From assembly GCF_000144645.1 (NCBI RefSeq), contig NC_014377.1, positions 434,001-498,000 of the forward strand: DNA of 64,000 bases. The letters are read 5' to 3'. Numbering within the stretch: position 1 is the stretch's first letter; each line of letters starts with the position of its first letter. This DNA comes from Thermosediminibacter oceani DSM 16646 (GTDB taxonomy: Bacteria > Bacillota > Thermosediminibacteria > Thermosediminibacterales > Thermosediminibacteraceae). Below are positions 1-64,000 of this stretch, in pieces. The notes under the pieces were generated by a model. It saw only the letters and a list, made by a program, of their open reading frames with translations. It had not been told where the DNA came from and made no database searches. The position numbers and the translations under genes are program-made.

Positions 1-2
1 TG

Positions 3-3000
3 TCCAAGACTACCTTCAACGACTCCGTAACCAAGACTCTGACCGCCGGGACCCACAGCCTGGTGTTAAAGGTAACCGACGGTGTAGGCAGGACGACGAC
101 ATATACAAAATCCATCACGGTCCAGCCTGGATCTCCACCCCCGCCACCTCCTGGCAACATCAATGCTGATCTTAAGATGACTCTTAATCCGCCAAAATTG
201 AAGACTGGCACAACGGGGGATATAAACGTCTCACTCGACGCCAGCGGGTGCACTTCCACCGGCAGCGGGCCTTTTGCATATCGCTGGTGGGTAAAGCTGA
301 ACGGAACGTATATTACGCCTTCCGATGGCGTCAACCCTGGCGACGGAAGCCCATACTTCTCAATTGTGGCCAAAAAAGCAAAGCCCGGCGACGTAATATG
401 GGCTAAGGTCAAAGTACACGATTATTCACTCAACAAATCCAGCGAGGCGGAGACGCAAAGGACTGTTCTGGAAGAAGGTGTGGAACCTCCGGAAGAACCG
501 GAACCCGAGCCCGACCCCGGGCCGACCAACACCCCACCTGTTGCTAGGTTCTCGATGCCATCGAAAACCGGCCAGGGTACGACCGTAAACGTCACGAACA
601 GGTCTTATGACCTGGACGGCGAGATAGTGGACGTCGAATGGGACGTTTCTCCTTCTTCCGGCGTTGATGAAAATCTGGGCTTTGACGGAGGTACGATAAC
701 CTTTGACCGAACGGGGACTTACGATGTTACCCTTACCGTCTGGGACGACTTCGGTGACAGTGACAGCACAACGAAGACCATCGAAGTTACGAACGAGCCG
801 CCTGAAGCAGTCATATCGGCTCCAGTTGAGGTTATTCAGGGCGACGATGTGGTAATACGCTCCAATTCCTACGATCCGGACGGCGAGATATCCACCCATC
901 GGTGGTCAATATTGCCTTCAGAAGGAGTAATGGGGACGCTGGACGGCGAAAAGTCTACAATATGGTTTGACAAAACGGGAGAATACACTATTAGCCTTAC
1001 CGTCGAGGACGAATTCGGCCTTGAGGATACAACCCAGAAAACAATCACCGTGAAACCCGCAATTCCGGTAGCATACTTCGATTATTCTGGAACCCTGAAA
1101 GAAAACCGCAAAATAGTGCTTGACGCCTCCGGCAGCCGCACTTCCGAACGCTATCCGATGGTGTGGGAAGCCACCGAGTGGCAGATCATACCGCCAGCCG
1201 GAGGGTCGGAGTCGGACATAAAAATAGTTTCGTCGCCCGACATGAAGACCAGGACGGTGCTGTTCAAGAAGGCCGGAGATTATACCGTTCGAGTAAGGGT
1301 GAAAAACAGCGCCGGCCATTATTCCGAATGGTACGAAAAAGTCCTCACCATATATCCCGACTTGCCACCGATTGCCGACTTCTACGTATATAAGACGGTC
1401 TTGCGGAACCCCGACGATGAAAACTACGCCAGCATCCAGCTTTTTGACATAAGCTATTCCTCCGATGGGGATACAATAAATTCGCGGATATGGCGCTATA
1501 AATACGACAGCGACAATGATGGGAGTTTCGACGATGAAAGCTGGGTTGTCCTCGACGATGGGAACAACCTGTCACCAATATTAAAGACAAAAAACGTAGG
1601 GAAATATCTTTTTGAATTGAGTGTAAAGGAAGGATTCGGAGAAGAAACCATACCAGAATTCATATCACCGTCAGACTATAGAACCGCCGACACCTCGGAT
1701 AAGCCGATAAACGATAAGGTATGCGAATTAATAAACCTTCGGCCCGTGGTTGACTTCGAGGTATTGAAGAAAGTTAAAGCTGATGTGGTATTTACCATAG
1801 GGCAAGCAGGTCAAAAAACTCAAGATTTAGATAGTAAGATTAATCAATATATTAAACCAAAACTAGCAGCCAAAAATATCGATGCCCAGATTTCATCAAT
1901 ACAAACACGAATCATTGACTCAAAGACGAATTTCACATGGGAGAAATACGACCATGGCAAGGGTAAAGTAATCGGAAACGATATATATTTCTACGGCTAC
2001 ACTCAAAGAGGTTATTCGGACTTCTGGTATAGCGACGATCAGACACCTGGTAAAAAAACTTTTACTTTTGTTCTTAATGAAAATCAGGTTTATTATCATT
2101 CTTTCTATGGTGGAGGTTTTATTTTCGGGGCAAAAAAATATACCGATGGTACCTTTGAAGGATATGTCCTTCTATTTGACCAATCTACCGCCAGCATCAA
2201 AAGAATTCCACGAGTGAGCATGAGCCAGTATAGCAATACTGATGGTGACTTTGGGTATGTGCATCTTATAGGTGTTCCAAAGCAAAAAGGAGTACACAAT
2301 ATTAAAGTTGAAATAGACGGTATCAAAGTAAAGGTCTGGGATAACAATAATTTGATTATTGACTATACCTTACCTCAAAAAATAGGCGAAGGCTTTGGTA
2401 TAGTGGCAGACCATAATTCACATGACTGCGACGAAACCTCCACCTTTATATTTGGTAACCTGGTAATGAACTTTGAAAACGGCAAATCTCTCGACGAAGC
2501 CCTTAAAACTACCACCTGGAGGGACAACTCCATCCGGTTCCTGGTCAATATTAGCGACATAGAGCTTCCAGAACTCAACGACCCCATTAAACTGGGTGAC
2601 ATATTATCCAGGACGCTCTCCGCCGATGCGTATTTCGTGGGTCTCGGGACGGATACCAACAGGGCTCAGTATCAAACCTTCATTGCCAGGAACGACGGAA
2701 AAGGTACGTTCTTCTACAACACAAACATGGATACGGCATTAAACCAGACCGCAGACTACATTATCAGCGTGATCGAGTCAATACCTAAGCTCCTGGAGCA
2801 GTATGTACTCCTCGGCGAAGAAGTTACCTACAACACTTATTACAGCGATCCCGAAACCGACCCGAAATATCAGGAGCGCTGGATATACCAGCACGACCCG
2901 AACTATTTCGAAAACAGCCTCGGCCTTGCGCCTTTTAGCGGCCAGTATCTTTCCGGCCCAGTAACTGTCTTCGATAAAGTCGGTAAATACGAGGTCCAAT

Positions 3001-4799
3001 TCCAGGCCCGTGACAACCCGAAGGCCGACAACCGCTTCGACAACTACCGTCTCTGGAGCTACATGCCGCTTAATAAATTGGTGCTTTATGTCCACAGAAA
3101 GCCGGTTGCCTCATTCACGGCAAACTTAACCCCGGTCGGAACCGCATCACAGACGATTATCGAAGATTTCGAGGATACAAATTATGAGTTTAGTTTTTCC
3201 GGTAATTGGGGCAGGAGCACAGCTCAGAGGTATGCAGGGCAGTACTCATATAAAAGCGCCTCAATAAGCCATAGTTCGACAACCTCGACGCAGTTCACTT
3301 TTACTATACCGTCGGGCGCGACAAACGCAAAGATTAGTTTTTATTACCTCGTAAGATCCGAAGCTAACTATGATTTTTTCAACTTCTATATAAACGGGAA
3401 CAGGCTTATCCATGATTCAGGTTACGGTAGCTGGAAATATTTTTCTTACCCGTTATCTCCCGGAACATATACGTTTAAATTCGAATATACGAAAGACGGA
3501 TCCGTAAACAGATACGATGACGCTGCTTATGTAGATAATATCACTGTTCAGCATGATGGGGTTATAACCTCATACAACGTCCAGCTTAGCTCGACCTCTT
3601 ACGATCTGGACCATCAGTCGGAGCCGGGGAAAGGTATCACCCAGGAAGAATGGAAGTGGAAAGAGGTTACAGCCACATCCTGGAATTCCGGTAAACCGTC
3701 AACCCTGGGCGTAAACAAGACTTATATCGTATGGCTCAGGGTTAAGGACAAGGAAGAGGCCTGGAGCGATCCTTACGTCTCGGTGCTTTCAACGATGCAG
3801 GTAAATCTTGCCCCAATAGCAATGTTCACGGTCGACCCGAATACGCAGGTAGTAAACAAAACTATCTCCATATCGGACATGAGCTACGACCCAAACGGTG
3901 ACCCCATCGCAGAATGGTCATGGCGCGTCCAGAAACCTGACGGGACGTGGATAAATTACGGCAGCACGCCGCCGACTAACATACCTTCGCTGGGGGTTGG
4001 GACGTATACGATAGAGCTTAAAGTCCGGGACAATCCGCAATTCGGGACGACTTTGTGGTCTGAACCGTATACCCAGCAGGTAACGGTTATAGCGGACAAC
4101 AACAAGCCGGTGGCGAGGTTTACCATCAGCCCCAACCCCGTAGTAGCCGACGAGCCTTACACCATAAGCGACACCAGCTACGACCCCGACGGCGATCCCA
4201 TCGTGGCCAGAGAGTGGAAAGTGCAGAAGCCAGACGGAACCTGGGTAACGATAAACCAGTGGAAGCCTACCTTCGGCGACGACGGAACATATAAGATACA
4301 ATTAAGAGTTTTGGATGATCCAAGCCGTCGACATCCGGCATTAACGCCGATGTGGTCCGACCCATACGTTGTGACTGTGCAGGTCCAGGGGCGTTTAATC
4401 GTAATCGGCGATTCCAATAAGACCACATACAAAGCCGGAGAAGCCATGATACTCTATGCCAGGACCGAAGGAAAAGCTTACCGGGTGGAGGCCAGGATGT
4501 GGTATCCAAAGAATGAATTCAGTTCCTCGAACGTTACAACCTTGGTACCGGATACTCCCCTGACTTCACCTCCGCAGGACGTGATGACCTGGCATACGAA
4601 ACACACAAAGGCAGAAGGAAGAGACGTTGTTGTAATTATCCCCAAAAACATGCCCGACGGAAACTACCAGGTAGTATTCACCGCCTATAAGCAGTTAGCC
4701 GGCGGCGGGACGAAGACGGCGACGGACACCATCACGGTGAGGGTAAAGGGCACGATATACGACCATTCGAAATCGCAGATCATCGGCCCGCGGTTCTGA
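3..4799 (+). CDS. Large PKD-repeat surface protein (5' end missing)
   Basis: The reading frame is open to the left edge, so this is the C-terminal part (about 1,598 residues) of a longer protein; the first in-frame GTG at 63 is internal. PKD-type beta-sandwich repeats are seen at about nt 535-790, 793-1055, 1060-1350, 3808-4090 and 4100-4385, each opening with a PPVARF-like strand and carrying the SYDPDGD motif. Proline-rich linkers lie near 137 and 487-540. A jelly-roll-like module (about 3156-3550, starting IIEDFEDTNYEFSFSGNW) and a non-PKD module (about 1740-3090) sit between the repeats. No catalytic motif or membrane anchor is visible at the C-terminus. PKD arrays are known from extracellular adhesins and polymer-degrading enzymes; surface location and adhesion are inferred. 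The part at about 1780-2480 is visibly more AT-rich than its flanks. Confidence 0.85.
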   Translation, partial: SKTTFNDSVTKTLTAGTHSLVLKVTDGVGRTTTYTKSITVQPGSPPPPPPGNINADLKMTLNPPKLKTGTTGDINVSLDASGCTSTGSGPFAYRWWVKLNGTYITPSDGVNPGDGSPYFSIVAKKAKPGDVIWAKVKVHDYSLNKSSEAETQRTVLEEGVEPPEEPEPEPDPGPTNTPPVARFSMPSKTGQGTTVNVTNRSYDLDGEIVDVEWDVSPSSGVDENLGFDGGTITFDRTGTYDVTLTVWDDFGDSDSTTKTIEVTNEPPEAVISAPVEVIQGDDVVIRSNSYDPDGEISTHRWSILPSEGVMGTLDGEKSTIWFDKTGEYTISLTVEDEFGLEDTTQKTITVKPAIPVAYFDYSGTLKENRKIVLDASGSRTSERYPMVWEATEWQIIPPAGGSESDIKIVSSPDMKTRTVLFKKAGDYTVRVRVKNSAGHYSEWYEKVLTIYPDLPPIADFYVYKTVLRNPDDENYASIQLFDISYSSDGDTINSRIWRYKYDSDNDGSFDDESWVVLDDGNNLSPILKTKNVGKYLFELSVKEGFGEETIPEFISPSDYRTADTSDKPINDKVCELINLRPVVDFEVLKKVKADVVFTIGQAGQKTQDLDSKINQYIKPKLAAKNIDAQISSIQTRIIDSKTNFTWEKYDHGKGKVIGNDIYFYGYTQRGYSDFWYSDDQTPGKKTFTFVLNENQVYYHSFYGGGFIFGAKKYTDGTFEGYVLLFDQSTASIKRIPRVSMSQYSNTDGDFGYVHLIGVPKQKGVHNIKVEIDGIKVKVWDNNNLIIDYTLPQKIGEGFGIVADHNSHDCDETSTFIFGNLVMNFENGKSLDEALKTTTWRDNSIRFLVNISDIELPELNDPIKLGDILSRTLSADAYFVGLGTDTNRAQYQTFIARNDGKGTFFYNTNMDTALNQTADYIISVIESIPKLLEQYVLLGEEVTYNTYYSDPETDPKYQERWIYQHDPNYFENSLGLAPFSGQYLSGPVTVFDKVGKYEVQFQARDNPKADNRFDNYRLWSYMPLNKLVLYVHRKPVASFTANLTPVGTASQTIIEDFEDTNYEFSFSGNWGRSTAQRYAGQYSYKSASISHSSTTSTQFTFTIPSGATNAKISFYYLVRSEANYDFFNFYINGNRLIHDSGYGSWKYFSYPLSPGTYTFKFEYTKDGSVNRYDDAAYVDNITVQHDGVITSYNVQLSSTSYDLDHQSEPGKGITQEEWKWKEVTATSWNSGKPSTLGVNKTYIVWLRVKDKEEAWSDPYVSVLSTMQVNLAPIAMFTVDPNTQVVNKTISISDMSYDPNGDPIAEWSWRVQKPDGTWINYGSTPPTNIPSLGVGTYTIELKVRDNPQFGTTLWSEPYTQQVTVIADNNKPVARFTISPNPVVADEPYTISDTSYDPDGDPIVAREWKVQKPDGTWVTINQWKPTFGDDGTYKIQLRVLDDPSRRHPALTPMWSDPYVVTVQVQGRLIVIGDSNKTTYKAGEAMILYARTEGKAYRVEARMWYPKNEFSSSNVTTLVPDTPLTSPPQDVMTWHTKHTKAEGRDVVVIIPKNMPDGNYQVVFTAYKQLAGGGTKTATDTITVRVKGTIYDHSKSQIIGPRF

Positions 4800-4810
4800 C
4801 ATTAAATGGC

Positions 4811-4900
4811 GAGCCTCTGGTGGGCTCCATGCGGGGTCAAAATTTTGGGCACCTCCGCTTAACGGGCTTACGCCCCGGCGGAAGTGCCCTCTTACAAAAG
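4811..4900 (-). repeat. Structured repeat, copy 1 (GNRA-capped hairpin)
   Basis: Read on the minus strand this forms a long hairpin, GGGCAC-UCCGC paired with GCGGA-GUGCCC, topped by GGGC-GUAA-GCCC, a GNRA tetraloop. A second small hairpin follows (GAGCC, variable loop, GGCTC). A near-identical copy lies at 5870-5960, where the loop of the second hairpin differs but its stem is kept. This suggests an RNA-level structure. Family unknown. Confidence 0.6.
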
Positions 4901-4914
4901 CGGTATAAAAATAA

Positions 4915-4938
4915 CAACAACCCCGGCCTCCGGCCGGG
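4915..4938 (-). terminator. Rho-independent terminator (minus strand)
   Basis: On the minus strand CCCGGCC-GGA-GGCCGGG is followed by GTTGTTGTTATTTTT, a strong GC hairpin plus T-rich tail. A related hairpin lies at 9695-9712. What it terminates is unclear, because no gene lies upstream on this strand. Confidence 0.5.
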
Positions 4939-4939
4939 T

Positions 4940-5172
4940 AAATTATCGCCTCACGGCCTTTGCTATTATAACATCCCGGCCTTGAGCTCCGGCAAGGGGT
5001 CCGCTTCGCCGCGGTGAGCATAAACGGCCTCCGCCCCGCCTTTGGCGGGTCCCCTCCAATTATCCCTCCCCGCGCCCCTTGCCTCCGCCTGGCCGGGACC
5101 TTCTTTGGTAGCCAAGCCGTGAGGCGGCTCCCGGCAGGGACGGAGTCGGGAGTGCCGGGCAATGAAAGGAGG
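4940..5172. other. GC-rich non-coding stretch with degenerate hairpins
   Basis: No credible gene. The stretch is unusually GC-rich and holds several short inverted repeats. Its right part (about 5110-5165, minus strand) contains GTCCCTGC-GGGAGCC followed by a GGCT half-stem, resembling the second hairpin of the repeats at 4811 and 5870 and the segment at 9715-9770. It looks like a decayed or divergent member of the same structured family. Confidence 0.35.
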
Positions 5173-5174
5173 TG

Positions 5175-5202
5175 AAAACAAAAAAGCCGGTGTTGTCCGG
5201 CT
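5175..5202 (-). terminator. Minus-strand terminator upstream of peptide unit A
   Basis: On the minus strand GCCGG-ACAACA-CCGGC is followed by TTTTTTGTTTT. The same hairpin with a changed loop-proximal pair recurs at about 10782-10803, so it belongs to the repeated unit. Confidence 0.6.
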
Positions 5203-5222
5203 CTGCAAAACTTTGGTATAAT
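5193..5222 (+). promoter_or_regulatory. Promoter of peptide unit A
   Basis: TTGTCC at 5193-5198 and TATAAT at 5217-5222 are 18 bp apart. The TATAAT and the following AGGCAAGTGG are conserved in the remnant near 10813-10848. The expected transcript starts near 5229. Confidence 0.55.
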
Positions 5223-5228
5223 TAAAAT

Positions 5229-5360
5229 TGTTAAGGCAAGTGGTTAAATACCCCTCCCTTGTTCGAGAGGTCGAAGGGTTCGAAGCCTGACGGCCTCACT
5301 TAGAGGTGCCGGTGTTTGGCGGTGTGGAATCTCACACCGCAAGGGAGGGGGTGATGCGAT
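5229..5360 (+). ncRNA. Structured leader of peptide unit A, covers the ribosome-binding site
   Basis: CCCTCCCTT (5252-5260) pairs with AAGGGAGGG (5341-5349). The latter is also the Shine-Dalgarno sequence of the small gene at 5361, so the closing stem would mask it. Inside is a hairpin GCGGTGTG-GAATCT-CACACCGC and a conserved block GAGGTGCCGGTG. The second copy at 8905-9019 keeps the closing stem and the inner hairpin through G-C to G-U and compensating changes. The class is not one I recognise; riboswitch, RNA thermometer or type I toxin leader are all open. Confidence 0.6.
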
Positions 5361-5450
5361 ATGCAATATATACTCACCATTGCAAAATCGCTGCTGAAAA
5401 TTGAGTTCGAAATTGAAATAAAAATAATCATAAAAAAGAAAGTAGCTTAG
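5361..5450 (+). CDS. 29-residue peptide of repeated unit A
   Basis: ATG lies 11 bases after GGGAGGGGG. The peptide has a hydrophobic N-terminal half (MQYILTIAKSLL), then alternating acidic/hydrophobic residues (KIEFEIEIKIII) and a basic tail (KKKVA). The peptide of copy B (9020-9103) shares SLL, the EIE block and the KKK tail although the nucleotides differ, which supports translation. The 3' end overlaps the terminator of the opposing small RNA. A membrane-active toxin-like peptide is one inference; a leader peptide is another. No known family recognised. Confidence 0.6.
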   Translation: MQYILTIAKSLLKIEFEIEIKIIIKKKVA

Positions 5451-5512
5451 AGAAAGCTACTATACCCTAACTGACTCGCTAGTATTTTCCACACTTGCCT
5501 CATCGGCACCTC
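5432..5512 (-). ncRNA. Convergent small RNA of unit A (candidate antisense regulator)
   Basis: Predicted RNA of about 80 nt from the promoter at 5519-5548 to a terminator GTAGCTT-TCTC-TAAGCTAC followed by TTTCTTTTTT. Its 3' part is antisense to the stop codon and last codons of the peptide. Its first 26 nt (complement of 5487-5512) nearly repeat the leader segment 5303-5328 in the same sense. A full plus-strand transcript could therefore fold its 3' end back on its leader. Confidence 0.55.
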
Positions 5513-5518
5513 ATTTAT

Positions 5519-5548
5519 ATTATACCTCTTTTAATTCGTATTTATCAA
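5519..5548 (-). promoter_or_regulatory. Promoter of the convergent RNA, unit A
   Basis: Minus strand TTGATA (5548-5543) and TATAAT (5524-5519), spacing 18. Both boxes and the spacing are identical in copy B at 9177-9206, although the spacer differs. Confidence 0.65.
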
Positions 5549-5622
5549 TAGTTTTTTAAAAAGACTATCGTTAGGTACGGTTCGTGGAAAGGTGTCTTTC
5601 CGCCCAAAATTAAAATTTGGAC
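5545..5622 (-). pseudogene. Tail of a serine-recombinase-like gene
   Basis: A minus-strand frame ending LGGKTPFHEPYLTIVFLKNY resembles the C-terminal EPCLTIPLSVEWK end of the recombinase fragment at 6956-7309. Its TGA stop lies inside the -35 box of the small-RNA promoter, so the RNA begins directly behind the recombinase remnant. Only the tail is present. Confidence 0.4.
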
Positions 5623-5719
5623 GGAAAAATTAACGAATAGAACAGATATTCGCCATTGTTAAACCCTTGATATTCTTAGCATATCCATAAATCATGATAT
5701 AAAAGAATAAGTTATACAA

Positions 5720-5767
5720 GCACTCGTAATGCGCAGGTCGTGGGTTCGAATCCCACCATCAGCTCCA
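5720..5767 (+). other. 3' fragment of tRNA-Thr (CGT): probable attachment scar
   Basis: The segment contains an anticodon loop with CGT, the 3' anticodon-stem strand TGCGC, variable loop AGGTC, a complete T arm (GTGGG-TTCGAAT-CCCAC), the 3' acceptor strand CATCAGC and T-CCA. The D arm and 5' acceptor strand GCTGATG are absent, and pairing of the anticodon stem stops two bases short. A tRNA 3' end without its 5' half is what remains at the far end of an element integrated into a tRNA gene. No intact copy lies in this window. Confidence 0.75.
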
Positions 5768-5775
5768 GAGAACAT

Positions 5776-5808
5776 AAAGCTTCCGGGATTTTTCCCGGAA
5801 GCTTTTTT
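5776..5808 (+). terminator. Terminator behind the tRNA fragment
   Basis: AAAGCTTCCGGGA-TTT-TCCCGGAAGCTTT followed by T residues, immediately downstream of the tRNA 3' fragment. It may be the original tRNA terminator or one copied with the attachment site. Confidence 0.75.
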
Positions 5809-5869
5809 GGTTAGGTTCTGTCGGTATCTGGTATATAAAAAGTATCCTTCAAAACCTCGGCCCAACATC

Positions 5870-5960
5870 GAGCCTCTAACCGGCTCCATGCAGGGTCTGA
5901 TTTAAGGGCACCTCCGCTTAACGGGCTTACGCCCTGGCGGAAGTGCCCCTGTTGTAAAAG
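5870..5960 (-). repeat. Structured repeat, copy 2 (GNRA-capped hairpin)
   Basis: Second copy of the repeat at 4811-4900. The main stem and the GTAA tetraloop are unchanged; the small second hairpin keeps the stem GAGCC/GGCTC but has a different loop. The two copies lie about 1.06 kb apart, on either side of peptide unit A and the tRNA scar. Confidence 0.6.
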
Positions 5961-6142
5961 CTAGAAAGACCTGGGGTCACTGGACCCATAAAGCCAGCAG
6001 GTATAACATTGGCCTTATTTAATCATTCATCTGAAAAAATCACTCTACGATACATAGGAATTTCTCAGGCTCCTATGATGAATTGTATAGCTAAGTGTAG
6101 TTTTAAAAATAATATATACTGGAAGTTTAACTCGGACAGTGC

Positions 6143-6285
6143 TTGAAGAATTATATTCTATACTGTATTATAGTATTGAAGGTTCTCCGATGCTAGCAAC
6201 ATCGGAGAACCTGGTAGGTAGTATACCCAACTAATGATAAATACACAGGATACTTTCAGACTGCTTTTAGGCAGCTTTTTTTTCT
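6143..6285 (+). ncRNA. Candidate RNA antitoxin, convergent to the toxin at 6267-6374
   Basis: TTGAAG (6143-6148) and TATTAT (6166-6171) are 17 bp apart. The predicted RNA starts near 6178 and carries a strong hairpin with 12-bp arms GGTTCTCCGATG/CATCGGAGAACC (6181-6211). It ends at CTGC-TTTTAG-GCAG plus eight T near 6285. It overlaps the 3' end of the small toxin gene on the other strand, the arrangement known from TxpA/RatA and BsrG/SR4 of Bacillus subtilis. Confidence 0.5.
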
Positions 6286-6374
6286 GTCTTTATGTTCGTG
6301 TTCGTGACCATAATCGTGAGTGAGATAACATCTAAAATTAGCTGAAGCAAGAGGATAACTTCTGTTATTGTCAT
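6267..6374 (-). CDS. Small hydrophobic type I toxin-like peptide (35 aa)
   Basis: ATG at 6374 follows GGGGGTGG on the minus strand. The peptide begins MTITEVILLLQLILDVISL and ends in a charged tail (KTEKKAA): a single hydrophobic segment with a basic end, as in the holin-like TxpA/YonT/BsrG toxins. An extended -10 (TGC TATAAT, 6429-6434) lies upstream, and a convergent RNA gene overlaps its 3' end. Expected role: membrane toxin held in check by antisense RNA. Assigned by architecture; not tested by search. Confidence 0.6.
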   Translation of the reverse strand: MTITEVILLLQLILDVISLTIMVTNTNIKTEKKAA

Positions 6375-6428
6375 CTTTACCACCCCCTTTGCTGCGTTTT
6401 TGCCAGGGTATAACTACCTGCCTTTTTT

Positions 6429-6434
6429 ATTATA
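6429..6434 (-). promoter_or_regulatory. Extended -10 promoter of the toxin-like gene
   Basis: On the minus strand TGC precedes TATAAT, an extended -10. No clear -35 is seen 17 bp upstream. The implied leader before the ATG at 6374 is about 45-50 nt. Confidence 0.45.
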
Positions 6435-6475
6435 GCATCCTCTTTTTTTATAATAGAAAACGATTCAAAAAAAAA

Positions 6476-6659
6476 TCAAGTTTTAGGATAGACAAAATTT
6501 AAAAATTCATCCTTTGAAAGTTTTGCAAGAACCTGGGCAATTGTTACTGCATCTACTTAGTTCAGATTAGCTTTTATTAGGGCTTCCGTATTATAGAACG
6601 TATCGCTTAAGAACTGTGATAATCCCACACCTACACCAAGGTCGGATAAGCAAACAAAC
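6476..6659 (-). pseudogene. Eroded coding remnant, transposase-like
   Basis: A minus-strand frame with one internal stop reads, in part, LSDLGVGVGLSQFLSDTFYN and VDAVTIAQVLAKLSKDEFL, then ends FVYPKT. The composition is protein-like, but the frame starts after a stop and has no ribosome-binding site. I suspect a decayed transposase C-terminus; the family is not recognised. The rest of 6440-6890 shows nothing I can identify. Confidence 0.3.
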
Positions 6660-6892
6660 TACCCTAAACTATATTGCCTAAGGATTAGAGTGATTCAACT
6701 CCGGCTCTTTATTCTGATTTCATAGCAATTGCCCATATCTTTTATGCTTTTTATCTTGGCCAGCTGAGACCCTCGTGTTATAGTATACTCTTTCAAATTT
6801 AACCTTCTATAAATTATTAACGAAAAATGAGTTGGAAAGTTTATCTTTTATCATACTACCTTCTAAATTTTTAGTAATAATATCTAAATCTC

Positions 6893-7029
6893 CATATATC
6901 AGCTTTCATTATCAATTTCTTTACTTTCAATCCGTCAATTGATGAAAAGCAAGGCTTAAACGTAATTATCGGAGTAAATAATTTTCCATTCCACGGAAAG
7001 GGGTATCGTCAGGCACGGTTCGCCTCCAC
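6893..7029. repeat. Direct repeat, left copy, flanking the fluoride cassette
   Basis: About 137 bp that recur at 8563-8706 with a few substitutions and small indels. Both copies contain, on the minus strand, the last 20-odd codons of a serine recombinase (PCLTIPLSVEWKIIYS) and the sequence downstream of it. The left copy is more degraded in the downstream frame. Confidence 0.7.
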
Positions 7030-7309
7030 CAAGATTACCCCTTTCCGTTTCGAATTTAATATTTATTTTTAGAGAAGTATCTATCCTATCGGGATGGATT
7101 ATTATTTTATCTACAAAGGTCTCAATTATTTTCCTTTTAGCCTTAGGATTATCACTTAAAGGGGATTCCTTACAGTGCTTTAAATAGTTTATTATTTTTT
7201 CGCTATCCAGCCAGCTATATTTAGCTGCTTTTAGTTCGGCCAGTCTATTATCACATTGAATCATGGGAGCGATCAGAGAAGAATATAAAGAATTCATAGA
7301 GGTGGCCAA
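6956..7309 (-). pseudogene. C-terminal fragment of a large serine recombinase
   Basis: 117 residues with the look of the C-terminal region of large serine recombinases: a charged helical part (CDNRLAELKAAKYSWLDSEK), then FVDKIIIHPDRIDTSLKINI, then EPCLTIPLSVEWK. The N-terminal catalytic domain with its active-site serine is absent and no intact start is evident. The upstream part runs into an unrelated plus-strand fragment at 7263. Its last 25 codons lie inside the direct repeat 6893-7029. It is a remnant of a site-specific integration element, too short to be active. Confidence 0.6.
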
Positions 7310-7397
7310 CAGACTTATGAAAACAATAAATAGAACCGTAAGAAAGAAAAAGACCCCAGTTTTTGCTTATCAAGACCTAAATTTTAAAGAGCTTTAA
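7263..7397 (+). pseudogene. Short coding fragment, possible transposase C-terminus
   Basis: An open stretch of 44 codons (beginning MGAIREEYKEFIEVANRLMK, ending AYQDLNFKEL) with no ribosome-binding site. It ends two bases after the start of the long inverted repeat at 7395-7458. It overlaps the recombinase fragment head to head. The position before a perfect-stem hairpin suggests the 3' end of an insertion sequence. Family unknown. Confidence 0.3.
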
Positions 7398-7458
7398 AAG
7401 ATAAAGGAGATCACATATTAGTCATGTATATATAATATGTGTTCTCCTTTATCTTTTA
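7395..7458. repeat. Long inverted repeat between transposon debris and crcB
   Basis: TAAAAGATAAAGGAGA pairs with its complement at 7443-7458, and the inner part (CACATATTA / TAATATGTG) continues the pairing. It could be a bidirectional terminator serving the leftward crcB operon, or the end of a mobile element. Confidence 0.6.
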
Positions 7459-7488
7459 TTAAACTAAAGATCCCCGTTAGTTGCACAA

Positions 7489-7854
7489 TCAGAGAATTAT
7501 GTGGGTAATTGAGCCACCAATCCAAGCGAATATAACTCCCAATAATACTGATGTTGAAATATAAATTACTGCATTTCTTGTATCTTTTTTTTGCAACATT
7601 AGAATAGTTTCATATCCGAAGGTTGAAAAGGTTGTATATGCTCCAAGAAAACCAGTACAAAAGAGAAGCCATAAACCTTCAGAAATTGCATTATTAAAAT
7701 GTAAAACGGCAAGAATACCCAGAATGAAAGAACCACTTATGTTTATTATCCAAGTCCCGAAAGGAAAGGCAGACGATGCCTTGCTTGTTATCCATTTCCC
7801 AAGCACAAACCTTGAAATTGCCCCAATTATGCCTCCAACACCGACTAAGAACAT
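7489..7854 (-). CDS. crcB: Fluoride channel CrcB/Fluc, second of a tandem pair
   Basis: 121 residues with four hydrophobic segments and the family signature GFLGAYTTFSTF at about residues 67-78 plus the N-terminal GGIIGAISRF motif. CrcB/Fluc proteins are small dual-topology membrane channels that release fluoride from the cytoplasm. Its start overlaps the last base of the upstream gene, so the two are translated together. Tandem crcB genes usually encode two oppositely oriented subunits of a heterodimer, which is inferred here. Expression should follow the fluoride riboswitch at 8284-8375. Confidence 0.92.
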   Translation of the reverse strand: MFLVGVGGIIGAISRFVLGKWITSKASSAFPFGTWIINISGSFILGILAVLHFNNAISEGLWLLFCTGFLGAYTTFSTFGYETILMLQKKDTRNAVIYISTSVLLGVIFAWIGGSITHIIL

Positions 7855-8255
7855 TACTCTAACTCTCCTTCCATTCCCCCAGATGGTTGAACAGTCAATG
7901 TCGCCAATTTAAAGCCAGTAATGGCTAATCCAATACCACCAAGAATACTCAATAGAACATAAATTAAAGCCATTACAAGATGGTTACTCTTTATAAGATT
8001 CAGTGTTTCAACTGAAAAAGTTGAAAATGTAGTAAAAGCCCCAGTAAATCCTGTGCCTATGGCTAATTTTAGTGTCGGATTGATATGCCACCGTTTTTCA
8101 GTGATGGTATAAAACCAAGCAAGAAAGAAACACCCCAATAGGTTAATGGTTAATGTGCCAAGCGGAAAACTATTCGTTACTGGAATCCACATTCCAACCA
8201 AATAACGCATGATAGCCCCAAAGAAACCTCCAACTCCTACTGCAAATACATCCAC
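7854..8255 (-). CDS. crcB: Fluoride channel CrcB/Fluc, first of a tandem pair
   Basis: 133 residues, four membrane segments, signature GFTGAFTTFSTFSVE and the N-terminal GGFFGAIMRYLVG motif. The ATG follows TAGGGGGGTATTG. The C-terminus (QPSGGMEGELE) is hydrophilic and slightly longer than usual. It lies directly below the fluoride riboswitch and terminator and overlaps the second crcB by one base, forming a two-gene operon. Together with the partner it should protect the cell against fluoride. Confidence 0.93.
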   Translation of the reverse strand: MDVFAVGVGGFFGAIMRYLVGMWIPVTNSFPLGTLTINLLGCFFLAWFYTITEKRWHINPTLKLAIGTGFTGAFTTFSTFSVETLNLIKSNHLVMALIYVLLSILGGIGLAITGFKLATLTVQPSGGMEGELE

Positions 8256-8283
8256 ATCAATACCCCCCTAACTTAATTTTCCT

Positions 8284-8375
8284 CTAAAAATAACCAGACT
8301 CCTACCAGCAACAAGAGATCGCTGGTAGGAGTCATTAGTCGCACGGACGGTTAGGGCGAACTCCATCGCCTATTT
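8284..8375 (-). ncRNA. Fluoride riboswitch with expression-platform terminator
   Basis: The minus strand reads GGCGATGGAGTTCGCC and then CTAACCGTCC, the conserved P1/P2 and pseudoknot elements of the crcB (fluoride) motif. The 3' strand of the aptamer merges with a 13-bp terminator stem (GACTCCTACCAGC at 8297 with GCTGGTAGGAGTC to 8333) followed by TGGTTATTTTT. Fluoride binding would favour antitermination and expression of the two crcB genes, as established for this class. Confidence 0.93.
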
Positions 8376-8386
8376 GATTACGAATT

Positions 8387-8415
8387 ATTATATAGAAAAT
8401 ATGGTACAAAGTCAA
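8387..8415 (-). promoter_or_regulatory. Promoter of the crcB operon
   Basis: Minus strand TTGACT (8415-8410), 17-bp spacer, TATAAT (8392-8387). It places the start of transcription just upstream of the riboswitch. Confidence 0.8.
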
Positions 8416-8482
8416 TTCTCTATTTCAATTAAACTGTCCTTTAGTTAAACAAGGAAGGGTATACGATGTCATGCCTAATAGT

Positions 8483-8620
8483 TTATAATTTTTTATAAAT
8501 TTCTGCGTAAGCTACTTTTAATTGTTCTCGTAATTGCTTGTTATCGTCTTCTAACTTTATCTCCACATACCAGCTTTCATTATCAAGTTCTTTACTTTCA
8601 ATCCGCCAATTGATTGGGTG
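8483..8620 (-). pseudogene. C-terminal remnant of an unknown coiled-coil gene
   Basis: A minus-strand frame reads PINWRIESKELDNESWYVEI and then LEDDNKQLREQLKVAYAEI before KKL and stop. It is protein-like, with a short coiled coil, but has no start. The copy at 6893-6955 carries the same frame interrupted by three stops. It follows the recombinase tail and probably belonged to the same mobile element. Confidence 0.35.
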
Positions 8621-8706
8621 AATAAGCAAGGATTAAACGTAATTACCGGAGTAAATAATTTTCCATTCCACGGAAAGGGGTATTGTCAGGCACGGTTTGC
8701 CTCCAT
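8563..8706. repeat. Direct repeat, right copy, with recombinase tail
   Basis: Right partner of the repeat at 6893-7029. The minus-strand recombinase end here reads GGKPCLTIPLSVEWKIIYSG and stops at 8633. Together the two copies bracket the recombinase fragment, the inverted repeat and the crcB operon. They could mark two successive element ends or a duplication by recombination. Confidence 0.7.
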
Positions 8707-8904
8707 CATAAAATCAAACTTTGCGAACATAAGCCTGGAGGAGACGTTTTCATCTTCCGGGCTTTTAGTTTTTTCTGATTATGTACAAAGCAGGATTTTG
8801 GCAAAATATATCAAAAATGCACAATAAGGCGAAATCTGATTAAAGCCCATATAGTGAGATTGTTCTATTATGGTGCTTCTATGTTGCTTATTTGCAGGAA
8901 AAAA

Positions 8905-9019
8905 AAACCCTCCCTTTTTCGAGAGGCTTAAGGGTTCAATGCCTAAAAGCCTCACCAGGAGGTGCCGGTGTTTGGCGGTGTGGAATTTTACCACACTGCA
9001 AGGGAGGGGGTGAGGGGAT
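8905..9019 (+). ncRNA. Structured leader of peptide unit B, covers the ribosome-binding site
   Basis: CCCTCCCTT (8908-8916) pairs with AAGGGAGGG (9000-9008), which is the Shine-Dalgarno sequence of the peptide gene at 9020. The inner hairpin GCGGTGTGG / CCACACTGC is kept with a G-U pair where copy A has G-C, and its length shifts by one pair. The block GAGGTGCCGGTGTTTGGCGG is identical to copy A. The promoter differs from that of copy A: the sequence before 8905 is not homologous. Confidence 0.6.
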
Positions 9020-9103
9020 ATGATACGGGCTATAAACGCCGTTCTATCGTTGTTAGGTCTGGAAATTGAAATCGAAGTTAAAATTAAGATAAAGAAAAAG
9101 TAG
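9020..9103 (+). CDS. 27-residue peptide of repeated unit B
   Basis: ATG lies about 11 bases after GGGAGGGGG. N-terminal half MIRAINAVLSLLG is hydrophobic; the C-terminal half LEIEIEVKIKIKKK alternates charged and hydrophobic residues and ends basic. Compared with unit A the aligned residues SLL, E-I-E, K-I and KKK are kept while many bases differ, consistent with selection on the peptide. The gene ends inside the terminator of the opposing RNA, as in unit A. Function unknown; toxin-like or signalling peptide are possibilities. Confidence 0.6.
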   Translation: MIRAINAVLSLLGLEIEIEVKIKIKKK

Positions 9104-9170
9104 CTCAAACGGCTACTTAAAGAATTTAAATTCGTGCTAAACTTTTCCACACTTGCCTCATCGGCACCTC
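9091..9170 (-). ncRNA. Convergent small RNA of unit B
   Basis: About 80 nt from the promoter at 9177-9206 to the terminator AGTAGC-CGTTTGA-GCTACT with a TTTTTC tail. The 5' 26 nt match those of unit A exactly and repeat the leader segment 8959-8985. The middle differs from unit A. The 3' part is antisense to the end of the peptide gene. Confidence 0.55.
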
Positions 9171-9176
9171 ACTAAT

Positions 9177-9206
9177 ATTATAACTCCTTTAATTTATATT
9201 TATCAA
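9177..9206 (-). promoter_or_regulatory. Promoter of the convergent RNA, unit B
   Basis: Minus strand TTGATA (9206-9201), 18-bp spacer, TATAAT (9182-9177): the same boxes and spacing as in unit A. Confidence 0.65.
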
Positions 9207-9362
9207 TACCTTTTTATCAATATCTTCGCGATAAATCTATCCCGCCGGGGATAGATTTTATTTTTTTGTTAATGCAAATTAACGTCCTATGTCCCGGATT
9301 AGGCTGTTTGTACCGGAATAACCCTAAAAATTTTTCGGGAAACTACTTTTGGAGGTGTTTTT

Positions 9363-9683
9363 ATGAGGATAACGGCAGTAATCCCGAGGCAGGATCAGGT
9401 GGGTGCTCTGGTGGACTCTTTAGAAAATATGGGTTTTAGGAGAAAAGATATGATCATTACCGATATGGTAAAGTCAGAGAGTAAGTTTGAAGAAGATCCC
9501 GACGAGATCATCGATATAAAAACCGAGCGGGAAGGGCTTGGGGAAAAAGAGCCTTATACGAATGCTTTTTCGGACAGAATTAAATACGGTATTCTGGTCA
9601 GCGTGGAAGTTCCGGAAAAAAACGCCGCCCGGGTCATGGAGATTATGGAACAAAACGGAGCGGTGGAGATTATAAAAGAATAA
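9363..9683 (+). CDS. Small protein of unknown function (106 aa)
   Basis: ATG at 9363 follows GGAGGTGTTTTT. The protein begins MRITAVIPRQDQVGALVDSL and ends with VEVPEKNAARVMEIMEQNGA. This looks like two beta-alpha-beta halves, as in ferredoxin-fold or P-II/ACT-like small regulators, separated by an acidic loop (EEDPDEIIDIKTE). No signal peptide or membrane segment. I do not recognise the family. It stands alone between peptide unit B and a hairpin. Confidence 0.7.
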   Translation: MRITAVIPRQDQVGALVDSLENMGFRRKDMIITDMVKSESKFEEDPDEIIDIKTEREGLGEKEPYTNAFSDRIKYGILVSVEVPEKNAARVMEIMEQNGAVEIIKE

Positions 9684-9694
9684 ATAAAGCGACA

Positions 9695-9712
9695 ACCCGG
9701 CTTGCCGCCGGG
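9695..9712. terminator. Hairpin after the 106-aa gene
   Basis: ACCCGGC-TTGCC-GCCGGGT followed by AGTTTTG on the plus strand; on the minus strand the same hairpin is followed by TGTCGCTTTATTT. The next 60 bases on the minus strand (TTGCCGGGAGC, GTCCCTGCATGGAGG) resemble the structured repeats at 4811, 5110 and 5870. Confidence 0.5.
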
Positions 9713-9783
9713 TAGTTTTGCCTCCATGCAGGGACGATGCGGCGCTCCCGGCAATGCCACTTTTTTAAAGGAGGTCAAGAACT

Positions 9784-10704
9784 ATGTATACTACTGAAAC
9801 AAAAATTATAAATGTTTGGCGGATCGATATCAAGCCCGATATTCAAAGAGAGGTTGACCCGGTAAAGCTGTGCCTTAATGAAGGGATTATCGGAATCGGC
9901 TGGCGCGTATACGGCAGGCCGACTTCCAAGGAAGACTATTGGGAAAAGGCAAAAGCAATATATGCTAAAGATGCGGACTGGGTACGTGCGGCAACGCCCT
10001 TCCTTTTTCAGATGAAAGAAGGTGACCTGGTGTGGATAAGGGATTTAATGGGAATTTATTACCTCGGAAGAATTGAAGGCGATTGGGAATACCGGGATGA
10101 ACCCGTATATATGCAGGCTGATATCGTAAATGTGCGCAAATGTAAATTATTCAAAGTCGGTGCTAATGTCCCCGGTGGAGTGAGCAACAGTTTTCGTACT
10201 AGAGGTACGGTCCAGGGAATTAATGACCAAACGGTAAATCTATTTTCACGCTTTGTTTATAATAAGTTAGCAGGACAAGAAATCTACGATACAAAACACG
10301 AAATTTATGGGAAAAGAGATATTTTTAGTTTTCTTACCGAAACCGATTTAGAGGATATAGTAGCCCTTTTCCTGCAACATGAAGGGTATTTGCTTATTCC
10401 AAGCTCGCTATCAAGCCGAAATGACATACCCTTTTATGAGCTTCAGCTTATTCACAGGTCGACCGGAGAGCTGGCTTTTGTACAAGTTAAAAGTGCAAAT
10501 ATCGTATTAAATCCCGATTACTACGCACGCTTTCCGCATAAAATATTCCTGTTCAGTCCCGCCGGTTACAGTACCCCCTCCAATCCCTATGAGCATGTAA
10601 TAACTTTAAAGAGGGATGATATTGAAAAATTCATCTTTAATTTTAAGCATATAATGCCTGCTCATGTGCGCCTTTGGTTGGAGTATATAGAGGAGGTAAA
10701 ATAA
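9784..10704 (+). CDS. Orphan EVE/PUA-like plus Mrr-like nuclease (candidate type IV restriction enzyme)
   Basis: 306 residues. Residues 1-130 carry features of PUA/EVE-type base-reading domains: GIIGIGWRVYGRP, FQMKEGDLVWIRD and YYLGRIEGDWEY. From about residue 180 a PD-(D/E)xK nuclease of Mrr type is suggested: TDLEDIVALFLQHEGY helix, then YELQLI and ELAFVQVKS, where E and QVK would be catalytic. EVE plus Mrr-like nuclease is an architecture of modification-dependent restriction. No methylase or partner is nearby; the gene stands in mobile-element debris, as defence genes often do. The nuclease assignment is by motif only. ATG at 9784 follows AAAGGAGGTCAAGAACT. Confidence 0.6.
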   Translation: MYTTETKIINVWRIDIKPDIQREVDPVKLCLNEGIIGIGWRVYGRPTSKEDYWEKAKAIYAKDADWVRAATPFLFQMKEGDLVWIRDLMGIYYLGRIEGDWEYRDEPVYMQADIVNVRKCKLFKVGANVPGGVSNSFRTRGTVQGINDQTVNLFSRFVYNKLAGQEIYDTKHEIYGKRDIFSFLTETDLEDIVALFLQHEGYLLIPSSLSSRNDIPFYELQLIHRSTGELAFVQVKSANIVLNPDYYARFPHKIFLFSPAGYSTPSNPYEHVITLKRDDIEKFIFNFKHIMPAHVRLWLEYIEEVK

Positions 10705-10734
10705 ATAGCCGGCCGGGACTGGCTGGCTATGTAA

Positions 10735-10960
10735 GAATTTATTATACCGAGGACGCCGGGCAATCAAATGAGCTGAAAACAAAAAAGCCGTTGTTGTTCG
10801 GCTCCGTAAATATTTGATATAATTAACTTATTAAGGCAAGTGGGACACTCGTATCATCGAAACTTCACTAATATTTTAACTCTTTTAATTTGAATTTATC
10901 CCAAAGAATATTTTCTTACACGGAAAGAGGTATCGTTAAGCACGGTTCGCCTTTATCAAA
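10735..10960. repeat. Deleted remnant of the peptide unit plus recombinase tail
   Basis: 10772-10848 matches 5171-5243 (terminator hairpin, TATAAT, AGGCAAGTGG). The sequence then jumps to the homologue of the unit's right end (CATCG, CTTCACTAATATTTTAACTC). The leader, peptide and small-RNA body are missing. Downstream, on the minus strand, KGEPCLTIPLSV and stop (10916) is another serine-recombinase tail. So the right boundary of this unit again abuts a recombinase end. Confidence 0.55.
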
Positions 10961-11001
10961 AGCCAGCCTTTTTAAAAAATTAAGATGGGAGAGGAGATCC
11001 T

Positions 11002-12522
11002 GTGGGAGCAAAATGCATTATGATTCAGGGTACCGGCTCATCCGTCGGTAAAAGCAGAATTGTAACTGGGCTTTGCCGAATCTTAAAAGAGGATGGGTTC
11101 AAGGTAGCACCGTTTAAAGCTCAAAACATGGCTTTAAATTCTTACATCACGCGGGAAGGCCTGGAAATAGGCAGGGCTCAGGCTACCCAGGCGGAAGCAT
11201 GCGGTCTTGAGCCATCGGTTCTCATGAACCCGGTATTGCTCAAACCTACTTCCGATAAGAACTGCCAGGTTATCATCCGGGGCAAAGTTTACGGCAATTT
11301 ATCAGCAATGGATTACCATGAGTTCAAAGCCAAGTTAAAAAAGGTAGTGACAGAAACTTACGAAGAATTGAAGAGTCAGTATGATGTTATCGTCATAGAA
11401 GGAGCCGGGAGTCCGGCGGAGATAAATTTGAGGGAAAATGACCTTGTAAACATGGGTATGGCGGAGATAGCCGATGCACCCGTTGTTCTGGTGGGTGACA
11501 TAGATAAAGGCGGAGTCTTTGCTTCCCTTTACGGCACCATAATGATTCTTGAGGAAAAAGAAAGGGAAAGGATAAAAGGCGTTATTATAAATAAATTCCG
11601 GGGGGATATAAAGCTTCTAGAACCGGGAATCAAAATGCTGGAAGATTTGATAAAAAGGCCCGTTCTGGGAGTCGTCCCCTTCGATCATTCCTACATCGAT
11701 GAGGAAGATAACCCCGGTTTTGAGATGTACAGGTTGAAACTCAAAGGGTCTCGTGAAGGTGTTGTGATAAAAATCCTTCTGCTGCCGCATATATCAAACT
11801 TTACGGATTTCGTTCCGCTTTCCAATTTTGAAAATGCATCTATCGAATATGTAAGGCCGGGTCAGAGCATAGGTGACGCGGATGCGGTTATAATACCCGG
11901 CACAAAAAACACCATAGGCGACTTTATAAAAGTCAGAGAATGGGGATGGGATGGAGAAATAAAAGAATTGGCAAAAAAAGGAACGGTAATAATGGGCATT
12001 TGCGGCGGTTTCCAAATGTTAGGAAAATTGATAAAGGACCCTCACGGCGTGGAAGGGGATATCAGGGAAATTGAGGGCATCGGACTATTAGACGTGGAAA
12101 CCGAACTTTTGGGAGAAAAAGTTACAAAAAAAGCCGCGGGGCACGTGCTGGAACATGAAAAAGGGCTTGCCGCATATCTTTCAAATTCTCCCTTTGAAGG
12201 GTATGAAATACATATGGGGAGGACGTTAAACAGGGGGGGAAGTAACTTTTCCATGATAAAAAGAAAAGGGGAAGATGAACACCTCCCCGACGGTGCCGTG
12301 GATGAAACGGGCAATATCATAGGAACTTACGTCCACGGAATATTTGAAAGCGGAGAGTTTACGAAAAGGTTTATGAACTATTTATGCGAAAGAAAAGGAT
12401 TGAAACAAGCCGGAGGAAATATAGATTTCAGAAGATTTAAAGAAGAACAATTCAATAACTGGGCCAAAATTTTAAGGCAATGCCTCAATATGGATGAAAT
12501 CTATAGAATAATAGGTTTATAA
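11002..12522 (+). CDS. cobQ: Cobyric acid synthase
   Basis: 506 residues. The ATP-dependent amidase of adenosylcobalamin synthesis, which amidates the b, d, e and g side chains. N-terminal P-loop GTGSSVGKS at residues 10-18, and GDIDKGGVFASLYG near 165-178. The C-terminal class I glutaminase domain has the nucleophile Cys334 in GICGGFQMLG and His445 in TYVHGIF. GTG start after GGGAGAGGAGATCCT. It stands alone: no other cobalamin genes and no recognisable cobalamin riboswitch lie upstream, so the rest of the pathway must be elsewhere or the gene serves salvage. Confidence 0.95.
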   Translation: MGAKCIMIQGTGSSVGKSRIVTGLCRILKEDGFKVAPFKAQNMALNSYITREGLEIGRAQATQAEACGLEPSVLMNPVLLKPTSDKNCQVIIRGKVYGNLSAMDYHEFKAKLKKVVTETYEELKSQYDVIVIEGAGSPAEINLRENDLVNMGMAEIADAPVVLVGDIDKGGVFASLYGTIMILEEKERERIKGVIINKFRGDIKLLEPGIKMLEDLIKRPVLGVVPFDHSYIDEEDNPGFEMYRLKLKGSREGVVIKILLLPHISNFTDFVPLSNFENASIEYVRPGQSIGDADAVIIPGTKNTIGDFIKVREWGWDGEIKELAKKGTVIMGICGGFQMLGKLIKDPHGVEGDIREIEGIGLLDVETELLGEKVTKKAAGHVLEHEKGLAAYLSNSPFEGYEIHMGRTLNRGGSNFSMIKRKGEDEHLPDGAVDETGNIIGTYVHGIFESGEFTKRFMNYLCERKGLKQAGGNIDFRRFKEEQFNNWAKILRQCLNMDEIYRIIGL

Positions 12523-12534
12523 ACTGTTATACTC

Positions 12535-12640
12535 AACAACGGCATGAGAGACCTCAAGCCCTTTCCTCGCAGCAGTTGAATGCGGGCAAGGGGAAGGCTG
12601 TATGGGATCTCTCTTTCTTTTTCTAATGGGAAAAGTTATA
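12535..12640 (+). terminator. Structured 3' region after cobQ
   Basis: GAGAGA near 12545 can pair with TCTCTC at about 12618, followed by TTTCTTTTTC. Between them is a GC-rich inner part. It reads as a long terminator hairpin; the inner pairing is uncertain. Confidence 0.35.
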
Positions 12641-12664
12641 CGACCATGATTTTAAGCTGACATA

Positions 12665-13951
12665 TTAGTGCACCGGAGTGGAAGCGCCGGTATCGACTTT
12701 TTTGGTGTTCGGTGGCACCGGCCGGGGCAGGCGGAGCAGGACGAGTGCACCGAGCCCGGCAAGAGCAGACATAGCGGCACCGGTGAAAAACACCGGGGAC
12801 CAACCGCTCAACTGGGCTACAAGAGCTGCCACGTAGCTTCCTACGATGCCGCCCACACCTTTGGCGCTGTACATGAAACCGTAGTTGGTTGCAGCGTACT
12901 TGGTGCCGAAGATGTCAGCGTTCACCGCCGGGAAGAGGGCATAGAGTTCACCCCATGTGAACATGATCAGCGCAAAAAGGAAGACAAACATGGCCGGGCT
13001 TTGCCCCAGGAACGGCACCAGCGCCATTGCAACGCCGTTTAAGGTAAAGGCCAGGAACATGGTTTGATAGCGGCCGAGTTTATCGGAGACTGAACCCCAG
13101 AAGATACGTCCGGCTCCATTGGCCACGGTGTTGACGGTGGCGGCTAGGACGATAATCCCCGCGGGGATGCCGGCATCCTGTCCGAAAGGTTTGGTCTGGG
13201 CGGTGACTACCATACCCCCGGTAACGATGAATAGGAACATTATGTAAATTAACCAGAAGTGCAAAGTCCTGAACATCTCCAGGGTCGTAAACTGGTGCTG
13301 TTCCGTGCTCGTATCCGCTTTGGCGCCGCTGGCTGGCTTTTTCGGAGGTACACGCATCAACTGGGCTGCAATAAAGATTAAAATACCCTGAATAATCCCC
13401 GTGGTCACGAACGCTGATGCGTAACCCTGGTTGCGGAGTGCCATGGCGATGAAAGGTATAAAAAGCGCCGCCCCTGAACCGAAGGCTGCCGATACGAGGC
13501 CGGAGGCTAAACCGCGCCGCGAAGGCTCGAACCAGCGCACTCCTGCAGCTACGGCGCCGCTGTAAATGAAAGCCGCTCCGATGCCAGCCAGGCTGTAGGC
13601 CACATACAGTGCAGACAGCGTCTTAACAATGCCCATCGCCGTCCAGCCGATTCCTACCATGAGCGCGGCTATGGTGAGGAGTAAACGGGGACTGTAGCGA
13701 TCGATGAAGTAACCGGCTATGGGCTGCCCCCAGCTTTCAAGGGCGATAAAAAGGGAAAATGCCAGCTGCACAGCCGCGCGGGAGGCGTTAAACCCCTTCT
13801 CCAGCTCGGGAACAAAGAGCGTCCATGCGTACTGCAAATTGGCAATCATGATCATACCGATCATAGCCAGGATAAGCTGCGTCCACGTGTTCCAGATGAA
13901 CGAACCATAAACCCCTTTCCGATCTGAGGTTTGCGGTGTTGACGTAGTCAT
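12665..13951 (-). CDS. OxlT-type oxalate/formate antiporter (MFS)
   Basis: About 428 residues with 12 hydrophobic segments. MFS features include the loop GYFIDRYSPRLLL after segment 2 and GSVSDKLGRYQTM after segment 8, and the family look of oxalate:formate antiporters (GWTAMGIVKTLSALYVAYSL). It lies 170 bp below the oxalate oxidoreductase genes on the same strand, which supports oxalate as substrate, with formate as counter-ion as in Oxalobacter OxlT. ATG 13951 is chosen because GGGAGGTGC lies 5-8 bases before it. Specificity is inferred from context. Confidence 0.82.
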   Translation of the reverse strand: MTTSTPQTSDRKGVYGSFIWNTWTQLILAMIGMIMIANLQYAWTLFVPELEKGFNASRAAVQLAFSLFIALESWGQPIAGYFIDRYSPRLLLTIAALMVGIGWTAMGIVKTLSALYVAYSLAGIGAAFIYSGAVAAGVRWFEPSRRGLASGLVSAAFGSGAALFIPFIAMALRNQGYASAFVTTGIIQGILIFIAAQLMRVPPKKPASGAKADTSTEQHQFTTLEMFRTLHFWLIYIMFLFIVTGGMVVTAQTKPFGQDAGIPAGIIVLAATVNTVANGAGRIFWGSVSDKLGRYQTMFLAFTLNGVAMALVPFLGQSPAMFVFLFALIMFTWGELYALFPAVNADIFGTKYAATNYGFMYSAKGVGGIVGSYVAALVAQLSGWSPVFFTGAAMSALAGLGALVLLRLPRPVPPNTKKVDTGASTPVH

Positions 13952-14052
13952 CAAAAGCACCTCCCTGTTAGTGATTATTAATAATTAATAAAATTATGAA
14001 AATTTTAGCTGGCCTTTTGAAATGATGGACTACCTGGTCCTGACAAGGACAT

Positions 14053-14080
14053 CTGCCCCAGGCTAAAAAGCCTGGGGCAG
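14053..14080. other. Hairpin between oxalate oxidoreductase and the transporter
   Basis: CTGCCCCAGGCT-AAAA-AGCCTGGGGCAG is a perfect 12-bp stem without a T-run on the minus strand. It may stabilise the 3' end of the upstream message or lower expression of the transporter. Confidence 0.55.
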
Positions 14081-14121
14081 GTAGAGAACGGGAACGTGCG
14101 GCGACCTACCGGGATTTACGG

Positions 14122-16282
<2,161 letters not shown>

Positions 16283-16302
16283 ATTCTTCACCTCCAGAAC
16301 CG

Positions 16303-17250
16303 CTAGTCTTCGAAATCTAGCTCCGGCACCTCGGTTATAGCCCCTGTCGGGCAGACAGCAGCACACAGGCCGCAGCCTTTGCAGTATTTCAGGTTAAAGA
16401 GCGGTCCGTCTTCTCCTTTTTTAATGCAGGTATCCGGGCAGTAGATCCAGCAGGTCCAGCACTGGGTACACGCTTCGGTGTTCAGTATCGGCCGCTTCAT
16501 GCGCCAGTTACCGGTTACCATGCCTTCGTTTTCTTCCTGTGGTGAAGGAACGGTGCCGGCAAAAGGCATCTGTTTGAGGAGTTCTTTAGCCGTCGTTTGG
16601 CTTTCCCTTGCAACAGGCCGTACCTCGAGCTTTCTCACCTGAACCTCTTCGTAGCCGCGGCGCATCGCCGCCGGGTTCTTTACTACCTGGGCTAGGTTTT
16701 CTACATCGACAATGCCGGTGACCCGGGCTACGGCTCCGGCAATGGGAGCGGCGATTCCGGCGCCAATACCTGTGGCATCGGTGGCGCCCTCGGATCCGGA
16801 CAGGGTCACGACGGCTTCAGCCATGCTGCTGGCGTCTACAGTTGCTATCTGACCCAGATTCCCTGTATCACCCAGGAACTTCAGGATGCTGTCGATGCTG
16901 CGTTTGGTATTGACAACAAGGGTAGCGCCGGGTTTGATACCCTTAAGCACCGGCACGCCTTTTACAAGAGTTTCCTCCAGGACTACCACAATATCTGGGG
17001 CTTCATTTTCGTACACGTACCTGCTGGCTATAGGGTCACTGCTGATACGTGCGTACGCCCGAACGGGCACGTTGATGCGGTCAGGTAGGTCCACGTAATT
17101 CTCCCAGGCCTGGACGTACTTGCCTTCCTTCGCTGCAGCCTCGGTGAGGGCCACCACGACGTCACGGGCGTCCTTGTTCATGATAACGCCCCTGGACCAG
17201 ACGGTGACCTGTTTTAAATTGGGTTCAAGAAAAAGTTCATTGGAAGACAA
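16303..17250 (-). CDS. Oxalate oxidoreductase gamma-delta subunit (fused)
   Basis: 315 residues. Residues 1-195 match the gamma domain of pyruvate-type oxidoreductases (VTVWSRGVIMNKDARDVVVA). The C-terminus is the delta domain with two [4Fe-4S] motifs: CTQCWTCWIYCPDTC and CKGCGLCAAVCPTG. Fusion of gamma and delta is as described for oxalate oxidoreductase and differs from the separate subunits of many pyruvate enzymes. TTG start at 17250 with GAGGAGGAACGCAAG before it. First gene of the operon; it passes electrons from the TPP centre to ferredoxin. Confidence 0.88.
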   Translation of the reverse strand: MSSNELFLEPNLKQVTVWSRGVIMNKDARDVVVALTEAAAKEGKYVQAWENYVDLPDRINVPVRAYARISSDPIASRYVYENEAPDIVVVLEETLVKGVPVLKGIKPGATLVVNTKRSIDSILKFLGDTGNLGQIATVDASSMAEAVVTLSGSEGATDATGIGAGIAAPIAGAVARVTGIVDVENLAQVVKNPAAMRRGYEEVQVRKLEVRPVARESQTTAKELLKQMPFAGTVPSPQEENEGMVTGNWRMKRPILNTEACTQCWTCWIYCPDTCIKKGEDGPLFNLKYCKGCGLCAAVCPTGAITEVPELDFED

Positions 17251-17421
17251 CTTGCGTTCCTCCTCTCCTCATGGATTTATGCTAAATACGACTGAACCGG
17301 TATAATATTATGTTTTATCAGTCTTTTCTAAAATAAATTTATGATGCAATTATCAAATTTATAACCAGAATTATTTATTTTTGGCATTTGGTTATGCCGT
17401 ATCTTGCTCCGGCCGTTTTGG

Positions 17422-19548
17422 TTACCCTTTTACCGGGATCAAGTCCCGTTTTTTACGCACTTCCTCCAATGCCCGTTCCAGGTGCTGTCTCCGGATGGCT
17501 CCGCTTTCCTTTGACGCATCACTTCGGGATGCAAATTCTGCTGCTGCCATGAAAGCTGCCCGCCGGCAGACTGCTTCGATTTCGGCTCCGGTGAGGCCTT
17601 CCGACTGCAGGGCCAAAAGCTCCAGGTCCACATCCGCAGCCAAGGGCCGGGCGCCCAGGTGGATGCCAAAAATAGCCTGCCGATCAGACTCATCGGGGTA
17701 GGGAAACTCCAGTACCTCGTCGAAACGCCCCGGGCGCAGCAGAGCGGGGTCGATAAGATCAATCCGGTTCGTAGCCCCTATGACCACCACCTCGCGCATT
17801 TCTTCGAGAGCATCGAACTCCAGCAGAAACTGGGACACCAGGCGGCCGGCTGTTTCCTCGCCGCCGCGGCGCACCGGGACGAGGGCGTCCAGTTCATCGA
17901 AAAATAACAGGCACGGCGAAGCTTGGCGAGCCTTGCGAAAAACTTCGTGGAGGATTTTTTCCGCCTGACCCCGCCAGCGGGAAAAGAGGAGGGAACCGTT
18001 TACGGGTATAAAGTTTATGCCGCTTTCTCCGGCCAGGGCCCGCACCATTAAAGTCTTGCCGGTACCCGGGGGGCCGTATAGAAGGATGCCTTTGGGCGGT
18101 CGTAACCCGAACTGTTTGAATAGCTCGGGGTGGGTCAAAGGCCACTGGACCAGTGCCTGCAGGCGCTCTTTAATTGCCGTCATACCTCCTATATCTTCCC
18201 AGCGGGCTGTGGGAAGTTCGGCGGCAAATTCCCGGGTCGCCGAAGGTTCTACTTCGTCCAAGGCACTGATAAAGTCGCGCATGGTCACTTTAAGGTCCAG
18301 TTCGACAGGAGGAGGAAAACCGGGTGGTAAATTTTCCAGCACCCGCTGCAGGGCGTGCATGCCCGCCTCCCTGCACAGAGCGGCCAGGTCTGCACCGACA
18401 AACCCGTGGGTGATGGCAGCCAGGTATTCCAGAGAAACGTCCTCCGCCAGGGCCATACCGCGGGTATGAATCGCCAGGATCTCCTTCCGGCCGCGTTGGT
18501 CGGGCACATCGATAAGGATCTCCCGATCAAACCGGCCGGGACGGCGCAACGCCGGATCGATCAAATCCGGCACATTGGTAGCCGCCAGCACGATGACATT
18601 ACCGCGCGCTTCCAGGCCATCCATCAGTGCCAGAAGCTGGGCAACCACGCGCTTTTCCACATCCCCGTATACTTCGGTGCGCCGGGGAGCTATGGCATCG
18701 ATCTCGTCCAGGAAAATAATGCTGGGCGCCTTTTTCTTCGCTTCATCAAACACCTGGCGCAGGCGCGCTTCGCTCTCCCCGTAGTACTTATGCATTATTT
18801 CTGGACCATTGACCAGTAAAAAGTGGGCTTCCGTCTCGGAAGCTATGGCGCGGGCGATCAGCGTCTTGCCGGTGCCGGGGGGGCCGTACAGTAGAATTCC
18901 CTTGGGAGCCTCGATACCTAGCCGGTTGAAAAGCTGCGGATACTTCAGCGGGAGCTCGACAATCTCGCGAATTTTTTTGACCTCTTTTGCAAGGCCCCCG
19001 ATATCCTCATAGGTTACACCCCCTCTGCTGCTGTCGGTATTATCCGCACCTTTAAAGCGCACGATCGTATCGCGCGTAATAACAACAGCGCCCTGCGGGG
19101 CCGTGCCCTCCACCATGAAAGCTTCATCGCCACCGCTGAACTGTGAAATCGTTATCTGATCGCCTACAATCACGACCCGACCCAGGATGCTTTTTTTGAG
19201 GAAAGCACTCCCCTTCTCCGCACCCTGCCATACCGGCAAAAGAGGTGAAAGGACCACGGCTTTAGCCCGCTCACACTCAATCGGGGTCACTACAACGATT
19301 TCTCCGATACCGGCGGCAGCGTTTTGCCTTACGATCCCGTCCATCTGAATACAGCCGGCGGGGCAACTCTCGGGAAAACCGGGAAGTACCCGGGCAACAG
19401 TGGTGCGCTTTCCCGTTATCGCTACCACATCGTTGGGGTTTAATTCCAGGGCCTTCAAAGCCTCGGCTGGTATCCGAACTATCCCTTTACGTGCGTCCTG
19501 GATTTCCGCCTCACAAACTCTAAACTGGAGGGACTTTTCTGCACTCAT
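17422..19548 (-). CDS. CDC48/VAT-type AAA+ ATPase
   Basis: 708 residues from ATG 19548. N-terminal double-psi barrel (residues 1-110, [20 protein letters not shown]), then two AAA modules. D1 has Walker A GPPGTGKT at 222-229 and Walker [12 protein letters not shown]2 has Walker A GPPGTGKT at 492-499 and [10 protein letters not shown]. The second-region arginines lie in RRPGRFDRE and LRPGRFDEV. This is a protein unfoldase of the archaeal VAT/eukaryotic p97 type, uncommon in bacteria. It is encoded upstream of, and on the same strand as, the oxalate operon, with 171 bp between. GC-rich like those genes, it may have been acquired with them. Confidence 0.9.
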
Positions 19549-19777
19549 TTGCCATATCACCCCATGTGCTATACTATCGGGACTAACTGATCTTACGGTA
19601 AAGTCCGCATCATCGTTCCTCATGATGCGGTACGTTCGAGGTAGTCCTCTTTACATATATGAACGAATTATAGAATTTATGAAAAATATTTATACTGGCG
19701 CAGGCATTCCGGTATGTCATGGTTAGTAAAATATGCTGACAGCCGGCCACAAAAGCCTTATTAAATACCGAAAATTA

Positions 19778-19792
19778 GTTGCAATATGCAAC
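19778..19792. promoter_or_regulatory. Palindromic operator before the MarR gene
   Basis: GTTGCA-ATA-TGCAAC is a perfect 6-3-6 palindrome 36 bp upstream of the regulator's ATG. It sits in the promoter region, where a MarR dimer would repress its own gene. Confidence 0.6.
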
Positions 19793-19828
19793 AATTTCAT
19801 GATACAATTGTAATAGGGAGGTGACCGA

Positions 19829-20269
19829 ATGGAAGATAGGGGCAGCCATTATTTGAGGGAATTGATAAGGATGCTGGTAAGAAACCTGGGCGTGCTGGAA
19901 AAGAGCGAGGCTTCCTGCTGCGGCACAACCCTTTCTCAATGCCATACGATCGTTGAGATAGGGAGGGCGGGGGAAATATCGCTTAACGAACTGGCGGAAT
20001 TGCTCAACCTGGATAACAGTACCATCAGCAGGAGCGTGAACAACCTGGTGAAGCAGGGCCTCGTCGTGAGGGAAACGGACCCGGAGGATAGAAGATACGT
20101 GAGGATAAGACTGACAAAAGAGGGTTACGGCGTCTATGAGGCTGTAGAAAGCAGCATGGAAGCTTATTTTGAAAGGATTTTCACTACCATACCGGAAGAA
20201 AAGCGGGAGCAGGTTCTCGAGAGCCTCCAGATCTTAATAGACGCCGTCCGAAAAAATAAATGCTGTTAA
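19829..20269 (+). CDS. MarR-family regulator with cysteine cluster
   Basis: 146 residues. Winged-helix core with helix-turn-helix LNELAELLNLDNSTISRSVN near residues 54-73 and the wing DPEDRRYVRIRLTKEG. Unusual cysteines occur at 30, 31 and 38 (SCCGTTLSQCH) in the dimer region and two more at the C-terminus (KCC). This suggests sensing of a metal, metalloid or oxidant rather than a phenolic ligand. ATG after GGGAGGTGACCGA. It is monocistronic, ending before a terminator; the target genes are not evident apart from its own palindromic operator. Confidence 0.88.
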   Translation: MEDRGSHYLRELIRMLVRNLGVLEKSEASCCGTTLSQCHTIVEIGRAGEISLNELAELLNLDNSTISRSVNNLVKQGLVVRETDPEDRRYVRIRLTKEGYGVYEAVESSMEAYFERIFTTIPEEKREQVLESLQILIDAVRKNKCC

Positions 20270-20290
20270 AGAAAGGAGAGTATCCCCTAA

Positions 20291-20328
20291 AATTGAGGCC
20301 GGCCTTCCCGGTGCGGAAAGCCGGCCTC
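20291..20328. terminator. Bidirectional terminator marR / activator
   Basis: GAGGCCGGC and GCCGGCCTC flank a 15-base loop between two converging genes. The hairpin overlaps the end of the leftward gene. Confidence 0.6.
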
Positions 20329-21955
20329 ATCCTAATTTACCTTCCAGGGAAATCAGTGCTGCTCCAAGCGCCCCGATGATCTGGGGCTCGGGTGGGATGA
20401 TGAGTTTTTCACCCAGCTTGCTTTCGATGGCATGAACCACTCCCCAATTTTTTGCAACGCCCCCCGTCATCATGTATTTTCCTTTTCTCCCAATTCTTTC
20501 GACCAGGGAAACTGCTTTTGATGCAACGGCTTTGTTGAGGGCGTATATTATATCCCTTTGATCCTTATTTTGAGCAATGAGGGATATTACTTCCGATTCT
20601 GCAAATACGGTGCACATACTGGTGATTGTAATATTTTCTTTTACTTCCTTATGCACTTTTGCCATTTCGTCTATTGGAACACCTAAAGTCCTTGCCATTA
20701 CTTCCAGAAACCGGCCTGTCCCGGCTGAACACTTATCGTTCATTACAAAATCAACGACATTGCCGCTGTCATCGAGCCTTATCACCTTGCTGTCCTGGCC
20801 GCCTATATCTATAACGGTTCTGATCGCGTTGTCTATAAAAAATGCACCTTTGCCGTGACAGGTAATTTCGGTCACGATTCTATCGGCAAAGGGGATGCTT
20901 ACTCTTCCGTATCCCGTCGCAACTATTGATGCGATATCCTTTTTACTTAGCCCTGCGTTGTTTAAAGCTATCTCAAAAGCTTTAGAAGCGCTTTCCACAG
21001 CCCTGGGGCCTGTGGGAATAATGGAATACGATATTATATTTTTATTTTCGTCAATTATGACCGCATTTGTCGAAGTGGAACCGCTGTCGATTCCTGCAAA
21101 ATAGCCTTTTTGGGCTCCTTTTTTTTCAACTTTTTTAATGCCGGTTGATTCTAAAAACGCGTCCACCCTCGTTAAAATCTGCCCGCTGTTGGAATCGGTA
21201 TAGTCGGTTTCAATTTTCAAGAGGGGAATATCTACTTTGTTCTTAAGTTCGGCGTACTCGTAGGAATAAAAATCGCAGAACTTTATGGTGTTGTATATTA
21301 TTCCCTTGAATTCTTTATTGGTAAGCTTACTCCGGTCCTCTGCCATTCTCATGCATGGTGTTAAATCGAGCAGCGATTCTGCGTAGCCTTTTAATAAATT
21401 ATCTTTTGCTTCAATATTAAACATTCTTTCTTCACCCGTACACGTATAATTTATTATATTTGCTTTAGAGGAATTTTTAATTTTTTCCACGACATCATCT
21501 TTCAGCCTCGCGCCTAATATGGCGATACTTTCGGAGGGTTGCTTTTTCTTTGAAGAAGATTTGCCTTCTAAAATTTTCAATAAGTTTTCTTCAACAAAAG
21601 TCCTGTTTTTAAATTCTTTATACACATCGATAAATTTAGTTATTTCATTATAAAAAAGATCCACTGCAAGAGAGTCTTTTTTCCTCGGCAGGTCCAGCAT
21701 ATAAATAAATTTTACTCTATCTTTTAATACGTCGTAAAGCCTCCGCATGCTGTCACAGCAGCTGGTTAATACGACCTCTTCGATATTATTTTCAATAATA
21801 TTTTCCAGCACTCCCTTTGCGAAACTGCAAATATTCGAATGAATAAGGGCTTCAGCGCGTTCATAAGACTTGCACGCTGAATCAAGCCTCACCGGTTCTT
21901 CTCCAAGGGCTTCGATTATTTCTACGGGTGTGTATTTACAAACGTATCCTATCAA
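20327..21955 (-). CDS. Fused dehydratase-like domain and ATP-dependent activator
   Basis: 542 residues from the TTG at 21955, chosen because GGGGGGT lies just before it and because this removes an overlap with the upstream gene. The N-terminal 280 residues resemble a shortened HgdB/2-hydroxyacyl-CoA dehydratase subunit (TSCCDSMRRLYDVL). The C-terminal 260 are an ASKHA-fold activator of the HgdC/BcrAD type: GIDSGSTSTNAVI, GGQDSKVI, and the cluster cysteines in NDKCSAGTGRF and SMCTVFAESEV that bridge the dimer [4Fe-4S] cluster. It would use ATP to drive a low-potential electron into the partner encoded just upstream. The substrate is unknown. Confidence 0.83.
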   Translation of the reverse strand: MIGYVCKYTPVEIIEALGEEPVRLDSACKSYERAEALIHSNICSFAKGVLENIIENNIEEVVLTSCCDSMRRLYDVLKDRVKFIYMLDLPRKKDSLAVDLFYNEITKFIDVYKEFKNRTFVEENLLKILEGKSSSKKKQPSESIAILGARLKDDVVEKIKNSSKANIINYTCTGEERMFNIEAKDNLLKGYAESLLDLTPCMRMAEDRSKLTNKEFKGIIYNTIKFCDFYSYEYAELKNKVDIPLLKIETDYTDSNSGQILTRVDAFLESTGIKKVEKKGAQKGYFAGIDSGSTSTNAVIIDENKNIISYSIIPTGPRAVESASKAFEIALNNAGLSKKDIASIVATGYGRVSIPFADRIVTEITCHGKGAFFIDNAIRTVIDIGGQDSKVIRLDDSGNVVDFVMNDKCSAGTGRFLEVMARTLGVPIDEMAKVHKEVKENITITSMCTVFAESEVISLIAQNKDQRDIIYALNKAVASKAVSLVERIGRKGKYMMTGGVAKNWGVVHAIESKLGEKLIIPPEPQIIGALGAALISLEGKLG

Positions 21956-21980
21956 TCTTCGACCCCCCTGAAGAGCTTTA

Positions 21981-23240
21981 CTAAAGCATTTCGAGAAAAG
22001 CCTCAAGCCTCGTCCTGTTCTGCCCTTCCTGATTATTCCTTTTATCTACACAGTCGCCATCTAGGTAAAGGAACGGGATACCCATTTCCGAGGCAAGATT
22101 TTTAATTATAAATGTTCCGCCTATGGACTGTTTGCAGCCCAGGTGGCAGAACTGTATGATGCCGTCGGGTTTTGTCTTTTCTATCAGTTCCCTGATTCTC
22201 GTCACTTTTCGATTTATTTCGCCGTTAAAAGAGGTTAAAACAAGCTTTTCGGCGATTCCCCTGAATGGTTCATTTTCGTCGATTTCGCCCAGAAAATCGT
22301 AGTTTATATCGCTTCCGGCAATGTGAAACTTGTCGCTGAAATTAAAGTAGTCTTTGAAATTTTTCTCAAACATGGGAAGGAGGTGGACGAAAAATATACT
22401 TTTTCCCCTTCTTTCGGGAGCTTTTTTTATGTCGTCGATGAGCATTTCGTAAAAATTTAACATCTCCCTGCTTCCGATGAATACGTGGGATGCAAATAGC
22501 ATGTACATCTCAAAGGTCATGGTAGTTAAAAGAGCTTTTTCTGCCGCATAATTTAAATACTCGTTCATGAGTGCTCTCGTCTTATTTTCTGTTTTTACGA
22601 CTTCCCTCAGTTTGTCAATATCGAGCCTTCTTTTATATGCTTCTTCAAGCCTTTTTACCATTTCTACAAGCTGGTTTTCCACATAAGCTACGGCTTCTTT
22701 AGAATACCTGTAGGGAATATCGATGATGTAAAGGGGAACACCGGTTTTTCTTGAAAGATACCTGAAGGTGGGTATATTTGCATCGCAGATCATGGAAGTA
22801 GTGATCATAAATCCGGGTTTTTTAAGAATGTTAAGCTCATTTGCCCCTATGAAAGTTTTATGGTAGCTGCATAAAGTATTTGATATACCCCTTGATTCGG
22901 CGGTATCGATAAGGTAATCTTCAATAAAAAAACCCGACATAAAAGAAGAATATGCTTCAACGAATAAGGGCCTTATATCCATGGCTATTAAAAATTCGCA
23001 GGGGGAAAAAAGGTTTACCCATGCGGAATTTTGAGGATTTTCCAGTGAATCTTTTATATTTTTTATGCAGCATTTATTCAGGTATTGCAGGGATTTGGGG
23101 AGCCTTTTATCTTTGAAAAAGCTCACGTAATAATAAGCAACGGTAAGGCCGAAATTTATCAGTTTATTTACTTTTTCGGATTTTTTCATGTTTCTTTTTA
23201 TAATATTGCTGTACATCCTTACCGGATCCATTTTTGTCAC
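21981..23240 (-). CDS. 2-hydroxyacyl-CoA dehydratase-family / double-cubane protein-like
   Basis: 419 residues. HgdB-type fold with conserved cysteine motifs FSPCEFLIAMDI, NTLCSYHKTFIG and a C-terminal CHLGCKQSIGG. The last motif and the pairing with a single activator recall the double-cubane cluster protein of Carboxydothermus rather than the two-subunit dehydratases. No CoA-transferase, thiolase or second dehydratase subunit lies nearby, which also argues against amino acid fermentation. A GTG at 23240 and an ATG at 23231 both follow a GGGG tract; the start is uncertain. The next gene begins 25 bp downstream. Confidence 0.75.
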   Translation of the reverse strand: MTKMDPVRMYSNIIKRNMKKSEKVNKLINFGLTVAYYYVSFFKDKRLPKSLQYLNKCCIKNIKDSLENPQNSAWVNLFSPCEFLIAMDIRPLFVEAYSSFMSGFFIEDYLIDTAESRGISNTLCSYHKTFIGANELNILKKPGFMITTSMICDANIPTFRYLSRKTGVPLYIIDIPYRYSKEAVAYVENQLVEMVKRLEEAYKRRLDIDKLREVVKTENKTRALMNEYLNYAAEKALLTTMTFEMYMLFASHVFIGSREMLNFYEMLIDDIKKAPERRGKSIFFVHLLPMFEKNFKDYFNFSDKFHIAGSDINYDFLGEIDENEPFRGIAEKLVLTSFNGEINRKVTRIRELIEKTKPDGIIQFCHLGCKQSIGGTFIIKNLASEMGIPFLYLDGDCVDKRNNQEGQNRTRLEAFLEML

Positions 23241-23397
23241 AACCCCTTACCCCCCTTCCCGTCAAGAAGACTTCCTTTTGGTATATTATTCCTTACCGGT
23301 ATTGTATCAGAATGACGGATAACAAGCAATGCCTGGATTTCATCCCCCTCCCTTTCGGAAGGGATAAAGCCGGGCAGTTAATGTAATATAAAGAATG

Positions 23398-23423
23398 AAA
23401 GCCGTGCTCTAAAGCACGGCTTT
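23398..23423. terminator. Bidirectional terminator
   Basis: AAAGCCGTGCTCTAAAGCACGGCTTT, a perfect GCCGTGCT/AGCACGGC stem with A and T runs on both sides. It follows the glycine-rich small gene on the minus strand. Confidence 0.85.
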
Positions 23424-23427
23424 CAGT

Positions 23428-23547
23428 TTAAAAATTGTCGCCCAGTAAGAGAAGGATCAGGATAAGGAATACGAGGAAAGCCTGGCGATCCTTGAAGAAA
23501 CCTCCTCCGAAGCCTCCTCCGAAGCCTCCGCCGCCGACTTCAGCCAT
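23428..23547 (-). CDS. Glycine-rich single-span small protein (YjcZ-like, 39 aa)
   Basis: ATG at 23547 follows AAGGAGGGG. The peptide has a glycine/phenylalanine-rich N-terminus (GGGGFGGGFGGGFF) and then one hydrophobic segment (FLVFLILILLLLG). This is the pattern of small YjcZ-type proteins of spore formers, some of which are spore-associated. It is followed directly by a terminator, so it is a single-gene unit. Confidence 0.65.
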   Translation of the reverse strand: MAEVGGGGFGGGFGGGFFKDRQAFLVFLILILLLLGDNF

Positions 23548-23764
23548 TTTAAAAACCCCTCCTTATTATGGTGTCTATTACAATATATGCTTATGGTTTT
23601 TTAGAGGTTACAATCTGCTTTTGGGAAAAACAGCCAAAGGGGCTGGAGGCTTTAATTCCGAGGGCTGTACGGTATAATTAAAATATACGAAGTTTATCTG
23701 GGAGGTAATTGAGATAGAAAGAAGGGATCTTATTTATAAGATCAAGCGGTACGGTTATTTATTA

Positions 23765-24964
23765 TTGCCGGTGGTTTTTTTCGCAGAAATATATTTTTAT
23801 CCCTTTGAAGGTAAATTTAAGTTTTCCGCAGGAGTTATTATATTAAACCTTATCATCCTTGCTGTCGATAATGTATCGAAATTTTGGATTGTAATTTTGA
23901 GCGGATTGGCGATATTTGCGGTAAGAACCGCGGTATTATTTTTTCAAGGGATAAGTTTTGACACGGCGTTAGCTGTTAATTACCCGTCATTAGTTTATTA
24001 TGTGATATTTGCCTTTCTGGTAAAAATATCAGATGTTGATAAACGAAAGAACTATGTATTTGGAGCTATAATGCTGCTTTCTTTAGTGGATTTTTCCAGT
24101 AATTTATTTGAAGCAGCTATCAGGAACGAGATAAGTCCATCGGGCGTACAGCTGATCTTGATGGTAGGTTTTTTGAGAAGCATTTTGGCCTATTTCATAT
24201 ACCAGCTTTATGAAAGACAAAAACTTTTTATTTTGAGCTCCGAACACCAAAAAAGATATACCCAGCTTAATATGTTGATTTCAAATATACAGGCCGAAAT
24301 GTTTTATCTGAAAAAATCTATGAAGGATATAGAAAATGTGATGAGAAAAAGCTATAGCCTTTACGAAAGTAATGAATTGGATGGAAAATTGAAAGAGATG
24401 GCTTTAGACATTGCAAAGGATGTTCATGAAATTAAAAAGGATTATTATAGAGTCGTGCTGGGCTTCGAATCCTTCATAAAGGGCTTAGAGAATGAGGATG
24501 TTATGAAGCTCTCCGATATTTTTACTATAATTAGGGACAATATAGAAAGGTACCTCAAAGCAAAAAATAAGGAGATAAAAATCTTTTTCAATTGTGGAAG
24601 CGATTTTTCAGTAGGGCCGTATTATAATATGTTTAATTTATTAAATAATTTGTTAACAAACAGTATTGACGCCTGTAAAAGCGGTGACACAATTGCCGTT
24701 TCGGTAACGAATTTGGAAGAGAACGTATGCTTAGAGGTTAGGGACAGTGGCGAGGGAATTGAAGAAGATATACTTCCTTATATCTTCAATCCCGGTTTTA
24801 CAACTAAATATGATGAAGATACGGGCAGGCCTCATACGGGCATTGGACTTTGCCATGTGAAAAATATCGTAGAAGAGCTGGGTGGAAGCATTGAGGTAAC
24901 CTCAAAACCGGGAGTAGGTACAAAATTTAAGATACTAATTCCCAAAAAAAGCTTGGTAAGGTGA
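23765..24964 (+). CDS. Membrane sensor histidine kinase, GlnK-like
   Basis: About 400 residues from the TTG at 23765. N-terminal half: several membrane segments. A dimerisation helix with KDVHEIKKDYY carries the likely phospho-accepting His, and the ATPase domain has the N box NLLTNSIDAC, G1 DSGEGIEE, and G2 TGIGLCHVKNI. It is followed after 4 bp by a response regulator with a GlnL-type domain and then gltS. The pair therefore resembles GlnK-GlnL (YcbA-YcbB) of Bacillus subtilis, which responds to glutamine. The start is a puzzle: in-frame codons continue upstream to a good GGGAGG at 23700-23705, but only ATT or ATA codons are available there. Confidence 0.85.
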   Translation: MPVVFFAEIYFYPFEGKFKFSAGVIILNLIILAVDNVSKFWIVILSGLAIFAVRTAVLFFQGISFDTALAVNYPSLVYYVIFAFLVKISDVDKRKNYVFGAIMLLSLVDFSSNLFEAAIRNEISPSGVQLILMVGFLRSILAYFIYQLYERQKLFILSSEHQKRYTQLNMLISNIQAEMFYLKKSMKDIENVMRKSYSLYESNELDGKLKEMALDIAKDVHEIKKDYYRVVLGFESFIKGLENEDVMKLSDIFTIIRDNIERYLKAKNKEIKIFFNCGSDFSVGPYYNMFNLLNNLLTNSIDACKSGDTIAVSVTNLEENVCLEVRDSGEGIEEDILPYIFNPGFTTKYDEDTGRPHTGIGLCHVKNIVEELGGSIEVTSKPGVGTKFKILIPKKSLVR

Positions 24965-24968
24965 TCTT

Positions 24969-25856
24969 ATGGATAAAACATTTATGATTATTGATGATGA
25001 CGTTAATGTAAGAAAAATGTTAGCTATACTTATAAGAAAAAATAGACTGGGCAAAGTGCTGACAGAGCTGGATAGCGGAAAGCATGCCGCTCAGGAAATA
25101 CTTTTTTTTAACCCCGATATTGTGCTTATAGATCTGCTGCTGCCGGCCATGGACGGTATTGAAGTTATAAATGAAGCCAGGTCAAAGGGTTACAAAGGCA
25201 AATTTATAATGATATCCCAGGTGGAAGATGAAAACATGGTGGCAAAGGCTTATGAAAGCGGTATATTATTTTTCATAAATAAACCCATAAACAACATAGA
25301 AGTGGTAAGTGTCATCAAAGGCGTTTGCCGCATTATCGATCTTGAGAACTCCTTGGCATTGATTAAAAATACCGTTATGAACTATGATGCAGAAAACCAC
25401 AAGATTAAAGATACAAACGATAAAAACATTGAGACGAGAATAAATAAAATATTTAGCGATCTGGGAATTATAGGTGTTGCCGGCAGCAACGAGTTATTGA
25501 AAGTCATATACACGGTGCATGAGCTAAAGCTGGAAAATCCCAATGCCGAATATCAACTCCAGGATATATATGAAAAAGTTCTGGAGGAAGATGATGATAA
25601 TATAGAAAAACTTAATGTAAAGTCATTAGAGCAAAGAGTCAGAAGGACAATTCAAAAAGCCCTTCAGACGTTGGCTGAACTGGGTTTAAGTGATTTTGAC
25701 AATGACATTTTTTTGGAATACAGCACGCTCCTTTTTGATTTTAAACAGGTAAGGCAGCAGATGCGGCATATAGAGAACCCGAAGGAAGAGCCCGGCAAGA
25801 TAAACATCAAAAAGTTTATAGAGGGAATAATTGCTAAATTGAGATATTCGCAATAA
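24969..25856 (+). CDS. Response regulator with YcbB/GlnL domain
   Basis: 295 residues. Receiver domain 1-120 with acidic pair DDD at 9-11, phosphorylation site Asp55 in IDLLLPAMDG, Ser/Thr site MISQ and Lys in INKPI. The C-terminal half (about 160-290) resembles the YcbB domain of GlnL: SNELLKVIYTVHELKL, then SLEQRVRRTIQKALQTLAEL, a helical DNA-binding region. It should bind phosphorylated upstream of gltS, 143 bp downstream. ATG after AAGGTGATCTT. Confidence 0.88.
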   Translation: MDKTFMIIDDDVNVRKMLAILIRKNRLGKVLTELDSGKHAAQEILFFNPDIVLIDLLLPAMDGIEVINEARSKGYKGKFIMISQVEDENMVAKAYESGILFFINKPINNIEVVSVIKGVCRIIDLENSLALIKNTVMNYDAENHKIKDTNDKNIETRINKIFSDLGIIGVAGSNELLKVIYTVHELKLENPNAEYQLQDIYEKVLEEDDDNIEKLNVKSLEQRVRRTIQKALQTLAELGLSDFDNDIFLEYSTLLFDFKQVRQQMRHIENPKEEPGKINIKKFIEGIIAKLRYSQ

Positions 25857-25924
25857 TTGATTCAATAATTTTTTTTTATTATTTATACTCAAATTCTATT
25901 CAATATTTAGTGTAGGATGGCGTA

Positions 25925-25965
25925 TTCTGATGTAGGCCGCCAGTATAATATACTTGTATAACATT
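25925..25965 (+). promoter_or_regulatory. Promoter region of gltS with imperfect palindrome
   Basis: TATAAT at about 25946 has no good -35. Instead TGGCG (25918) and CGCCA (25938) form an imperfect inverted repeat where a -35 box would lie. An activator such as the adjacent GlnL-like regulator may be needed here. Inference only. Confidence 0.35.
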
Positions 25966-25999
25966 ATACTTAAAATCTAAAAGTGATGGGGGTTTTACA

Positions 26000-27205
26000 A
26001 TGACCGTACAACTTGATATGCTCCAAACTACGGCGCTGGCGGTTATAGTATTATTCCTCGGCGAACTTATAAGAAACAAAGCGCCAATCCTAAAAAAATA
26101 TTGTATACCTTCACCAGTAATCGGAGGATTATTTTTTGCAGTTTTATTCCTAGTTCTAAAGCAGTACAATATTTTGACGATCACTTTTGATACGACCCTG
26201 CAAACTTTCTTTATGAACATGTTTTTCACCACAGTAGGATTCACAGCAAGTTTAAGGCTTCTTAAGAAGAGCGGTATACCGGTACTAGTCTTTTTGACAA
26301 TATCCATTGTACTTATATTCCTGCAAAATGGTCTGGGAATAGCCCTTGCAAAAGTATTTAATTTAAACGGTTTATTGGGCCTTGCGACGGGTTCCATACC
26401 TTTGGTCGGCGGCATCGGTACCTCCGGGGCCTTCGGACCACTTCTTGAAAAAGCGGGTGCAGAGGGAGCCACAACTGTCGCCGTCGCTGCAGCTACTTTT
26501 GGAATGATTATGGGCAGCATTATCGGTAATCCGTTAGCCAAGAATTTAATTGAAAAACATGGCCTTATGAAGAACCACAAAACAGCAGCTTTTGAACCCG
26601 GATTATCCGCAGAGCTGGCTGTATCGGATGAAGTAGGGGAAGTAAAAGCTGAAAACTTTTATCCGGCATTCGCTCAAATACTCCTGGCTATGGGTATCGG
26701 CACTATTATTTCAAGCTTTTTTACAAAAGTGGGATTCACTTTTCCACCGTATATCGGCGCCATGTTCGCAGCAGCCATAATCAGGAACCTGGCGGACTTT
26801 ACGGGAATGTACAAAGTACCCGAGGATGAAATTAAAGTTGTCGGGGATATATCGCTGTCAATATACCTTGCCATAGCCCTGATGGGATTAAAACTCTGGC
26901 AGTTGGCAGACCTAGCATTACCGCTTGTAGTAATGCTGGTGGCACAGACCATATTGATGATGTTGATGGCGTATTTTATAACTTTCAACCTCATGGGACG
27001 CGATTACGAGGCTGCGGTATTGACTTCTGGATTCTGCGGCTTCGGCATGGGCGCGACATCCAACGCAATGGCCAATATGAGAGCACTGGTAGAACAATAT
27101 GCGCCTGCGCCAAGAGCGTTCTTCATAGTTCCTCTGGTTGGAAGCTTGTTTATTGACTTCTTCAATGGAATATTAATCGTAGTCTTTATGAATATGATTA
27201 AATAA
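26000..27205 (+). CDS. gltS: Sodium/glutamate symporter
   Basis: 401 residues, about ten membrane segments in two repeats, with the glycine-rich loops GSIPLVGGIGTSGAFGPLLE (about 135-154) and GFCGFGMGATSNAMANM (about 348-364) typical of the GltS family. It imports glutamate with Na+. Placement behind a GlnK-GlnL-like system suggests control by glutamine or glutamate. ATG after GATGGGGGTTTTACA. It is followed by a terminator shared with the converging gene. Confidence 0.92.
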   Translation: MTVQLDMLQTTALAVIVLFLGELIRNKAPILKKYCIPSPVIGGLFFAVLFLVLKQYNILTITFDTTLQTFFMNMFFTTVGFTASLRLLKKSGIPVLVFLTISIVLIFLQNGLGIALAKVFNLNGLLGLATGSIPLVGGIGTSGAFGPLLEKAGAEGATTVAVAAATFGMIMGSIIGNPLAKNLIEKHGLMKNHKTAAFEPGLSAELAVSDEVGEVKAENFYPAFAQILLAMGIGTIISSFFTKVGFTFPPYIGAMFAAAIIRNLADFTGMYKVPEDEIKVVGDISLSIYLAIALMGLKLWQLADLALPLVVMLVAQTILMMLMAYFITFNLMGRDYEAAVLTSGFCGFGMGATSNAMANMRALVEQYAPAPRAFFIVPLVGSLFIDFFNGILIVVFMNMIK

Positions 27206-27211
27206 ATAGTA

Positions 27212-27249
27212 TAAAAAAAGTCCGGGTTATTATTCCCGGACTTTTTTAT
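27212..27249. terminator. Bidirectional terminator gltS / kinase fusion
   Basis: AAAAAAAGTCCGGG-TTATTATT-CCCGGACTTTTTT: stem GTCCGGG/CCCGGAC with A and T runs on both sides, between converging genes. Confidence 0.88.
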
Positions 27250-28754
27250 ATAATCCCCGCGAACAGGGCGCTGGAAAGGCCGATGCTGAGGAAGTTGACC
27301 AGGTCGTTGTTTACAAAACCCAATCCCCGGACGAGTCGGTTTGGCTTGCCGTTGGTGAACCTTTTTTCGGTTTCGCCTTCCAGTTCTTCCGAATAGTATA
27401 CGCCCTGAAGGGTTGCTCCGAGGATCGAATCGATCAGCGACCCCAGGAATCCCCCGAGGGTCACCATTAGGAGGCTCTGAACGGGGGTAAAGGCCAGGTC
27501 CCCGAAATCCATCAATTTAAACCCCGCGGCGGCGGATATGCCTATGAGCAGAGCGCCCATTAATGCGGCCAAAGTCCCCGAAAGGCTCACTGCCCCGGAA
27601 GTGCCCTTTTCCACCCTCCTGAAGGTCCTGAGCGAAATGGGCCGGGCCTTGCTCAGTATCCCGAGTTCCGTGGCCCAGGTATCGGCGTTGGCGGCCGCAA
27701 AGGATACGGCCAGCAGCACCAGATACGATGGATTTTTCGTAATGTAATAGAGGACCGAATACAAAAGCCCCACGCCACCGTTGGCCAGCACCTGGAAAAC
27801 GTCCCTGCATCCGGTTTTGTCGAAACTTTGCGTCGCGCGGCTCTTTGCGCTCTTTTTAAAATAGGAAAGCAGGCTGGAGGATATGAAAAAGAGCACCATC
27901 AAAAAGGAACCGAAGATCCCCGACGTAGCGTACATCATGGTGCCAAGGATCGTGGCGCCTACGGAACCGTCAAGGGTGAGAGAATTCTTTCGATAGGCGG
28001 CGTATGCTATGAAGAAACTGAGCACAAAACCTATCCCGGCCATGTAAATGAAAAGGAACAGGTTCGAATTTTTGAGTATATAGAGGAAATAATTGGACGC
28101 CAGGGAGGTTACAACCGGGACGGTAAGGTTGTCCGTGCCGGAGGGCGACAGGGCTTCCGAAATTGTTGCAATGAGCGCTGCCACAAAGCTTACCCTGAGG
28201 ACGTGCGGGGTAAATCCCAGGAAACTTCCCAGGGCGACTGCAATAGCTATAAAAGAAAAAGCGAGCATCGTAACAGAACCTTCAAGGCTCTTTTCGCTTT
28301 TGAAGGCCCTGTACTTCGATTTTCCGAATTTCCAGCCTACAATAGCCGCGAGCCCGTCGCCGTATCCCATGGCCAGGACTCCGGCAAGGCCGAGATACTC
28401 AAAACCCCTTCCCAAAAGCCCTCCGTCCCATGTCAGAAGGATAAGGACTATCAGCGATACGGGGAAATACACCGTCCCCAGGTCGGAGCTCGCCCCTTTC
28501 CTTTCCATGCCTTTGAATACATTTTTCTTGTGTGAATAATAATTTACCGCCACGAATAAAGCAGGGGGTATGAGGGCGTACCTTATGTCGTCGATGAGGA
28601 ACATGGCCAAAGGCCACCAGTGGGAAACCCCGATATGTACAAATTTCCTGGTAACTTCGGCGCTTGATCCTCCGGCTTTTCTCAAAACTTCCGAGATTAT
28701 TATTACGCCGAAGACGAACAGGATGGAAATGACAACTCCTATAAAATCTTTCAA
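27246..28754 (-). CDS. Fusion of polyprenol/phytol kinase-like and DUF92 domains
   Basis: 502 residues, entirely membrane. Residues 1-215 resemble CTP-dependent dolichol/phytol kinases (VTE5/SEC59 type): TRKFVHIGVSHWW, GYGDGLAAIVGWKFGK and KSLEGSVTM. Residues 225-502 are a DUF92 domain (VTE6/TMEM19 type): LTLDGSVGATILGTMMY, AANADTWATELG, GTSGAVSLSGT and LIDSILGATLQ. In plants VTE5 makes phytyl phosphate and VTE6 the diphosphate; a fusion could do both steps on a salvaged isoprenoid alcohol. TTG start with AGGAGG eight bases before. Substrate not known. Confidence 0.82.
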   Translation of the reverse strand: MKDFIGVVISILFVFGVIIISEVLRKAGGSSAEVTRKFVHIGVSHWWPLAMFLIDDIRYALIPPALFVAVNYYSHKKNVFKGMERKGASSDLGTVYFPVSLIVLILLTWDGGLLGRGFEYLGLAGVLAMGYGDGLAAIVGWKFGKSKYRAFKSEKSLEGSVTMLAFSFIAIAVALGSFLGFTPHVLRVSFVAALIATISEALSPSGTDNLTVPVVTSLASNYFLYILKNSNLFLFIYMAGIGFVLSFFIAYAAYRKNSLTLDGSVGATILGTMMYATSGIFGSFLMVLFFISSSLLSYFKKSAKSRATQSFDKTGCRDVFQVLANGGVGLLYSVLYYITKNPSYLVLLAVSFAAANADTWATELGILSKARPISLRTFRRVEKGTSGAVSLSGTLAALMGALLIGISAAAGFKLMDFGDLAFTPVQSLLMVTLGGFLGSLIDSILGATLQGVYYSEELEGETEKRFTNGKPNRLVRGLGFVNNDLVNFLSIGLSSALFAGII

Positions 28755-28844
28755 TGCCCAAACCTCCTATAGTGACATTTACCACGCTTATTATATCATT
28801 ATTTTTATTTTCCGGCGAGGCAACGGAAAAACGGCTTTCGGTCA

Positions 28845-28892
28845 TTGATTTTATCACCACCGGGTGATATAATTATAAGCAAACAAATGTTC
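28845..28892 (+). promoter_or_regulatory. dinB promoter with LexA-like box
   Basis: TTGATT (28845-28850) and TATAAT (28868-28873), spacing 17. Just after the start point, AAACAAATGTTC (28881-28892) reads GAACATTTGTTT on the other strand, one base off the Firmicute LexA box GAAC-N4-GTTC. This fits SOS control. Confidence 0.65.
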
Positions 28893-28906
28893 AGGAGATG
28901 AGGCCT

Positions 28907-30118
28907 ATGCTCTCCATCCTCCACGTGGACATGAACGCTTTTTACGCTTCCTGCCACCAGGCCCTGGATCCGTCTTTAAAGGGCAAACCGGTCATAGTTG
29001 CCGGGGACCCCAAGAAGCGAAACGGCATAGTGCTCACCGCTTCCTATGAAGCCAGGAAGTTCGGGGTAAAGACCGCTATGCCCAACTGGCAGGCCAGGAA
29101 GCTTTGCCCCCACGCCGTATTCATAAAACCCGACTATAGGCTCTACGTCGCCACCAGCCACAGGGTGCTGGAAATACTGCAAAGATTTTCTCCCGTCGTG
29201 GAGGTGTTCAGCATCGACGAAGCATGGCTGGACGTTACCGGCTGCGAGGGGCTCTTCGGGGATGCGGTGACCATAGCGGAAAAGATCCAGAGGACCGTGA
29301 TAGAAGAACTCTCTCTCCCGTGTTCCGTAGGGGTTTCCTGCAATAAACTGCTGGCCAAGATGGCCTCGGACATGAAAAAACCCATGGGGATCACGGTCAT
29401 AACGCCCGAAGACGTGCCCGACGTAATCTGGCCCCTGCCTGTGGACGAACTTTTCGGCGTGGGCCCCAGGCTGGCGGAACGCCTGAAGAAGATGAACATA
29501 AACACGATAGGCGACCTGGCGGCGGTGCCCGTCGAGATGCTGGAAGCGGCTTTCGGGCTGGTGGGACGCCACATCCACCTCTTCGCCAACGGCATAGACG
29601 ATTCCCCGGTAGATCCCCATTCCATGGACGATGCCAGGTCCATGGGCCACTCGATCACGCTGCCCCGGGATGTGGAAACCTGGGATGAGGCCGAGGCGGT
29701 GCTGCTGTCCCTGGCGGAGCAGGTGGGAAGGCGGGTGCGGCGGGGAAACTACGTCGGCAGGGTGGTGACCGTCACCCTCCGGGACTCCTCCTTTTCCACC
29801 ATAACCCGTTCTACCACGATCCCCCACACCAGCGCCACCGAAGACATATACGCCGCCGCAAAGCGGCTTTTGCGCTCCAACTGGGACGGCAGGACGCCGT
29901 TGAGGCTCCTGGGTGTGAGTCTTTCGGGCCTCATAAGGGAATTCGACCAGATTTCCGTATTCGAGGCCGACGAAAAGAAAAAGAGGCTCAACCGGGTTAT
30001 AGACGAAATAAGGGAGAGGTTCGGGGATAACGCCATCTTCCGGGCGAAGCTGAAGTCCCGGGACCTTATAGGCCAAAAGGGCAGTCCGGCCATAGGACCC
30101 TTCGCCAGGCGAAATTGA
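28907..30118 (+). CDS. dinB: DNA polymerase IV
   Basis: 403 residues. Y-family polymerase: HVDMNAFYASCHQ with the first catalytic Asp, the motif FSIDEAWLDVTG with the Asp-Glu pair, GVSCNKLLAKMASDMKKP, and the thumb helix-hairpin-helix LFGVGPRLAERLKKM. The little-finger domain occupies about 235-350. Translesion synthesis across damaged DNA. An ATG nine bases upstream is also in frame, but only the ATG at 28907 has AGGAG at the right distance. A LexA-like box lies in front. The C-terminus ends GPFARRN without a clear beta-clamp motif. Confidence 0.94.
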   Translation: MLSILHVDMNAFYASCHQALDPSLKGKPVIVAGDPKKRNGIVLTASYEARKFGVKTAMPNWQARKLCPHAVFIKPDYRLYVATSHRVLEILQRFSPVVEVFSIDEAWLDVTGCEGLFGDAVTIAEKIQRTVIEELSLPCSVGVSCNKLLAKMASDMKKPMGITVITPEDVPDVIWPLPVDELFGVGPRLAERLKKMNINTIGDLAAVPVEMLEAAFGLVGRHIHLFANGIDDSPVDPHSMDDARSMGHSITLPRDVETWDEAEAVLLSLAEQVGRRVRRGNYVGRVVTVTLRDSSFSTITRSTTIPHTSATEDIYAAAKRLLRSNWDGRTPLRLLGVSLSGLIREFDQISVFEADEKKKRLNRVIDEIRERFGDNAIFRAKLKSRDLIGQKGSPAIGPFARRN

Positions 30119-30191
30119 TAGGCCTTGCTTTTGCCGATAAAACGCGATATTGTTAAAGTAAGAGTATAAATGTTGCGGAGGAATGACCTTG

Positions 30192-30971
30192 ATACTCGTT
30201 GCCACTTCGGGTTATGCGTACAAAGACTGGAAGGGAAGGTTTTACCCCGAGAACATGAAGGACGGGGATATGCTGGCCTTTTACAGCCGGGAGTTTCCCT
30301 TTACCGAGGTGAATTCCAGCTACTACAGCATGCCGACACCGTATATGTTCTACCATATGATGAAAAAAACCCCGGGAAATTTCATCTTCGTCGTCAAAGC
30401 TTACGGCGGCATGACCCACCAGAGGGACCTCGGCGATATAACGGTGGGGAGGTTCCACGACGCCTTAAAGCCGCTGGTGGAAGCGGGAAGGCTGGGGTGC
30501 GTGCTGGCCCAGTTCCCGTACAGTTTTCACAATAACGAAAAAAACAGGGATTACCTCAAAAAGTTGCGGGAGAGGATGAAGGACCTGCCGCTCGCCGTCG
30601 AGTTCAGGTCCGACGACTGGTTGAGGCTTGAAGTTATCCGCCTGCTCAGGGAAAACGATATGGCTTTCGTATGCGTCGACGAGCCGCCCATAAGAGGGCT
30701 TCTGCCGCCGGTGGTGGTGGCCACCAGTTCTATAGGATATGTGCGGTTTCACGGCAGGAATATCCGGAAATGGTATAACCACGAGAAATCTTACGAGCGC
30801 TACGATTACCTGTACACCGAGATGGAACTTTCGGAATGGGTGCCCAGGATAAGAGAACTTTCCCGCAAGACAAAGGTCGTATTCATAGCGATGAACAACC
30901 ACTTCAACGCGTCGGCCGTCATCAACGCCAGGCAGCTCTTGGGACTTTTAAAAGAGGCGGGCAATATATAA
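30192..30971 (+). CDS. DUF72 family protein (YecE-like)
   Basis: About 259 residues. TIM-barrel family DUF72: TSGYAYKDWKGRFYPENM at the N-terminus, EFPFTEVNSSYYSMP, FPYSF, AVEFRSDDWL and GYVRFHGRN. The TTG at 30192 fits GCGGAGG (7 bases) and the family's usual start; an ATG nine bases upstream is too close to the ribosome-binding site. Function of the family is not established; some members lie near iron-sulfur or repair genes. It follows dinB by 73 bp on the same strand and may be co-transcribed. Confidence 0.85.
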   Translation: MLVATSGYAYKDWKGRFYPENMKDGDMLAFYSREFPFTEVNSSYYSMPTPYMFYHMMKKTPGNFIFVVKAYGGMTHQRDLGDITVGRFHDALKPLVEAGRLGCVLAQFPYSFHNNEKNRDYLKKLRERMKDLPLAVEFRSDDWLRLEVIRLLRENDMAFVCVDEPPIRGLLPPVVVATSSIGYVRFHGRNIRKWYNHEKSYERYDYLYTEMELSEWVPRIRELSRKTKVVFIAMNNHFNASAVINARQLLGLLKEAGNI

Positions 30972-30984
30972 ATAATATTCAGAT

Positions 30985-31017
30985 AAAAAAGGCATCTACT
31001 CGGGATGCCTTTTTTAT
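30985..31017. terminator. Bidirectional terminator
   Basis: AAAAAAGGCATC-TACTCGG-GATGCCTTTTTTA between the DUF72 gene and the converging Gre-like gene. Confidence 0.87.
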
Positions 31018-31026
31018 TACCTGTCC

Positions 31027-31479
31027 CTAAGGGAAATATATGGCTTTAATCTCGTAAAGGAACATGCCGCCGGGGGCGTTCACCTGTACTTTTTCACCGG
31101 GCTTTTTCAAAAGGAGCGACTTTCCCACCGGGGACAGAACCGAAACGCTATATATTTCTGGATCTGAGGCAATGTTGCCGCTGGGCAGGACCACCCTGAA
31201 ATTGTATGTTTCGTCGTTTTCGATATCCTGTACTTGCACTCGGCTGTTGATTACCACATACGGAAAGCTTTCGTCGGCTGTATCTTCCTGCTGGACGGAG
31301 CTTATGAATTCATCCATGAACTTGATGTAATTGTCCAGCAGGTGTTCAAGCTCCCGGGCTTCCCTGGGGGAATTACTGAAATGTTCATCGATAAGCCTGC
31401 TTTTTCCCGCTTCTAGATCTGCCAGATGTTTAATCAGAGCCTCAAAAGCCGTCTTTGACAGGGTGTAGGTCCTTTGCAT
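31027..31479 (-). CDS. GreA/GreB-like transcription factor homologue
   Basis: 150 residues. N-terminal helical part (1-75, MQRTYTLSKTAFEALIKHLA) predicted to form the two-helix coiled coil that enters the RNA polymerase secondary channel. The C-terminal FKBP-like part has VVLPSGNIASDPEIYSVSVL and SPVGKSLLLKKPGEKVQV, typical of Gre factors. The N-terminal domain is divergent and the usual acidic tip is replaced by HFSNSPREARELEH, so anti-backtracking activity is uncertain; it may be one of the Gre paralogues with another role. ATG after GGAGAGG. Confidence 0.82.
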   Translation of the reverse strand: MQRTYTLSKTAFEALIKHLADLEAGKSRLIDEHFSNSPREARELEHLLDNYIKFMDEFISSVQQEDTADESFPYVVINSRVQVQDIENDETYNFRVVLPSGNIASDPEIYSVSVLSPVGKSLLLKKPGEKVQVNAPGGMFLYEIKAIYFP

Positions 31480-31632
31480 TTTAAACCTCTCCTCCCGAAG
31501 ACATTTTATGGGAAAATCCGTAAAAAAAACAATTCGGGCATTTCGCTTACGCGAAATACCCGTTTATGAAAACCATACCATATATTACAGACATTGTCAA
31601 CAGTGTATGATGTTTCCATTTAATATAATATT

Positions 31633-32607
31633 TTACAATTTATGACATATCCTGTACCTTTCCAGGGCGCTTCTCACTATGGAGCCGATGAAATCGGCCC
31701 GCGTCATGCCCGCGGTCTTGGCCATGTAGCCCATATATCCGTGATGGGTCCCGTCCTTTGACATGGTAAGTCCGGCGAAGGTATTTATCTCCAGAAAGTA
31801 CGGGATACCGTCGTCCCCCAGGATCATGTCTATCCTGGAAAAGTCCTTGGCGTTCAGGACCTTGTAGATACTCAGTGCTGTGCTTTTTACTTTTTCCTCC
31901 TCTTCGGGGGAGAGCCTTGCGGGACAGTGGATTATCTCGTTGTCGAACATTTTATGTTCAAAGGTATTGGTTCTAGTGGAATTATATTCGATTTCAACCG
32001 GTGGCAGAACCCGGGGATTTTTATACCCGATTATTCCCACTGTTATCTCCCTGCCCCTGATGAATTCCTCCACAAGGGCGGGCTGGCCTATTTTATCGGT
32101 TATCTTTGATACGACCCGGGCTAGGTCTTCGTGCCTTTCAATGATGTTTTCCTCGCTTATACCGGCGCTGCCGCGGCCACGAACGGGTTTGACAAAAAGC
32201 GGGTACTTTAGGTCGTGGTCGGGTATTTCGTTCGGGTCTTCCACCACTATAAATCTCGGCGTGGGAAGTTTATGGTACGCCACTATCTTCTTGCGCGTGG
32301 CTTTATCCGTCGCTACCAGGTCCAGCCCGGAACCGGCGAAGGGGATGCCGAAGGCTTCGAGGAAAGCTACTTCCTCGAGCGATGAGGCGTTGAACACCAG
32401 GTCTACCTTCTCTTCAAGCACTTTTCTCAAGGTTTCCTGCGGGTTGTCCTTTTTCCATTCTATCATTACCGCATCAAAGCCCGCTTCCTTTATTGCAGAA
32501 AAGTGCTGATAAGCCTCTTCATAAGCGTCATCGTAAATGTTTTCCCCGGAAAGTTTCAGCTGGAGCTCCACGTTCCGGAACTTTCTCCAGAATACCCCTA
32601 CCTTCAT
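31633..32607 (-). CDS. D-alanine-D-alanine ligase family (ATP-grasp) protein
   Basis: 324 residues. ATP-grasp fold: N-terminal KVGVFWRKFRN; ATP-binding block YPLFVKPVRGRGSAGI; LVEEFIRGREITVGIIG; and the metal-binding end RIDMILGDDGIPYFLEINTF followed by AGLTMSKDGTHHGYMGYMA. Classical Ddl has NPGMT here, so the acceptor pocket differs (TFAGLTM). It may join another amino acid or peptide. The ATG at 32607 is preferred for spacing from AAAGGGGG; another ATG lies six bases upstream. No cell-wall genes adjoin it. Confidence 0.82.
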   Translation of the reverse strand: MKVGVFWRKFRNVELQLKLSGENIYDDAYEEAYQHFSAIKEAGFDAVMIEWKKDNPQETLRKVLEEKVDLVFNASSLEEVAFLEAFGIPFAGSGLDLVATDKATRKKIVAYHKLPTPRFIVVEDPNEIPDHDLKYPLFVKPVRGRGSAGISEENIIERHEDLARVVSKITDKIGQPALVEEFIRGREITVGIIGYKNPRVLPPVEIEYNSTRTNTFEHKMFDNEIIHCPARLSPEEEEKVKSTALSIYKVLNAKDFSRIDMILGDDGIPYFLEINTFAGLTMSKDGTHHGYMGYMAKTAGMTRADFIGSIVRSALERYRICHKL

Positions 32608-32862
32608 ATCCATTCCCCCTTTACATTTTTTTAAAATGTAAAGATATAGAATAGATTAAGGAGCCTCCAGCATATCGGCTCGGGTATGAAAGTCCGTAGA
32701 CGTGTACAATTATATAACAAAGTGGCCTGTTGAGGCAAGAAATTTATACAATTATCAGAAATATCGAGTTTCGGAAATTTACCTTGATTATTTCAAAATT
32801 TGTCCAAAATTTGTTATAATATATCCAACAAAATTTGCCATTTAGAGGGAGGATGTTGCAGG

Positions 32863-33849
32863 ATGCTGATTCTTACAAAAAGCGATGTAGAAAAAGCCCT
32901 TTCAATGGAAGAGGCCATAAATGCCATGGAGGAAGCTTTTGCCGCCTATTCGACGGGGAGGACTATAGTTCCGCTAAGGACCGTAATCCACATCGGCGGC
33001 GCGGAGGGTGACGCCCTGTTCATGCCGGGCTATGTAGAGGGCATCGGCGTGGCGGTCAAGCTGGTGTCGGTTTTTCCGGGCAACGCAAGGTTTGGCAAAC
33101 CGACCATCAGCTCCGTGGTAGTGCTGGAAGACCGGGAAACCGGAGAACCCGTGGCACTGATGGACGGCGCTTACCTTACGGCCCTCAGGACCGGTGCGGC
33201 GTCTGGAGCCGCCTCAAAGCACCTGGCGCGAAAGGACTCGAAGGTGGCCGCCGTAATAGGGGCCGGTGTCCAGGGGAAAACCCAGCTATGGGCCGTGTGC
33301 TGTGTGAGAAACATCGAGGAGGCCCGGATTTATAACAGGGATCCGAAGAAGGTCGGACAGTACATAGCCGAAATGAAAACCAAGCTTTCTGGGGTCAGGT
33401 TTGTGGAATGCCAAAGTGCTGACGAGGCGGTAAGAGGGGCCGATATAATCATTGCCGCCACCACTTCGGAGACACCCGTATTTTCCGCTTCAAGCGTGAA
33501 AAAGGGCGCCCACATCAACGCTATAGGATCTTATACGCCGAAGATGCAGGAAATCCCGACGGAGCTTTTGAAAATGGCCTCAAAGATCGTGGTCGATTCC
33601 CGGGAGGCGGTGCTCTCGGAAGCGGGGGATTTTATAATACCCATTTCCAGCGGAGATTTCTCGCCGGAAAATATCTACGGAGAGCTGGGGGAGATCACTT
33701 CCGGGAGGCTGCGGGGACGCGAAAGCGATGACGAGATAACCCTTTTCAAGAGTGTGGGGATAGCGGTCCAGGATGTAGCCTGTGCGGCGCGGATTTATGA
33801 AAAGGCCGTCAAGATGGGTCTGGGCATAAAAATAGATCTGTCAAACTAG
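32863..33849 (+). CDS. Ornithine cyclodeaminase / mu-crystallin family dehydrogenase
   Basis: 328 residues. NAD-binding Rossmann motif VAAVIGAGVQGKTQLWAV near 127-144; substrate region TVIHIGGAEGDALFMPGYV; and TALRTGAASGAASKHLAR. Members act as ornithine cyclodeaminase, alanine dehydrogenase or ketimine reductase; the specific substrate cannot be told from sequence. ATG 32863 follows GGGAGGATGTTGCAGG. Promoter-like TTGTCC and TATAAT lie near 32801 and 32817. The following chemoreceptor gene begins 21 bp downstream, so they may share a message. Confidence 0.85.
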   Translation: MLILTKSDVEKALSMEEAINAMEEAFAAYSTGRTIVPLRTVIHIGGAEGDALFMPGYVEGIGVAVKLVSVFPGNARFGKPTISSVVVLEDRETGEPVALMDGAYLTALRTGAASGAASKHLARKDSKVAAVIGAGVQGKTQLWAVCCVRNIEEARIYNRDPKKVGQYIAEMKTKLSGVRFVECQSADEAVRGADIIIAATTSETPVFSASSVKKGAHINAIGSYTPKMQEIPTELLKMASKIVVDSREAVLSEAGDFIIPISSGDFSPENIYGELGEITSGRLRGRESDDEITLFKSVGIAVQDVACAARIYEKAVKMGLGIKIDLSN

Positions 33850-33870
33850 CTTTACGGAGGGATTGAAGCT

Positions 33871-35514
33871 ATGAAGAAAAAGGTTATATTAAAGCTCGTT
33901 CTCCCTATCTCTCTCCTGCCTGCAATATTATTATTAGCGGCATACCTGGCAGCCGGTATCTCCTTGCGGGTACATCTTGTACCTATCCTAGCTGTTACCG
34001 GACTCGTACTTTTCATAAACTACTTCGTCATAAATTCGGCTTTTATTAAGCTTCGTATACTGGCCGAAGTAATTAGTGAATTTTCCCGCGGTGAAATACC
34101 GTCCTTTGAAAAACTGCACCGGAACGGGGGACTTTTTGATTTTCTCGTAGAGCCCGTCTTAAAGGCTTTCGAGCACGTGTTCACACTAATGGGCAGAATG
34201 CAGAGGACTGCCGAGGAAATCAAATACTTTTCCGGTAAGTTTGAAGACAGCATGGACCAGATAAGCCATGCCGCCCACCAGATATCCGCATCCATAGAAG
34301 AAATAGCTCTGGGGGCGGGAGAGCAGGCCGAAGCCGCTCAGGAGACGTCGAATAACATCAATACGCTTTCAGCCCTGGCGGAAAAAATAGCCGGGGAGGC
34401 CAGGGAAGGGGAAGAGGGTATAAAGGCCATGGTCGAGAGGGTGAGGGAGACGAGGGGGGTACTGGAAGGCCTCATCAGTAACCTGAGCCTGTCGTCTCAG
34501 ACAAGCTCCCTTTCTGCTTCCAAGATGAGGGACCTGGAAAATCTGACAACCATGATCAACGGTTTTGTAAAAGTTATCACCGATATTGCCGACCAGACCA
34601 ATTTGCTGGCGCTCAACGCTGCCATAGAAGCGGCAAGAGCCGGGGAACAGGGGCGCGGTTTTGCGGTGGTAGCCGGTGAAGTGAGGAAGCTGGCGGAACA
34701 GTCGGCGAAAGCTGCAGAAGAGATAAAGGAATTGTCGGAGAGGATCCAGAAGGAGGCCCGGGAAACGGCGTTACAGGTGGAAAAGAATCTCGAAGTGGTA
34801 AATGAGAACATAGAAAAAGGCAACGAGTCCATGACCGCCTTTGACGATATAGTATCGGCAATAAAAAGTTTTGAAGTTTCCATCGAGCGCATAAACAGAA
34901 TGGCTGGGGAACAGGTAGAAAAGGTCGTCAAGGTTTCCGAGGCGGCGGAGAAAATGGCGGCCGTTTCCGAGGAGACTGCGGCAGGGGTGCAGGAAATAGC
35001 GGCATCCAGCCAGGAACAGAAAAATCTGCTCGGAGCTATATCGGAGGAAACCGGCAGGCTGTCAACCATGTCTTCCGAACTCATGGAAATATCCGAAGCG
35101 TATACCCGGAACTACAGGATACCTGAAAGCGCAAGAGTAAAGTTATCCGCCATAAAACAGCAGCTTTCCCTTCTGGCCGGGAAGGACTTCGTCGTAAACA
35201 GGGATGTGGAAGTCCTGAAACGTGAATTTGAAAAGGTAAAGCGGGAAACGCCGGAAATACTTGAGTTAATCACCCTCGACGAAAAAGGCGACATTATCTA
35301 CGTAACCAGTGACATCCCGGTAAAAAACTTGGCTTTCAGGCCGTGGTTTCAGGAAGCCGTCCGGGGAAACGAATTCATATCTAAACCCTACATCGATATA
35401 TCGGCAAACCGCATGACGGTTACCATATCGGTGCCGGTTAGAAACGAAGAAGGCAGCGTGGTCGGCGTGATCGGCGCCGATGTGAACCTGAATAAGACTT
35501 TAAATCTCCTTTGA
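33871..35514 (+). CDS. Chemoreceptor with C-terminal Cache-like domain
   Basis: 547 residues. Two membrane segments at about 10-55 with almost no external loop, then a cytoplasmic signalling domain (about 110-410) with the hairpin tip [20 protein letters not shown]. After it, at about 430-547, comes a Cache/PAS-like sensory domain ([55 protein letters not shown]). Normally such domains lie outside the membrane at the N-terminus; here it would be cytoplasmic and C-terminal. No HAMP is clear. Expected to feed a CheA-CheW complex. ATG after TACGGAGGGATTGAAGCT. Confidence 0.87.
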
Positions 35515-35518
35515 TGAT

Positions 35519-35560
35519 AAAAACGCACCTGCTTTCCACTCGGGAAAGCAGGTGCGTTTT
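35519..35560. terminator. Bidirectional terminator between two chemoreceptor genes
   Basis: AAAACGCACCTGCTTTCC pairs with GGAAAGCAGGTGCGTTTT around an ACTCG loop; the two chemoreceptor genes converge here. Confidence 0.9.
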
Positions 35561-35563
35561 ACT

Positions 35564-37573
35564 TTACAGGATAAACTTTGCGCTAGCTTCTTTGAGTTTT
35601 TCCACAAGGTTGATGAGTTCCGTGGTGCTGGCGCTTATGGTCTGGGCTGCCGAACTCATCTCCTGGGCCGATGCGGCTATCTCCTGGGAAGAAGCCGCGT
35701 TCTCCTCCGATATTGCGGCGGCGTTAGATACCTCTTCGCTTATTTTCCTGCTGTGTTCGCTGACGCTCCTGGCCTTTTTCTCGATATCACTCAGAAGGTC
35801 GGCAACACGCCTTGCACCTGCCGATATTTCCGCGAAATGATTCATGGTTTCGCCGCCTATGATCGCCTGCTCTTCAATGAGAACCACCGCTTCTTCGGTA
35901 GCCGTATTCGAAAGGTTAATATTCTCCGTGACCTGTTTAACTATTTTTGTTATCTGGCTCGCCTGCTGGCTGGACTGTTCGGCCAGCTTCCTGATCTCCT
36001 CGGCCACCACCGCGAATCCCCTGCCGGCCTCACCGGCCCTGGCTGCCTCGATGGCGGCGTTGAGAGCCAGGAGGTTGGTCTGCTCGGCTATGCCCGTTAT
36101 TACGTCGGTAATGCCCGCTATCTCTTTCGCCTGTTCTATGAGGCTGGTCATGGCGGACTTAATATTTTCTGCCTTGGTGGTGGTGAGCTCTAATTTTTGG
36201 GAGAGCTCTTTCATGATCTTTTCGCCCTGCTCGGTTCTCTTCACCGTATCCATAGTGTTCTGTGTAATGGACTCCAGGTTTTCCACTAAAGCCTGCATCA
36301 TTGTGGTGGTATCCTCGACTGCCGCAGATATATTCCCTGTATTCTGGGCCATATCCTGGGCTCCGGCCGAAATCTGGCTAACGGTCTCGGCTACCTGTTC
36401 GGCAGCCTGGGCGGTATCCTGAGCTCCCTGCGATATCTCCCTTATAGCCTTTTCCAGGTTGGCAATGGCGGTGCCCATGAAGCCGAGAACTGTTTTAGTA
36501 TTTTCGAGCATTTTCTTGAGAGAGCTGCCGAGGGTTCCGAGTTCGCCGAAAAATCCCTCGGGTACTTCTACCCGGAGGTCCCCCGTTGCCAGGGTATCGG
36601 CCACCGCCGTGAGCTTAAGTATGGGCGAAGATAACTGCCGGCTGAAAACGACGGCTGCAGCGATGACGATAACCGTCACGACCAGGATCAGGGTGATGGT
36701 GGACCAGAAAAAGCTTTTCAGTCCCGCGTATACTTCGTCCGACGAGGCGGTGACGCATAAGGACCATCCGGTGTTCTTAACCGGGGAGAAGGCGGCAAGT
36801 TTGTATTCTCCGCTGTATTCATACCTTACGGTGGCTTCTTCGCCCTTTATCATGCGTTCCCCGACCCTGTTCAACGACTCGGACTCGGTCTTTGTTATGT
36901 TCATGTTCATAACCATCTTTTCGTCCGGATGGGCTATGGTGGTGCCCATTTTGTCCACCAGGAAGGCATACCCTGTGGTACCGTATTTTACCGAGTTTAT
37001 GATGTTGATAAGGGCGTTCGCGTTTACATCGGCACCTACTATGCCGGTTATACCGCCCTGACCTTTCACGGGGGCCACTATGACCAGAATTTTGTCACCG
37101 GTTACCTTATCGATGACGAGTTCCGATACGGTGGTTTTGCCCGTAGACATTATTTCCTTGAAATACTGCCGGTCGTTGATATCGGTGATTGGCTTGGTGA
37201 TGTCGTCGTTCAGGTACGAGTAAACTTTGCCGTCAGGCGTGGCGTACCAGAGGAGCTGGACGTCCGGTGCTGCAGGCTGTACCGTTTTTAATATGGGGAT
37301 TAAACTTTCTAAGTTACCGCTCTTAATTACGGGATTTTCCGCGAGGGTTTCCAATATCTCCATTCTTTCGCTGACCCAGAGGTCGATAACGCTGGCCGCG
37401 GATACGGCCTTTCCGAGTAGTTCCCGGTCGGCTGCATGGGTCAAGTTGTTTTTTGAGGTGCTGTAGTTGAAGAAGCTCAAGACTATAAGGGGTACGAGGG
37501 ATATAAGAAGGAACAGAACGGTCAACCTTGTCCTTATTCCACCACTTATTTTAATTCCCTTCAGCTTTTTCAT
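35564..37573 (-). CDS. Methyl-accepting chemotaxis protein with dCache domain
   Basis: 669 residues. Membrane segment at about 12-35, an extracellular double Cache domain (about 40-280; [55 protein letters not shown]), second membrane segment near 290-312, HAMP (about 313-365) and the signalling hairpin with [20 protein letters not shown]. The dCache class often binds amino acids or other small ligands; the ligand here is unknown. The gene overlaps the end of cheW by 23 bp, and both lie below the c-di-GMP riboswitch, so c-di-GMP should set its level. ATG after GAAGGAGGATACAT. Confidence 0.93.
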
Positions 37574-38027
37574 ATGTATCCTCCTTCGAGAAATTTTTTA
37601 GCTGGTCTTTTTCTGCCACATTGAGTATTTCACTCGTTTTAATAAGTATTACTATATTATCTCCCATCTTTGCCAGCCCATGGATGAAGCGGGCATCGAT
37701 GGTCAAGGCCTCTGGAGGTTTTTCCAGGTCTTCCTCTTCCAGTGCCGCTACTTCGGTGACATAATCCACTATGAGCCCCGCCGTGGTTTCATCGATATTT
37801 ACCACAATGATCCTGGAGTCTCTTGTTATTTCACCGTCGGCAAGGCCGAACCTCTTTTTGAGGTCTATCACGGGAATGATTCTCCCCCTTAAGTTTATTA
37901 CCCCTTCGATAAAATGAGGGGCTCTGGGGATATGCGTTATTTCCATCATTCTGATGATTTCCTGCAGATCGAAAATGTCTATGCCGTAAAGTTCCTTTCC
38001 GAGGCCGAAAACTACTACTTGTCTCAA
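37551..38027 (-). CDS. cheW: CheW-type coupling protein
   Basis: 158 residues, SH3-like CheW fold: VVFGLGKELYGIDIFDLQEI, the motif HIPRAPHFIEGVINLRGRII and PVIDLKKRFGL, then RIIVVNIDETTAGLIVDYVTEV. Couples chemoreceptors to CheA. TTG start after GGAGGGAGAGC. First gene behind the c-di-GMP-I riboswitch; the chemoreceptor follows with a 23-bp overlap. CheA is not in the window. The C-terminal 30 residues are a variable extension. Confidence 0.92.
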   Translation of the reverse strand: MRQVVVFGLGKELYGIDIFDLQEIIRMMEITHIPRAPHFIEGVINLRGRIIPVIDLKKRFGLADGEITRDSRIIVVNIDETTAGLIVDYVTEVAALEEEDLEKPPEALTIDARFIHGLAKMGDNIVILIKTSEILNVAEKDQLKNFSKEDTYEKAEGN

Positions 38028-38047
38028 GCTCTCCCTCCTTTCCTGTA

Positions 38048-38222
38048 ATAAAAAAAGCAGCCTTCAAAATGTAATCAAAGATTTGGCTGCCCTGGTTGGA
38101 ACCTTTCCTTGGCCGATGGCCTTTCAATGAGCCGGCAACCTGGCAGCCGTAGCTCCATCATCAATGGAGCCGTAGGCCCATGGCTTTGCGCCCCTGCCTT
38201 TCGACAGGTTTGCCTTTTATCG
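38048..38222 (-). ncRNA. c-di-GMP-I riboswitch with terminator, upstream of cheW
   Basis: On the minus strand the aptamer starts AAAGGCAAACCTGTCGAAAG, continues GGGGCGCAAAGCCATGGGCC and closes with CTGCCAGGTTGCCGG, matching the GEMM-I consensus including the GAAA tetraloop and receptor side. Downstream GCAGCC (38086-38091 region) and GGCTGC form a terminator followed by TTTTTTTATT at 38048-38056. A promoter TTGACT-18-TAAAAT lies near 38265-38300. Ligand binding would decide read-through into cheW and the chemoreceptor. Whether it is an on or off switch needs folding. Confidence 0.92.
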
Positions 38223-38334
38223 GCGGTATATGTCGAATTACGCAAAAAATAACTACTAATATTTTACATTTTTTACTTTTACATAGTCAAGCTATATTTT
38301 TCCATATCAGAAAAATCGTATTTACAATACAACT

Positions 38335-38495
38335 TATAGCGGCAAAGGTTGCGGCTTGCGCCGGAAATCTTTTTCACCAAAACGGGAATTCCTCTTCGAA
38401 TTGGGAGAACCGCTGGAAAGTTGAAAAAGGTCCCGCCGGAGCAGGATTAAGGATTTATTTGGAGAATATATATCGTGACAAAGATGGGAGGGATA
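38335..38495 (+). ncRNA. Structured leader of the hemerythrin gene, class unknown
   Basis: Several complementary blocks: GCCGG (38359) with CCGGC-type partner near 38435; CTTTTTCA (about 38370) with TGAAAAAG (about 38422); and an inner hairpin AATTC-CTCTT-CGAATT. The pairings nest, as in a three-way or multi-helix RNA. I could not match it to a known riboswitch class. A ribosome-binding site GGGAGG lies about 8 bases before the ATG at 38500. Confidence 0.4.
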
Positions 38496-38499
38496 TTTT

Positions 38500-38904
38500 A
38501 TGGCGGTAATGTGGACGGAGGACCTTTCCACAGGAGTAAGTCTGATCGACGAACAACACAAGGAGCTTTTCAAAAGGGTGAACGACCTGCTTTTGGCCTG
38601 CTCGAAAGGGAAAGGTAGGGAAGAGGCCGTAAAGGCCATTGATTTTCTAGGTGAATACATCGTCATGCACTTCGGCGCCGAAGAAAAATACATGCGGGAA
38701 AACGATTTTCCCGGCTACCAGGCACATAAAAAGCAGCATGACGGCTTTGTAGCGGAATTCAAAGAAATAAAGCAAAGAATGGAGCAGAACGGCCCTACGG
38801 TGGACCTGGTGGTAAAAATAAACCATTTCCTCATCGATTGGCTTATAAATCACATCAAAAAGACGGATAAAGCGCTGGGAGCGTTTTTGAAGAATAAGAT
38901 TTGA
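38500..38904 (+). CDS. Bacteriohemerythrin
   Basis: 134 residues, four-helix bundle with a di-iron site: WTEDLSTGVSLIDEQHKELF, then HFGAEEKYM, HKKQHDGF and the last helix with HIKKTD. All canonical His and carboxylate ligands are present. Binds O2; in anaerobes it is used for oxygen sensing, storage or delivery to receptors and oxidases. Its place in the chemotaxis/c-di-GMP block favours a signalling or protective role. ATG after GGGAGGGATATTTT. Confidence 0.93.
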   Translation: MAVMWTEDLSTGVSLIDEQHKELFKRVNDLLLACSKGKGREEAVKAIDFLGEYIVMHFGAEEKYMRENDFPGYQAHKKQHDGFVAEFKEIKQRMEQNGPTVDLVVKINHFLIDWLINHIKKTDKALGAFLKNKI

Positions 38905-38928
38905 AGTAAGATAGCTAGCTGAGCCAAT

Positions 38929-38965
38929 TTGGGGCTGGTAACCCCCAACTTAAAATTTTTTAATA
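38929..38965 (+). terminator. Terminator after bacteriohemerythrin
   Basis: TTGGGG-CTGGTAACC-CCCAA stem followed by CTTAAAATTTTTT. Confidence 0.6.
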
Positions 38966-39104
38966 ATAAAAAATCAATGAGGTAATTGGAAAACATTGCA
39001 TTAAATGGTATTATTATATTATCGAGTAGTATATTATACAGTATAGTGAGGCATTAAAGGGACTACCGACTATGGGACGGGGTGAAATCCATGAGGTGTT
39101 CGTC

Positions 39105-40145
39105 GTGATAAGGGTTTTGGTAGCGGATGATTCTGCGCTGATGAGGCTCATTATAAAGGACCTGCTGGAAAAGGACCCCGAAATAAAGGTAGTGGATACC
39201 GCCGGAAACGGCAGGGAAGCCGTCGAGAAAGCCGAAAGGCTAAAACCCGACGTCATTACGCTGGACGTTAATATGCCGGAGATGGACGGGCTTTCTGCTT
39301 TAAAAAAGATCCGTGAAAAAAAACTGGGCAATGTTTTGATGCTTTCGTCCCTGACCCGGGAAGGCGCCAGCGTGACCATCAAGGCTCTGGAGCTCGGCGC
39401 CTTTGACTTCGTGGCAAAGCCCGGAGGGAGCATATCGCCCGACATAAAGGAATTCGCGGATGAAATAATAGCCAAAGTGAAGGCCGGCTATAACGCCCGG
39501 GATATCCGGGAAAGACCGGTAAATCCGCCGGCGCCCGGCATACATTTCACTTCAGAAATGAAAGCCGTGGTCATCGGGATTTCCACCGGGGGCCCCAGGA
39601 ACATAATGCACGTTCTCCCTTTCATTCCCCCCGATATAAATGCAGCCATCTTCCTGGTGCAGCACATGCCTCCGGGGTTCACAGGCCCTTTAGCGAGGAG
39701 GCTTGATGAGCGTTGTGCTTTGAAGGTGGTGGAAGCCGAGGACGGCATGGAAGTAAAACCCGGCACCTGCTATGTGGGCAAGGGGGGCTACAATATGCTT
39801 CTTTCAAGCGAAAGAAATGGCTTCCGGCTGGTGGTGACCGATACCCCGAAATACAGATTCATGCCTTCGGCGGATGTCACGATGGATTCGGTCCTCACCA
39901 TTTTCCGGGAAAATACCATAGGGGTTCTGATGACAGGCATGGGCGATGACGGAGCCGGGGCGATGGTAAGAATAAGAAAAGCCGGTGGCAGGACGATTGC
40001 CGAGTCAAAAGAGACAGCGGTAATATTCGGAATGCCCCGGGCGGCAATTGAAAGAGGAGGGGCAGAGTTTATCCTCCCGAGTTACGAGATACCGGCAAAA
40101 ATAACCGAACTGACAGGAGTGAGGAGGTTAAATGCAAAAGAGTGA
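39105..40145 (+). CDS. cheB: Chemotaxis methylesterase/glutamine deamidase
   Basis: 346 residues. Receiver domain 1-120 (RVLVADDSALMRLIIKDLL, phosphorylated Asp in ITLDVNMPEMDG, Lys in VAKPGG). Methylesterase domain has catalytic Ser in GISTGGPRN, His in VQHMPPGFT and Asp in MTGMGDDGAG. It resets chemoreceptors by removing methyl groups. GTG at 39105 (after GAGGTG) gives the family-typical N-terminus; an ATG at 39072 is also possible. CheR and CheA are not in the window. It overlaps the next gene by 14 bp. Confidence 0.92.
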   Translation: MIRVLVADDSALMRLIIKDLLEKDPEIKVVDTAGNGREAVEKAERLKPDVITLDVNMPEMDGLSALKKIREKKLGNVLMLSSLTREGASVTIKALELGAFDFVAKPGGSISPDIKEFADEIIAKVKAGYNARDIRERPVNPPAPGIHFTSEMKAVVIGISTGGPRNIMHVLPFIPPDINAAIFLVQHMPPGFTGPLARRLDERCALKVVEAEDGMEVKPGTCYVGKGGYNMLLSSERNGFRLVVTDTPKYRFMPSADVTMDSVLTIFRENTIGVLMTGMGDDGAGAMVRIRKAGGRTIAESKETAVIFGMPRAAIERGGAEFILPSYEIPAKITELTGVRRLNAKE

Positions 40146-41574
40146 CGGGGTTACAGTCGATTTTTTAAAAACCTTGTTAGATTCGATTAACGTCAACCTG
40201 TGCGTCATAGGAGAAAGCGGGGAAATTCTGCTGGTGAACAAAAGATGGGAGGAGTTTGCCCTAAAGAATGGTATTGACAACGTTGGCACGGTGGGTCCCG
40301 GAGTCAATTATTTAGAAGTACTGGAAAACGCCGTTCGAAATGAACATACGGATTCGGAGGTGGCAAGGGCTGCCCGGGAGGGGATAAGGGAGGTCCTGGA
40401 GGGAAAAAGCGAAGGGTTTTACCTGGAATACCCCTGCCGCTCGGAGAGCGAGGACCGGTGGTACCTGATGGTGGTATCCAGGATCGATTGGGATCCGGTC
40501 GCGGCGGCCATTTGCCATATAAACATCACAGAAACCAAAAGAAAGCAGGTTCAGTTGAGACTGAACATATACGATGAGCTCACCGGCCTTTACAACCGGT
40601 GGATGTTCCGAAAAGAATTGAAAAAACTCCGCCGAACCGACGAGCTGCCGGCGGCCGTAATAGTGTACGACCTGGACGGACTGAAACTCATAACCGATGT
40701 GCTGGGCAGTGAAGCCGGGGATAAACTGCTCAAGGCCTTTGCCGACATCCTAAAGAGCAGCTGCCGGGAAAAGGACGTGGTGGCACGGATAGGCGGCGAC
40801 GAATTCGGCATTATAATGAGGGGTTGCGATGAAAAGATCGTTGATTCCTTCATAAAGAGAATCATGGCGAAGATCGAAAATTTTAATTCGAAAAATGAAG
40901 ATCTGCACCTGTCGGCATCTTTTGGCTACTCGGTAAAGCACCACGGCTTTCAGGACATTTACAAAGTGTTCAACGAAGCACGCTGCAATATGTATACAAA
41001 CAAGCTGCTGAAGAGGCGGTCTGCCAAAAATGCCATAGCTCGCATTATAACCAGGAAGCTCCAGGAGCGCAATCGTGCACGGGAAGAACGTATAGAAAGG
41101 CTTATAAGGCTCGCCGAGGCCTTTGGGAAAAAGCTCGATCTTCCGCCGGAGGATATGGAAAAGTTTTTACTGCTATGCCGCTATCACGACGTAGGAGAGA
41201 TAAGCCTTCCGCCGAACCTGGTTAAAAAAGGGAGGATGACCTGGGAAGAGAGGGAAATATTGCAAAAGCATTGCGTCGCCGGCTACAGGATAGCCATTTC
41301 CGTGCCGTCGATTTCCGGGATTGCGGACCTAATCCTGAGCCATCATGAACATTACGACGGCAGCGGCTACCCCTTTAAGCTGCGGGGAAAGGAAATACCG
41401 TTCCTGTCCCGGGTCTTTGCCATAATAGACGCTTATGAAGCCGTGGTTGGCCAAAGGCCCTACAGGAAACCGTTGAGCCACGAGGAGGCCGTAGAAGAAT
41501 TAAAAAGGTGCGCCGGCACCCAGTTCGATCCTGACCTGGTGAAACTATTTACCGAAATGGGACCGGTGATTTAA
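40132..41574 (+). CDS. PAS-GGDEF-HD (HD-GYP-like) c-di-GMP protein
   Basis: 480 residues. PAS-like domain 1-140 (INVNLCVIGESGEILLVNKR). GGDEF domain about 140-300 with the intact active-site motif IGGDEFG and YDELTGLYNR. HD domain about 320-480 with YHDVGEIS, HCVAG, HHEHYDGSGYP and IDAYEAV; the DGSGYP sequence is the HD-GYP hallmark, though the first HD block differs from the usual LLHDIGK. It may both make and break c-di-GMP. Overlaps cheB by 14 bp, so the two are co-translated. A c-di-GMP riboswitch lies 2 kb upstream. Confidence 0.9.
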   Translation: MQKSDGVTVDFLKTLLDSINVNLCVIGESGEILLVNKRWEEFALKNGIDNVGTVGPGVNYLEVLENAVRNEHTDSEVARAAREGIREVLEGKSEGFYLEYPCRSESEDRWYLMVVSRIDWDPVAAAICHINITETKRKQVQLRLNIYDELTGLYNRWMFRKELKKLRRTDELPAAVIVYDLDGLKLITDVLGSEAGDKLLKAFADILKSSCREKDVVARIGGDEFGIIMRGCDEKIVDSFIKRIMAKIENFNSKNEDLHLSASFGYSVKHHGFQDIYKVFNEARCNMYTNKLLKRRSAKNAIARIITRKLQERNRAREERIERLIRLAEAFGKKLDLPPEDMEKFLLLCRYHDVGEISLPPNLVKKGRMTWEEREILQKHCVAGYRIAISVPSISGIADLILSHHEHYDGSGYPFKLRGKEIPFLSRVFAIIDAYEAVVGQRPYRKPLSHEEAVEELKRCAGTQFDPDLVKLFTEMGPVI

Positions 41575-41606
41575 GCGGCGGATGATTTCTTCATCCGCCG
41601 CTTTTA
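41575..41606. terminator. Bidirectional terminator
   Basis: GCGGCGGATGA-TTTCT-TCATCCGCCGC followed by TTTTA between converging genes. Confidence 0.88.
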
Positions 41607-42184
41607 CTGAGGAGCCTTACCAGGAGGTTTATCAGTTCCTCCCTCAATTTTCCGCTTTCCTGAAGGCAAGCGGGTTCCGGCTCCCGGACCTGTTCGGCCT
41701 TTGCCGCCACCCGGTGCTTTTCCTCATAGATTCCCGCAATGAGTCTCGCGTCCTTCATATACTCCAGCAGGGTGGCTTTGCCTAAAAGGACCCTCAGCCA
41801 CTTCCCGCAGGCGAGAAGTACCCGGCAAAAGGAGCCGTTTTCTTCGATGTCCCGGATTTCGTAATAGGAAAGATAGCCAACGGTGCCGTCGTTTTCTCCC
41901 AGGGGCCTTTCCCGGAATTTCACGGGGATGAGTATGAGGGAGGGCGAAAGCGGCACCGGCACGTAGTTTCTCCTGTTGACGGCCCTGCCGTAATTTTCCC
42001 TGACGGCGGCGAGATCCACCCCGTAAGCTCTGGCGATCCGCCTTATCACGGTCCTTGTGGTATTCCCTATCAAATGCTCTTTCCCGTCCGAAGTAATCAC
42101 CAAAGTTACGTTTCCTGCTCCGGCTTCGTATACCGGCACCACGGCGGCAATGCCGGCCTTTATCAGAACCTCCGTATCCTTCAT
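41591..42184 (-). CDS. ComK-like protein
   Basis: 197 residues. Order and spacing of motifs recall ComK, the competence regulator: an N-terminal strand pair (VTLVITSDGKEHLIG), then TRTVIRRIARAYGVDLAAVR in the place of the DRSCRFFGSSYAGR region. After it come NYVPVPLSPSLILIPVKF (in ComK, a conserved segment before the DNA-contacting part), GYLSYYEIRDIEEN and GKWLRVLLGKATLLEY. The C-terminal 40 residues are an extra, proline-poor tail. Similarity is weak and by eye. ATG after GGGAGGTGGTGAAAG. No com genes adjoin it. Confidence 0.55.
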   Translation of the reverse strand: MKDTEVLIKAGIAAVVPVYEAGAGNVTLVITSDGKEHLIGNTTRTVIRRIARAYGVDLAAVRENYGRAVNRRNYVPVPLSPSLILIPVKFRERPLGENDGTVGYLSYYEIRDIEENGSFCRVLLACGKWLRVLLGKATLLEYMKDARLIAGIYEEKHRVAAKAEQVREPEPACLQESGKLREELINLLVRLLSKSGG

Positions 42185-42260
42185 CTTTCACCACCTCCCA
42201 AATTCTGGCGAAGGCGAAACTTTAAGACAATTATATCCAAACACATGTTCGGTGTCAAGG

Positions 42261-42770
42261 TCAAAAAGAAAAAACAAACCTATCGCCGGGGCACTCGGTC
42301 CTGGCTCCCGGTACCTTCGAGTGGCCAAGCACCCCCGAAGGCGGGATCGAGTAGACATCCATAAGGAAGCTGACGAGTTTTTTTAAAGCCTTCAGCTGGG
42401 CGGCGGTGGGCTCGGGGTGTCCCTTTTTGCCGGAGGGGTTGTCCCGGGAAGAAAAGTTTCCCGTCAGAGCGATGCCGATGGACCGCATATTCATCCCTGA
42501 GGCGGTGCAGTGGGCTCCCGGCGCGAAGTCGGGCCTGCCTTTTTCAACGCTGCCGTCGGCCCTTATAAGGTAATGGTAGCCAATGCTGATGACAACGCCG
42601 CCGTTACAGCAGGGAAATCCCCGTTCCCTGTACTCCTCGACGAGAGAAAGGGGCTCCGTAATTTTCACGCCGAAGCCCCTGGCCGCATGAATCCTGTTGA
42701 TTTGTAAAGCCGAAACGTCATGGCCTGCGGTATGATGGATCACGATAAAGCGCGGGTAAAATCTTTCCAT
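42261..42770 (-). CDS. N-acetylmuramoyl-L-alanine amidase (Amidase_2)
   Basis: 169 residues, single domain. Zinc amidase motifs: FIVIHHTAGHDVSALQINRI (first His), GIGYHYLIRADGSVEKGRP (here ISIGYHYLIRADG), GAHCTASGMNMRSIGIALTG and the C-terminal GHSKVPGARTECPGDRF with the third zinc His and the CPG motif. No signal peptide, so it resembles phage or sporulation-type lysins. It is the last gene of the leftward DUF1659-DUF2922-YvrJ cluster. ATG after TCACCTCC complement AGGTGATATATT. Confidence 0.9.
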   Translation of the reverse strand: MERFYPRFIVIHHTAGHDVSALQINRIHAARGFGVKITEPLSLVEEYRERGFPCCNGGVVISIGYHYLIRADGSVEKGRPDFAPGAHCTASGMNMRSIGIALTGNFSSRDNPSGKKGHPEPTAAQLKALKKLVSFLMDVYSIPPSGVLGHSKVPGARTECPGDRFVFSF

Positions 42771-42792
42771 AATATATCACCTCCCCGAAATA

Positions 42793-42954
42793 TCACGCGC
42801 TTCTGGAGGGGTTTTTGAGCCCCTCTATGACCATGGCCAGTTCGTGGATGCTCGCCGTGAGGCTTTCCATTTTGGCCTCGATCCTTACCAGCAGGTATAC
42901 GGAGACGGCGATGGGAAACCCCACGTTGGCCACCTGAGCCATGAAATCTTCCAT
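42793..42954 (-). CDS. YvrJ family small membrane protein (53 aa)
   Basis: ATG 42954 follows GGAGGTGGGAGAT. Sequence begins MEDFMAQVANVGFPIAVSVY: a short hydrophobic span with the FP-A-VA motif of YvrJ proteins, then an amphipathic helix (LTASIHELAMVIEGL). Such proteins sit with DUF2922 and DUF1659 genes and an amidase, as here. A holin-like role is a guess. Confidence 0.82.
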   Translation of the reverse strand: MEDFMAQVANVGFPIAVSVYLLVRIEAKMESLTASIHELAMVIEGLKNPSRSA

Positions 42955-42980
42955 ATCTCCCACCTCCAGTCTCAATATTA

Positions 42981-43006
42981 AAACCCCGGGCCGGAGCCCG
43001 GGGAAG
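42981..43006 (-). terminator. Terminator between DUF2922 and yvrJ
   Basis: On the minus strand CCCCGGGC-TCCG-GCCCGGGG is followed by TTTTAATATT. It lies directly before the yvrJ ribosome-binding site and may attenuate the distal genes. Confidence 0.7.
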
Positions 43007-43009
43007 GAT

Positions 43010-43231
43010 TTACTCGCCGGGTATGATTTCCACGGCATCTCTGATGAGAATTCTGGCCCCCAGGGCTTTTACGATGTCCCCACCGCTGGTGGCGAAGAGG
43101 TTCCGGGAGACTACCAGGTCCATTACCGGCTGTATTTCCTGCGGGGTGAGGTTTTCCTTCGGGTCGGGGATCTGGATCCGGGTGGTCCTGCCGGATTCGT
43201 TCTGGAAGCTCATCTCGAGGATCTGGGCCAT
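43010..43231 (-). CDS. DUF2922 family protein (73 aa)
   Basis: Begins MAQILEMSFQNESGRTTRIQ, then IPDPKENLTPQEIQPVMDL: matches the short DUF2922 pattern (alternating strands, then a helix). ATG after GGAAAGGAGGTGCAAAAGC. It is the middle gene of the DUF1659-DUF2922-YvrJ trio common in Clostridia and Bacilli. Function unknown. Confidence 0.85.
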   Translation of the reverse strand: MAQILEMSFQNESGRTTRIQIPDPKENLTPQEIQPVMDLVVSRNLFATSGGDIVKALGARILIRDAVEIIPGE

Positions 43232-43270
43232 GCTTTTGCACCTCCTTTCCTGAAATTAGCATGCGCCGCA

Positions 43271-43495
43271 TTACTGTTCAGTCAGCTCGATTTCCACCAC
43301 CTTCCTGAAGGAGTCCACCGGGTAGTTCTGAAGGCCGGCCAGGGCTTTGGCCACTTCCATTACGTCGGCGTCGGGAGCCGAAGTCTTCAGGTTCCTGAAG
43401 GACCTGGTCCTGGTGATGGGCCTTCCGTTGTCGCCGGTCCCGGTCTGGACCACAATCTGGAGGGTGGCCTCAACGGGAGTTGCGATAACCGCCAT
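43271..43495 (-). CDS. DUF1659 family protein (74 aa)
   Basis: ATG 43495 follows AAAGGAGGTGAAATCG, a near-perfect ribosome-binding site. Begins MAVIATPVEATLQIVVQTG; later RTRSFRNLKTSAPDADVMEV and AKALAGLQNYPVDSFRKVVE. These are DUF1659 features. First gene of the leftward cluster. Function unknown; the strong start suggests high expression. Confidence 0.87.
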   Translation of the reverse strand: MAVIATPVEATLQIVVQTGTGDNGRPITRTRSFRNLKTSAPDADVMEVAKALAGLQNYPVDSFRKVVEIELTEQ

Positions 43496-43830
43496 CGATT
43501 TCACCTCCTTTCTGCGGCCCCTTTCGGCCGCCGCTTGCGATTTCACCTTCATTATACTTCCGACTACGGAAAAACAAAAAAACCGGCCGGGAGCGGGCGG
43601 GCTCACCGGCCGGAGACGAGCTGTACATAATTTTAATGTTTTGGTCCGACTACCCCGGCGAAAGGCTTTTACTGGTTAGATTCTTTACACCGCCGGAGCC
43701 GGTTCATTATACTTTAATGAAAAATATGGTATAATATACGCAAGGCTTTCAATATTTGCCAGAGAATCAGCCCATCCTGAATGGATTCGGGCCTTATTTT
43801 ATCTATATTTAAACGTAAGAAGGTGGCAAC

Positions 43831-44994
43831 TTGAAAATAAAGGTCATCCCCGAAGACTTTATAGTAAAGGAACTTGCCGACATAAAATACGCTCCGGACG
43901 GGCCGTACCGCATATACCTTTTAGAAAAAAGGCACTGGAACACCATGGACGCCCTAAAATTTATTTCCCGGGAAAATAAAGTCCCCCTTTCGAAAATAGG
44001 GTCCGGCGGCAGGAAGGACCGGCACGCTCTGACATACCAGTATATCTCGGTTCCCCGGGAATATGAGCTTCACTTTGAAAAGCCCAACGTGAGGCTTCAG
44101 TTCGTGGGTTTCGCCGACGACTTCGTATCCCCGGCCGTGCTGGAGGGCAATTACTTCGAGATAACCCTGCGCAGGATAAACCCCGGCAGTGTGGATGGAA
44201 TCAAGTCGAGGCTATCGGAAGTGGAAGAGTTCGGATACCCGAACTTTTTCGACGACCAGCGGTTCGGAAGCGTGGAGGACCCGGGAGAGTTTATCGCCGA
44301 GAGGATAATAAAAAAGCACTACAATGGGGCTCTGAAACTTTACTTTACCACAGTGCACCCCGAGGACAAACGGGAGGAGAAAGCAAGGAAGCGAAAAATA
44401 GCCGAGCTCTGGGGCAGGTGGGAGGATATACTGCCGCTTTGCCGGACTCCGGTAGAAAAGGATATAATCAAAATCCTGCTGGAAGGGCAAAGCAAAAAGC
44501 ACCTTGCGGCAGCACTGAACGCCATCCCAAAGGAAGAGCTCTCCATGTTCTTTTCCGCCTACCAGAGCTTTCTCTGGAACAGAACCCTGGAAAAGCTCTT
44601 ACCCCTCTTTGCCGGTGAGCTCTTTACGGTGAAGGGAAAGATCATGGACTACACCTTTTACAGGACCCTTCCGCCCGGGAAACTGAAAGCCCTGAAGAAG
44701 CTGGAAATACCCACGGTGTCTTCCCGAATACCCGAAGCCGCCCCGGAAGTGAAAAAAGCGCTGGACGAAGTGCTGACGGAGCGGGGGGTAAAACCCTCGG
44801 ATTTCAACCTGAAAAAGATAAGGAAATCCTTTTTCAAGTCCTTCATGAGGCCGGCGATAGTATTCCCGCAGGATCTATACTTAGGCCCCTTCGAGGAAGA
44901 CGGCCTCTACGCTGGCTACCGGAAGGTTACGATAAAGTTCACCCTGCCTCCGGGCTCTTTTGCCACCATGCTTATAAAATCCTTGGGTATATAG
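43831..44994 (+). CDS. truD: TruD-family tRNA pseudouridine synthase
   Basis: 387 residues. TruD motifs: FIVKELADIKY at the N-terminus, GSGGRKDRHALTYQYISV with the catalytic Asp, GNYFEITLRRI, GYPNFFDDQRFGS, and SAYQSFLWNRTLEKLLPL. It makes pseudouridine-13 in tRNA-Glu in model bacteria. TTG start after AAGAAGGTGGCAAC; TATAAT lies at about 43730, giving a leader of about 95 nt. Length is in the family range; all motifs are present. TruD is patchy in Firmicutes. Confidence 0.88.
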   Translation: MKIKVIPEDFIVKELADIKYAPDGPYRIYLLEKRHWNTMDALKFISRENKVPLSKIGSGGRKDRHALTYQYISVPREYELHFEKPNVRLQFVGFADDFVSPAVLEGNYFEITLRRINPGSVDGIKSRLSEVEEFGYPNFFDDQRFGSVEDPGEFIAERIIKKHYNGALKLYFTTVHPEDKREEKARKRKIAELWGRWEDILPLCRTPVEKDIIKILLEGQSKKHLAAALNAIPKEELSMFFSAYQSFLWNRTLEKLLPLFAGELFTVKGKIMDYTFYRTLPPGKLKALKKLEIPTVSSRIPEAAPEVKKALDEVLTERGVKPSDFNLKKIRKSFFKSFMRPAIVFPQDLYLGPFEEDGLYAGYRKVTIKFTLPPGSFATMLIKSLGI

Positions 44995-45012
44995 TTTTCC
45001 ATATATGGAAAA
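44995..45012. promoter_or_regulatory. Perfect 18-bp palindrome before galU
   Basis: TTTTCCATATATGGAAAA starts immediately after the truD stop codon and lies 53 bp before galU. A further TATGGAAAG half-site is at about 45039. Candidate operator. Confidence 0.5.
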
Positions 45013-45065
45013 TTATGATATTATTAAATTAAACAATTTATGGAAAGATCCAGGGGGGACTTTTA

Positions 45066-45977
45066 GTGAAAATAAAAAAAGCCGTCATACCTGCCGCTGG
45101 CCTCGGTACCCGGTTTCTTCCGGCAACCAAGGCCCAGCCCAAAGAGATGCTGCCGATAGTGGATAAGCCCACTATCCAGTACATAGTGGAAGAAGCGGTG
45201 GCCTCGGGCATCGAGGAAATCCTCATAATCACCGGCAGGAACAAGCGGGCCATCGAAGACCATTTCGACAAGTCGGTGGAACTGGAGCTGGAGCTGAAGA
45301 AAAAGGGAAAAGGAGAACTATTGAGGGTAGTCGAGGAAATATCCAACATGGTGGACATCCACTACGTCCGCCAGAAGGAGCCCCGAGGGCTGGGGCACGC
45401 CATCTACTGCGCCAGGACCTTCGTGGGCGACGAGCCCTTCGCCGTCATGCTGGGCGACGATGTTATGTGCTCAAAGGAACCGGTGCTGAAACAGATGATG
45501 GATATTTACGAGAGGTATAACTGCTCGATCCTGGGAGTCCAGCAGGTTCCGGAAGACGACGTGAGCAAGTACGGAATTATAGACGGGGCCTTTATCGAGG
45601 ACCGCATCTACAAGGTCAACAACATGATCGAAAAACCGAAAAAACAGGAAGCCCCCTCCCGCATGGCGATAATGGGGAGGTATATCATAACCCCTCGCAT
45701 ATTTGAAATCCTGGAACATACAAAACCAGGGGCCGGGGGCGAGATCCAGCTTACCGATGCATTAAAAGAACTTTTAAACTATGAAGTAATCTACGCCTAT
45801 ACCTTTGAAGGGAAAAGATACGACGTCGGGGACAAGCTGGGGTATCTTGTGGCTACCGTGGAATTTGCCCTGAAAAGGGAAGAACTCCGGGATGAGTTTA
45901 GAAAATACCTGCTCGGCCTGCTGGCGGAGGATCAGGCCGGGTACTGCGAAGCGGCTGCGGGGAAAAATTCGGACTGA
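45066..45977 (+). CDS. galU: UTP-glucose-1-phosphate uridylyltransferase
   Basis: 303 residues. Nucleotidyltransferase signature GLGTRFLPATKAQPKEM at residues 13-29, then DKPTIQYIVEEAVASGIEEI, the metal-binding AVMLGDDVM and EKPKKQEAPSRMAIMGRYI. Makes UDP-glucose for exopolysaccharide, teichoic acid and nucleotide sugars; the exopolysaccharide locus is 6.5 kb downstream. GTG start after CCAGGGGGGACTTTTA. Followed by a hairpin that an insertion sequence has duplicated. Confidence 0.95.
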   Translation: MKIKKAVIPAAGLGTRFLPATKAQPKEMLPIVDKPTIQYIVEEAVASGIEEILIITGRNKRAIEDHFDKSVELELELKKKGKGELLRVVEEISNMVDIHYVRQKEPRGLGHAIYCARTFVGDEPFAVMLGDDVMCSKEPVLKQMMDIYERYNCSILGVQQVPEDDVSKYGIIDGAFIEDRIYKVNNMIEKPKKQEAPSRMAIMGRYIITPRIFEILEHTKPGAGGEIQLTDALKELLNYEVIYAYTFEGKRYDVGDKLGYLVATVEFALKREELRDEFRKYLLGLLAEDQAGYCEAAAGKNSD

Positions 45978-46040
45978 TTCGCTGAGGATGGAAAAGATGC
46001 GGACTTATAAAATGTAAAATTATACGTATATAGCATAAAA

Positions 46041-46060
46041 AAGCTGCGTTCAAGCAGCTT
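46041..46060 (+). repeat. Left 20-bp direct repeat: galU terminator hairpin
   Basis: AAGCTGCGTTCAAGCAGCTT folds as AAGCTGC-GTTCAA-GCAGCTT. The identical 20 bp recur at 50140-50159 on the far side of the insertion sequence, followed there by TTTTTATTTTC. So the original single copy was a terminator between galU and the converging gene at 50169, and the left copy has lost its T-run. Confidence 0.85.
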
Positions 46061-46172
46061 CAGACTGTCGACAAAGTAACTGTCGACAGTCTTTTTTTGC
46101 AAAAGCTAGTACAAAAATCATCAGCTTTTTAGTAAAATTAAAGAAGATACAAAAATATTGTGGGGCGATGAA

Positions 46173-46318
46173 ATGTTAACGAAGAAAAATCGAGAAATAA
46201 TAGAGCAGGTAGAATTAGTAAGCATCGATAGCTTAGTACCTCAAGACCATCTCCTTAGGGCAGTAGAAGAAAGCATCGACTTTAATTTCATTTATGATGA
46301 AGTAAAAGACCTATATAG
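46173..46318 (+). pseudogene. IS1182-type transposase, 5' part
   Basis: ATG at 46173; first 48 codons plus two bases (LTKKNREIIEQVELVSIDSL, VPQDHLLRAVEESIDFNFIY). The frame then runs into the IS21-type element. If 46319-48802 is removed, AG joins C of 48803 to make AGC and the frame continues without change into the 3' part. Confidence 0.9.
46310..46318. repeat. Target duplication of the IS21-type element (left)
   Basis: CCTATATAG at 46310-46318 is repeated at 48794-48802, directly outside the TG...CA ends of the inner element. Nine bases is slightly longer than I would expect for IS21; one matching base may be chance. Confidence 0.85.
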
Positions 46319-46389
46319 TGTTTTTTGCAAGAGGAAATTCCCCATTTTTGCAAAGGTTTTTCCCCAGGCACCGGTGGGGAATTTTTATG

Positions 46390-47121
46390 TTAACTTAATT
46401 GCCTCATGAGTGATTGCCTCATCCGGTAGCTTTGACCATCAAAGATCAATAGGTAACTGTGGTGTATTAGCCGGTCAATCATTGCTGCTGTCATCTGCTC
46501 ATCGTAGAAAATGCTCGCCCAGCGGCTGAATTCCAGGTTAGTGGTAATTACTACACTGCGACGTTCATAGCAGTCCGAAATCACCTGAAAAAGTAGCTGC
46601 GCTCCTTCGCGGTCCAAAGGAACATAGCCCCATTCGTCGCAGATCAGAAGATCTGGTTTGGAAAGCTGTTTCAGTAACCCGGAAAGTTCACCTCCCTTCC
46701 GGGCTTCCACCAGCCGGTTTACCAGCGCTGCAGTGCGGAAAAACTTTACGTTGTAGCCTTTTTTACAGGCCTCCACACCGATGGCGGTGGCAAGATGGGT
46801 TTTGCCGGTTCCCACGTTGCCGTAAAGGATCAGGTTTTTCTTTTCTTCGAGAAATTTGCAATCTTTTAGGTCCTGCGGTGTAAGCCCCTGCGGGAGTTTG
46901 ATTTCATCGAATATGTAGCCGGCAAAGGTCTTTATCGTGTAAAAGCCCGCATTTTTCAAAAGCCTGTCCTTTCGGCTTGCGTCTCTGTGCTCCAGTTCTA
47001 ATCTTAGCAGCTTCAGCAGGTATTCTTCATGGCTTTGAGCCTCGATCTTGTCGCAGTTTTCCACTAGATTGCGGCTGAGTTTTAATGCTTTACAGCAGGC
47101 GGCGATTTCGTCCTTCAGCAT
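46390..47121 (-). CDS. istB: IS21 helper ATPase IstB
   Basis: 243 residues. AAA+ ATPase related to DnaC: Walker A NLILYGNVGTGKTHLATAIG, Walker B DLLICDEWGYVPL, sensor 1 VVITTNLEFSRW and the C-terminal MTAAMIDRLIHHSYLLIFDG. Controls target choice and transposition with IstA. Start overlaps the end of istA by 7 bp. Full length with intact motifs; likely functional. Confidence 0.95.
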   Translation of the reverse strand: MLKDEIAACCKALKLSRNLVENCDKIEAQSHEEYLLKLLRLELEHRDASRKDRLLKNAGFYTIKTFAGYIFDEIKLPQGLTPQDLKDCKFLEEKKNLILYGNVGTGKTHLATAIGVEACKKGYNVKFFRTAALVNRLVEARKGGELSGLLKQLSKPDLLICDEWGYVPLDREGAQLLFQVISDCYERRSVVITTNLEFSRWASIFYDEQMTAAMIDRLIHHSYLLIFDGQSYRMRQSLMRQLS

Positions 47122-48629
47122 AAATTGGCACCGCCTTTCAGAAAGGCTTTGTCATAGTCTTCTGCATTGAAGCGGAATGCAGTGAGTTCAGGAACCCCTT
47201 CCGGAATCTTTACCGGCTCCAACTGCGGGGTTATACCCGTTATCCTGTTATGGATGGCTACGAGGCTGTCTAAATCCTGCACTCCGTAAAGGAGAGCCTC
47301 GGCTACAGCGTTCACAGCCTGTTCAAAACTGCTTTTGGTACAAAGCACAGCCAAAGCCTTGAGCGCTTTGCCGCGCTCACTTTTGCTTAAGCCGTCGAGG
47401 TATTCCCGGAGTGGGTCCGGCAGCATGCTGTATATTCCCGAATACTTAAGGGCTCCCGGACAGCGGGAAAGCTGGGTAAGATATGGCAGCCAGTCCATGC
47501 TTTCTTGCTTGTTGTCCCCGTAAAGCCGCCGGTGGCGCACGATTTCCCGGTGGCTCTCATCCAGCGGTATGACCTCATGGGCTGTTATCTTTACAAGCAC
47601 CCGGCTGTTGGCGTATTTGGGGGCGGTAGAGTATAGGTGCTTTCCACCGTTCAAGCTGAATTTGGCGTAGGCGTTGGTTTTGACTGTTATGTAACCGGCT
47701 ACCTCGTAAGGAACGGTAGGCAGCTCAAGCAGAGCCTTACGGTCTTCATTAAAAAGTTCGGCTATGGATGCCTCCTTCCGGTAGTGTTCGCGGTGCATGT
47801 CCCGGTCGCACAATCGTAAAAGTTCGCGGTTAAAATCCTCCAGCTTTTCAAACCTGGGGACCGGGACAAGGAAGTTGCGCCGGTGGTATCCCACCTTGTT
47901 TTCCACATTACCCTTTTCATGGCCGGAAGCAGGGTTACAGAATACCGCTTCAAAACCATAGTGCTGCTTGAACCTCAGGAAGGCGTCGGTTAGTTTGCGC
48001 TCTCCATTTTTCGAGAGTTTCACGATAGTGCTGGCGTTATCAAACCATAGCTTACGGGGTACTCCCCCCAAGTGTTCAAATATGTCCTTAAGTCCCTGAA
48101 ACAGGCATTCCTGGTTTTCTCCCTTGAAAAGCTGGGTATATCCTACGTTACTGTAGGGAAACGACAGGTTCAGATAAAATCCGTGATGCAGCGTCCCGTT
48201 TTCGTAAAAGTCTGCCTCACCGAAATCCACCTGCGCTTCACCCGGGATATGTTCCAGCGGCAGACGACATGAGTTGTCCTGGTACAATTCTTTTTTTCTC
48301 ATGGCTACGTAGCCTGCTACGGTGCGGTAAGAACAGTTAAACTTATCTTGGTATTTTTCACAGAGCCTGTCATAAATCCTTTTGGCGGTATGCCTCTGCT
48401 TTTTGCGAGCTTTTTTATCTTCTTCAAGCCACTGATCTATATCCGCCTTGAAAGGGTCGAGTTTTGGGAAGGTATGTTTAACTTCTTCAACTTTAACCCT
48501 GGTGTTCCAGTCTTCTTGATAAATATACTTGCGTATAGTTTTTCGGTCTTTTTGGAATTCCCGGGCTATCTCGCTGATATTTTGCCCTTTCATAAAGAAC
48601 GCTTTTCTGATATTATCAATATGGGTCAT
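47115..48629 (-). CDS. istA: IS21 transposase IstA
   Basis: 504 residues from ATG 48629, which GGAGG precedes by 9 bases. N-terminal helix-turn-helix (FFMKGQNISEIAREFQKDRK), then the DDE catalytic core: HIPGEAQVDFGEADF with the first Asp, WFDNASTIVKLSKNG with the second and GHEKGNVENKVGYHRRNFLV with the Glu. The C-terminal beta-barrel region is complete. No frameshift or stop seen, so it looks active. Confidence 0.95.
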   Translation of the reverse strand: MTHIDNIRKAFFMKGQNISEIAREFQKDRKTIRKYIYQEDWNTRVKVEEVKHTFPKLDPFKADIDQWLEEDKKARKKQRHTAKRIYDRLCEKYQDKFNCSYRTVAGYVAMRKKELYQDNSCRLPLEHIPGEAQVDFGEADFYENGTLHHGFYLNLSFPYSNVGYTQLFKGENQECLFQGLKDIFEHLGGVPRKLWFDNASTIVKLSKNGERKLTDAFLRFKQHYGFEAVFCNPASGHEKGNVENKVGYHRRNFLVPVPRFEKLEDFNRELLRLCDRDMHREHYRKEASIAELFNEDRKALLELPTVPYEVAGYITVKTNAYAKFSLNGGKHLYSTAPKYANSRVLVKITAHEVIPLDESHREIVRHRRLYGDNKQESMDWLPYLTQLSRCPGALKYSGIYSMLPDPLREYLDGLSKSERGKALKALAVLCTKSSFEQAVNAVAEALLYGVQDLDSLVAIHNRITGITPQLEPVKIPEGVPELTAFRFNAEDYDKAFLKGGANLC

Positions 48630-48802
48630 TGTGAGCATCCTCCAATCCTCCCTTGCAGTTAAGATTTCCCTAACTACAAGGGTAAAGGTTTTTAGGGGTG
48701 CCTGCAATGACCTTTGCAAATTTGGGGATTTTTGAGTTGCAAAAGTGGGGATTTTATTTTGCAACTCTGTCCATTTTAATTATGCAATAAACACCTATAT
48801 AG

Positions 48803-50117
48803 CGAAAATACAGGAAGACCTAGTATTGACCCGGTAGTGTTAATTAAGCTACTCATGCTCCAAGCATTGTATGGAATCCGCTCCATGCGCCAAACCATCA
48901 GAGAAGTAGAAGTCAATGTAGCTTACCGTTGGTTTTTAGGCTATGGATTACAAGAAAAAATACCTCACTTTTCAACTTTTGGAAAAAACTATGAACGGCG
49001 GTTTAAGGAAAGTGATCTATTTGAAAAGATATTCGAGCGGGTGTTGATGGAAGCAATAGAATGCGGGTTTGTTAAAACAGATGCAGTATTTATCGATGCT
49101 ACTCACATAAAAGCCAGTGCCAATAAGAATAAATATATCGAGAAAGTCGCTAAGCAACGGACTCAAAAATATAAGGAAGAACTTTTAAAAGAAATCAACG
49201 CCGAACGGGAAGCAAACGGTAAAAAGCCCTTTGAAGAAGAAGATGATGATGACGATAACAACAAAGGAGAAAATAGCTCTAAAAAAGTCAGGGTAAGCAC
49301 CACAGATCCTGAAAGTGGGATGTTTCAAAAAGGGGAAAAAGAGCGCTGCTTTGCCTACACAGCTTCTGTAGCCTGTGACCGGAACAACTTTGTCCTTGGT
49401 GTCAAAATAGCACCTGGAAATGTTCATGACAGCCAGGTATTCTCCGATTTATTTCAAGAAGTAAACGATAAATTTTCTAAAATAGAGGCGGTAGTGGTTG
49501 ATGCAGGCTACAAAACCCCCGGGATATGCAGAGAAATCATTGAGGCAGGAGCGCTTCCCGTTATGCCCTACAAGAGGCCGATGACCAAAGATGGTTACTT
49601 TAAAAAACGCGAATACGTCTATGACGAATATTATGATTGTTACATATGCCCCAACAACCAAATATTAGAATACAGCACCACCAACCGGGCGGGATACCGG
49701 GAATATAGGAGCAACCCCCAAATATGCTGTAAATGTCCCATGCGCCTACAGTGCACCAAAAGTAAAAATTACACAAAAATCATAACTCGGCATATATGGG
49801 AGCATTACATAGAAATAGCGGAAGATATAAGACACACCCAATGGGGTAAAGAACTATACAAAATGCGCGGCCAGACCATCGAGCGGGTATTTGCCGATGC
49901 GAAGGAAAAGCATGGCATGCGCTATACAAATCTACGAGGCTTGAGGAAAGTTGGACATTACCTCACGCTTCTTTTCGCATGCATGAATTTAAAAAAGCTG
50001 GCTTTATGGAAGAAAAGACGGGGAACGTTTCCGCCAACAGTCCCCGCTTTACATTCGTTTTTCTTAAAAATTTTCTTCGCCTTCAACAAAAAGCCGCTTT
50101 TAGGTTATGCATCCTAA
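48803..50117 (+). pseudogene. IS1182-type transposase, 3' part
   Basis: 438 codons continuing the frame of 46173-46318. Contains the DDE_Tnp_1-type core: VFIDATHIKASANKNKYIEK, a highly acidic insert EEEDDDDDNNKGENSS, RCFAYTASVACDRNNFVLGV, AVVVDAGYKTPGICREI, and CPMRLQCTKSK zinc-finger-like cysteines, with a final ERVFADAKEKHGMRYTNLRG. No stop or frameshift in the reconstructed gene (about 486 residues), so the break by IS21 is recent and the only visible lesion. Confidence 0.9.
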
Positions 50118-50139
50118 AAGCGGCTTTGTCTACAAGCTG

Positions 50140-50165
50140 AAGCTGCGTTCAAGCAGCTTTTTTAT
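50140..50165. terminator. Right copy of the duplicated terminator hairpin
   Basis: AAGCTGCGTTCAAGCAGCTT followed by TTTTT. It ends transcription from the left; on the minus strand it would serve the small gene at 50169-50579, four bases away, but its A-run then lacks on that side. Confidence 0.8.
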
Positions 50166-50168
50166 TTT

Positions 50169-50579
50169 CTAAGAGGCCTCGTCCTTGAGCATATTCGCCA
50201 GCATGCTGGCTGTCAGATTCTGGAATTCAGGTGCTTGCATGAGGCTCAGGAACATCGGAAACCACGCACTCCCCATAGCGGCTATCTGGGACAAATCGCT
50301 AGCTTTCTCTGATTCTCCGTTGATTTTTTCCCGGGCTTTTTCCACGATCTGAGATATACTTCCTATGGCCGACTTGGTAAAATCGAGAGAACCAGATATC
50401 TTCAGGAGTGTGCTTTTAAATTCTCCGCTCTTGATGGACCGGCGCAGTGTATTTTTTAACGTAGAAGCGCCGCTGGAAACACTTCTTTCTTCAAAAGCCT
50501 CATCGCCGAGTTCCTTCCTTATTAGACCCTTAAGGGTTTCTATTTCTTCCAAAACCTTCTTTAGCTCTTCCCTGGTCAT
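50169..50579 (-). CDS. Unknown 136-aa helical protein
   Basis: ATG 50579 follows GGAAGGAGGGTTTTT. Begins MTREELKKVLEEIETLKGLI; continues LDFTKSAIGSISQIVEKARE and ends LASMLANMLKDEAS. Almost entirely helical, with a hydrophobic stretch near 100-125 (MGSAWFPMFLSLMQAPEFQ). No known family recognised. It is divergent from the protease gene at 50683. Confidence 0.65.
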   Translation of the reverse strand: MTREELKKVLEEIETLKGLIRKELGDEAFEERSVSSGASTLKNTLRRSIKSGEFKSTLLKISGSLDFTKSAIGSISQIVEKAREKINGESEKASDLSQIAAMGSAWFPMFLSLMQAPEFQNLTASMLANMLKDEAS

Positions 50580-50682
50580 AAAAACCCTCCTTCCGGGTGT
50601 TTCATCCCATATAATATGCACAATCACCAAAGATTGCCCCCGGGAATAATGTAATATTAGAAATTTAAAGGGGGTGTTGTAA

Positions 50683-51843
50683 GTGGTTCCGTATATTTTG
50701 CTGTACTACAGCCTGCTTCTGGGAGTCGCAGGAGCCGTACAAAAAAAGAAAAGCCGGAAAAGATACAAGATCGTTGGCTTTAAACCCGGCGTACAAGTTA
50801 TGGAAACCAGTAATATTCTCGAAAGTTACGGAATAAAGATAAAAAAGCAGCTACCGCTGATAGATGCCTGTTTGTGCGAAGTAAGTCCTTCTGCCGTGAG
50901 CCTTCAAAAATTAAGCGAAGACCCCATGATAGATTTCATAGAAGATGATTATGTAGCGACCATTCAGGGTGTACCCACAGGATTAGTTCTCGGAAGAAGC
51001 AAGGGGCAGGAGATACCCTGGGGCGTGAAAAAAGTAGCAGCCCAGTCGGCATGGAGTACCTGCAGAGGAGAAAGCGTGAGGGTAGGCATAATAGATACCG
51101 GTATAGACCTTTACCACCCGGACTTGAAGGACAACATTAAGGATGCATGCGGTATACTTGACTGCAAAAATATTCTCGACGACAACGGGCACGGCACCCA
51201 TGTGGCGGGGACCATAGCCGCGCTGGATAACGATATAGGCGTCGTGGGCGTTGCGCCCAAGGTGGAAATCTATGCGGTAAAGGCCTTCGACAGGTACGGC
51301 CGCGGCAATATTTCAAATATCGTTGAAGCTCTGAACTGGTGCCTTGAGAAGAAGGTACATGTAGTAAACATGAGTTTCGGGGTGAAGAACAGGAGCTTTG
51401 CCCTCAGGCGGGCCATAGAAAAACTGTACAAAAATAACATCGTTCTGGTAGCTGCAGCGGGAAACACGGGCAAAGAGGATTCGGTACTGTACCCTGCCAA
51501 GTACCCCGAGGTTATCGGCGTCGCAGCTTTAAATATGCATGACCGCCCGGCGAGCTTCTCCAGCAGCGGGCCGGAAGTGGATATAATAGCGCCGGGAGTC
51601 GACATACCTTCAACGTACAAAAACGGGGGTTATAAGCTGATGAGCGGCACATCCATGGCAACTCCCCACGTCACCGGTGCTGCAGCGTTGCTGCTTTCCT
51701 TAACCAGGATGAGCCCTCAGGAGGTAAAGTCGTTCCTTATGGATACCGCGAGGGACCTGGGCCTTCCGAAAGAAAAACAGGGAGCGGGCCTTCTGGATGT
51801 CTCGAGCGCGGTATCAAATATAAAAAAATTAGGGAGGCTTTAA
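50683..51843 (+). CDS. Subtilisin-like serine protease (S8)
   Basis: 386 residues. N-terminal hydrophobic segment (about 1-18), an I9-type propeptide (RYKIVGFKPGVQVMETSNIL to about residue 90), then the catalytic triad: Asp in VGIIDTGIDLYHPD, His in NGHGTHVAGTIAA and Ser in GTSMATPHVTGAA. Oxyanion Asn in AAAGNTGKED. Secreted or membrane-held protease. GTG start after GGGGGTGTTGTAA. The next small gene starts three bases after the stop. Length is typical, no C-terminal anchor. Confidence 0.93.
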   Translation: MVPYILLYYSLLLGVAGAVQKKKSRKRYKIVGFKPGVQVMETSNILESYGIKIKKQLPLIDACLCEVSPSAVSLQKLSEDPMIDFIEDDYVATIQGVPTGLVLGRSKGQEIPWGVKKVAAQSAWSTCRGESVRVGIIDTGIDLYHPDLKDNIKDACGILDCKNILDDNGHGTHVAGTIAALDNDIGVVGVAPKVEIYAVKAFDRYGRGNISNIVEALNWCLEKKVHVVNMSFGVKNRSFALRRAIEKLYKNNIVLVAAAGNTGKEDSVLYPAKYPEVIGVAALNMHDRPASFSSSGPEVDIIAPGVDIPSTYKNGGYKLMSGTSMATPHVTGAAALLLSLTRMSPQEVKSFLMDTARDLGLPKEKQGAGLLDVSSAVSNIKKLGRL

Positions 51844-51846
51844 GCC

Positions 51847-52182
51847 GTGAGCAAATTTGAAGAGATCAGAAAAGAAATCGAAAAATCCGGGAAAACCCCC
51901 GAATCACTGGGGCAGATCTTTTCCAAGTTCGGCCTCACGCCGGATAACCCGGAATTTGCAAAAGAACTGCTGCGCGAGGCCGGCCTTGACGTAGACCTGA
52001 CCCCGGAAAAAGCAGCCGAAACCGTGAAAAAAATGACCGAAAAAATCCCGCCGGAGCTTAAAAAACAGATGGCAGAACTGATGCTGGAGGTCTCTAAGTA
52101 TATTCCTGCAGGGCCGATGCCTGAGGATGTGAAGAATTTTCTCCTGTCCTGGAAGGGAGAAGAAAAAGACAAAGAAACTTAA
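51847..52182 (+). CDS. Unknown 111-aa helical protein
   Basis: GTG at 51847 lies three bases after the protease stop, with GGGAGGCTTTAAGCC before it. Sequence begins MSKFEEIRKEIEKSGKTPES, contains LGQIFSKFGLTPDNPEFAKE and ends WKGEEKDKET. Helical, charged, no cysteines or membrane span. Family not recognised. Translational coupling suggests it acts with the protease, perhaps as a chaperone or inhibitor; that is only a guess. Confidence 0.7.
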   Translation: MSKFEEIRKEIEKSGKTPESLGQIFSKFGLTPDNPEFAKELLREAGLDVDLTPEKAAETVKKMTEKIPPELKKQMAELMLEVSKYIPAGPMPEDVKNFLLSWKGEEKDKET

Positions 52183-52254
52183 GAAAATCGACTTTCGTGT
52201 TATTGCACTATAGCAAAACTCCACAAAGGCCTAGGCGCGGTAATTGGAATATAA

Positions 52255-52280
52255 GGCCGGTAAAAACCCGGTCTTTTTTT
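52255..52280 (+). terminator. Terminator after the protease operon
   Basis: GGCCGGT-AAAA-ACCCGGTC followed by TTTTTTT, with one mismatch in the stem. Confidence 0.65.
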
Positions 52281-52517
52281 GTTATGAAAAAGAAAAATAT
52301 TCCTGACTAGAAGGAAATTTATGCTAAATGTAGAATAAGAAAAATGTCGAGATAGTTTCTCAATACTTCCTGCGGAAAAGTTTTTTGTGTCAAATAAACT
52401 ATTGATATAACCCTGCAGGCTTGCAGGGTTACAAACTGCGGTTTACAACGAAGTCCACAATTTACTGAAAAAATTCGGCAAGTGTATAAGTGCGCAAATT
52501 CTGAGTCTAGGCGGTGA
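52281..52517. promoter_or_regulatory. Leader of the exopolysaccharide locus
   Basis: No gene. A perfect hairpin AACCCTGCA-GGCT-TGCAGGGTT lies at about 52411-52432 without a T-run. TTGATATAA-like promoter elements precede it. The distance of about 85 bp to the first gene leaves room for regulation of the locus; no known riboswitch recognised. Confidence 0.35.
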
Positions 52518-55481
52518 ATGGATTTGGGACGCAAAAAAAGTGGAATTTCAGCGACAAAACATGACATTTCAAGAGAAAAACTGACAAATGAAAGGAATAC
52601 CCTGTATTATTTAATATTTGCCGGACTTTTGATACTTCTCTTTTACCCCCCTTACTTCAGGGGGCTGTTTTTCGACAGAGAGATCCTTCCCACCCACATA
52701 TACAGCGGGATTGTCTTCCTGGCATGGGTAATATACAGGAGTACAAACCTGAAAGAAACCCGGTTCTTCAGGTCATCCATAGATTATGCAGCTTTGGCCG
52801 TCGTTGGTGCGTACTTTCTCTCCATCTTTGCGGCGGTTAACCTGCGCTACGCCGTAGGCGAACTTCTCAAGTACATAAACTACTTCATCGTGTACTATCT
52901 CGTTTCGGATATAGCCAGGAGCGAAGGGGATAAAAAAATAATCCTCTGGACAATGGTAATTTCTGCCGCTGGTGTCGCCTTAGCTGGCATCGGTGCGGCA
53001 GCAGGCACGATTAACTACCCCGGCGCCTTCGTTGGTGGCAGAATTAACTCGACGCTCCAATATCCGAATACCCTGGCGGCATACCTCACCGCCGCCCTAA
53101 TACTGGGCTTGGGGCTCCAGGTTACGTCGGAAAGGCGCTGGGAAATGACTATCCTTGCTGCAGTAAACTACACCCTTTTTCTGGCTTTTATATTTGCACT
53201 CTCCAGGGCCGCCTGGCTGATGTTCCCGGTATTTTATCTTATTCTCATAATAAGCATTCCCGGATTATATAAAATGAAGGTGATTGGGTATTCTTTGCAA
53301 ACCTTTGCCGCGGGAATATTCGCCTCCCCTGGCTTTGATTCTAGTATCTCCGGAGGGGAAACTAGCAAAGTCTGGTTCTGGTACCTGGTGGGGCTAATCT
53401 TTGCCATAGCGGTATTTTACATATTCGAGAAATTAAGTGAGCGCTTTACCGTGCGCATAAAACCCGTTACATTACTTTCTGTTTTTGTAATTCTTACCAT
53501 AATTACTGGTGTCGGTGTATATATAGCTTTTACAACAGAAAAACCCCTTACTCTGGCTCATGGTCCTAAAGAACCTGAAAGCTGGAAGACCTCATTGCAT
53601 ACCGTAAGTAATGTAAAACCCGATACCGAATACGTCCTGAAGGTCATAGTAACGGCAAGGCCTGGACAGGAGCAGGATAAATGGGGCGGAGCTGTCCTGA
53701 TAAAGAGTGTCGATAAGAACAATAAAGAAACCGATATCAAAAGTGAATTTTTCAACAAAGCTCTGGACCATCAATTAGTAGAAATTCCATTCAAAACGAG
53801 AACGGATACCACAAAGCTTCGTATAGGCTTCGCAAACAACTTCCCCGGCACTTCCGTCACATTTAGCAATGCAGAAATTTTTGAAGCGAATGACAGAGCC
53901 GCAGGTCAGAGAATAATCTTGGCGTATAAGTACATCCCCGAAGCTGTCGCACAGAGATTATCAAGCATAAGCTTCGGCGAGTTCAGCTTTCAGGGCAGGC
54001 TCAGTTTTTACCGGGACGCCTTGAAAATAATAAAGGAACATCCGGTACTCGGGATCGGCGGAGGCGGCTGGAAGTCGGCGTATTTTGCATACCAGTCGTA
54101 CCGGTATTTTACCACAGAAGTGCATAGCTTCTTTTTGCAGCTCATGGTTGAAACCGGCATAATCGGCCTGCTGACGTTCCTCGCGGTGTTGGTGCTCATT
54201 ATCAGAAATATGATTATAAGTAATATAAATAAAGTGGACGATCAGAAGCACAGTGCCCTAAATACTGCCGCCCTTTCCTCCGCCGTAGCGATCCTCGGCC
54301 ATAGCGCCGTGGATTTCAACATGTCTCTTCCAGCTGTCGCAATTTATCTTTGGGCTCTCTTGGGCATAGCAGCAACCATTGACGGTGGTGCAACCATCCC
54401 GGTGGCAAAAAGAGGACAACCGGCCTCTAAGTTTTACGCGACATGGGTAGTATGTGGGATCACACTCCTCTTTATCCTTGGATCGTGGACGCTTTACACC
54501 GGTTATTCTTATGGCCAGAAGGCCGTACGGGCCATCCAGAGCGGCGACATAGCGGGAGCTAAGGAAGCCTTTGAGAAAGCGTCGAAATACGATCCCTTTG
54601 CTGCCTCTTTCAAAGCTGACCTTTCACAGATTTACGATATAATAGGCGAGCAGGGAAAGAACAAAGAGTTTAAAGACAAAGCCTTAAAACTGAGGGAAGA
54701 AGCAGCCGCTATGGAGCCTTATAACGCAAAGCTAAAGAGTTTGCTTGCCGCAACTTACCTGAGAGAAGGCAGGCTGGAAGAAGGTCTATCCCTGCTGGAG
54801 GAGGCGGCAAAGCTTAATCCGTACAACATAAGCGTCTGGGAGGCTCTGGCAGAAGGATACGAAAAGGCAGCGGAAGTATATATAGTAAAGAATGAGGTTG
54901 ACAGGGCAAAAGAGCTTCTGGGAAAATGCCTTGATATTCCATCAAAGATAATTGAACTTAACCGGAAATCGCCTCAAAGCGACCCGGGTGTCGTAAAACT
55001 TGTAGCTACAAAGGATTTGATGCTATATCTGAAAAAAGCGGCAATGCTTTTTGAAATCCCGAACAGCGATACTGTAAAAAAACTAAAAGACCTGGTATTT
55101 GCGGCAGACTTCAGCATCGACCTCAATGAAGATGGGCAGCCTGACCTGTGGACTATCTGGGGTGAAGGGGAAATAAAAATCAATCCGGGGGAAAATGCTC
55201 GCGTAATCCCCGCTGGTGAATCAGCAGTAACCTTATACCTTTCGGAAGGGATAAATCTTGAGCCTAACCAACCGTATATAGTAGAGCTGAAGGCGGACGT
55301 TCTCGAAGGAGGATATAAAATAGATATAGTCGCTGACAATAAAGAAGTATTTAGTTTGACGGCTGATAAAGGAGAATTTGTTGCACCAGATGATATAGAA
55401 GGAAAAGACACAAGGATTAGGATATTTGTAAATCCCAAAAGTGATATTTATTTAGGAGAGTTTTTGCTGTATAAAAAATAA
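52518..55481 (+). CDS. O-antigen ligase/polymerase-like protein with TPR domain
   Basis: 987 residues. About twelve membrane segments in two blocks (about 28-325 and 525-660). Between them is an external beta-rich part (about 340-470). The Wzy_C/O-antigen ligase motif lies near 495-540: FQGRLSFYRDALKIIKEHPV and LGIGGGGWKSAYFAYQSYRY, with HSFFLQLMVETG. Residues 670-840 are TPR-like (GDIAGAKEAFEKASKYDPFA), and the C-terminal 130 residues are a carbohydrate-binding-like beta domain. It would polymerise or attach polysaccharide outside the membrane. First gene of the locus. Confidence 0.85.
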   Translation: MDLGRKKSGISATKHDISREKLTNERNTLYYLIFAGLLILLFYPPYFRGLFFDREILPTHIYSGIVFLAWVIYRSTNLKETRFFRSSIDYAALAVVGAYFLSIFAAVNLRYAVGELLKYINYFIVYYLVSDIARSEGDKKIILWTMVISAAGVALAGIGAAAGTINYPGAFVGGRINSTLQYPNTLAAYLTAALILGLGLQVTSERRWEMTILAAVNYTLFLAFIFALSRAAWLMFPVFYLILIISIPGLYKMKVIGYSLQTFAAGIFASPGFDSSISGGETSKVWFWYLVGLIFAIAVFYIFEKLSERFTVRIKPVTLLSVFVILTIITGVGVYIAFTTEKPLTLAHGPKEPESWKTSLHTVSNVKPDTEYVLKVIVTARPGQEQDKWGGAVLIKSVDKNNKETDIKSEFFNKALDHQLVEIPFKTRTDTTKLRIGFANNFPGTSVTFSNAEIFEANDRAAGQRIILAYKYIPEAVAQRLSSISFGEFSFQGRLSFYRDALKIIKEHPVLGIGGGGWKSAYFAYQSYRYFTTEVHSFFLQLMVETGIIGLLTFLAVLVLIIRNMIISNINKVDDQKHSALNTAALSSAVAILGHSAVDFNMSLPAVAIYLWALLGIAATIDGGATIPVAKRGQPASKFYATWVVCGITLLFILGSWTLYTGYSYGQKAVRAIQSGDIAGAKEAFEKASKYDPFAASFKADLSQIYDIIGEQGKNKEFKDKALKLREEAAAMEPYNAKLKSLLAATYLREGRLEEGLSLLEEAAKLNPYNISVWEALAEGYEKAAEVYIVKNEVDRAKELLGKCLDIPSKIIELNRKSPQSDPGVVKLVATKDLMLYLKKAAMLFEIPNSDTVKKLKDLVFAADFSIDLNEDGQPDLWTIWGEGEIKINPGENARVIPAGESAVTLYLSEGINLEPNQPYIVELKADVLEGGYKIDIVADNKEVFSLTADKGEFVAPDDIEGKDTRIRIFVNPKSDIYLGEFLLYKK

Positions 55482-55568
55482 ATTATTCCGCGGCAAAAAA
55501 CAAACAAAAAGAAGAAAAAAGCAAGCAAAAAGAAGAAATAAGGCATACAAAGGAGAAGGAAAAAAAGA

Positions 55569-56345
55569 ATGTGGGAGAGATTAAAAGAGATATACGCTTA
55601 CAGGGAAATGCTAAAAAATTTGGTATCAAAAGAGCTGAGGGCAAGGTATAAGGGATCTATTTTAGGATTTTTCTGGACCTTTTTTAATCCTCTTTTAATG
55701 CTTATAGTCTATAGCTTCGTTTTCTCTTTTATAATGCGGTCAGCCATTGAAAAGTACACCATGTTCCTTTTCGTGGCTCTTCTGCCATGGAATTACCTTT
55801 CCGGCTCTATTATTCAAGGAGCGGCTAGCTTGGTCGCGAACGCTTCTTTAATTAAAAAAGTGTACTTCCCGCGTGAACTTCTTCCCCTTTCGGTGGTGCT
55901 GTCCAACCTCGTTAACTACCTTTTAAGCCTGCTGATACTTATACCTGCCCTTTTGCTATTTAAAATTCGGTTGACCTGGGCTCTTTTAGCCTTTCCTTTA
56001 GTACTGTTAGTTGAAACTATTCTTGTAGCTTCCCTTACCCTCTTGGTATCGGTAGGCAATGTTTATTTTCGGGATTTGGAACACATAACCGGAGTCTTCA
56101 TGACTGTATGGTTTTTCCTTACTCCGGTAGTTTACTCAACCGAGATGGCGCCTCCTAATGCGAAAAAGTTTTTCGCATTAAACCCAGCAGCCCATATTGT
56201 CGAAGCCTACCGCGACATATTCTATAAAGGCATATGGCCTGACTGGAATGCTCTTTTATATGTCGGCTTGAGCTGCCTAATCTTGTTCTGTATAAGCCTC
56301 TTAGCATTCCAGCGCTGGCAGCAGGCTGTGGCAGAAGAAATATAG
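55569..56345 (+). CDS. Polysaccharide ABC exporter, permease
   Basis: 258 residues with six membrane segments; N-terminal LVSKELRARYKGSILGFFWT and FNPLLMLIVYSFVFSFI are hallmarks of the Wzm/TagG/KpsM family. ATG after AGGAGAAGGAAAAAAAGA. Forms the membrane part of a type-2 exporter with the ATPase encoded seven bases downstream. It moves a lipid-linked polysaccharide to the outside. Confidence 0.93.
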   Translation: MWERLKEIYAYREMLKNLVSKELRARYKGSILGFFWTFFNPLLMLIVYSFVFSFIMRSAIEKYTMFLFVALLPWNYLSGSIIQGAASLVANASLIKKVYFPRELLPLSVVLSNLVNYLLSLLILIPALLLFKIRLTWALLAFPLVLLVETILVASLTLLVSVGNVYFRDLEHITGVFMTVWFFLTPVVYSTEMAPPNAKKFFALNPAAHIVEAYRDIFYKGIWPDWNALLYVGLSCLILFCISLLAFQRWQQAVAEEI

Positions 56346-56352
56346 GAGAAAA

Positions 56353-57132
56353 ATGGAAGAAGGGTTTAACTTGGCAAAGGAAGTATCTAAAGAAGTGGCT
56401 ATAGAAATAAAAGATGTATGGAAAAAATTTCGAATCTACCACGAAAAAACTTATAGCTTGAAAGAAAGGATTATATTCTGGGGCCGAAATAAAGGCGAGG
56501 ATTTTTGGGCCTTAAAAGGGATAAACCTGACCATCCCTAAAGGCAGTACTGTAGGGCTTCTAGGACGCAATGGTTCGGGTAAGAGCACCTTGCTAAAGAT
56601 AATAAGCCGTATCCTTTACCCCACTCGTGGTGAGGTGAAAATAAACGGCCGAGTTTCTACTCTATTGGAACTTGGGGCTGGCTTTCACCCGGAATTCACA
56701 GGACGGGAGAACATCTTTCTCAATGCCTCCATCCTGGGCCTGACAAGGAAGGAGATAAAGGAGCGACTCGACGACATCATCGCTTTCGCGGAGCTCGGCG
56801 ATTTCATCGATAATCCTGTACGCAATTATTCATCGGGTATGTATACAAGACTAGGTTTCGCAGTAGCCGTACACGTTGATCCTGAGATTCTACTTATTGA
56901 TGAGGTCTTGGCTGTAGGTGACCTAGCTTTCCAGGAAAAGTGCCTGACTAGGATAAGAGAGCTGCAGAAAAGGGGTACTACTATTATCCTTGTTTCGCAT
57001 TCACCTAAACAGATAGAAGATTTATGCGATAACGCTGTGTGGCTGGACAAGGGAGAGGTAAAGATGCAGGGCCCGGTTAGGGAAGTAACGAAAGCATATA
57101 GTGAATTTATGAAAGCTGTTGAAGGATTATAG
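56353..57132 (+). CDS. Polysaccharide ABC exporter, ATPase
   Basis: 259 residues. Walker A GLLGRNGSGKSTLLKI, Q-loop region LLELGAGFHPEFTGRENIF, signature NYSSGMYTRLGFAVAV, Walker B PEILLIDEVLAVGD and switch VSHSPKQIEDLCD. The FHPEFTGRENI motif is typical of Wzt/TagH. It lacks the C-terminal carbohydrate-binding domain of long Wzt proteins, so substrate recognition must rest elsewhere. Partner of the permease upstream. Confidence 0.93.
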   Translation: MEEGFNLAKEVSKEVAIEIKDVWKKFRIYHEKTYSLKERIIFWGRNKGEDFWALKGINLTIPKGSTVGLLGRNGSGKSTLLKIISRILYPTRGEVKINGRVSTLLELGAGFHPEFTGRENIFLNASILGLTRKEIKERLDDIIAFAELGDFIDNPVRNYSSGMYTRLGFAVAVHVDPEILLIDEVLAVGDLAFQEKCLTRIRELQKRGTTIILVSHSPKQIEDLCDNAVWLDKGEVKMQGPVREVTKAYSEFMKAVEGL

Positions 57133-57165
57133 TTATTTTTTTAAATCGGAGGTACTAAGGATAAA

Positions 57166-58809
57166 ATGATTTTCTTTTACACCCTGCCAGAGACAAACCG
57201 AAAAATTAATTCTGAGGATGCTAGCCAAATTGTTATTTTAGCAGGCGGTTTTAACGGTTATGGCCGCAACTTCGGAGATCTCCTGCAGCTACGAGGGACT
57301 CTTCGTTGGTACAAACAACATTGGCCAGATGCGGTTCTATGTCCACTTTTGCACCTCCGGACGACTTCTGACGCGGAAACTTTGCGTGAACTTATAGATT
57401 TTTTTGAAACTCCCCACTGGTTATTTTATACCCATCACAGTGAGGAAGATACAAGCAGCCGGGGGGCAGCTTTTGGACTTGAGCCCCTTAAAGTTTCTGA
57501 TAGATTAATACCCATAATCTTGCATGTCTATGGAGGAGGTTTTTTCAACGGCTTTTGGGGACGTTGGATGATTGATCTGATAGAAGCCGTCCTGCAGACC
57601 TTTCCCATTAGTCGTTACATAATTTCCGGACAGCAATTAGGAGCAGAGTTTGTGCCCGTTCTTGCAGAGCACTGCCGGCGTTACAGACCTGACCTGGTTG
57701 GCTGTCGAGATCCTGAAAGTGTAAAAATTCTAACCCAATCGGGAATAGATGCCTTTTTTTCAGGAGATGACGCTTTTGAGGAACTACTCCGATATGCTGA
57801 AATACCAGCAAAAGATAATAATGCATTGTTGTTAAATCTTTCTTTTGGCCTACATTTAAACCTCTCCAATTATGTGTATTCTTCACCAATACAAGAGCAA
57901 CAAAATCAATCATTGGATCAGGTTATTTTACAGCAATTGCAGGACTTGTTTCAATTACTTACTACACAATTTGACCCTTTAAGTTTTCCTATTTTGGTCG
58001 GAAGCTATCTTGATTCTCGACAGGAAGTACAAGACACATGGGCAGCTTTAAAAAGAACCCTTCTGACACGTTATTTCCCGCAGTTCATAGGACTTGATAT
58101 AACTGGTTTGTTGCTTCAGGGAAGACTTGAGGATGTAGTCCCATTATTACGTTCGGTAAAACTATTTGTTGCTAACTCGTATCATACAGCCTTGTTCTTA
58201 AAAATTCTCGGTGTTCCAACGTACCTTTTAGCTTTTAACGATTATTATACCCAGAAACAATCCGGGATTCAGAGCACAATCCATTCTTTTGAGGAATTTT
58301 TAACAGAAGATCTAGAAACTCTGCGAAAGGAGCAAGAAGCTATTCTTTCGGCACATCAAAAAGCGCGACAAGAATGGATGGGTTTATTGGAACATGAACT
58401 CAAAGAAATGCCAGAAAAACGGGGTGCGGTGCTCAGAGTAACAACTTATCTGCAAGAAGACAGAAACCGGTTATTAGCAAAAGTAAATGAGCAAGAGTAC
58501 ATAATTTCGCGTCTTGAATCCGAGAATGTAGCTCTCCGCGAACAGTTGGAATCCCTGCACAGGCAAAACTCCGTTTTGTCGGGGGAATTAGACAATTTAT
58601 ATAAACAAAATGCTGTACTTGGGGATGAGGTAGCCAAGCTACGACAAGATAATACTGCACTAGCTGCTCAACTGGGAATTATCGTGCGTTCCCGAAGTTG
58701 GAGGCTGGTGCAGAAATACTGGAGATTGATGGATAGACCTTTTTGGCGATTGTTGTTGACCCCAATTCGGAAAGTTGGCATTTGGATATGGGGGATTGGT
58801 AAACGATGA
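57166..58809 (+). CDS. Polysaccharide pyruvyltransferase-like protein with coiled-coil tail
   Basis: 547 residues. Residues 20-375 resemble the pyruvyltransferase/CsaB fold: FNGYGRNFGDLLQLRGTLRW at the start, HVYGGGFFNGFWG, LVGCRDPESVKIL, and VKLFVANSYHTALFLKILGV. From about 385 to 500 follows a long coiled coil (ENVALREQLESLHRQNSVL) and a final RSRSWRLVQKYWRL segment, which is common at the end of surface glycosyltransferases. Overlaps the next gene by 4 bp (ATGA). It may add ketal pyruvate to the polymer; activity is inferred. Confidence 0.78.
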   Translation: MIFFYTLPETNRKINSEDASQIVILAGGFNGYGRNFGDLLQLRGTLRWYKQHWPDAVLCPLLHLRTTSDAETLRELIDFFETPHWLFYTHHSEEDTSSRGAAFGLEPLKVSDRLIPIILHVYGGGFFNGFWGRWMIDLIEAVLQTFPISRYIISGQQLGAEFVPVLAEHCRRYRPDLVGCRDPESVKILTQSGIDAFFSGDDAFEELLRYAEIPAKDNNALLLNLSFGLHLNLSNYVYSSPIQEQQNQSLDQVILQQLQDLFQLLTTQFDPLSFPILVGSYLDSRQEVQDTWAALKRTLLTRYFPQFIGLDITGLLLQGRLEDVVPLLRSVKLFVANSYHTALFLKILGVPTYLLAFNDYYTQKQSGIQSTIHSFEEFLTEDLETLRKEQEAILSAHQKARQEWMGLLEHELKEMPEKRGAVLRVTTYLQEDRNRLLAKVNEQEYIISRLESENVALREQLESLHRQNSVLSGELDNLYKQNAVLGDEVAKLRQDNTALAAQLGIIVRSRSWRLVQKYWRLMDRPFWRLLLTPIRKVGIWIWGIGKR

Positions 58810-61055
58810 AGATCTGGCTCTTGACTACAGAATACCCACCGTTTTTTGGAGGCGGTATAGCGACTTATTGTTTTCATACCGCTCACATGTTTGCTTCATT
58901 TGGACACGAAGTAAGCGTATTCGTTGCCGATAGTAATTTAGAAAAATCCATTAGCATTGAAACTATAGAAAATATAAGGGTAATAAAGTTTAGGCCTGGC
59001 CTAATTGAAACATATAAGTATCTGGGCTATGTGGCGGCTCTCAGTTTTCAGTTTTCGGAGATTGTCGAAGAATTTATTAAACAGGAAGGTGCTCCAGACG
59101 TATTAGAATGCCAGGACTATCTTGGTATTGCTTATTTTTTGTTACAAAAAAAGAAAGTCCTATGGGATAAACTAACAGATTTACCTATAGTATTAACTCT
59201 GCATACCCCCAAGTTTTTATGTGATATACATGATCAGGCACCAGTTTATCGCTTCCCTGATTATTGGATAGGTGAAATGGAACGCTTCTGCATAAGAGCC
59301 GCAGATGCTGTTATATCCCCAAGTCGATACCTTATTGATGAGCTTAGTAAGTATATAGACCTTACTAAATTAAAAACCTACATTATACCGAATCCATATG
59401 AAACTAGTAATGATAAATCTTTAATTAGTTGGCAAGAATCAGATCGTGAAGATCTAATATTTTTGGGGAGACTCCAGTATCTTAAAGGTATACTTCACCT
59501 TTTTAGGTATTTTCGAGAACTTTGGGATAATGGTGTGAATATTCGCCTCAAACTAGTCGGCGGAGATACGTTTTTTTACCCTAAAAGTCAGACGATGAGT
59601 TCTTACCTGCAAAAAAAATATAGACGGTATTTTGAAGATGGTCTGGTTACGTGGGAAGGGAAAAAGGATCCTGAGACCCTCATGCAGATGTTAAGAAAAG
59701 TACGCATTGGGATCGTTCCTTCTCTTATCGAGAGCTTCTCTTACACAGTAGTGGAACTACTTTCTCAAGGCGTGATGGTGATAGCTTCCGATAGCGGAGG
59801 ACACAGAGAAATTATTGAGGACGGGAAAAGCGGTTTTATTTTTTCGCACCAGAACCCGGAGAGTTTTAAATCCAAGCTTTTAAAAGCAATGGAGTTATCG
59901 CCAGAAAAAATGGAGGAAATGGCTGAAAATGCAAGAAAGCGCCTCTACGAGCTTTGTTCTTACGAGGCAGTATATAATAAGAAAATTAAGGTGCTTGAAG
60001 AGCTAACTCATACTAAGAATTGTTCGCGTATTTTTCCTTTCATAAGAGAGAGCCAAGTAGAGCCCCAAGATAAAGTGCAACAAAAAGAGTTGTTTACAGA
60101 AGCACAAGAAGAAAAAGATTTACTAAGCATCGTCATACCATACTACAATATGGGTGACTACATTAAAGATACTTTGGACAGCTTGCTTCGCATTTCCTAT
60201 CCTCAAAAGGAGATTATTGTTGTAAACGATGGTAGTGATGAGCCAAAAAGTCTTGCTATCCTTTACCAAATAGAGAAAAATTATCCGGTTAGAGTGATTC
60301 ATAAACGGAATGGAGGACTGGCTACAGCCCGAAATGAAGGGGCTCTAAACGCAAGGGGAGAGTTTTTGGCTTTTTTGGACGCTGACGATTTAGTATCTGC
60401 AGAGTATTACGACTGGGCCATTAAGATCCTCAAGTATTACAGCAACGTAAGTTTTATTGGCTGCTGGACCGAATATTTTGGGGCAGCACGGGGTATATGG
60501 CCCACTTGGAATCCTGAACCACCTTATCTCTTAGTACATAACACCCTTAACAGCAGCGGTTTGGTTTTCAGAAAGAGAGATTTTTTGCTTTACGGTTTGA
60601 ACGACCCAGAGATGGAATACGGGATGGAAGATTATGAGTGTGTCATTAGAATGGTAAAAAATGGATGCAGGGGAGTAATAATTCCACGTCCGTTCTTTAA
60701 GTATAGGGTAAGACCAGATTCAATGTCACGACAGTTTAATCGGGGAAACATGCTCTACCTATATAACTTGATTTCTCAAAAACACGCTGATTTTTATGGA
60801 AAGTACGCAAAAGATGTGTTCAATCTTCTAAACGCCAATGGGCCAGGCTACCTTTACGATAACCCCACTTGGGAGTTACCGCCAATCGGATTTGTCTCGA
60901 AAGGAACAGAAAATGAAATAGTCGGATCCTTGGATTGGTCGACTCACGAAATACCCCCTGAACTAAAAGAAAAGTTGTTGTCACTATGGAGACGGCCTTT
61001 TTTTAGGCGAGCTTTAAGGTTGTTTTTCCGTTTGCGTTTAGATAAACTTTTCTAA
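58806..61055 (+). CDS. Bifunctional GT4-GT2 glycosyltransferase
   Basis: 749 residues. Residues 1-400 are a GT-B, GT4-type domain (ILLTTEYPPFFGGGIATYC-like start, LIFLGRLQYLKGILHLFRYF, VPSLIESFSYTVVELLSQGV and MVIASDSGGHREIIEDGKSG). Residues 435-700 are a GT-A, GT2-type domain (SIVIPYYNMGDYIKDTLDSL, VVNDGSDEP, NGGLATARNEGAL and the DXD-like LDADD). The fusion would add two successive sugars. Start overlaps the upstream stop. Confidence 0.9.
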   Translation: MKIWLLTTEYPPFFGGGIATYCFHTAHMFASFGHEVSVFVADSNLEKSISIETIENIRVIKFRPGLIETYKYLGYVAALSFQFSEIVEEFIKQEGAPDVLECQDYLGIAYFLLQKKKVLWDKLTDLPIVLTLHTPKFLCDIHDQAPVYRFPDYWIGEMERFCIRAADAVISPSRYLIDELSKYIDLTKLKTYIIPNPYETSNDKSLISWQESDREDLIFLGRLQYLKGILHLFRYFRELWDNGVNIRLKLVGGDTFFYPKSQTMSSYLQKKYRRYFEDGLVTWEGKKDPETLMQMLRKVRIGIVPSLIESFSYTVVELLSQGVMVIASDSGGHREIIEDGKSGFIFSHQNPESFKSKLLKAMELSPEKMEEMAENARKRLYELCSYEAVYNKKIKVLEELTHTKNCSRIFPFIRESQVEPQDKVQQKELFTEAQEEKDLLSIVIPYYNMGDYIKDTLDSLLRISYPQKEIIVVNDGSDEPKSLAILYQIEKNYPVRVIHKRNGGLATARNEGALNARGEFLAFLDADDLVSAEYYDWAIKILKYYSNVSFIGCWTEYFGAARGIWPTWNPEPPYLLVHNTLNSSGLVFRKRDFLLYGLNDPEMEYGMEDYECVIRMVKNGCRGVIIPRPFFKYRVRPDSMSRQFNRGNMLYLYNLISQKHADFYGKYAKDVFNLLNANGPGYLYDNPTWELPPIGFVSKGTENEIVGSLDWSTHEIPPELKEKLLSLWRRPFFRRALRLFFRLRLDKLF

Positions 61056-61070
61056 TATGGCGGTGGTAAA

Positions 61071-61865
61071 GTGCCCCTAAAGGTGGCTATAGTCATTCCA
61101 TGCTACAACTATGGTGAGTTTGTAGAGGAAGCAGTGCATTCGGCGCTAAGCCAGGATACAAAAATAGAACTTGTAATTGTTGACGATGGTTCTACCGACC
61201 CTGAAACTCTTAGAGTTTTAGATAGATTGCGCGCAAGAGGAATTTACGTCTACCGTCAATCTAACAGAGGTCTACCGGGTGCCCGAAATACAGGTATTAG
61301 GCTAACTTCGGCTCCGTATATAGTCTGTCTGGATGCCGATGACATCATATCTCCCTCGTACTGCTCAACTTGTTTGGAAGTTCTGGAAAAACAACCAGAT
61401 GTGGGCTTTGTTTATTCTACTACGCGTGTTTTCGGAAACCAGAATAAGCAGTGGAGCAATCTGTCATATTCTGCCTTGCACCTTTTGGTAGATAATTATA
61501 TCCCATATTCGGCCATGTTTCGGAGGAAGATTTGGGAAGAAGTTGGTGGATTCGATGAAAACATGCGATTAGGGTATGAGGATTGGGATTTTTGGCTTTC
61601 AGCCGTAGAAAAGGGGTGGCGAGGGTTTCACATACCCGAGGGCCTTTTCTGGTACCGAAAGCACGGTAAAAGTATGCTTAGTTCTTCAAATCAGCACCGG
61701 AAAGAGCTGAAAAATTACCTGCGCCGTAAACATCACAATCTTTACTCCCACAAAGCAATTCTAAAACTTCTTAAGGATGAACCCTTTCGAATACCACGAG
61801 CATTCGGTGCGTTAATAAAGGAAGAAATTTTACGCCCACTAAAAAATTTGTACAATTCGTTGTGA
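61071..61865 (+). CDS. Family 2 glycosyltransferase
   Basis: 264 residues, single GT-A domain: KVAIVIPCYNYGEFVEEAVH, VDDGSTDPETL, RGLPGARNTGIRL, the metal-binding LDADD and LGYEDWDFWLSAVEKGWRG as the acceptor/catalytic region. GTG start after GGCGGTGGTAAA. Next member of the polysaccharide locus, on the same strand and 15 bp below the fusion. Confidence 0.92.
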   Translation: MPLKVAIVIPCYNYGEFVEEAVHSALSQDTKIELVIVDDGSTDPETLRVLDRLRARGIYVYRQSNRGLPGARNTGIRLTSAPYIVCLDADDIISPSYCSTCLEVLEKQPDVGFVYSTTRVFGNQNKQWSNLSYSALHLLVDNYIPYSAMFRRKIWEEVGGFDENMRLGYEDWDFWLSAVEKGWRGFHIPEGLFWYRKHGKSMLSSSNQHRKELKNYLRRKHHNLYSHKAILKLLKDEPFRIPRAFGALIKEEILRPLKNLYNSL

Positions 61866-61992
61866 AGAGCTTAGAAGCAGCGACGTTTATGATTTTAGAT
61901 GCTTCATTAATAAACCGAGGACAGTATTTAAACTTAGTTTTTTTAATTACTTATTCTTATAAAAGAAGACTGCACACAGGTGGTAATAATTC

Positions 61993-63135
61993 ATGTCACT
62001 TAACAGTAAAAGTAAAGTTCTTTTCCTCGCCACAGTCTACACACATCTGGCTGCCTTCCATATTCCTTTTATGCGGCTTCTTCAAGAAAAAGGCTATGAG
62101 GTACACGCAGCAGCTTCCCCGGATGACGGGGGAAAAGAAGAGGTAGAGGCTATAAGGGCAAGGTGCTGGGATATACCTTTTTCCCGCTCGCCCTATAGCC
62201 TTAAAAACTGGCGTGCTTTAAGAGAATTAGACCATCTATTCGAGGCTCATCGCTTTGATCTTATCCATGTACATACTCCTGTTGCCGCTTTTTTGGGAAG
62301 GTTTATGGCCAAAGCTAAATGCCAGGGCCCCGTGCTGTATACGGCCCATGGATTTCACTTTTACCGTGGTGTACCATTAAAAAACTGGCTCCTTTATTAT
62401 CCGATGGAACGCTTGGCTTCCCACTGGACCGACGGGCTCATCGTGATAAATAGGGAAGATTTCGAAATCGCGCGCCGGTTCGGTTTTGAGCCGGGAAGGA
62501 ACCTGTTTTATGTTCATGGTGTAGGAGTTAATCTTAGCTGTTATACGTCTCTGCCTTCTAAAGGACAATATATACGAGTGGACCTCGGACTTTCCCACTC
62601 TGATATAATTATCACCTGTGTAGCAGAAATGACTCCCAATAAAAATCATATATTGATCTTAAAGGCATGGAAGAAGCTGGCGGCAAAATGTTCCCACTGT
62701 CACCTCCTTCTAGTGGGAAAAGGAGAGCTAATGCCGGCTTTGAAGAAGAAGGTAAAGGAAGAAAAAATACCACGGGTGTATTTCCTGGGCTACCGCCGGG
62801 ATGTGCCTCAGATCCTTCGGGAAAGTGATATTGTAACTCTAACCTCCAAGCGTGAAGGCCTTCCTAAGTCTATTATGGAAGCTATGGCTGCTGGAAAACC
62901 GGTGGTGGCTACTAATGTTCGAGGCAGTCGCGATCTGGTGGAACACGGGAAAACGGGGTTTCTAGTGGATTTAGGTGATGATGAAGGTTTATTTTTCGCC
63001 CTTAAAAGTCTTATCGAAAACGGAGAATTACGCAAAACTATGGGCAAAGCCGGCCGTGAAAAAATTAAAGATTATTCTATGGACAGGGTTCTAAATGAGA
63101 TGGAGGCTATTTACATGCGTTATCTGGCATTGTAG
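61993..63135 (+). CDS. GT4 glycosyltransferase (EpsD-like)
   Basis: 380 residues. N-terminal VLFLATVYTHLAAFHIPFMR and HRFDLIHVHTPVAAFLGRF, TAHGFHFYRG; C-terminal GT-B part CVAEMTPNKNHILILKAWKK, VYFLGYRRDVPQILRESDIV, and SKREGLPKSIMEAMAAGKPV with the E-x7-E motif. Similar to EpsD-type enzymes of Bacillus exopolysaccharide loci. ATG after AGGTGGTAATAATTC. The 127 bases before it hold no gene. Confidence 0.92.
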   Translation: MSLNSKSKVLFLATVYTHLAAFHIPFMRLLQEKGYEVHAAASPDDGGKEEVEAIRARCWDIPFSRSPYSLKNWRALRELDHLFEAHRFDLIHVHTPVAAFLGRFMAKAKCQGPVLYTAHGFHFYRGVPLKNWLLYYPMERLASHWTDGLIVINREDFEIARRFGFEPGRNLFYVHGVGVNLSCYTSLPSKGQYIRVDLGLSHSDIIITCVAEMTPNKNHILILKAWKKLAAKCSHCHLLLVGKGELMPALKKKVKEEKIPRVYFLGYRRDVPQILRESDIVTLTSKREGLPKSIMEAMAAGKPVVATNVRGSRDLVEHGKTGFLVDLGDDEGLFFALKSLIENGELRKTMGKAGREKIKDYSMDRVLNEMEAIYMRYLAL

Positions 63136-63219
63136 GTGGCTACCCGATAAAATTGTTCGCAGTGAGAAAACTCTTTGAATTATTTTAATTAATAAGAGAA
63201 TATTAGGGGAGCTCCTCTG

Positions 63220-64000
63220 ATGAACGGGAAAACAAAAAAGAATTTAATTTCATTATTATTAGCGATACTAGATATATTTTTTATCAATTTGGGTTATTTA
63301 TTAATTTTTCATCTATGGAAAGGCAAATTTACAACCGAGAATATAGAGGCTTACATTACCGTCATCCCTGTAATTTCAATAACAGCTTTGATATTATTCA
63401 ACATATACGGTATATATAACATCGAGAGGAGAAACATAAGTGAACTTGCTGTTTCAAGTGTAATTGCGCTCTTTTTTTCCAATGTTATCGGTATGGCTTC
63501 AAGCTTTTTCCTTCGGAGCTTTGCATTTCCTAGGAGTGTTTTTATCGGTGGTTTTATATTACAAACTGTTTTTATCGTTACTTTAAGGTACATAGCAATA
63601 AATTTATACAAAAAGATACACGGCCCGGAGAGATTGCTCATAGTAGGACGAGAGGAAGATGCGAAGCAAATTATAAACAGCATTTCCAGAATAGACCACG
63701 GGTGGGTAGACTGCAGGTATGCAGTGCTGGAAAATGAAGCAAAAATGCTTGAATGGGCTATGAACCTGGCCGATACCATATTTTTAACGGCTGAGGCGGC
63801 TAAAAATTTAAAAAAAGAGATTGTGGACGCTTCGTTAAAAGGAAAGAAAATTGCTATCATTCCAGATTTATATGAAATACTAATGCCGAAAGCTAGACTT
63901 GTCACTTTCGATGATTTGCTGGTCTTTGAATTCCCTCACTGGAATGTAAGCAGAGGTCAACGGGTAATAAAAAGGGTGCTGGATTTTATCAGCGCATTTG
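63220..64000 (+). CDS. Initiating polyprenyl-phosphate sugar transferase (3' end missing)
   Basis: The frame is open to the right edge (260 residues). Several membrane segments (SLLLAILDIFFINLGYLLIF, VIPVISITALILFNIYGIYN, NVIGMASSFFL, VFIGGFILQTVFIVTLRYIA), then a Rossmann-like part (RLLIVGREEDAKQIINSISR). The start of the conserved catalytic domain, RGQRVIKRVLDFISAF, appears at the very end. This is the WcaJ/EpsL-type enzyme that places the first sugar phosphate on the lipid carrier. ATG with GGGGAG ten bases upstream. Confidence 0.88.
   Translation, partial: MNGKTKKNLISLLLAILDIFFINLGYLLIFHLWKGKFTTENIEAYITVIPVISITALILFNIYGIYNIERRNISELAVSSVIALFFSNVIGMASSFFLRSFAFPRSVFIGGFILQTVFIVTLRYIAINLYKKIHGPERLLIVGREEDAKQIINSISRIDHGWVDCRYAVLENEAKMLEWAMNLADTIFLTAEAAKNLKKEIVDASLKGKKIAIIPDLYEILMPKARLVTFDDLLVFEFPHWNVSRGQRVIKRVLDFISAF

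Follow-up and report, generated by a model that had tools for sequence, protein, structure and literature searches.

Islands carrying the serine recombinase DsiB are described in tandem at ssrA in Dehalococcoides (PMC3146451), and exchange of the integration module is described as established for the streptococcal integrative conjugative elements (ICEs; PMC4701971). We present here a locus of Thermosediminibacter oceani DSM 16646 at which an ICE inserted at ssrA contains part of a tRNA-Thr(CGT) gene. This fragment is, with good probability, the fossil att site of the former tyrosine integrase of the ICE, carried along through an integrase exchange.

The T. oceani genome is a single contig (C1) of 2,280,035 bp, the published genome size (PMC3035372). 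The stretch of DNA analysed here, the window, is 64,000 nucleotides long (C1:434001-498000), and coordinates without a contig prefix are positions in it. The features at its left end, with strand where one applies, are as follows.

63-4799, plus strand: C-terminal part of a PKD-domain surface protein, the last large ICE gene (whole frame C1:433328-438796)
5362-5451, plus strand: 29-codon frame, MQYILTIAKSLLKIEFEIEIKIIIKKKVA, in the right end of the ICE body; short peptides resembling it occur in other copies
5400-5584: right end of the ICE body, ending TATCGTTAGGTACGGTTCG (5566-5584), a sequence similar to the right-hand att half of the ssrA-specific serine recombinase
5585-5719: left arm of the probable fossil tyrosine-integrase att site, ending ATAAGTTATACAA; also adjoins this core in G001 (L063) and G003 (L065)
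5720-5767, plus strand: core of that probable att site, the tRNA-Thr(CGT) 3′ part (48/48 with C1:183065-183112)
5768-5818, plus strand: terminator directly 3′ of the core, of the element type instead of the native host type (46 of 51 positions shared with the intact locus on its integrase side; cross-genome alignment)
6888-7031: RE1, the present right end of the ICE, TATCGTCAGGCACGGTT followed by CGCCTCCACCA (ssrA 3′ end); 90% identical to RE2 over 150 bp
6956-7309, minus strand: C-terminal remnant of a second ssrA-type serine recombinase, the left end of a tandem second element
7489-8255, minus strand: two crcB genes for fluoride channels, carried as cargo by the second remnant (PF02537 examined for the 7854-8255 gene)
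8319-8379, minus strand: fluoride riboswitch upstream of the crcB genes (Rfam RF01734, 55 bits)
8559-8708 (C1:442559-442708): RE2, right end of the second remnant

An earlier note on the window had described 5720-5767 as the 3′ half of tRNA-Thr(CGT) without its 5′ half and with a terminator behind it, and both points hold. The fragment begins within the 5′ strand of the anticodon stem, ends with the CCA and is identical to the intact gene at all 48 positions, and ARAGORN detects no tRNA there. On its left the identity breaks off sharply (4 of 20 bp match the intact locus); on its right 46 of 51 bp, terminator included, match the integrase side of that locus. A 45-bp search allowing up to three mismatches returned exactly two copies, the fragment and the intact gene, and a reversed-sequence control returned none, so chance is excluded. 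A duplicate tRNA-Thr gene that decayed and lost its 5′ half, with integration playing no part, would equally leave ARAGORN without a complete tRNA at the fragment, but this is hardly credible: the identity break is sharp, recurs at one and the same base across several genomes and has element arms alongside, and relatives' versions of the neighbouring ICE target tRNA-Thr(CGT) itself.

The intact gene lies at C1:183038-183112, in the orientation of the fragment and 256.6 kb from it. Beside it is a tyrosine-integrase pseudogene, truncated and with an in-frame TAG (match C1:183260-183817), which is 90% identical to residues 133-396 of an intact 398-residue integrase of G003. Beyond the pseudogene are apparent ars genes and insertion-sequence genes, named from sequence without a family search. 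The pseudogene, with the intact integrase in relatives, upholds the view of the fragment as an attachment relic of a tyrosine integrase targeting tRNA-Thr(CGT). The two host flanks of the intact gene have stayed together, at 183-191 kb; their frames, at 181.3 and 191.2 kb, have homologues that flank tRNA-Thr(CGT) in relatives too. Because these flanks are conserved on both sides, the 256-kb interval, which includes ssrA and tRNA-Arg, is not one island. The check suggested in the earlier note, whether the same repeat and the intact gene bound an island with an integrase, thus came out negative: the fragment has the same orientation and an integrase neighbours the intact gene, as a pseudogene only, but the copies do not enclose a single tyrosine-integrase island. 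An island that started at the intact gene and was later split or enlarged by chromosomal rearrangement, with the fragment as its attR, would fit the shared orientation and the adjacent integrase pseudogene. It is nevertheless very improbable, as both host flanks lie within about 8 kb of the tRNA-Thr gene, their conservation contradicts such a reading, and the left end of the ICE joins LSR-A and ssrA at a junction that also occurs in G006.

The element associated with the fragment lies to its left, because the fragment and the intact tRNA gene share strand orientation. An ICE of about 40 kb, predicted to be self-transferring, extends leftward from past the fragment to the tmRNA gene ssrA (C1:400,229-400,577). 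It starts at C1:400.6 kb, and the fragment is about 1.26 kb inside its right end. Its genes encode the large serine recombinase LSR-A, ImmA, Xre, a T2SSE secretion ATPase, an actin-like protein, a MobL relaxase, a VirD4-type coupling protein, a VirB4/TraG ATPase, an M23 peptidase and the large PKD protein. A homologue of the last (69% identical) occupies the equivalent position next to the fragment in T. litoriperuensis (G001, L063). LSR-A abuts the ssrA 3′ end (PF00239, PF07508 and PF13408 in C1:400145-402112), and Pfam identifies the conjugation genes as a MobL relaxase, a T4SS-DNA_transf coupling protein and a TraG P-loop VirB4. The sequence marks of an ICE at ssrA are found here, namely a serine recombinase at the ssrA 3′ end, a copy of the 3′ end of ssrA at the far boundary and conjugation genes.

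Several further observations concern this element. The LSR-A frame (L022:7145-9112) continues through the ssrA antisense to C1:400145, an overlap also reported for DsiB of Dehalococcoides (PMC3146451), and the frame of a second large serine recombinase, LSR-B (L126:11849-13972), continues through the antisense of its target, a tRNA cluster; as both frames cross their target in antisense, insertion alters the recombinase C-terminus. A hairpin-rich repeat of about 100 bp occurs at window 5855-5961, at C1:415366, 431214 and 438810, and in relatives' copies of the ICE. Compared with relatives, C1:395,000-443,300, comprising ssrA and the inserted elements, is inverted relative to its host neighbours, which are a short-chain dehydrogenase-like gene on one side and ACT/cobQ on the other.

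The claim of the earlier note that the fragment marks the edge of a present or past element stands for a past one, as a relic of the tyrosine-integrase att site; the present element extends about 1.26 kb beyond the fragment, to an ssrA-type att site. The island that the note had placed to the right of the fragment, up to about 11 kb, was rejected: C1 402-450 kb yielded no tyrosine integrase, the debris right of the fragment consists of the ICE end and a 1.7-kb crcB remnant, and, judged from the att ends, host sequence appears to start again near window 8709. The ssrA 3′ end recurs as a short copy, CGCCTCCACCA, at 7021-7031 and, altered at two positions, at 8698-8708. The recombinase remnant at 6956-7309 is 65% identical to LSR-A residues 433-509, and its DNA is 81% identical to the left end beside ssrA. 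The simplest reading of this arrangement would be two tandem ssrA elements, the ICE, ending at 7031, and the 1.7-kb remnant with the two crcB genes. The host ssrA terminator appears to resume just past RE2, judged by eye against the G003 ssrA locus. A tblastn search between the fragment and RE1 found no tyrosine-integrase remnant, so this interval offers no direct trace of an in-place replacement of the integrase. Neither the 29-residue frame at 5362-5451 nor a 35-residue hydrophobic frame at 6267-6374 (minus strand; MTITEVILLLQLILDVISLTIMVTNTNIKTEKKAA) has a Pfam match; the latter stands behind a purine-rich stretch and recalls small holin-like toxins. Separately, a TATCGT(T/C)A(A/G)GC(A/G)CGGTTCG motif at 10931-10949 and L117:4519 resembles the right end of an ssrA element and sits upstream of cobQ in both Thermosediminibacter species.

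The same ICE backbone is found behind other integrases at other sites. G003 and G007 carry it behind a tyrosine integrase that adjoins tRNA-Thr(CGT), and the sister species T. litoriperuensis (G001) carries it behind LSR-B at the tRNA-Leu(TAA) 3′ end. LSR-A and LSR-B share 25% identity, and in all three integrase types precede one backbone. In G008 the N-terminal part of LSR-B precedes ImmA. G006 contains LSR-A pieces and ICE genes at ssrA, with the LSR-A/ssrA junction as in T. oceani; a clear right end of this remnant was not found. The fragment and its left flank are also present in G001, on the right side of its ICE (87.6% identity over 380 bp), the right end of that ICE being interrupted by the contig end. 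At the tRNA-Leu(TAA) locus of T. oceani itself there is a decayed 2.85-kb remnant. It retains the C-terminal part of LSR-B (89% across 247 residues) and a pair of decayed tRNA-Thr fragments (C1:1,381,212-1,381,310 and 1,379,190-1,379,244), and ahead of tRNA-Val the tRNA-Leu 3′ end is present a second time. In contig 42 of G003, two tRNA-Thr att cores follow one another.

Among 121 genomes, close ImmA relatives (at least 69% identical) are confined to Thermosediminibacteraceae. ICE relatives found through VirB4 in Moorella, Thermoanaerobacter and others were unhelpful; they gave no match to the arm plus fragment, and their ImmA proteins are just 28-39% identical. Mean identity to G003 is 82% for ICE proteins and 74% for host proteins, while against the congener G001 the means are 80% for ICE proteins and 91% for host proteins; each mean was taken over six to 27 frames. 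This contrast is in line with horizontal movement of the element.

The terminators bear on whether the fragment is an attP or an attR. Where tRNA-Thr has no tyrosine integrase beside it (G003 C69, G006 and G002) a different terminator follows the gene, while loci with the integrase have the GAGAACATAAGGCTTCCGGG-type terminator, and the fragment has the GAGAACATAAGGCTTCCGGG type as well. The fragment therefore seems to resemble an attP or a tandem-copy junction more than a simple displaced host end. This evidence is supportive and not conclusive, because earlier insertions could have swapped out the native terminator. Alternatively, ICEs resident together at tRNA-Thr and ssrA may have recombined through their common backbone. 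The right end of the tRNA-Thr copy would thereby have become attached to the LSR-A copy at ssrA, and the fragment would be an attR gained by homologous recombination. Co-residence is plausible given the T. oceani ICE traces at tRNA-Thr, ssrA and tRNA-Leu, and no tRNA-Thr fragment was seen in the ssrA elements of G005 and G006. We nonetheless regard this as unlikely, in view of the element-type terminator after the fragment, which is not the native one of G003 C69 and G006, and of the presence of the fragment with its left flank in the congener G001 beside yet another recombinase. A fossil site carried through integrase exchange is the reading we prefer, and the site is most likely an attP.

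From the fragment, the ICE genes, the integrase types and targets and the tandem ssrA ends, all of which are observed, we infer an exchange on the element by replacement of the integrase gene, and the order of events that follows. An ancestral element would have inserted into the 3′ end of tRNA-Thr(CGT) by means of a tyrosine integrase, its own tRNA 3′ half and terminator restoring the gene. Later LSR-A, which targets the ssrA 3′ end, would have replaced the integrase gene in its place flanked by the att site and the ImmA/Xre pair, and the old att site would have been retained in the circular element. When LSR-A inserted the element at ssrA, the linear map would have opened at the new att site, stranding the old one about 1.26 kb inside the right end.

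The sequence left of the fragment may extend this history further back. The stretch TATCGTTAGGTACGGTTCG is possibly an older fossil att half. The region 5400-5584 is 87.6% identical in T. litoriperuensis, 83% at the G005 tRNA-Thr locus and 81.5% at the end of the G005 ssrA remnant, where sequence related to this region runs directly into CGCCTCCACCA. The left flank 5400-5631 is likewise found at the G005 tRNA-Thr locus (83%), and for the more diverged left arms a shuffle test gave modest support (z about 3.4-4.3). A short motif thus suggests that an ssrA phase may have preceded the tyrosine phase. We tentatively propose, at somewhat short of an even chance, that the ICE right end is a layered record of an ssrA-type half (5566-5584), the tRNA-Thr site (5720-5767) and the present ssrA-type end (7004-7031), in the order serine, tyrosine, serine, with each new module entering at one and the same junction, beside ImmA.

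That ICEs exchange integrases is already known, and the att record kept here is an uncommonly clear example of it. Swaps are usually inferred from gene trees; with the abandoned att site retained in the element, the swaps and their targets, and perhaps also their order, become readable from the sequence. A tRNA 3′ fragment need not be the edge of a present island, which calls for caution with fragment-based methods of island mapping. Our limited literature search, of titles, abstracts and passages, found no prior description of a former integrase's att site kept inside an ICE.

Likened by placement, the T. oceani ICE agrees with the ssrA islands of Dehalococcoides in having a serine recombinase at its left end whose 3′ end overlaps ssrA, and tandem elements with copies of the ssrA 3′ end at their boundaries. 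The Dehalococcoides islands are called mobilizable only (PMC3146451), whereas the T. oceani ICE encodes a relaxase, a coupling protein and VirB4/TraG and, unlike them as described, holds the relic att site of another integrase. As in the Islander-type islands described in PMC4383910, there is a tyrosine integrase, a restored tRNA gene and a 3′ fragment as its mark, but the T. oceani fragment is not the displaced end of the present insertion, and 256 kb separate it from the intact gene. As in the streptococcal ICEs, related conjugation modules occur with tyrosine or serine integrases and varied targets; in the account of PMC4701971 exchange is inferred from gene trees, whereas in the T. oceani ICE the former att site is still visible.

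Follow-up and report, generated by a model that had tools for sequence, protein, structure and literature searches.

Class I benzoyl-CoA reductase BzdNO, which works with the activator BzdPQ (PDB 8s02; PMC11971306), is an archerase-driven heterodimer. One of its subunits, BzdO, has three cysteines and a glutamate at a single [4Fe-4S]-OH2 cluster, and the other, BzdN, has six cysteines that hold an [8Fe-9S] double cubane. The roles of BzdO Cys95, Cys128, Cys380 and Glu65 are described in section 8 of the same paper. In the double-cubane cluster protein (DCCP), two identical subunits each carry a double cubane (PMC11971306); the DCCP/DCCP-R system of Carboxydothermus (PDB 6eno, 7yyl) and YjiM/YjiL belong to this group. 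In the 2-hydroxyisocaproyl-CoA dehydratase HadBC, which is activated by HadI (PDB 3o3m, 4eht), the HadC-type beta subunit lacks the double-cubane cysteines and holds a [4Fe-5S] cluster. The archerase itself has two cluster cysteines per monomer (PMC11574389).

Here we analyse a gene pair of the thermophilic anaerobe Thermosediminibacter oceani DSM 16646, located in a stretch of 64,000 nucleotides (contig NC_014377.1, positions 434,001 to 498,000), hereafter called the window. The pair follows the same heterodimer logic as BzdNO. However, its archerase is fused to the predicted double-cubane subunit, and there is one activator type instead of two. Literature searches found no description of such a beta-archerase fusion.

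Results

The segment 20327-23240 of the minus strand consists of two tightly coupled genes, which encode an alpha subunit and a beta-archerase fusion (Table 1). In Pfam, alpha matches HGD-D (PF06050) with 232.3 bits over residues 77-419 (gathering score 28.4), and the fused open reading frame matches HGD-D with 136.8 bits and BcrAD_BadFG with 218.5 bits, exceeding the curated cut-offs. The reading frames and their domains thus bear out the original prediction of a two-gene system in which an activator is fused to a shortened dehydratase-like domain. The inner TTG codon is the most likely start of the fused protein; it has a purine-rich stretch upstream and is preferred because the relatives start there.

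Table 1. Features of the gene pair in window coordinates; residues of the fused protein are numbered from the start of the listed reading frame
Feature	Position	Strand	Comment
Alpha ORF, HGD-D catalytic-type subunit	21981..23240	-	419 aa, GTG start
E95 of alpha	22956-22958	-	
C124 of alpha	22869-22871	-	predicted single [4Fe-4S] ligand
C152 of alpha	22785-22787	-	predicted single [4Fe-4S] ligand
C369 of alpha	22134-22136	-	predicted single [4Fe-4S] ligand
QFCHLGCKQ motif, alpha residues 363-371	22128..22154	-	includes C369, predicted third cluster ligand
Fused ORF as listed	20327..22006	-	559 aa, TTG start
Fused beta-archerase, likely form	20327..21955	-	542 aa from TTG 21955
Beta domain, residues 18-290	21137..21955	-	HGD-D
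TSCC motif, residues 81-84 (LTSCCDS, 80-86)	21755..21766	-	C84 predicted as cluster ligand
Archerase (ASKHA ATPase) domain, residues 302-559	20330..21103	-	
C426 of archerase domain	20729-20731	-	presumed cluster cysteine
C465 of archerase domain	20612-20614	-	presumed cluster cysteine

The order alpha, then beta-activator was found in the window and in 18/18 loci of a first set, and again in the window and in 28/28 loci of a second set that overlaps with the first; the fused gene is broken in some of these loci. This recurrence led us to reject a chance or misassembled pair. The gap between the two genes is -10 to +35 nt at all 29 loci, and the identity to the window alpha falls to 30%. Of 398 sampled genomes of the phylum, 28 have both alpha and the fused beta; alpha without the fused beta was seen once, where a contig ends. 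All fused betas fall into a single clade (support 100/100). Both the clade and the co-occurrence are partly given by construction, as the profiles came from this same family and the cut-offs (E 1e-40 and 1e-90) were self-chosen. A broken fused gene occurs in at least five loci (L026, L033, L035, L038, L094), so either some lineages can do without the system or the assemblies contain errors. One locus (L040) has a longer linker. An Acetoanaerobium match to the fused protein (30% over 96%) turned out to span two neighbouring genes, the first for a DCCP and the second for an activase, and is not a distant fusion.

For comparison, 15 pairs of unfused betas and alphas were picked by hand; an N-terminal fragment among them (L134) was excluded from the tree and kept in the cysteine count with gaps. 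The unfused betas nearest the fused clade, by a weak tree link (77/97), sit in three-gene sets of other genomes of the phylum, ordered beta-alpha-activator (L131, L133, L136, L138) or activator-beta-alpha (L135). These sets contain the same three parts, and their betas also begin near the first cysteine. They differ in having separate genes in another order and a longer helical region in beta, and they are far more divergent. It is likely that such sets were the evolutionary starting point of the fusion.

Conserved cysteines were counted in 27 alphas and 25 betas. Two near-duplicates of other rows (L076, L077) were removed from the 29 loci for both counts, and the betas of L093, at a contig end, and L094, interrupted by a transposon, were removed as well; loci of the first set absent from the second (such as L026, L038, L039, L040) were excluded. 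Alpha C124, C152, C369 and E95 align with BzdO C95, C128, C380 and E65 and are kept in 27/27 alphas. None of the three distal ligand columns of DCCP holds a cysteine in any of the 27. The original prediction had taken the protein with the CHLGCKQ motif for a double-cubane protein; we ruled out that alpha is a DCCP, as it has the classical catalytic cysteine set instead. The same prediction had named classical dehydratase cysteines and linkage to fermentation as contrary evidence: such cysteines were found, in alpha only, and linkage to fermentation was not seen. C365 of the motif is a cysteine in 24/27 relatives. The position of the catalytic His131 of BzdO is occupied by an asparagine (Asn155) in 27/27 alphas.

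The predicted model of alpha (pLDDT 94.0) keeps the N-terminal helices and the four-helix intermediate region. Its best fold match is HadB (Z 38.4), followed by BzdO (35.4), MbdO (34.3), HadC (32.0) and DCCP (29.8), and HadB is also the closest by profile (1.3e-22). All 27 alphas match the HadB, double-cubane and BzdO models alike, with best E-values of 5.7e-26, 4.8e-25 and 6.2e-19. The scores of alpha lie below the cut-offs of HadB (85.6 bits, NF052455 cut-off 750), of the double-cubane equivalog (76.6 bits, NF040772 cut-off 350) and of class I benzoyl-CoA reductase (49.8 bits; TIGR03190 453.8, TIGR03191 448.6). Neither alpha nor the fused protein reaches an NCBIfam equivalog cut-off for the HGD-D families. 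A nitrogenase-like assignment of alpha (NifEN, DPOR) was set aside as weak (Foldseek E 0.0039 and worse, Z < 6).

The beta domain has six cysteines of the double-cubane type (C23, C60, C84, C189, C218, C244), which align with those of DCCP and with BzdN C36, C73, C100, C263, C293 and C327. The pattern is present in 25/25 fused betas and in 22/22 DCCPs, sampled as one locus per genome from 28 matches over the cut-off. Thus the proposed kinship to double-cubane proteins holds, with its signature in the fused N-terminal domain. Controls were typed by family score, independently of their cysteines. L129 exceeds TIGR03190, the BzdN model, and TIGR03191 alike (525.4 and 518 bits; cut-offs 453.8 and 448.6) and has the six cysteines; the two controls with HadC as their best family, L130 and L132 (517 and 438 bits; cut-off 700 not reached), miss two of them. 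C83 of the TSCC motif is an extra cysteine of the fused family only (25/25), and the SACKS cysteine (residue 45) was dropped as a distal ligand since it varies among relatives.

The fused protein scored 110.5 bits with the double-cubane model (NF040772, cut-off 350), 46.4 with HadC (NF052456, cut-off 700) and 44.6 in the benzoyl-CoA reductase test, below both cut-offs. The best sequence match of beta among solved structures is DCCP (4.6e-24). Its fold scores are tied: BzdN Z 23.5, DCCP 23.0 and HadC 22.9. Because the fold cannot separate beta from HadC, our assignment of beta as the predicted holder of an [8Fe-9S] double cubane is based on its sequence and cysteine pattern. Beta has no N-terminal helix, and its helical intermediate region is about 50 residues shorter than that of alpha. 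In the window member, positive residues around the distal cubane are lost: E, L and Y stand at the positions of BzdN Arg267, Arg290 and His330. DCCP is likewise poorer in positive residues there (PMC11971306, the BzdNO paper).

The activase domain of the fused protein passed the TIGR00241 domain cut-off (280.7 bits over residues 304-552; cut-off 125.4). C426 and C465, presumably the two archerase cluster cysteines, are present in 25/25 fused proteins. The domain model matches HgdC (1hux) with Z 36.3.

The gene neighbourhood was then compared, with neighbour families clustered by blastp at 1e-8; few neighbours were typed and several contigs are short. As predicted, no acyl-CoA genes adjoin the pair among the window genes typed on either side (12668-28754). 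Aromatic-degradation genes were found neither among the typed window neighbours nor among ten flanking genes typed elsewhere, and no neighbour typed at the 29 loci names a substrate. The most shared family, MarR, occurs at 5/29 loci, and none exceeds this number; for this reason, we rejected the idea that the pair functions in one operon together with the adjacent oxalate or MarR genes. Upstream of the pair, the window contains a glutamate symporter and a two-component system, and the glutamate genes (families F5-F7) are shared by the window, L030 and L044 only among the 29 loci. The genome gave no match to a type III CoA-transferase and one to type I, barely over the cut-off (23.5 against 23). 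It also encodes a canonical DCCP at 1710151, and no activase domain lies near that gene. An activase gene accompanies DCCP at 16/22 loci, within the fetched ~1.5 kb on either side. Of the 28 pair-bearing genomes, 20 lack a DCCP above the family cut-off; one of these 20 (G352) has a 258-bit fragment.

Discussion

We consider it rather probable that the pair is an ATP-driven reductase of very low potential, which resembles the catalytically active half of a class I benzoyl-CoA reductase together with its activator, compressed into two polypeptides. Two beta-archerase chains would dimerize via their ASKHA domains, with one [4Fe-4S] cluster between them. Powered by ATP hydrolysis, electrons would enter the [8Fe-9S] double cubane in the tethered beta domain, which may store two or more of them before they move on to alpha and its single [4Fe-4S]-OH2/OH cluster. 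There, E95 and the neighbouring H127 and N155 could support proton-coupled reduction of the alpha-bound substrate, perhaps a CoA thioester. The covalent tether would take the place of free activator docking, and beta would act as a non-catalytic relay that has shed dispensable helical parts. The pair differs from BzdNO in beta, where the N-terminal helix and a portion of the helical region are missing, in the replacement of the catalytic histidine, in the absence of aromatic-degradation genes among the typed window neighbours and in fold-alignment identity, which is 17% with BzdO and 23% with BzdN.

Dehydratase chemistry is possible because alpha is closest to HadB, a dehydratase subunit. The pair would then serve amino-acid fermentation as an ordinary 2-hydroxyacyl-CoA dehydratase, with a HadB-like alpha, a HadC-like beta and an activator fused by happenstance; electrons would be catalytic and the reaction redox-neutral. 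Alpha shares the fold and the three cluster cysteines of HadB, the HadBC system also has an archerase domain in its activator, and 27/27 alphas match the HadB model, although the models of the double-cubane protein and of BzdO are matched just as often. The upstream glutamate symporter and two-component system fit this reading, as does the name (R)-2-hydroxyglutaryl-CoA dehydratase given to an activator-plus-dehydratase pair of Thermoanaerobacterales in PMC8760340, possibly another pair. However, betas that are best matched by HadC miss two of the six cysteines kept in every fused beta, the fused protein scores higher with the double-cubane model than with HadC, and alpha is far from the HadB cut-off. 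Unlike in HadBC/HadI, the activator is fused, and no CoA-transferase link is seen beyond the single marginal type I match. Two relatives share the glutamate genes, and no neighbour family is common to more than 5/29 loci. Altogether, we regard a fermentative dehydratase as unlikely.

It is still less likely, in our opinion, that reduction takes place at the beta double cubane itself, as in a reductase that resembles DCCP and acts on small molecules of the acetylene, azide or hydrazine type, with alpha as a supporting subunit. All 27 alphas share the catalytic cysteines and glutamate with BzdO/HadB, and alpha retains its helical region, features that a bystander would not need; the fused betas form a clade separate from DCCP. 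In DCCP the activase is a separate protein, whereas here the six-cysteine pattern is limited to beta, a distinct predicted single-cubane alpha is added, and the pair stays below the NF040772 cut-off. The full DCCP cysteine pattern, DCCP as the best solved-structure match of beta and the loss of positive residues around the distal cubane speak for this reading. Finally, the pair could inject electrons into, or repair, another protein; for example, the beta-archerase could also serve the solitary DCCP of this genome, or alpha-beta could handle sulfur like TudS. The lack of an activase domain near that DCCP and the frequent pairing of other DCCPs with an activase gene are consistent with such a module. 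We find it very improbable, as most pair-bearing genomes have no DCCP over the cut-off and alpha stands beside beta in 28/28.

Returning to the very-low-potential reductase, a more tentative proposal, to which we give clearly less weight, is that the pair represents a distinct class: an archerase wired covalently to a double-cubane store, a single-cubane catalytic subunit and a substrate new to the superfamily, possibly not a CoA ester. If so, electrons would be injected without docking and release of a free activator, unlike in the known archerase systems and the nitrogenase Fe protein. The natural fusion of the motor and the double cubane fixes the ratio and position of both parts. Therefore, it is a practical object for studying how ATP drives very low potentials and whether the activator needs to dock and be released. 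The pair also marks an unassigned anaerobic reaction in 28 of the 398 genomes sampled from the phylum.

Structure and Distribution of the Gene Pair

The window (G000:C1:434001-498000) lies on a single 2.28 Mb contig. It carries a gene for a catalytic-type HGD-D subunit (alpha, 419 aa) and a gene in which a shortened HGD-D domain (beta) and an activator (archerase) form one chain, numbered here on the listed 559-aa frame. Since the fused proteins of relatives start at the equivalent of residue 18 and a purine-rich stretch precedes a TTG codon, the fused protein probably starts at this TTG and is 542 aa long. The closest relative among the titled genomes is Thermosediminibacter litoriperuensis, with 88% identity in alpha.

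Features of the gene pair and its surroundings (window positions unless another record is named)
Feature	Position	Strand	Description
Alpha gene	21981-23240	-	HGD-D at residues 77-419, 232.3 bits (cut-off 28.4)
Fused beta-archerase gene	20327-22006	-	HGD-D in two stretches, first ~290 residues; BcrAD_BadFG ATPase at 305-552
Probable TTG start	21955	-	Fused protein of 542 aa
Residue 83 codon	21758-21760	-	Cys
Likely oxalate-use cluster	12665-19623	-	Oxalate oxidoreductase delta, alpha, beta and oxalate/formate antiporter (over NCBIfam cut-offs); bacterial CDC48-family AAA ATPase; adjoins the pair
MarR-type regulator	19829-20269	+	Carries two CC pairs; faces the pair in convergent orientation
Unlisted 39-aa ORF	23428-23547	-	Glycine-rich hydrophobic peptide
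Regulatory and transport genes	23765-27205	+	Upstream of the pair; histidine kinase, response regulator with YcbB domain, gltS sodium/glutamate symporter
Transposase	48837-50117		426 aa
Canonical DCCP (L001, L097)	G000:C1:1710151-1711242		Beside a transposase; activase gene absent nearby
Interrupted fused gene (genome G223)	L094:9230-12016		DDE transposase ORF within the beta part

We searched 398 genomes of the phylum with profiles made from members of the alpha and fused-beta families at cut-offs of our own choice, and distant or unfused relatives fall outside these counts. Alpha was found in 29 genomes (E ≤ 1e-90). Of these, 28 also have the fused beta domain (E ≤ 1e-40), which was found in no other genome. 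In the 29th, G057, the contig ends inside alpha, at the flank where one would expect beta. Sixteen loci, Thermoanaerobacter and Caldanaerobacter among them, came from the titled genome collection. Alpha is directly upstream of beta in the window and 18 loci, and again in the window and 28 loci of a wider set that partly overlaps the first. In the wider set, both genes are on the same strand with a gap of -10 to +35 nt (29/29), and no further neighbour family occurs in more than five of the 29 loci, some of which are contigs of a few kb only. By these data, the two genes behave as a unit complete in itself. The pair also seems independent of the canonical double-cubane cluster protein (DCCP), because 20 of the 28 pair-bearing genomes lack a DCCP over the cut-off.

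Several features of individual loci were also recorded. The transposase insertion at L094 is a natural knock-out, and L026, set against its close relative L042, has a fused gene that is broken in two near the linker. L030 and L038 likewise have CDC48 and oxidoreductase families next to the pair, and the kinase, regulator and gltS genes are common to the window, L030 and L044. Homologues of the MarR-type regulator lie close to the pair at five of the 29 loci (the window is one of them), and the regulator is possibly a redox sensor. By eye, the 39-aa ORF has a good ribosome site before it and a hairpin-like stretch after it. The transposase in the window is nearly identical to the one beside the DCCP of the same genome. 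A 2.63 Mb circular record, L141 (NZ_CP154629.1), is filed as an Acetoanaerobium noterae plasmid and is chromosome-sized.

The Beta Domain Carries Double-Cubane-Type Cysteines

Seven cysteines (C23, C60, C83, C84, C189, C218, C244) are invariant in 25/25 fused betas. Six of them align with cysteines of the DCCPs (22/22 loci above the curated cut-off) as well as with C36, C73, C100, C263, C293 and C327 of BzdN, a class I benzoyl-CoA reductase subunit. The sections of PMC11971306 used here give six cysteines for BzdN without individual positions. Our residue count agrees with the paper, in that its Arg53, Ser239, Arg267, Arg290, Gln324 and His330 all land on those letters. The aligned cysteines are presumably the BzdN cluster ligands. 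Control betas were typed by family model, independently of cysteines. The beta of L129, over the BzdN cut-off, has all six; those of L130 and L132, which score best with HadC (below its cut-off), show Pro and Ala in two of these columns, where solved HadC also has no Cys.

Residue 83, adjoining the predicted ligand C84, is Cys in every fused beta, Thr in 22/22 DCCPs and never Cys in the 15 unfused betas. C83 is a hallmark of the fused family. Around the distal sub-cluster, the positive residues of BzdN are mostly lost in the window beta (Arg267 to Glu193, Arg290 to Leu215, His330 to Tyr247). Among the 25 fused betas, the Arg53 place holds Arg or Lys in 16 and the Arg267 place holds Arg in nine. 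By the reasoning in PMC11971306, fewer positive residues would lower the distal potential.

The predicted beta model (mean pLDDT 85.6) begins at its own first strand. From where its first intermediate helix starts to the next strand it has 48 residues, versus 99 in the alpha model. Beta is therefore predicted to lack the N-terminal helix, and its helical region to be about 50 residues shorter. Its fold is equally similar to BzdN (Z 23.5), DCCP (23.0) and HadC (22.9). By NCBIfam profile, the fused protein is nearest to DCCP (110.5 bits versus 46.4 for HadC and 44.6 for BzdN).

Alpha and the Archerase Domain

In BzdO, Cys95, Cys128 and Cys380 bind the catalytic [4Fe-4S]-OH2 cluster and Glu65 is catalytic, according to PMC11971306. 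In the alignment that gives the residue numbers, C124, C152, C369 and E95 of alpha correspond to these residues, and all four are present in 27/27 alphas. The DCCP distal ligand columns hold Asn76 (N/S/T), Asn313 (N/V/A/T/Y) and a gap, with no Cys at any of them in the 27 alphas. By our count from the P-x-E motif, the Asn76 column is the place of BzdO Trp46, which helps to occupy the space of the lost sub-cluster (PMC11971306). The BzdO His131 position is Asn155 in 27/27 alphas, and His127 is likewise invariant. C365, the first Cys of the CHLGCKQ motif, is kept in 24/27 and lies outside the DCCP cysteine positions. In the AlphaFold2 model of alpha (pLDDT 94.0, pTM 0.92), three helices are N-terminal and four intermediate. 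The CoA channel of BzdO involves its N-terminal helix and intermediate domain (PMC11971306). The best fold match of the alpha model is HadB (Z 38.4, rmsd 2.5 over 367), followed by BzdO (35.4), HadC (32.0) and DCCP (29.8).

Residues 302-555 of the fused protein match MbdQ, HadI, HgdC and DCCP-R in a PDB search (1.4e-69 to 8.9e-53). The archerase domain exceeds the TIGR00241 cut-off, its model matches HgdC with Z 36.3, and C426 and C465 are invariant (25/25). The tether is usually short, because 16-28 residues lie between the HGD-D end and the ATPase glycine motif in 24 of 25 fused members. It has 73 residues in the remaining one and is also longer in L040, outside this set.

Possible Mechanism and Substrate

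We infer the cluster identity, stoichiometry and chemistry of the pair as follows. The archerase would act as a dimer in which ATP gates electron injection, an [8Fe-9S] cluster in beta would be the electron store, and a [4Fe-4S]-OH2 cluster in alpha would be the active site. Injection is modelled on the archerases reviewed in PMC11574389 and the relay on BzdNO (PMC11971306). The alpha fold and helical region favour a CoA ester as, perhaps, the substrate. Known dehydratase routes are disfavoured, since the T. oceani genome has no type III CoA-transferase match and a single type I match barely above the cut-off, and no pathway linked to the pair was seen. PMC8760340 names an activator and a dehydratase component in Thermoanaerobacterales as (R)-2-hydroxyglutaryl-CoA dehydratase, perhaps the same pair.

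Evolutionary Origin

A tree was built from 61 rows, namely 25 fused betas, 22 DCCPs and 14 unfused betas picked for comparison. In it, the fused betas are monophyletic and the DCCPs form one group, each with 100/100 support. Five unfused betas join the fused group on a weakly supported branch (77/97). These five are all in three-gene sets with alpha and a separate activase; the order is beta-alpha-activase in L131, L133, L136 and L138 and activase-beta-alpha in L135. The HadC-type L132 has alpha-beta-activase. Six double-cubane-type cysteines are present in the betas of L131, L133, L135, L136, L138 and L139, and three in the fragment at L134. The L131, L133 and L138 betas, below every NCBIfam cut-off, represent a wider group. 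Sets ordered beta-alpha-activase were also seen at L134 and L139. The most economical origin is fusion of adjoining beta and activase genes within an alpha-beta-activase operon, with beta trimmed afterwards.

Activase domains fused to other HGD-D-like domains occur in long proteins. We found no description of the beta-archerase fusion in the open-licence literature searched. The parts and the relay logic are known; what is new is the architecture, with the motor and the double-cubane relay in one chain and the relay domain trimmed.
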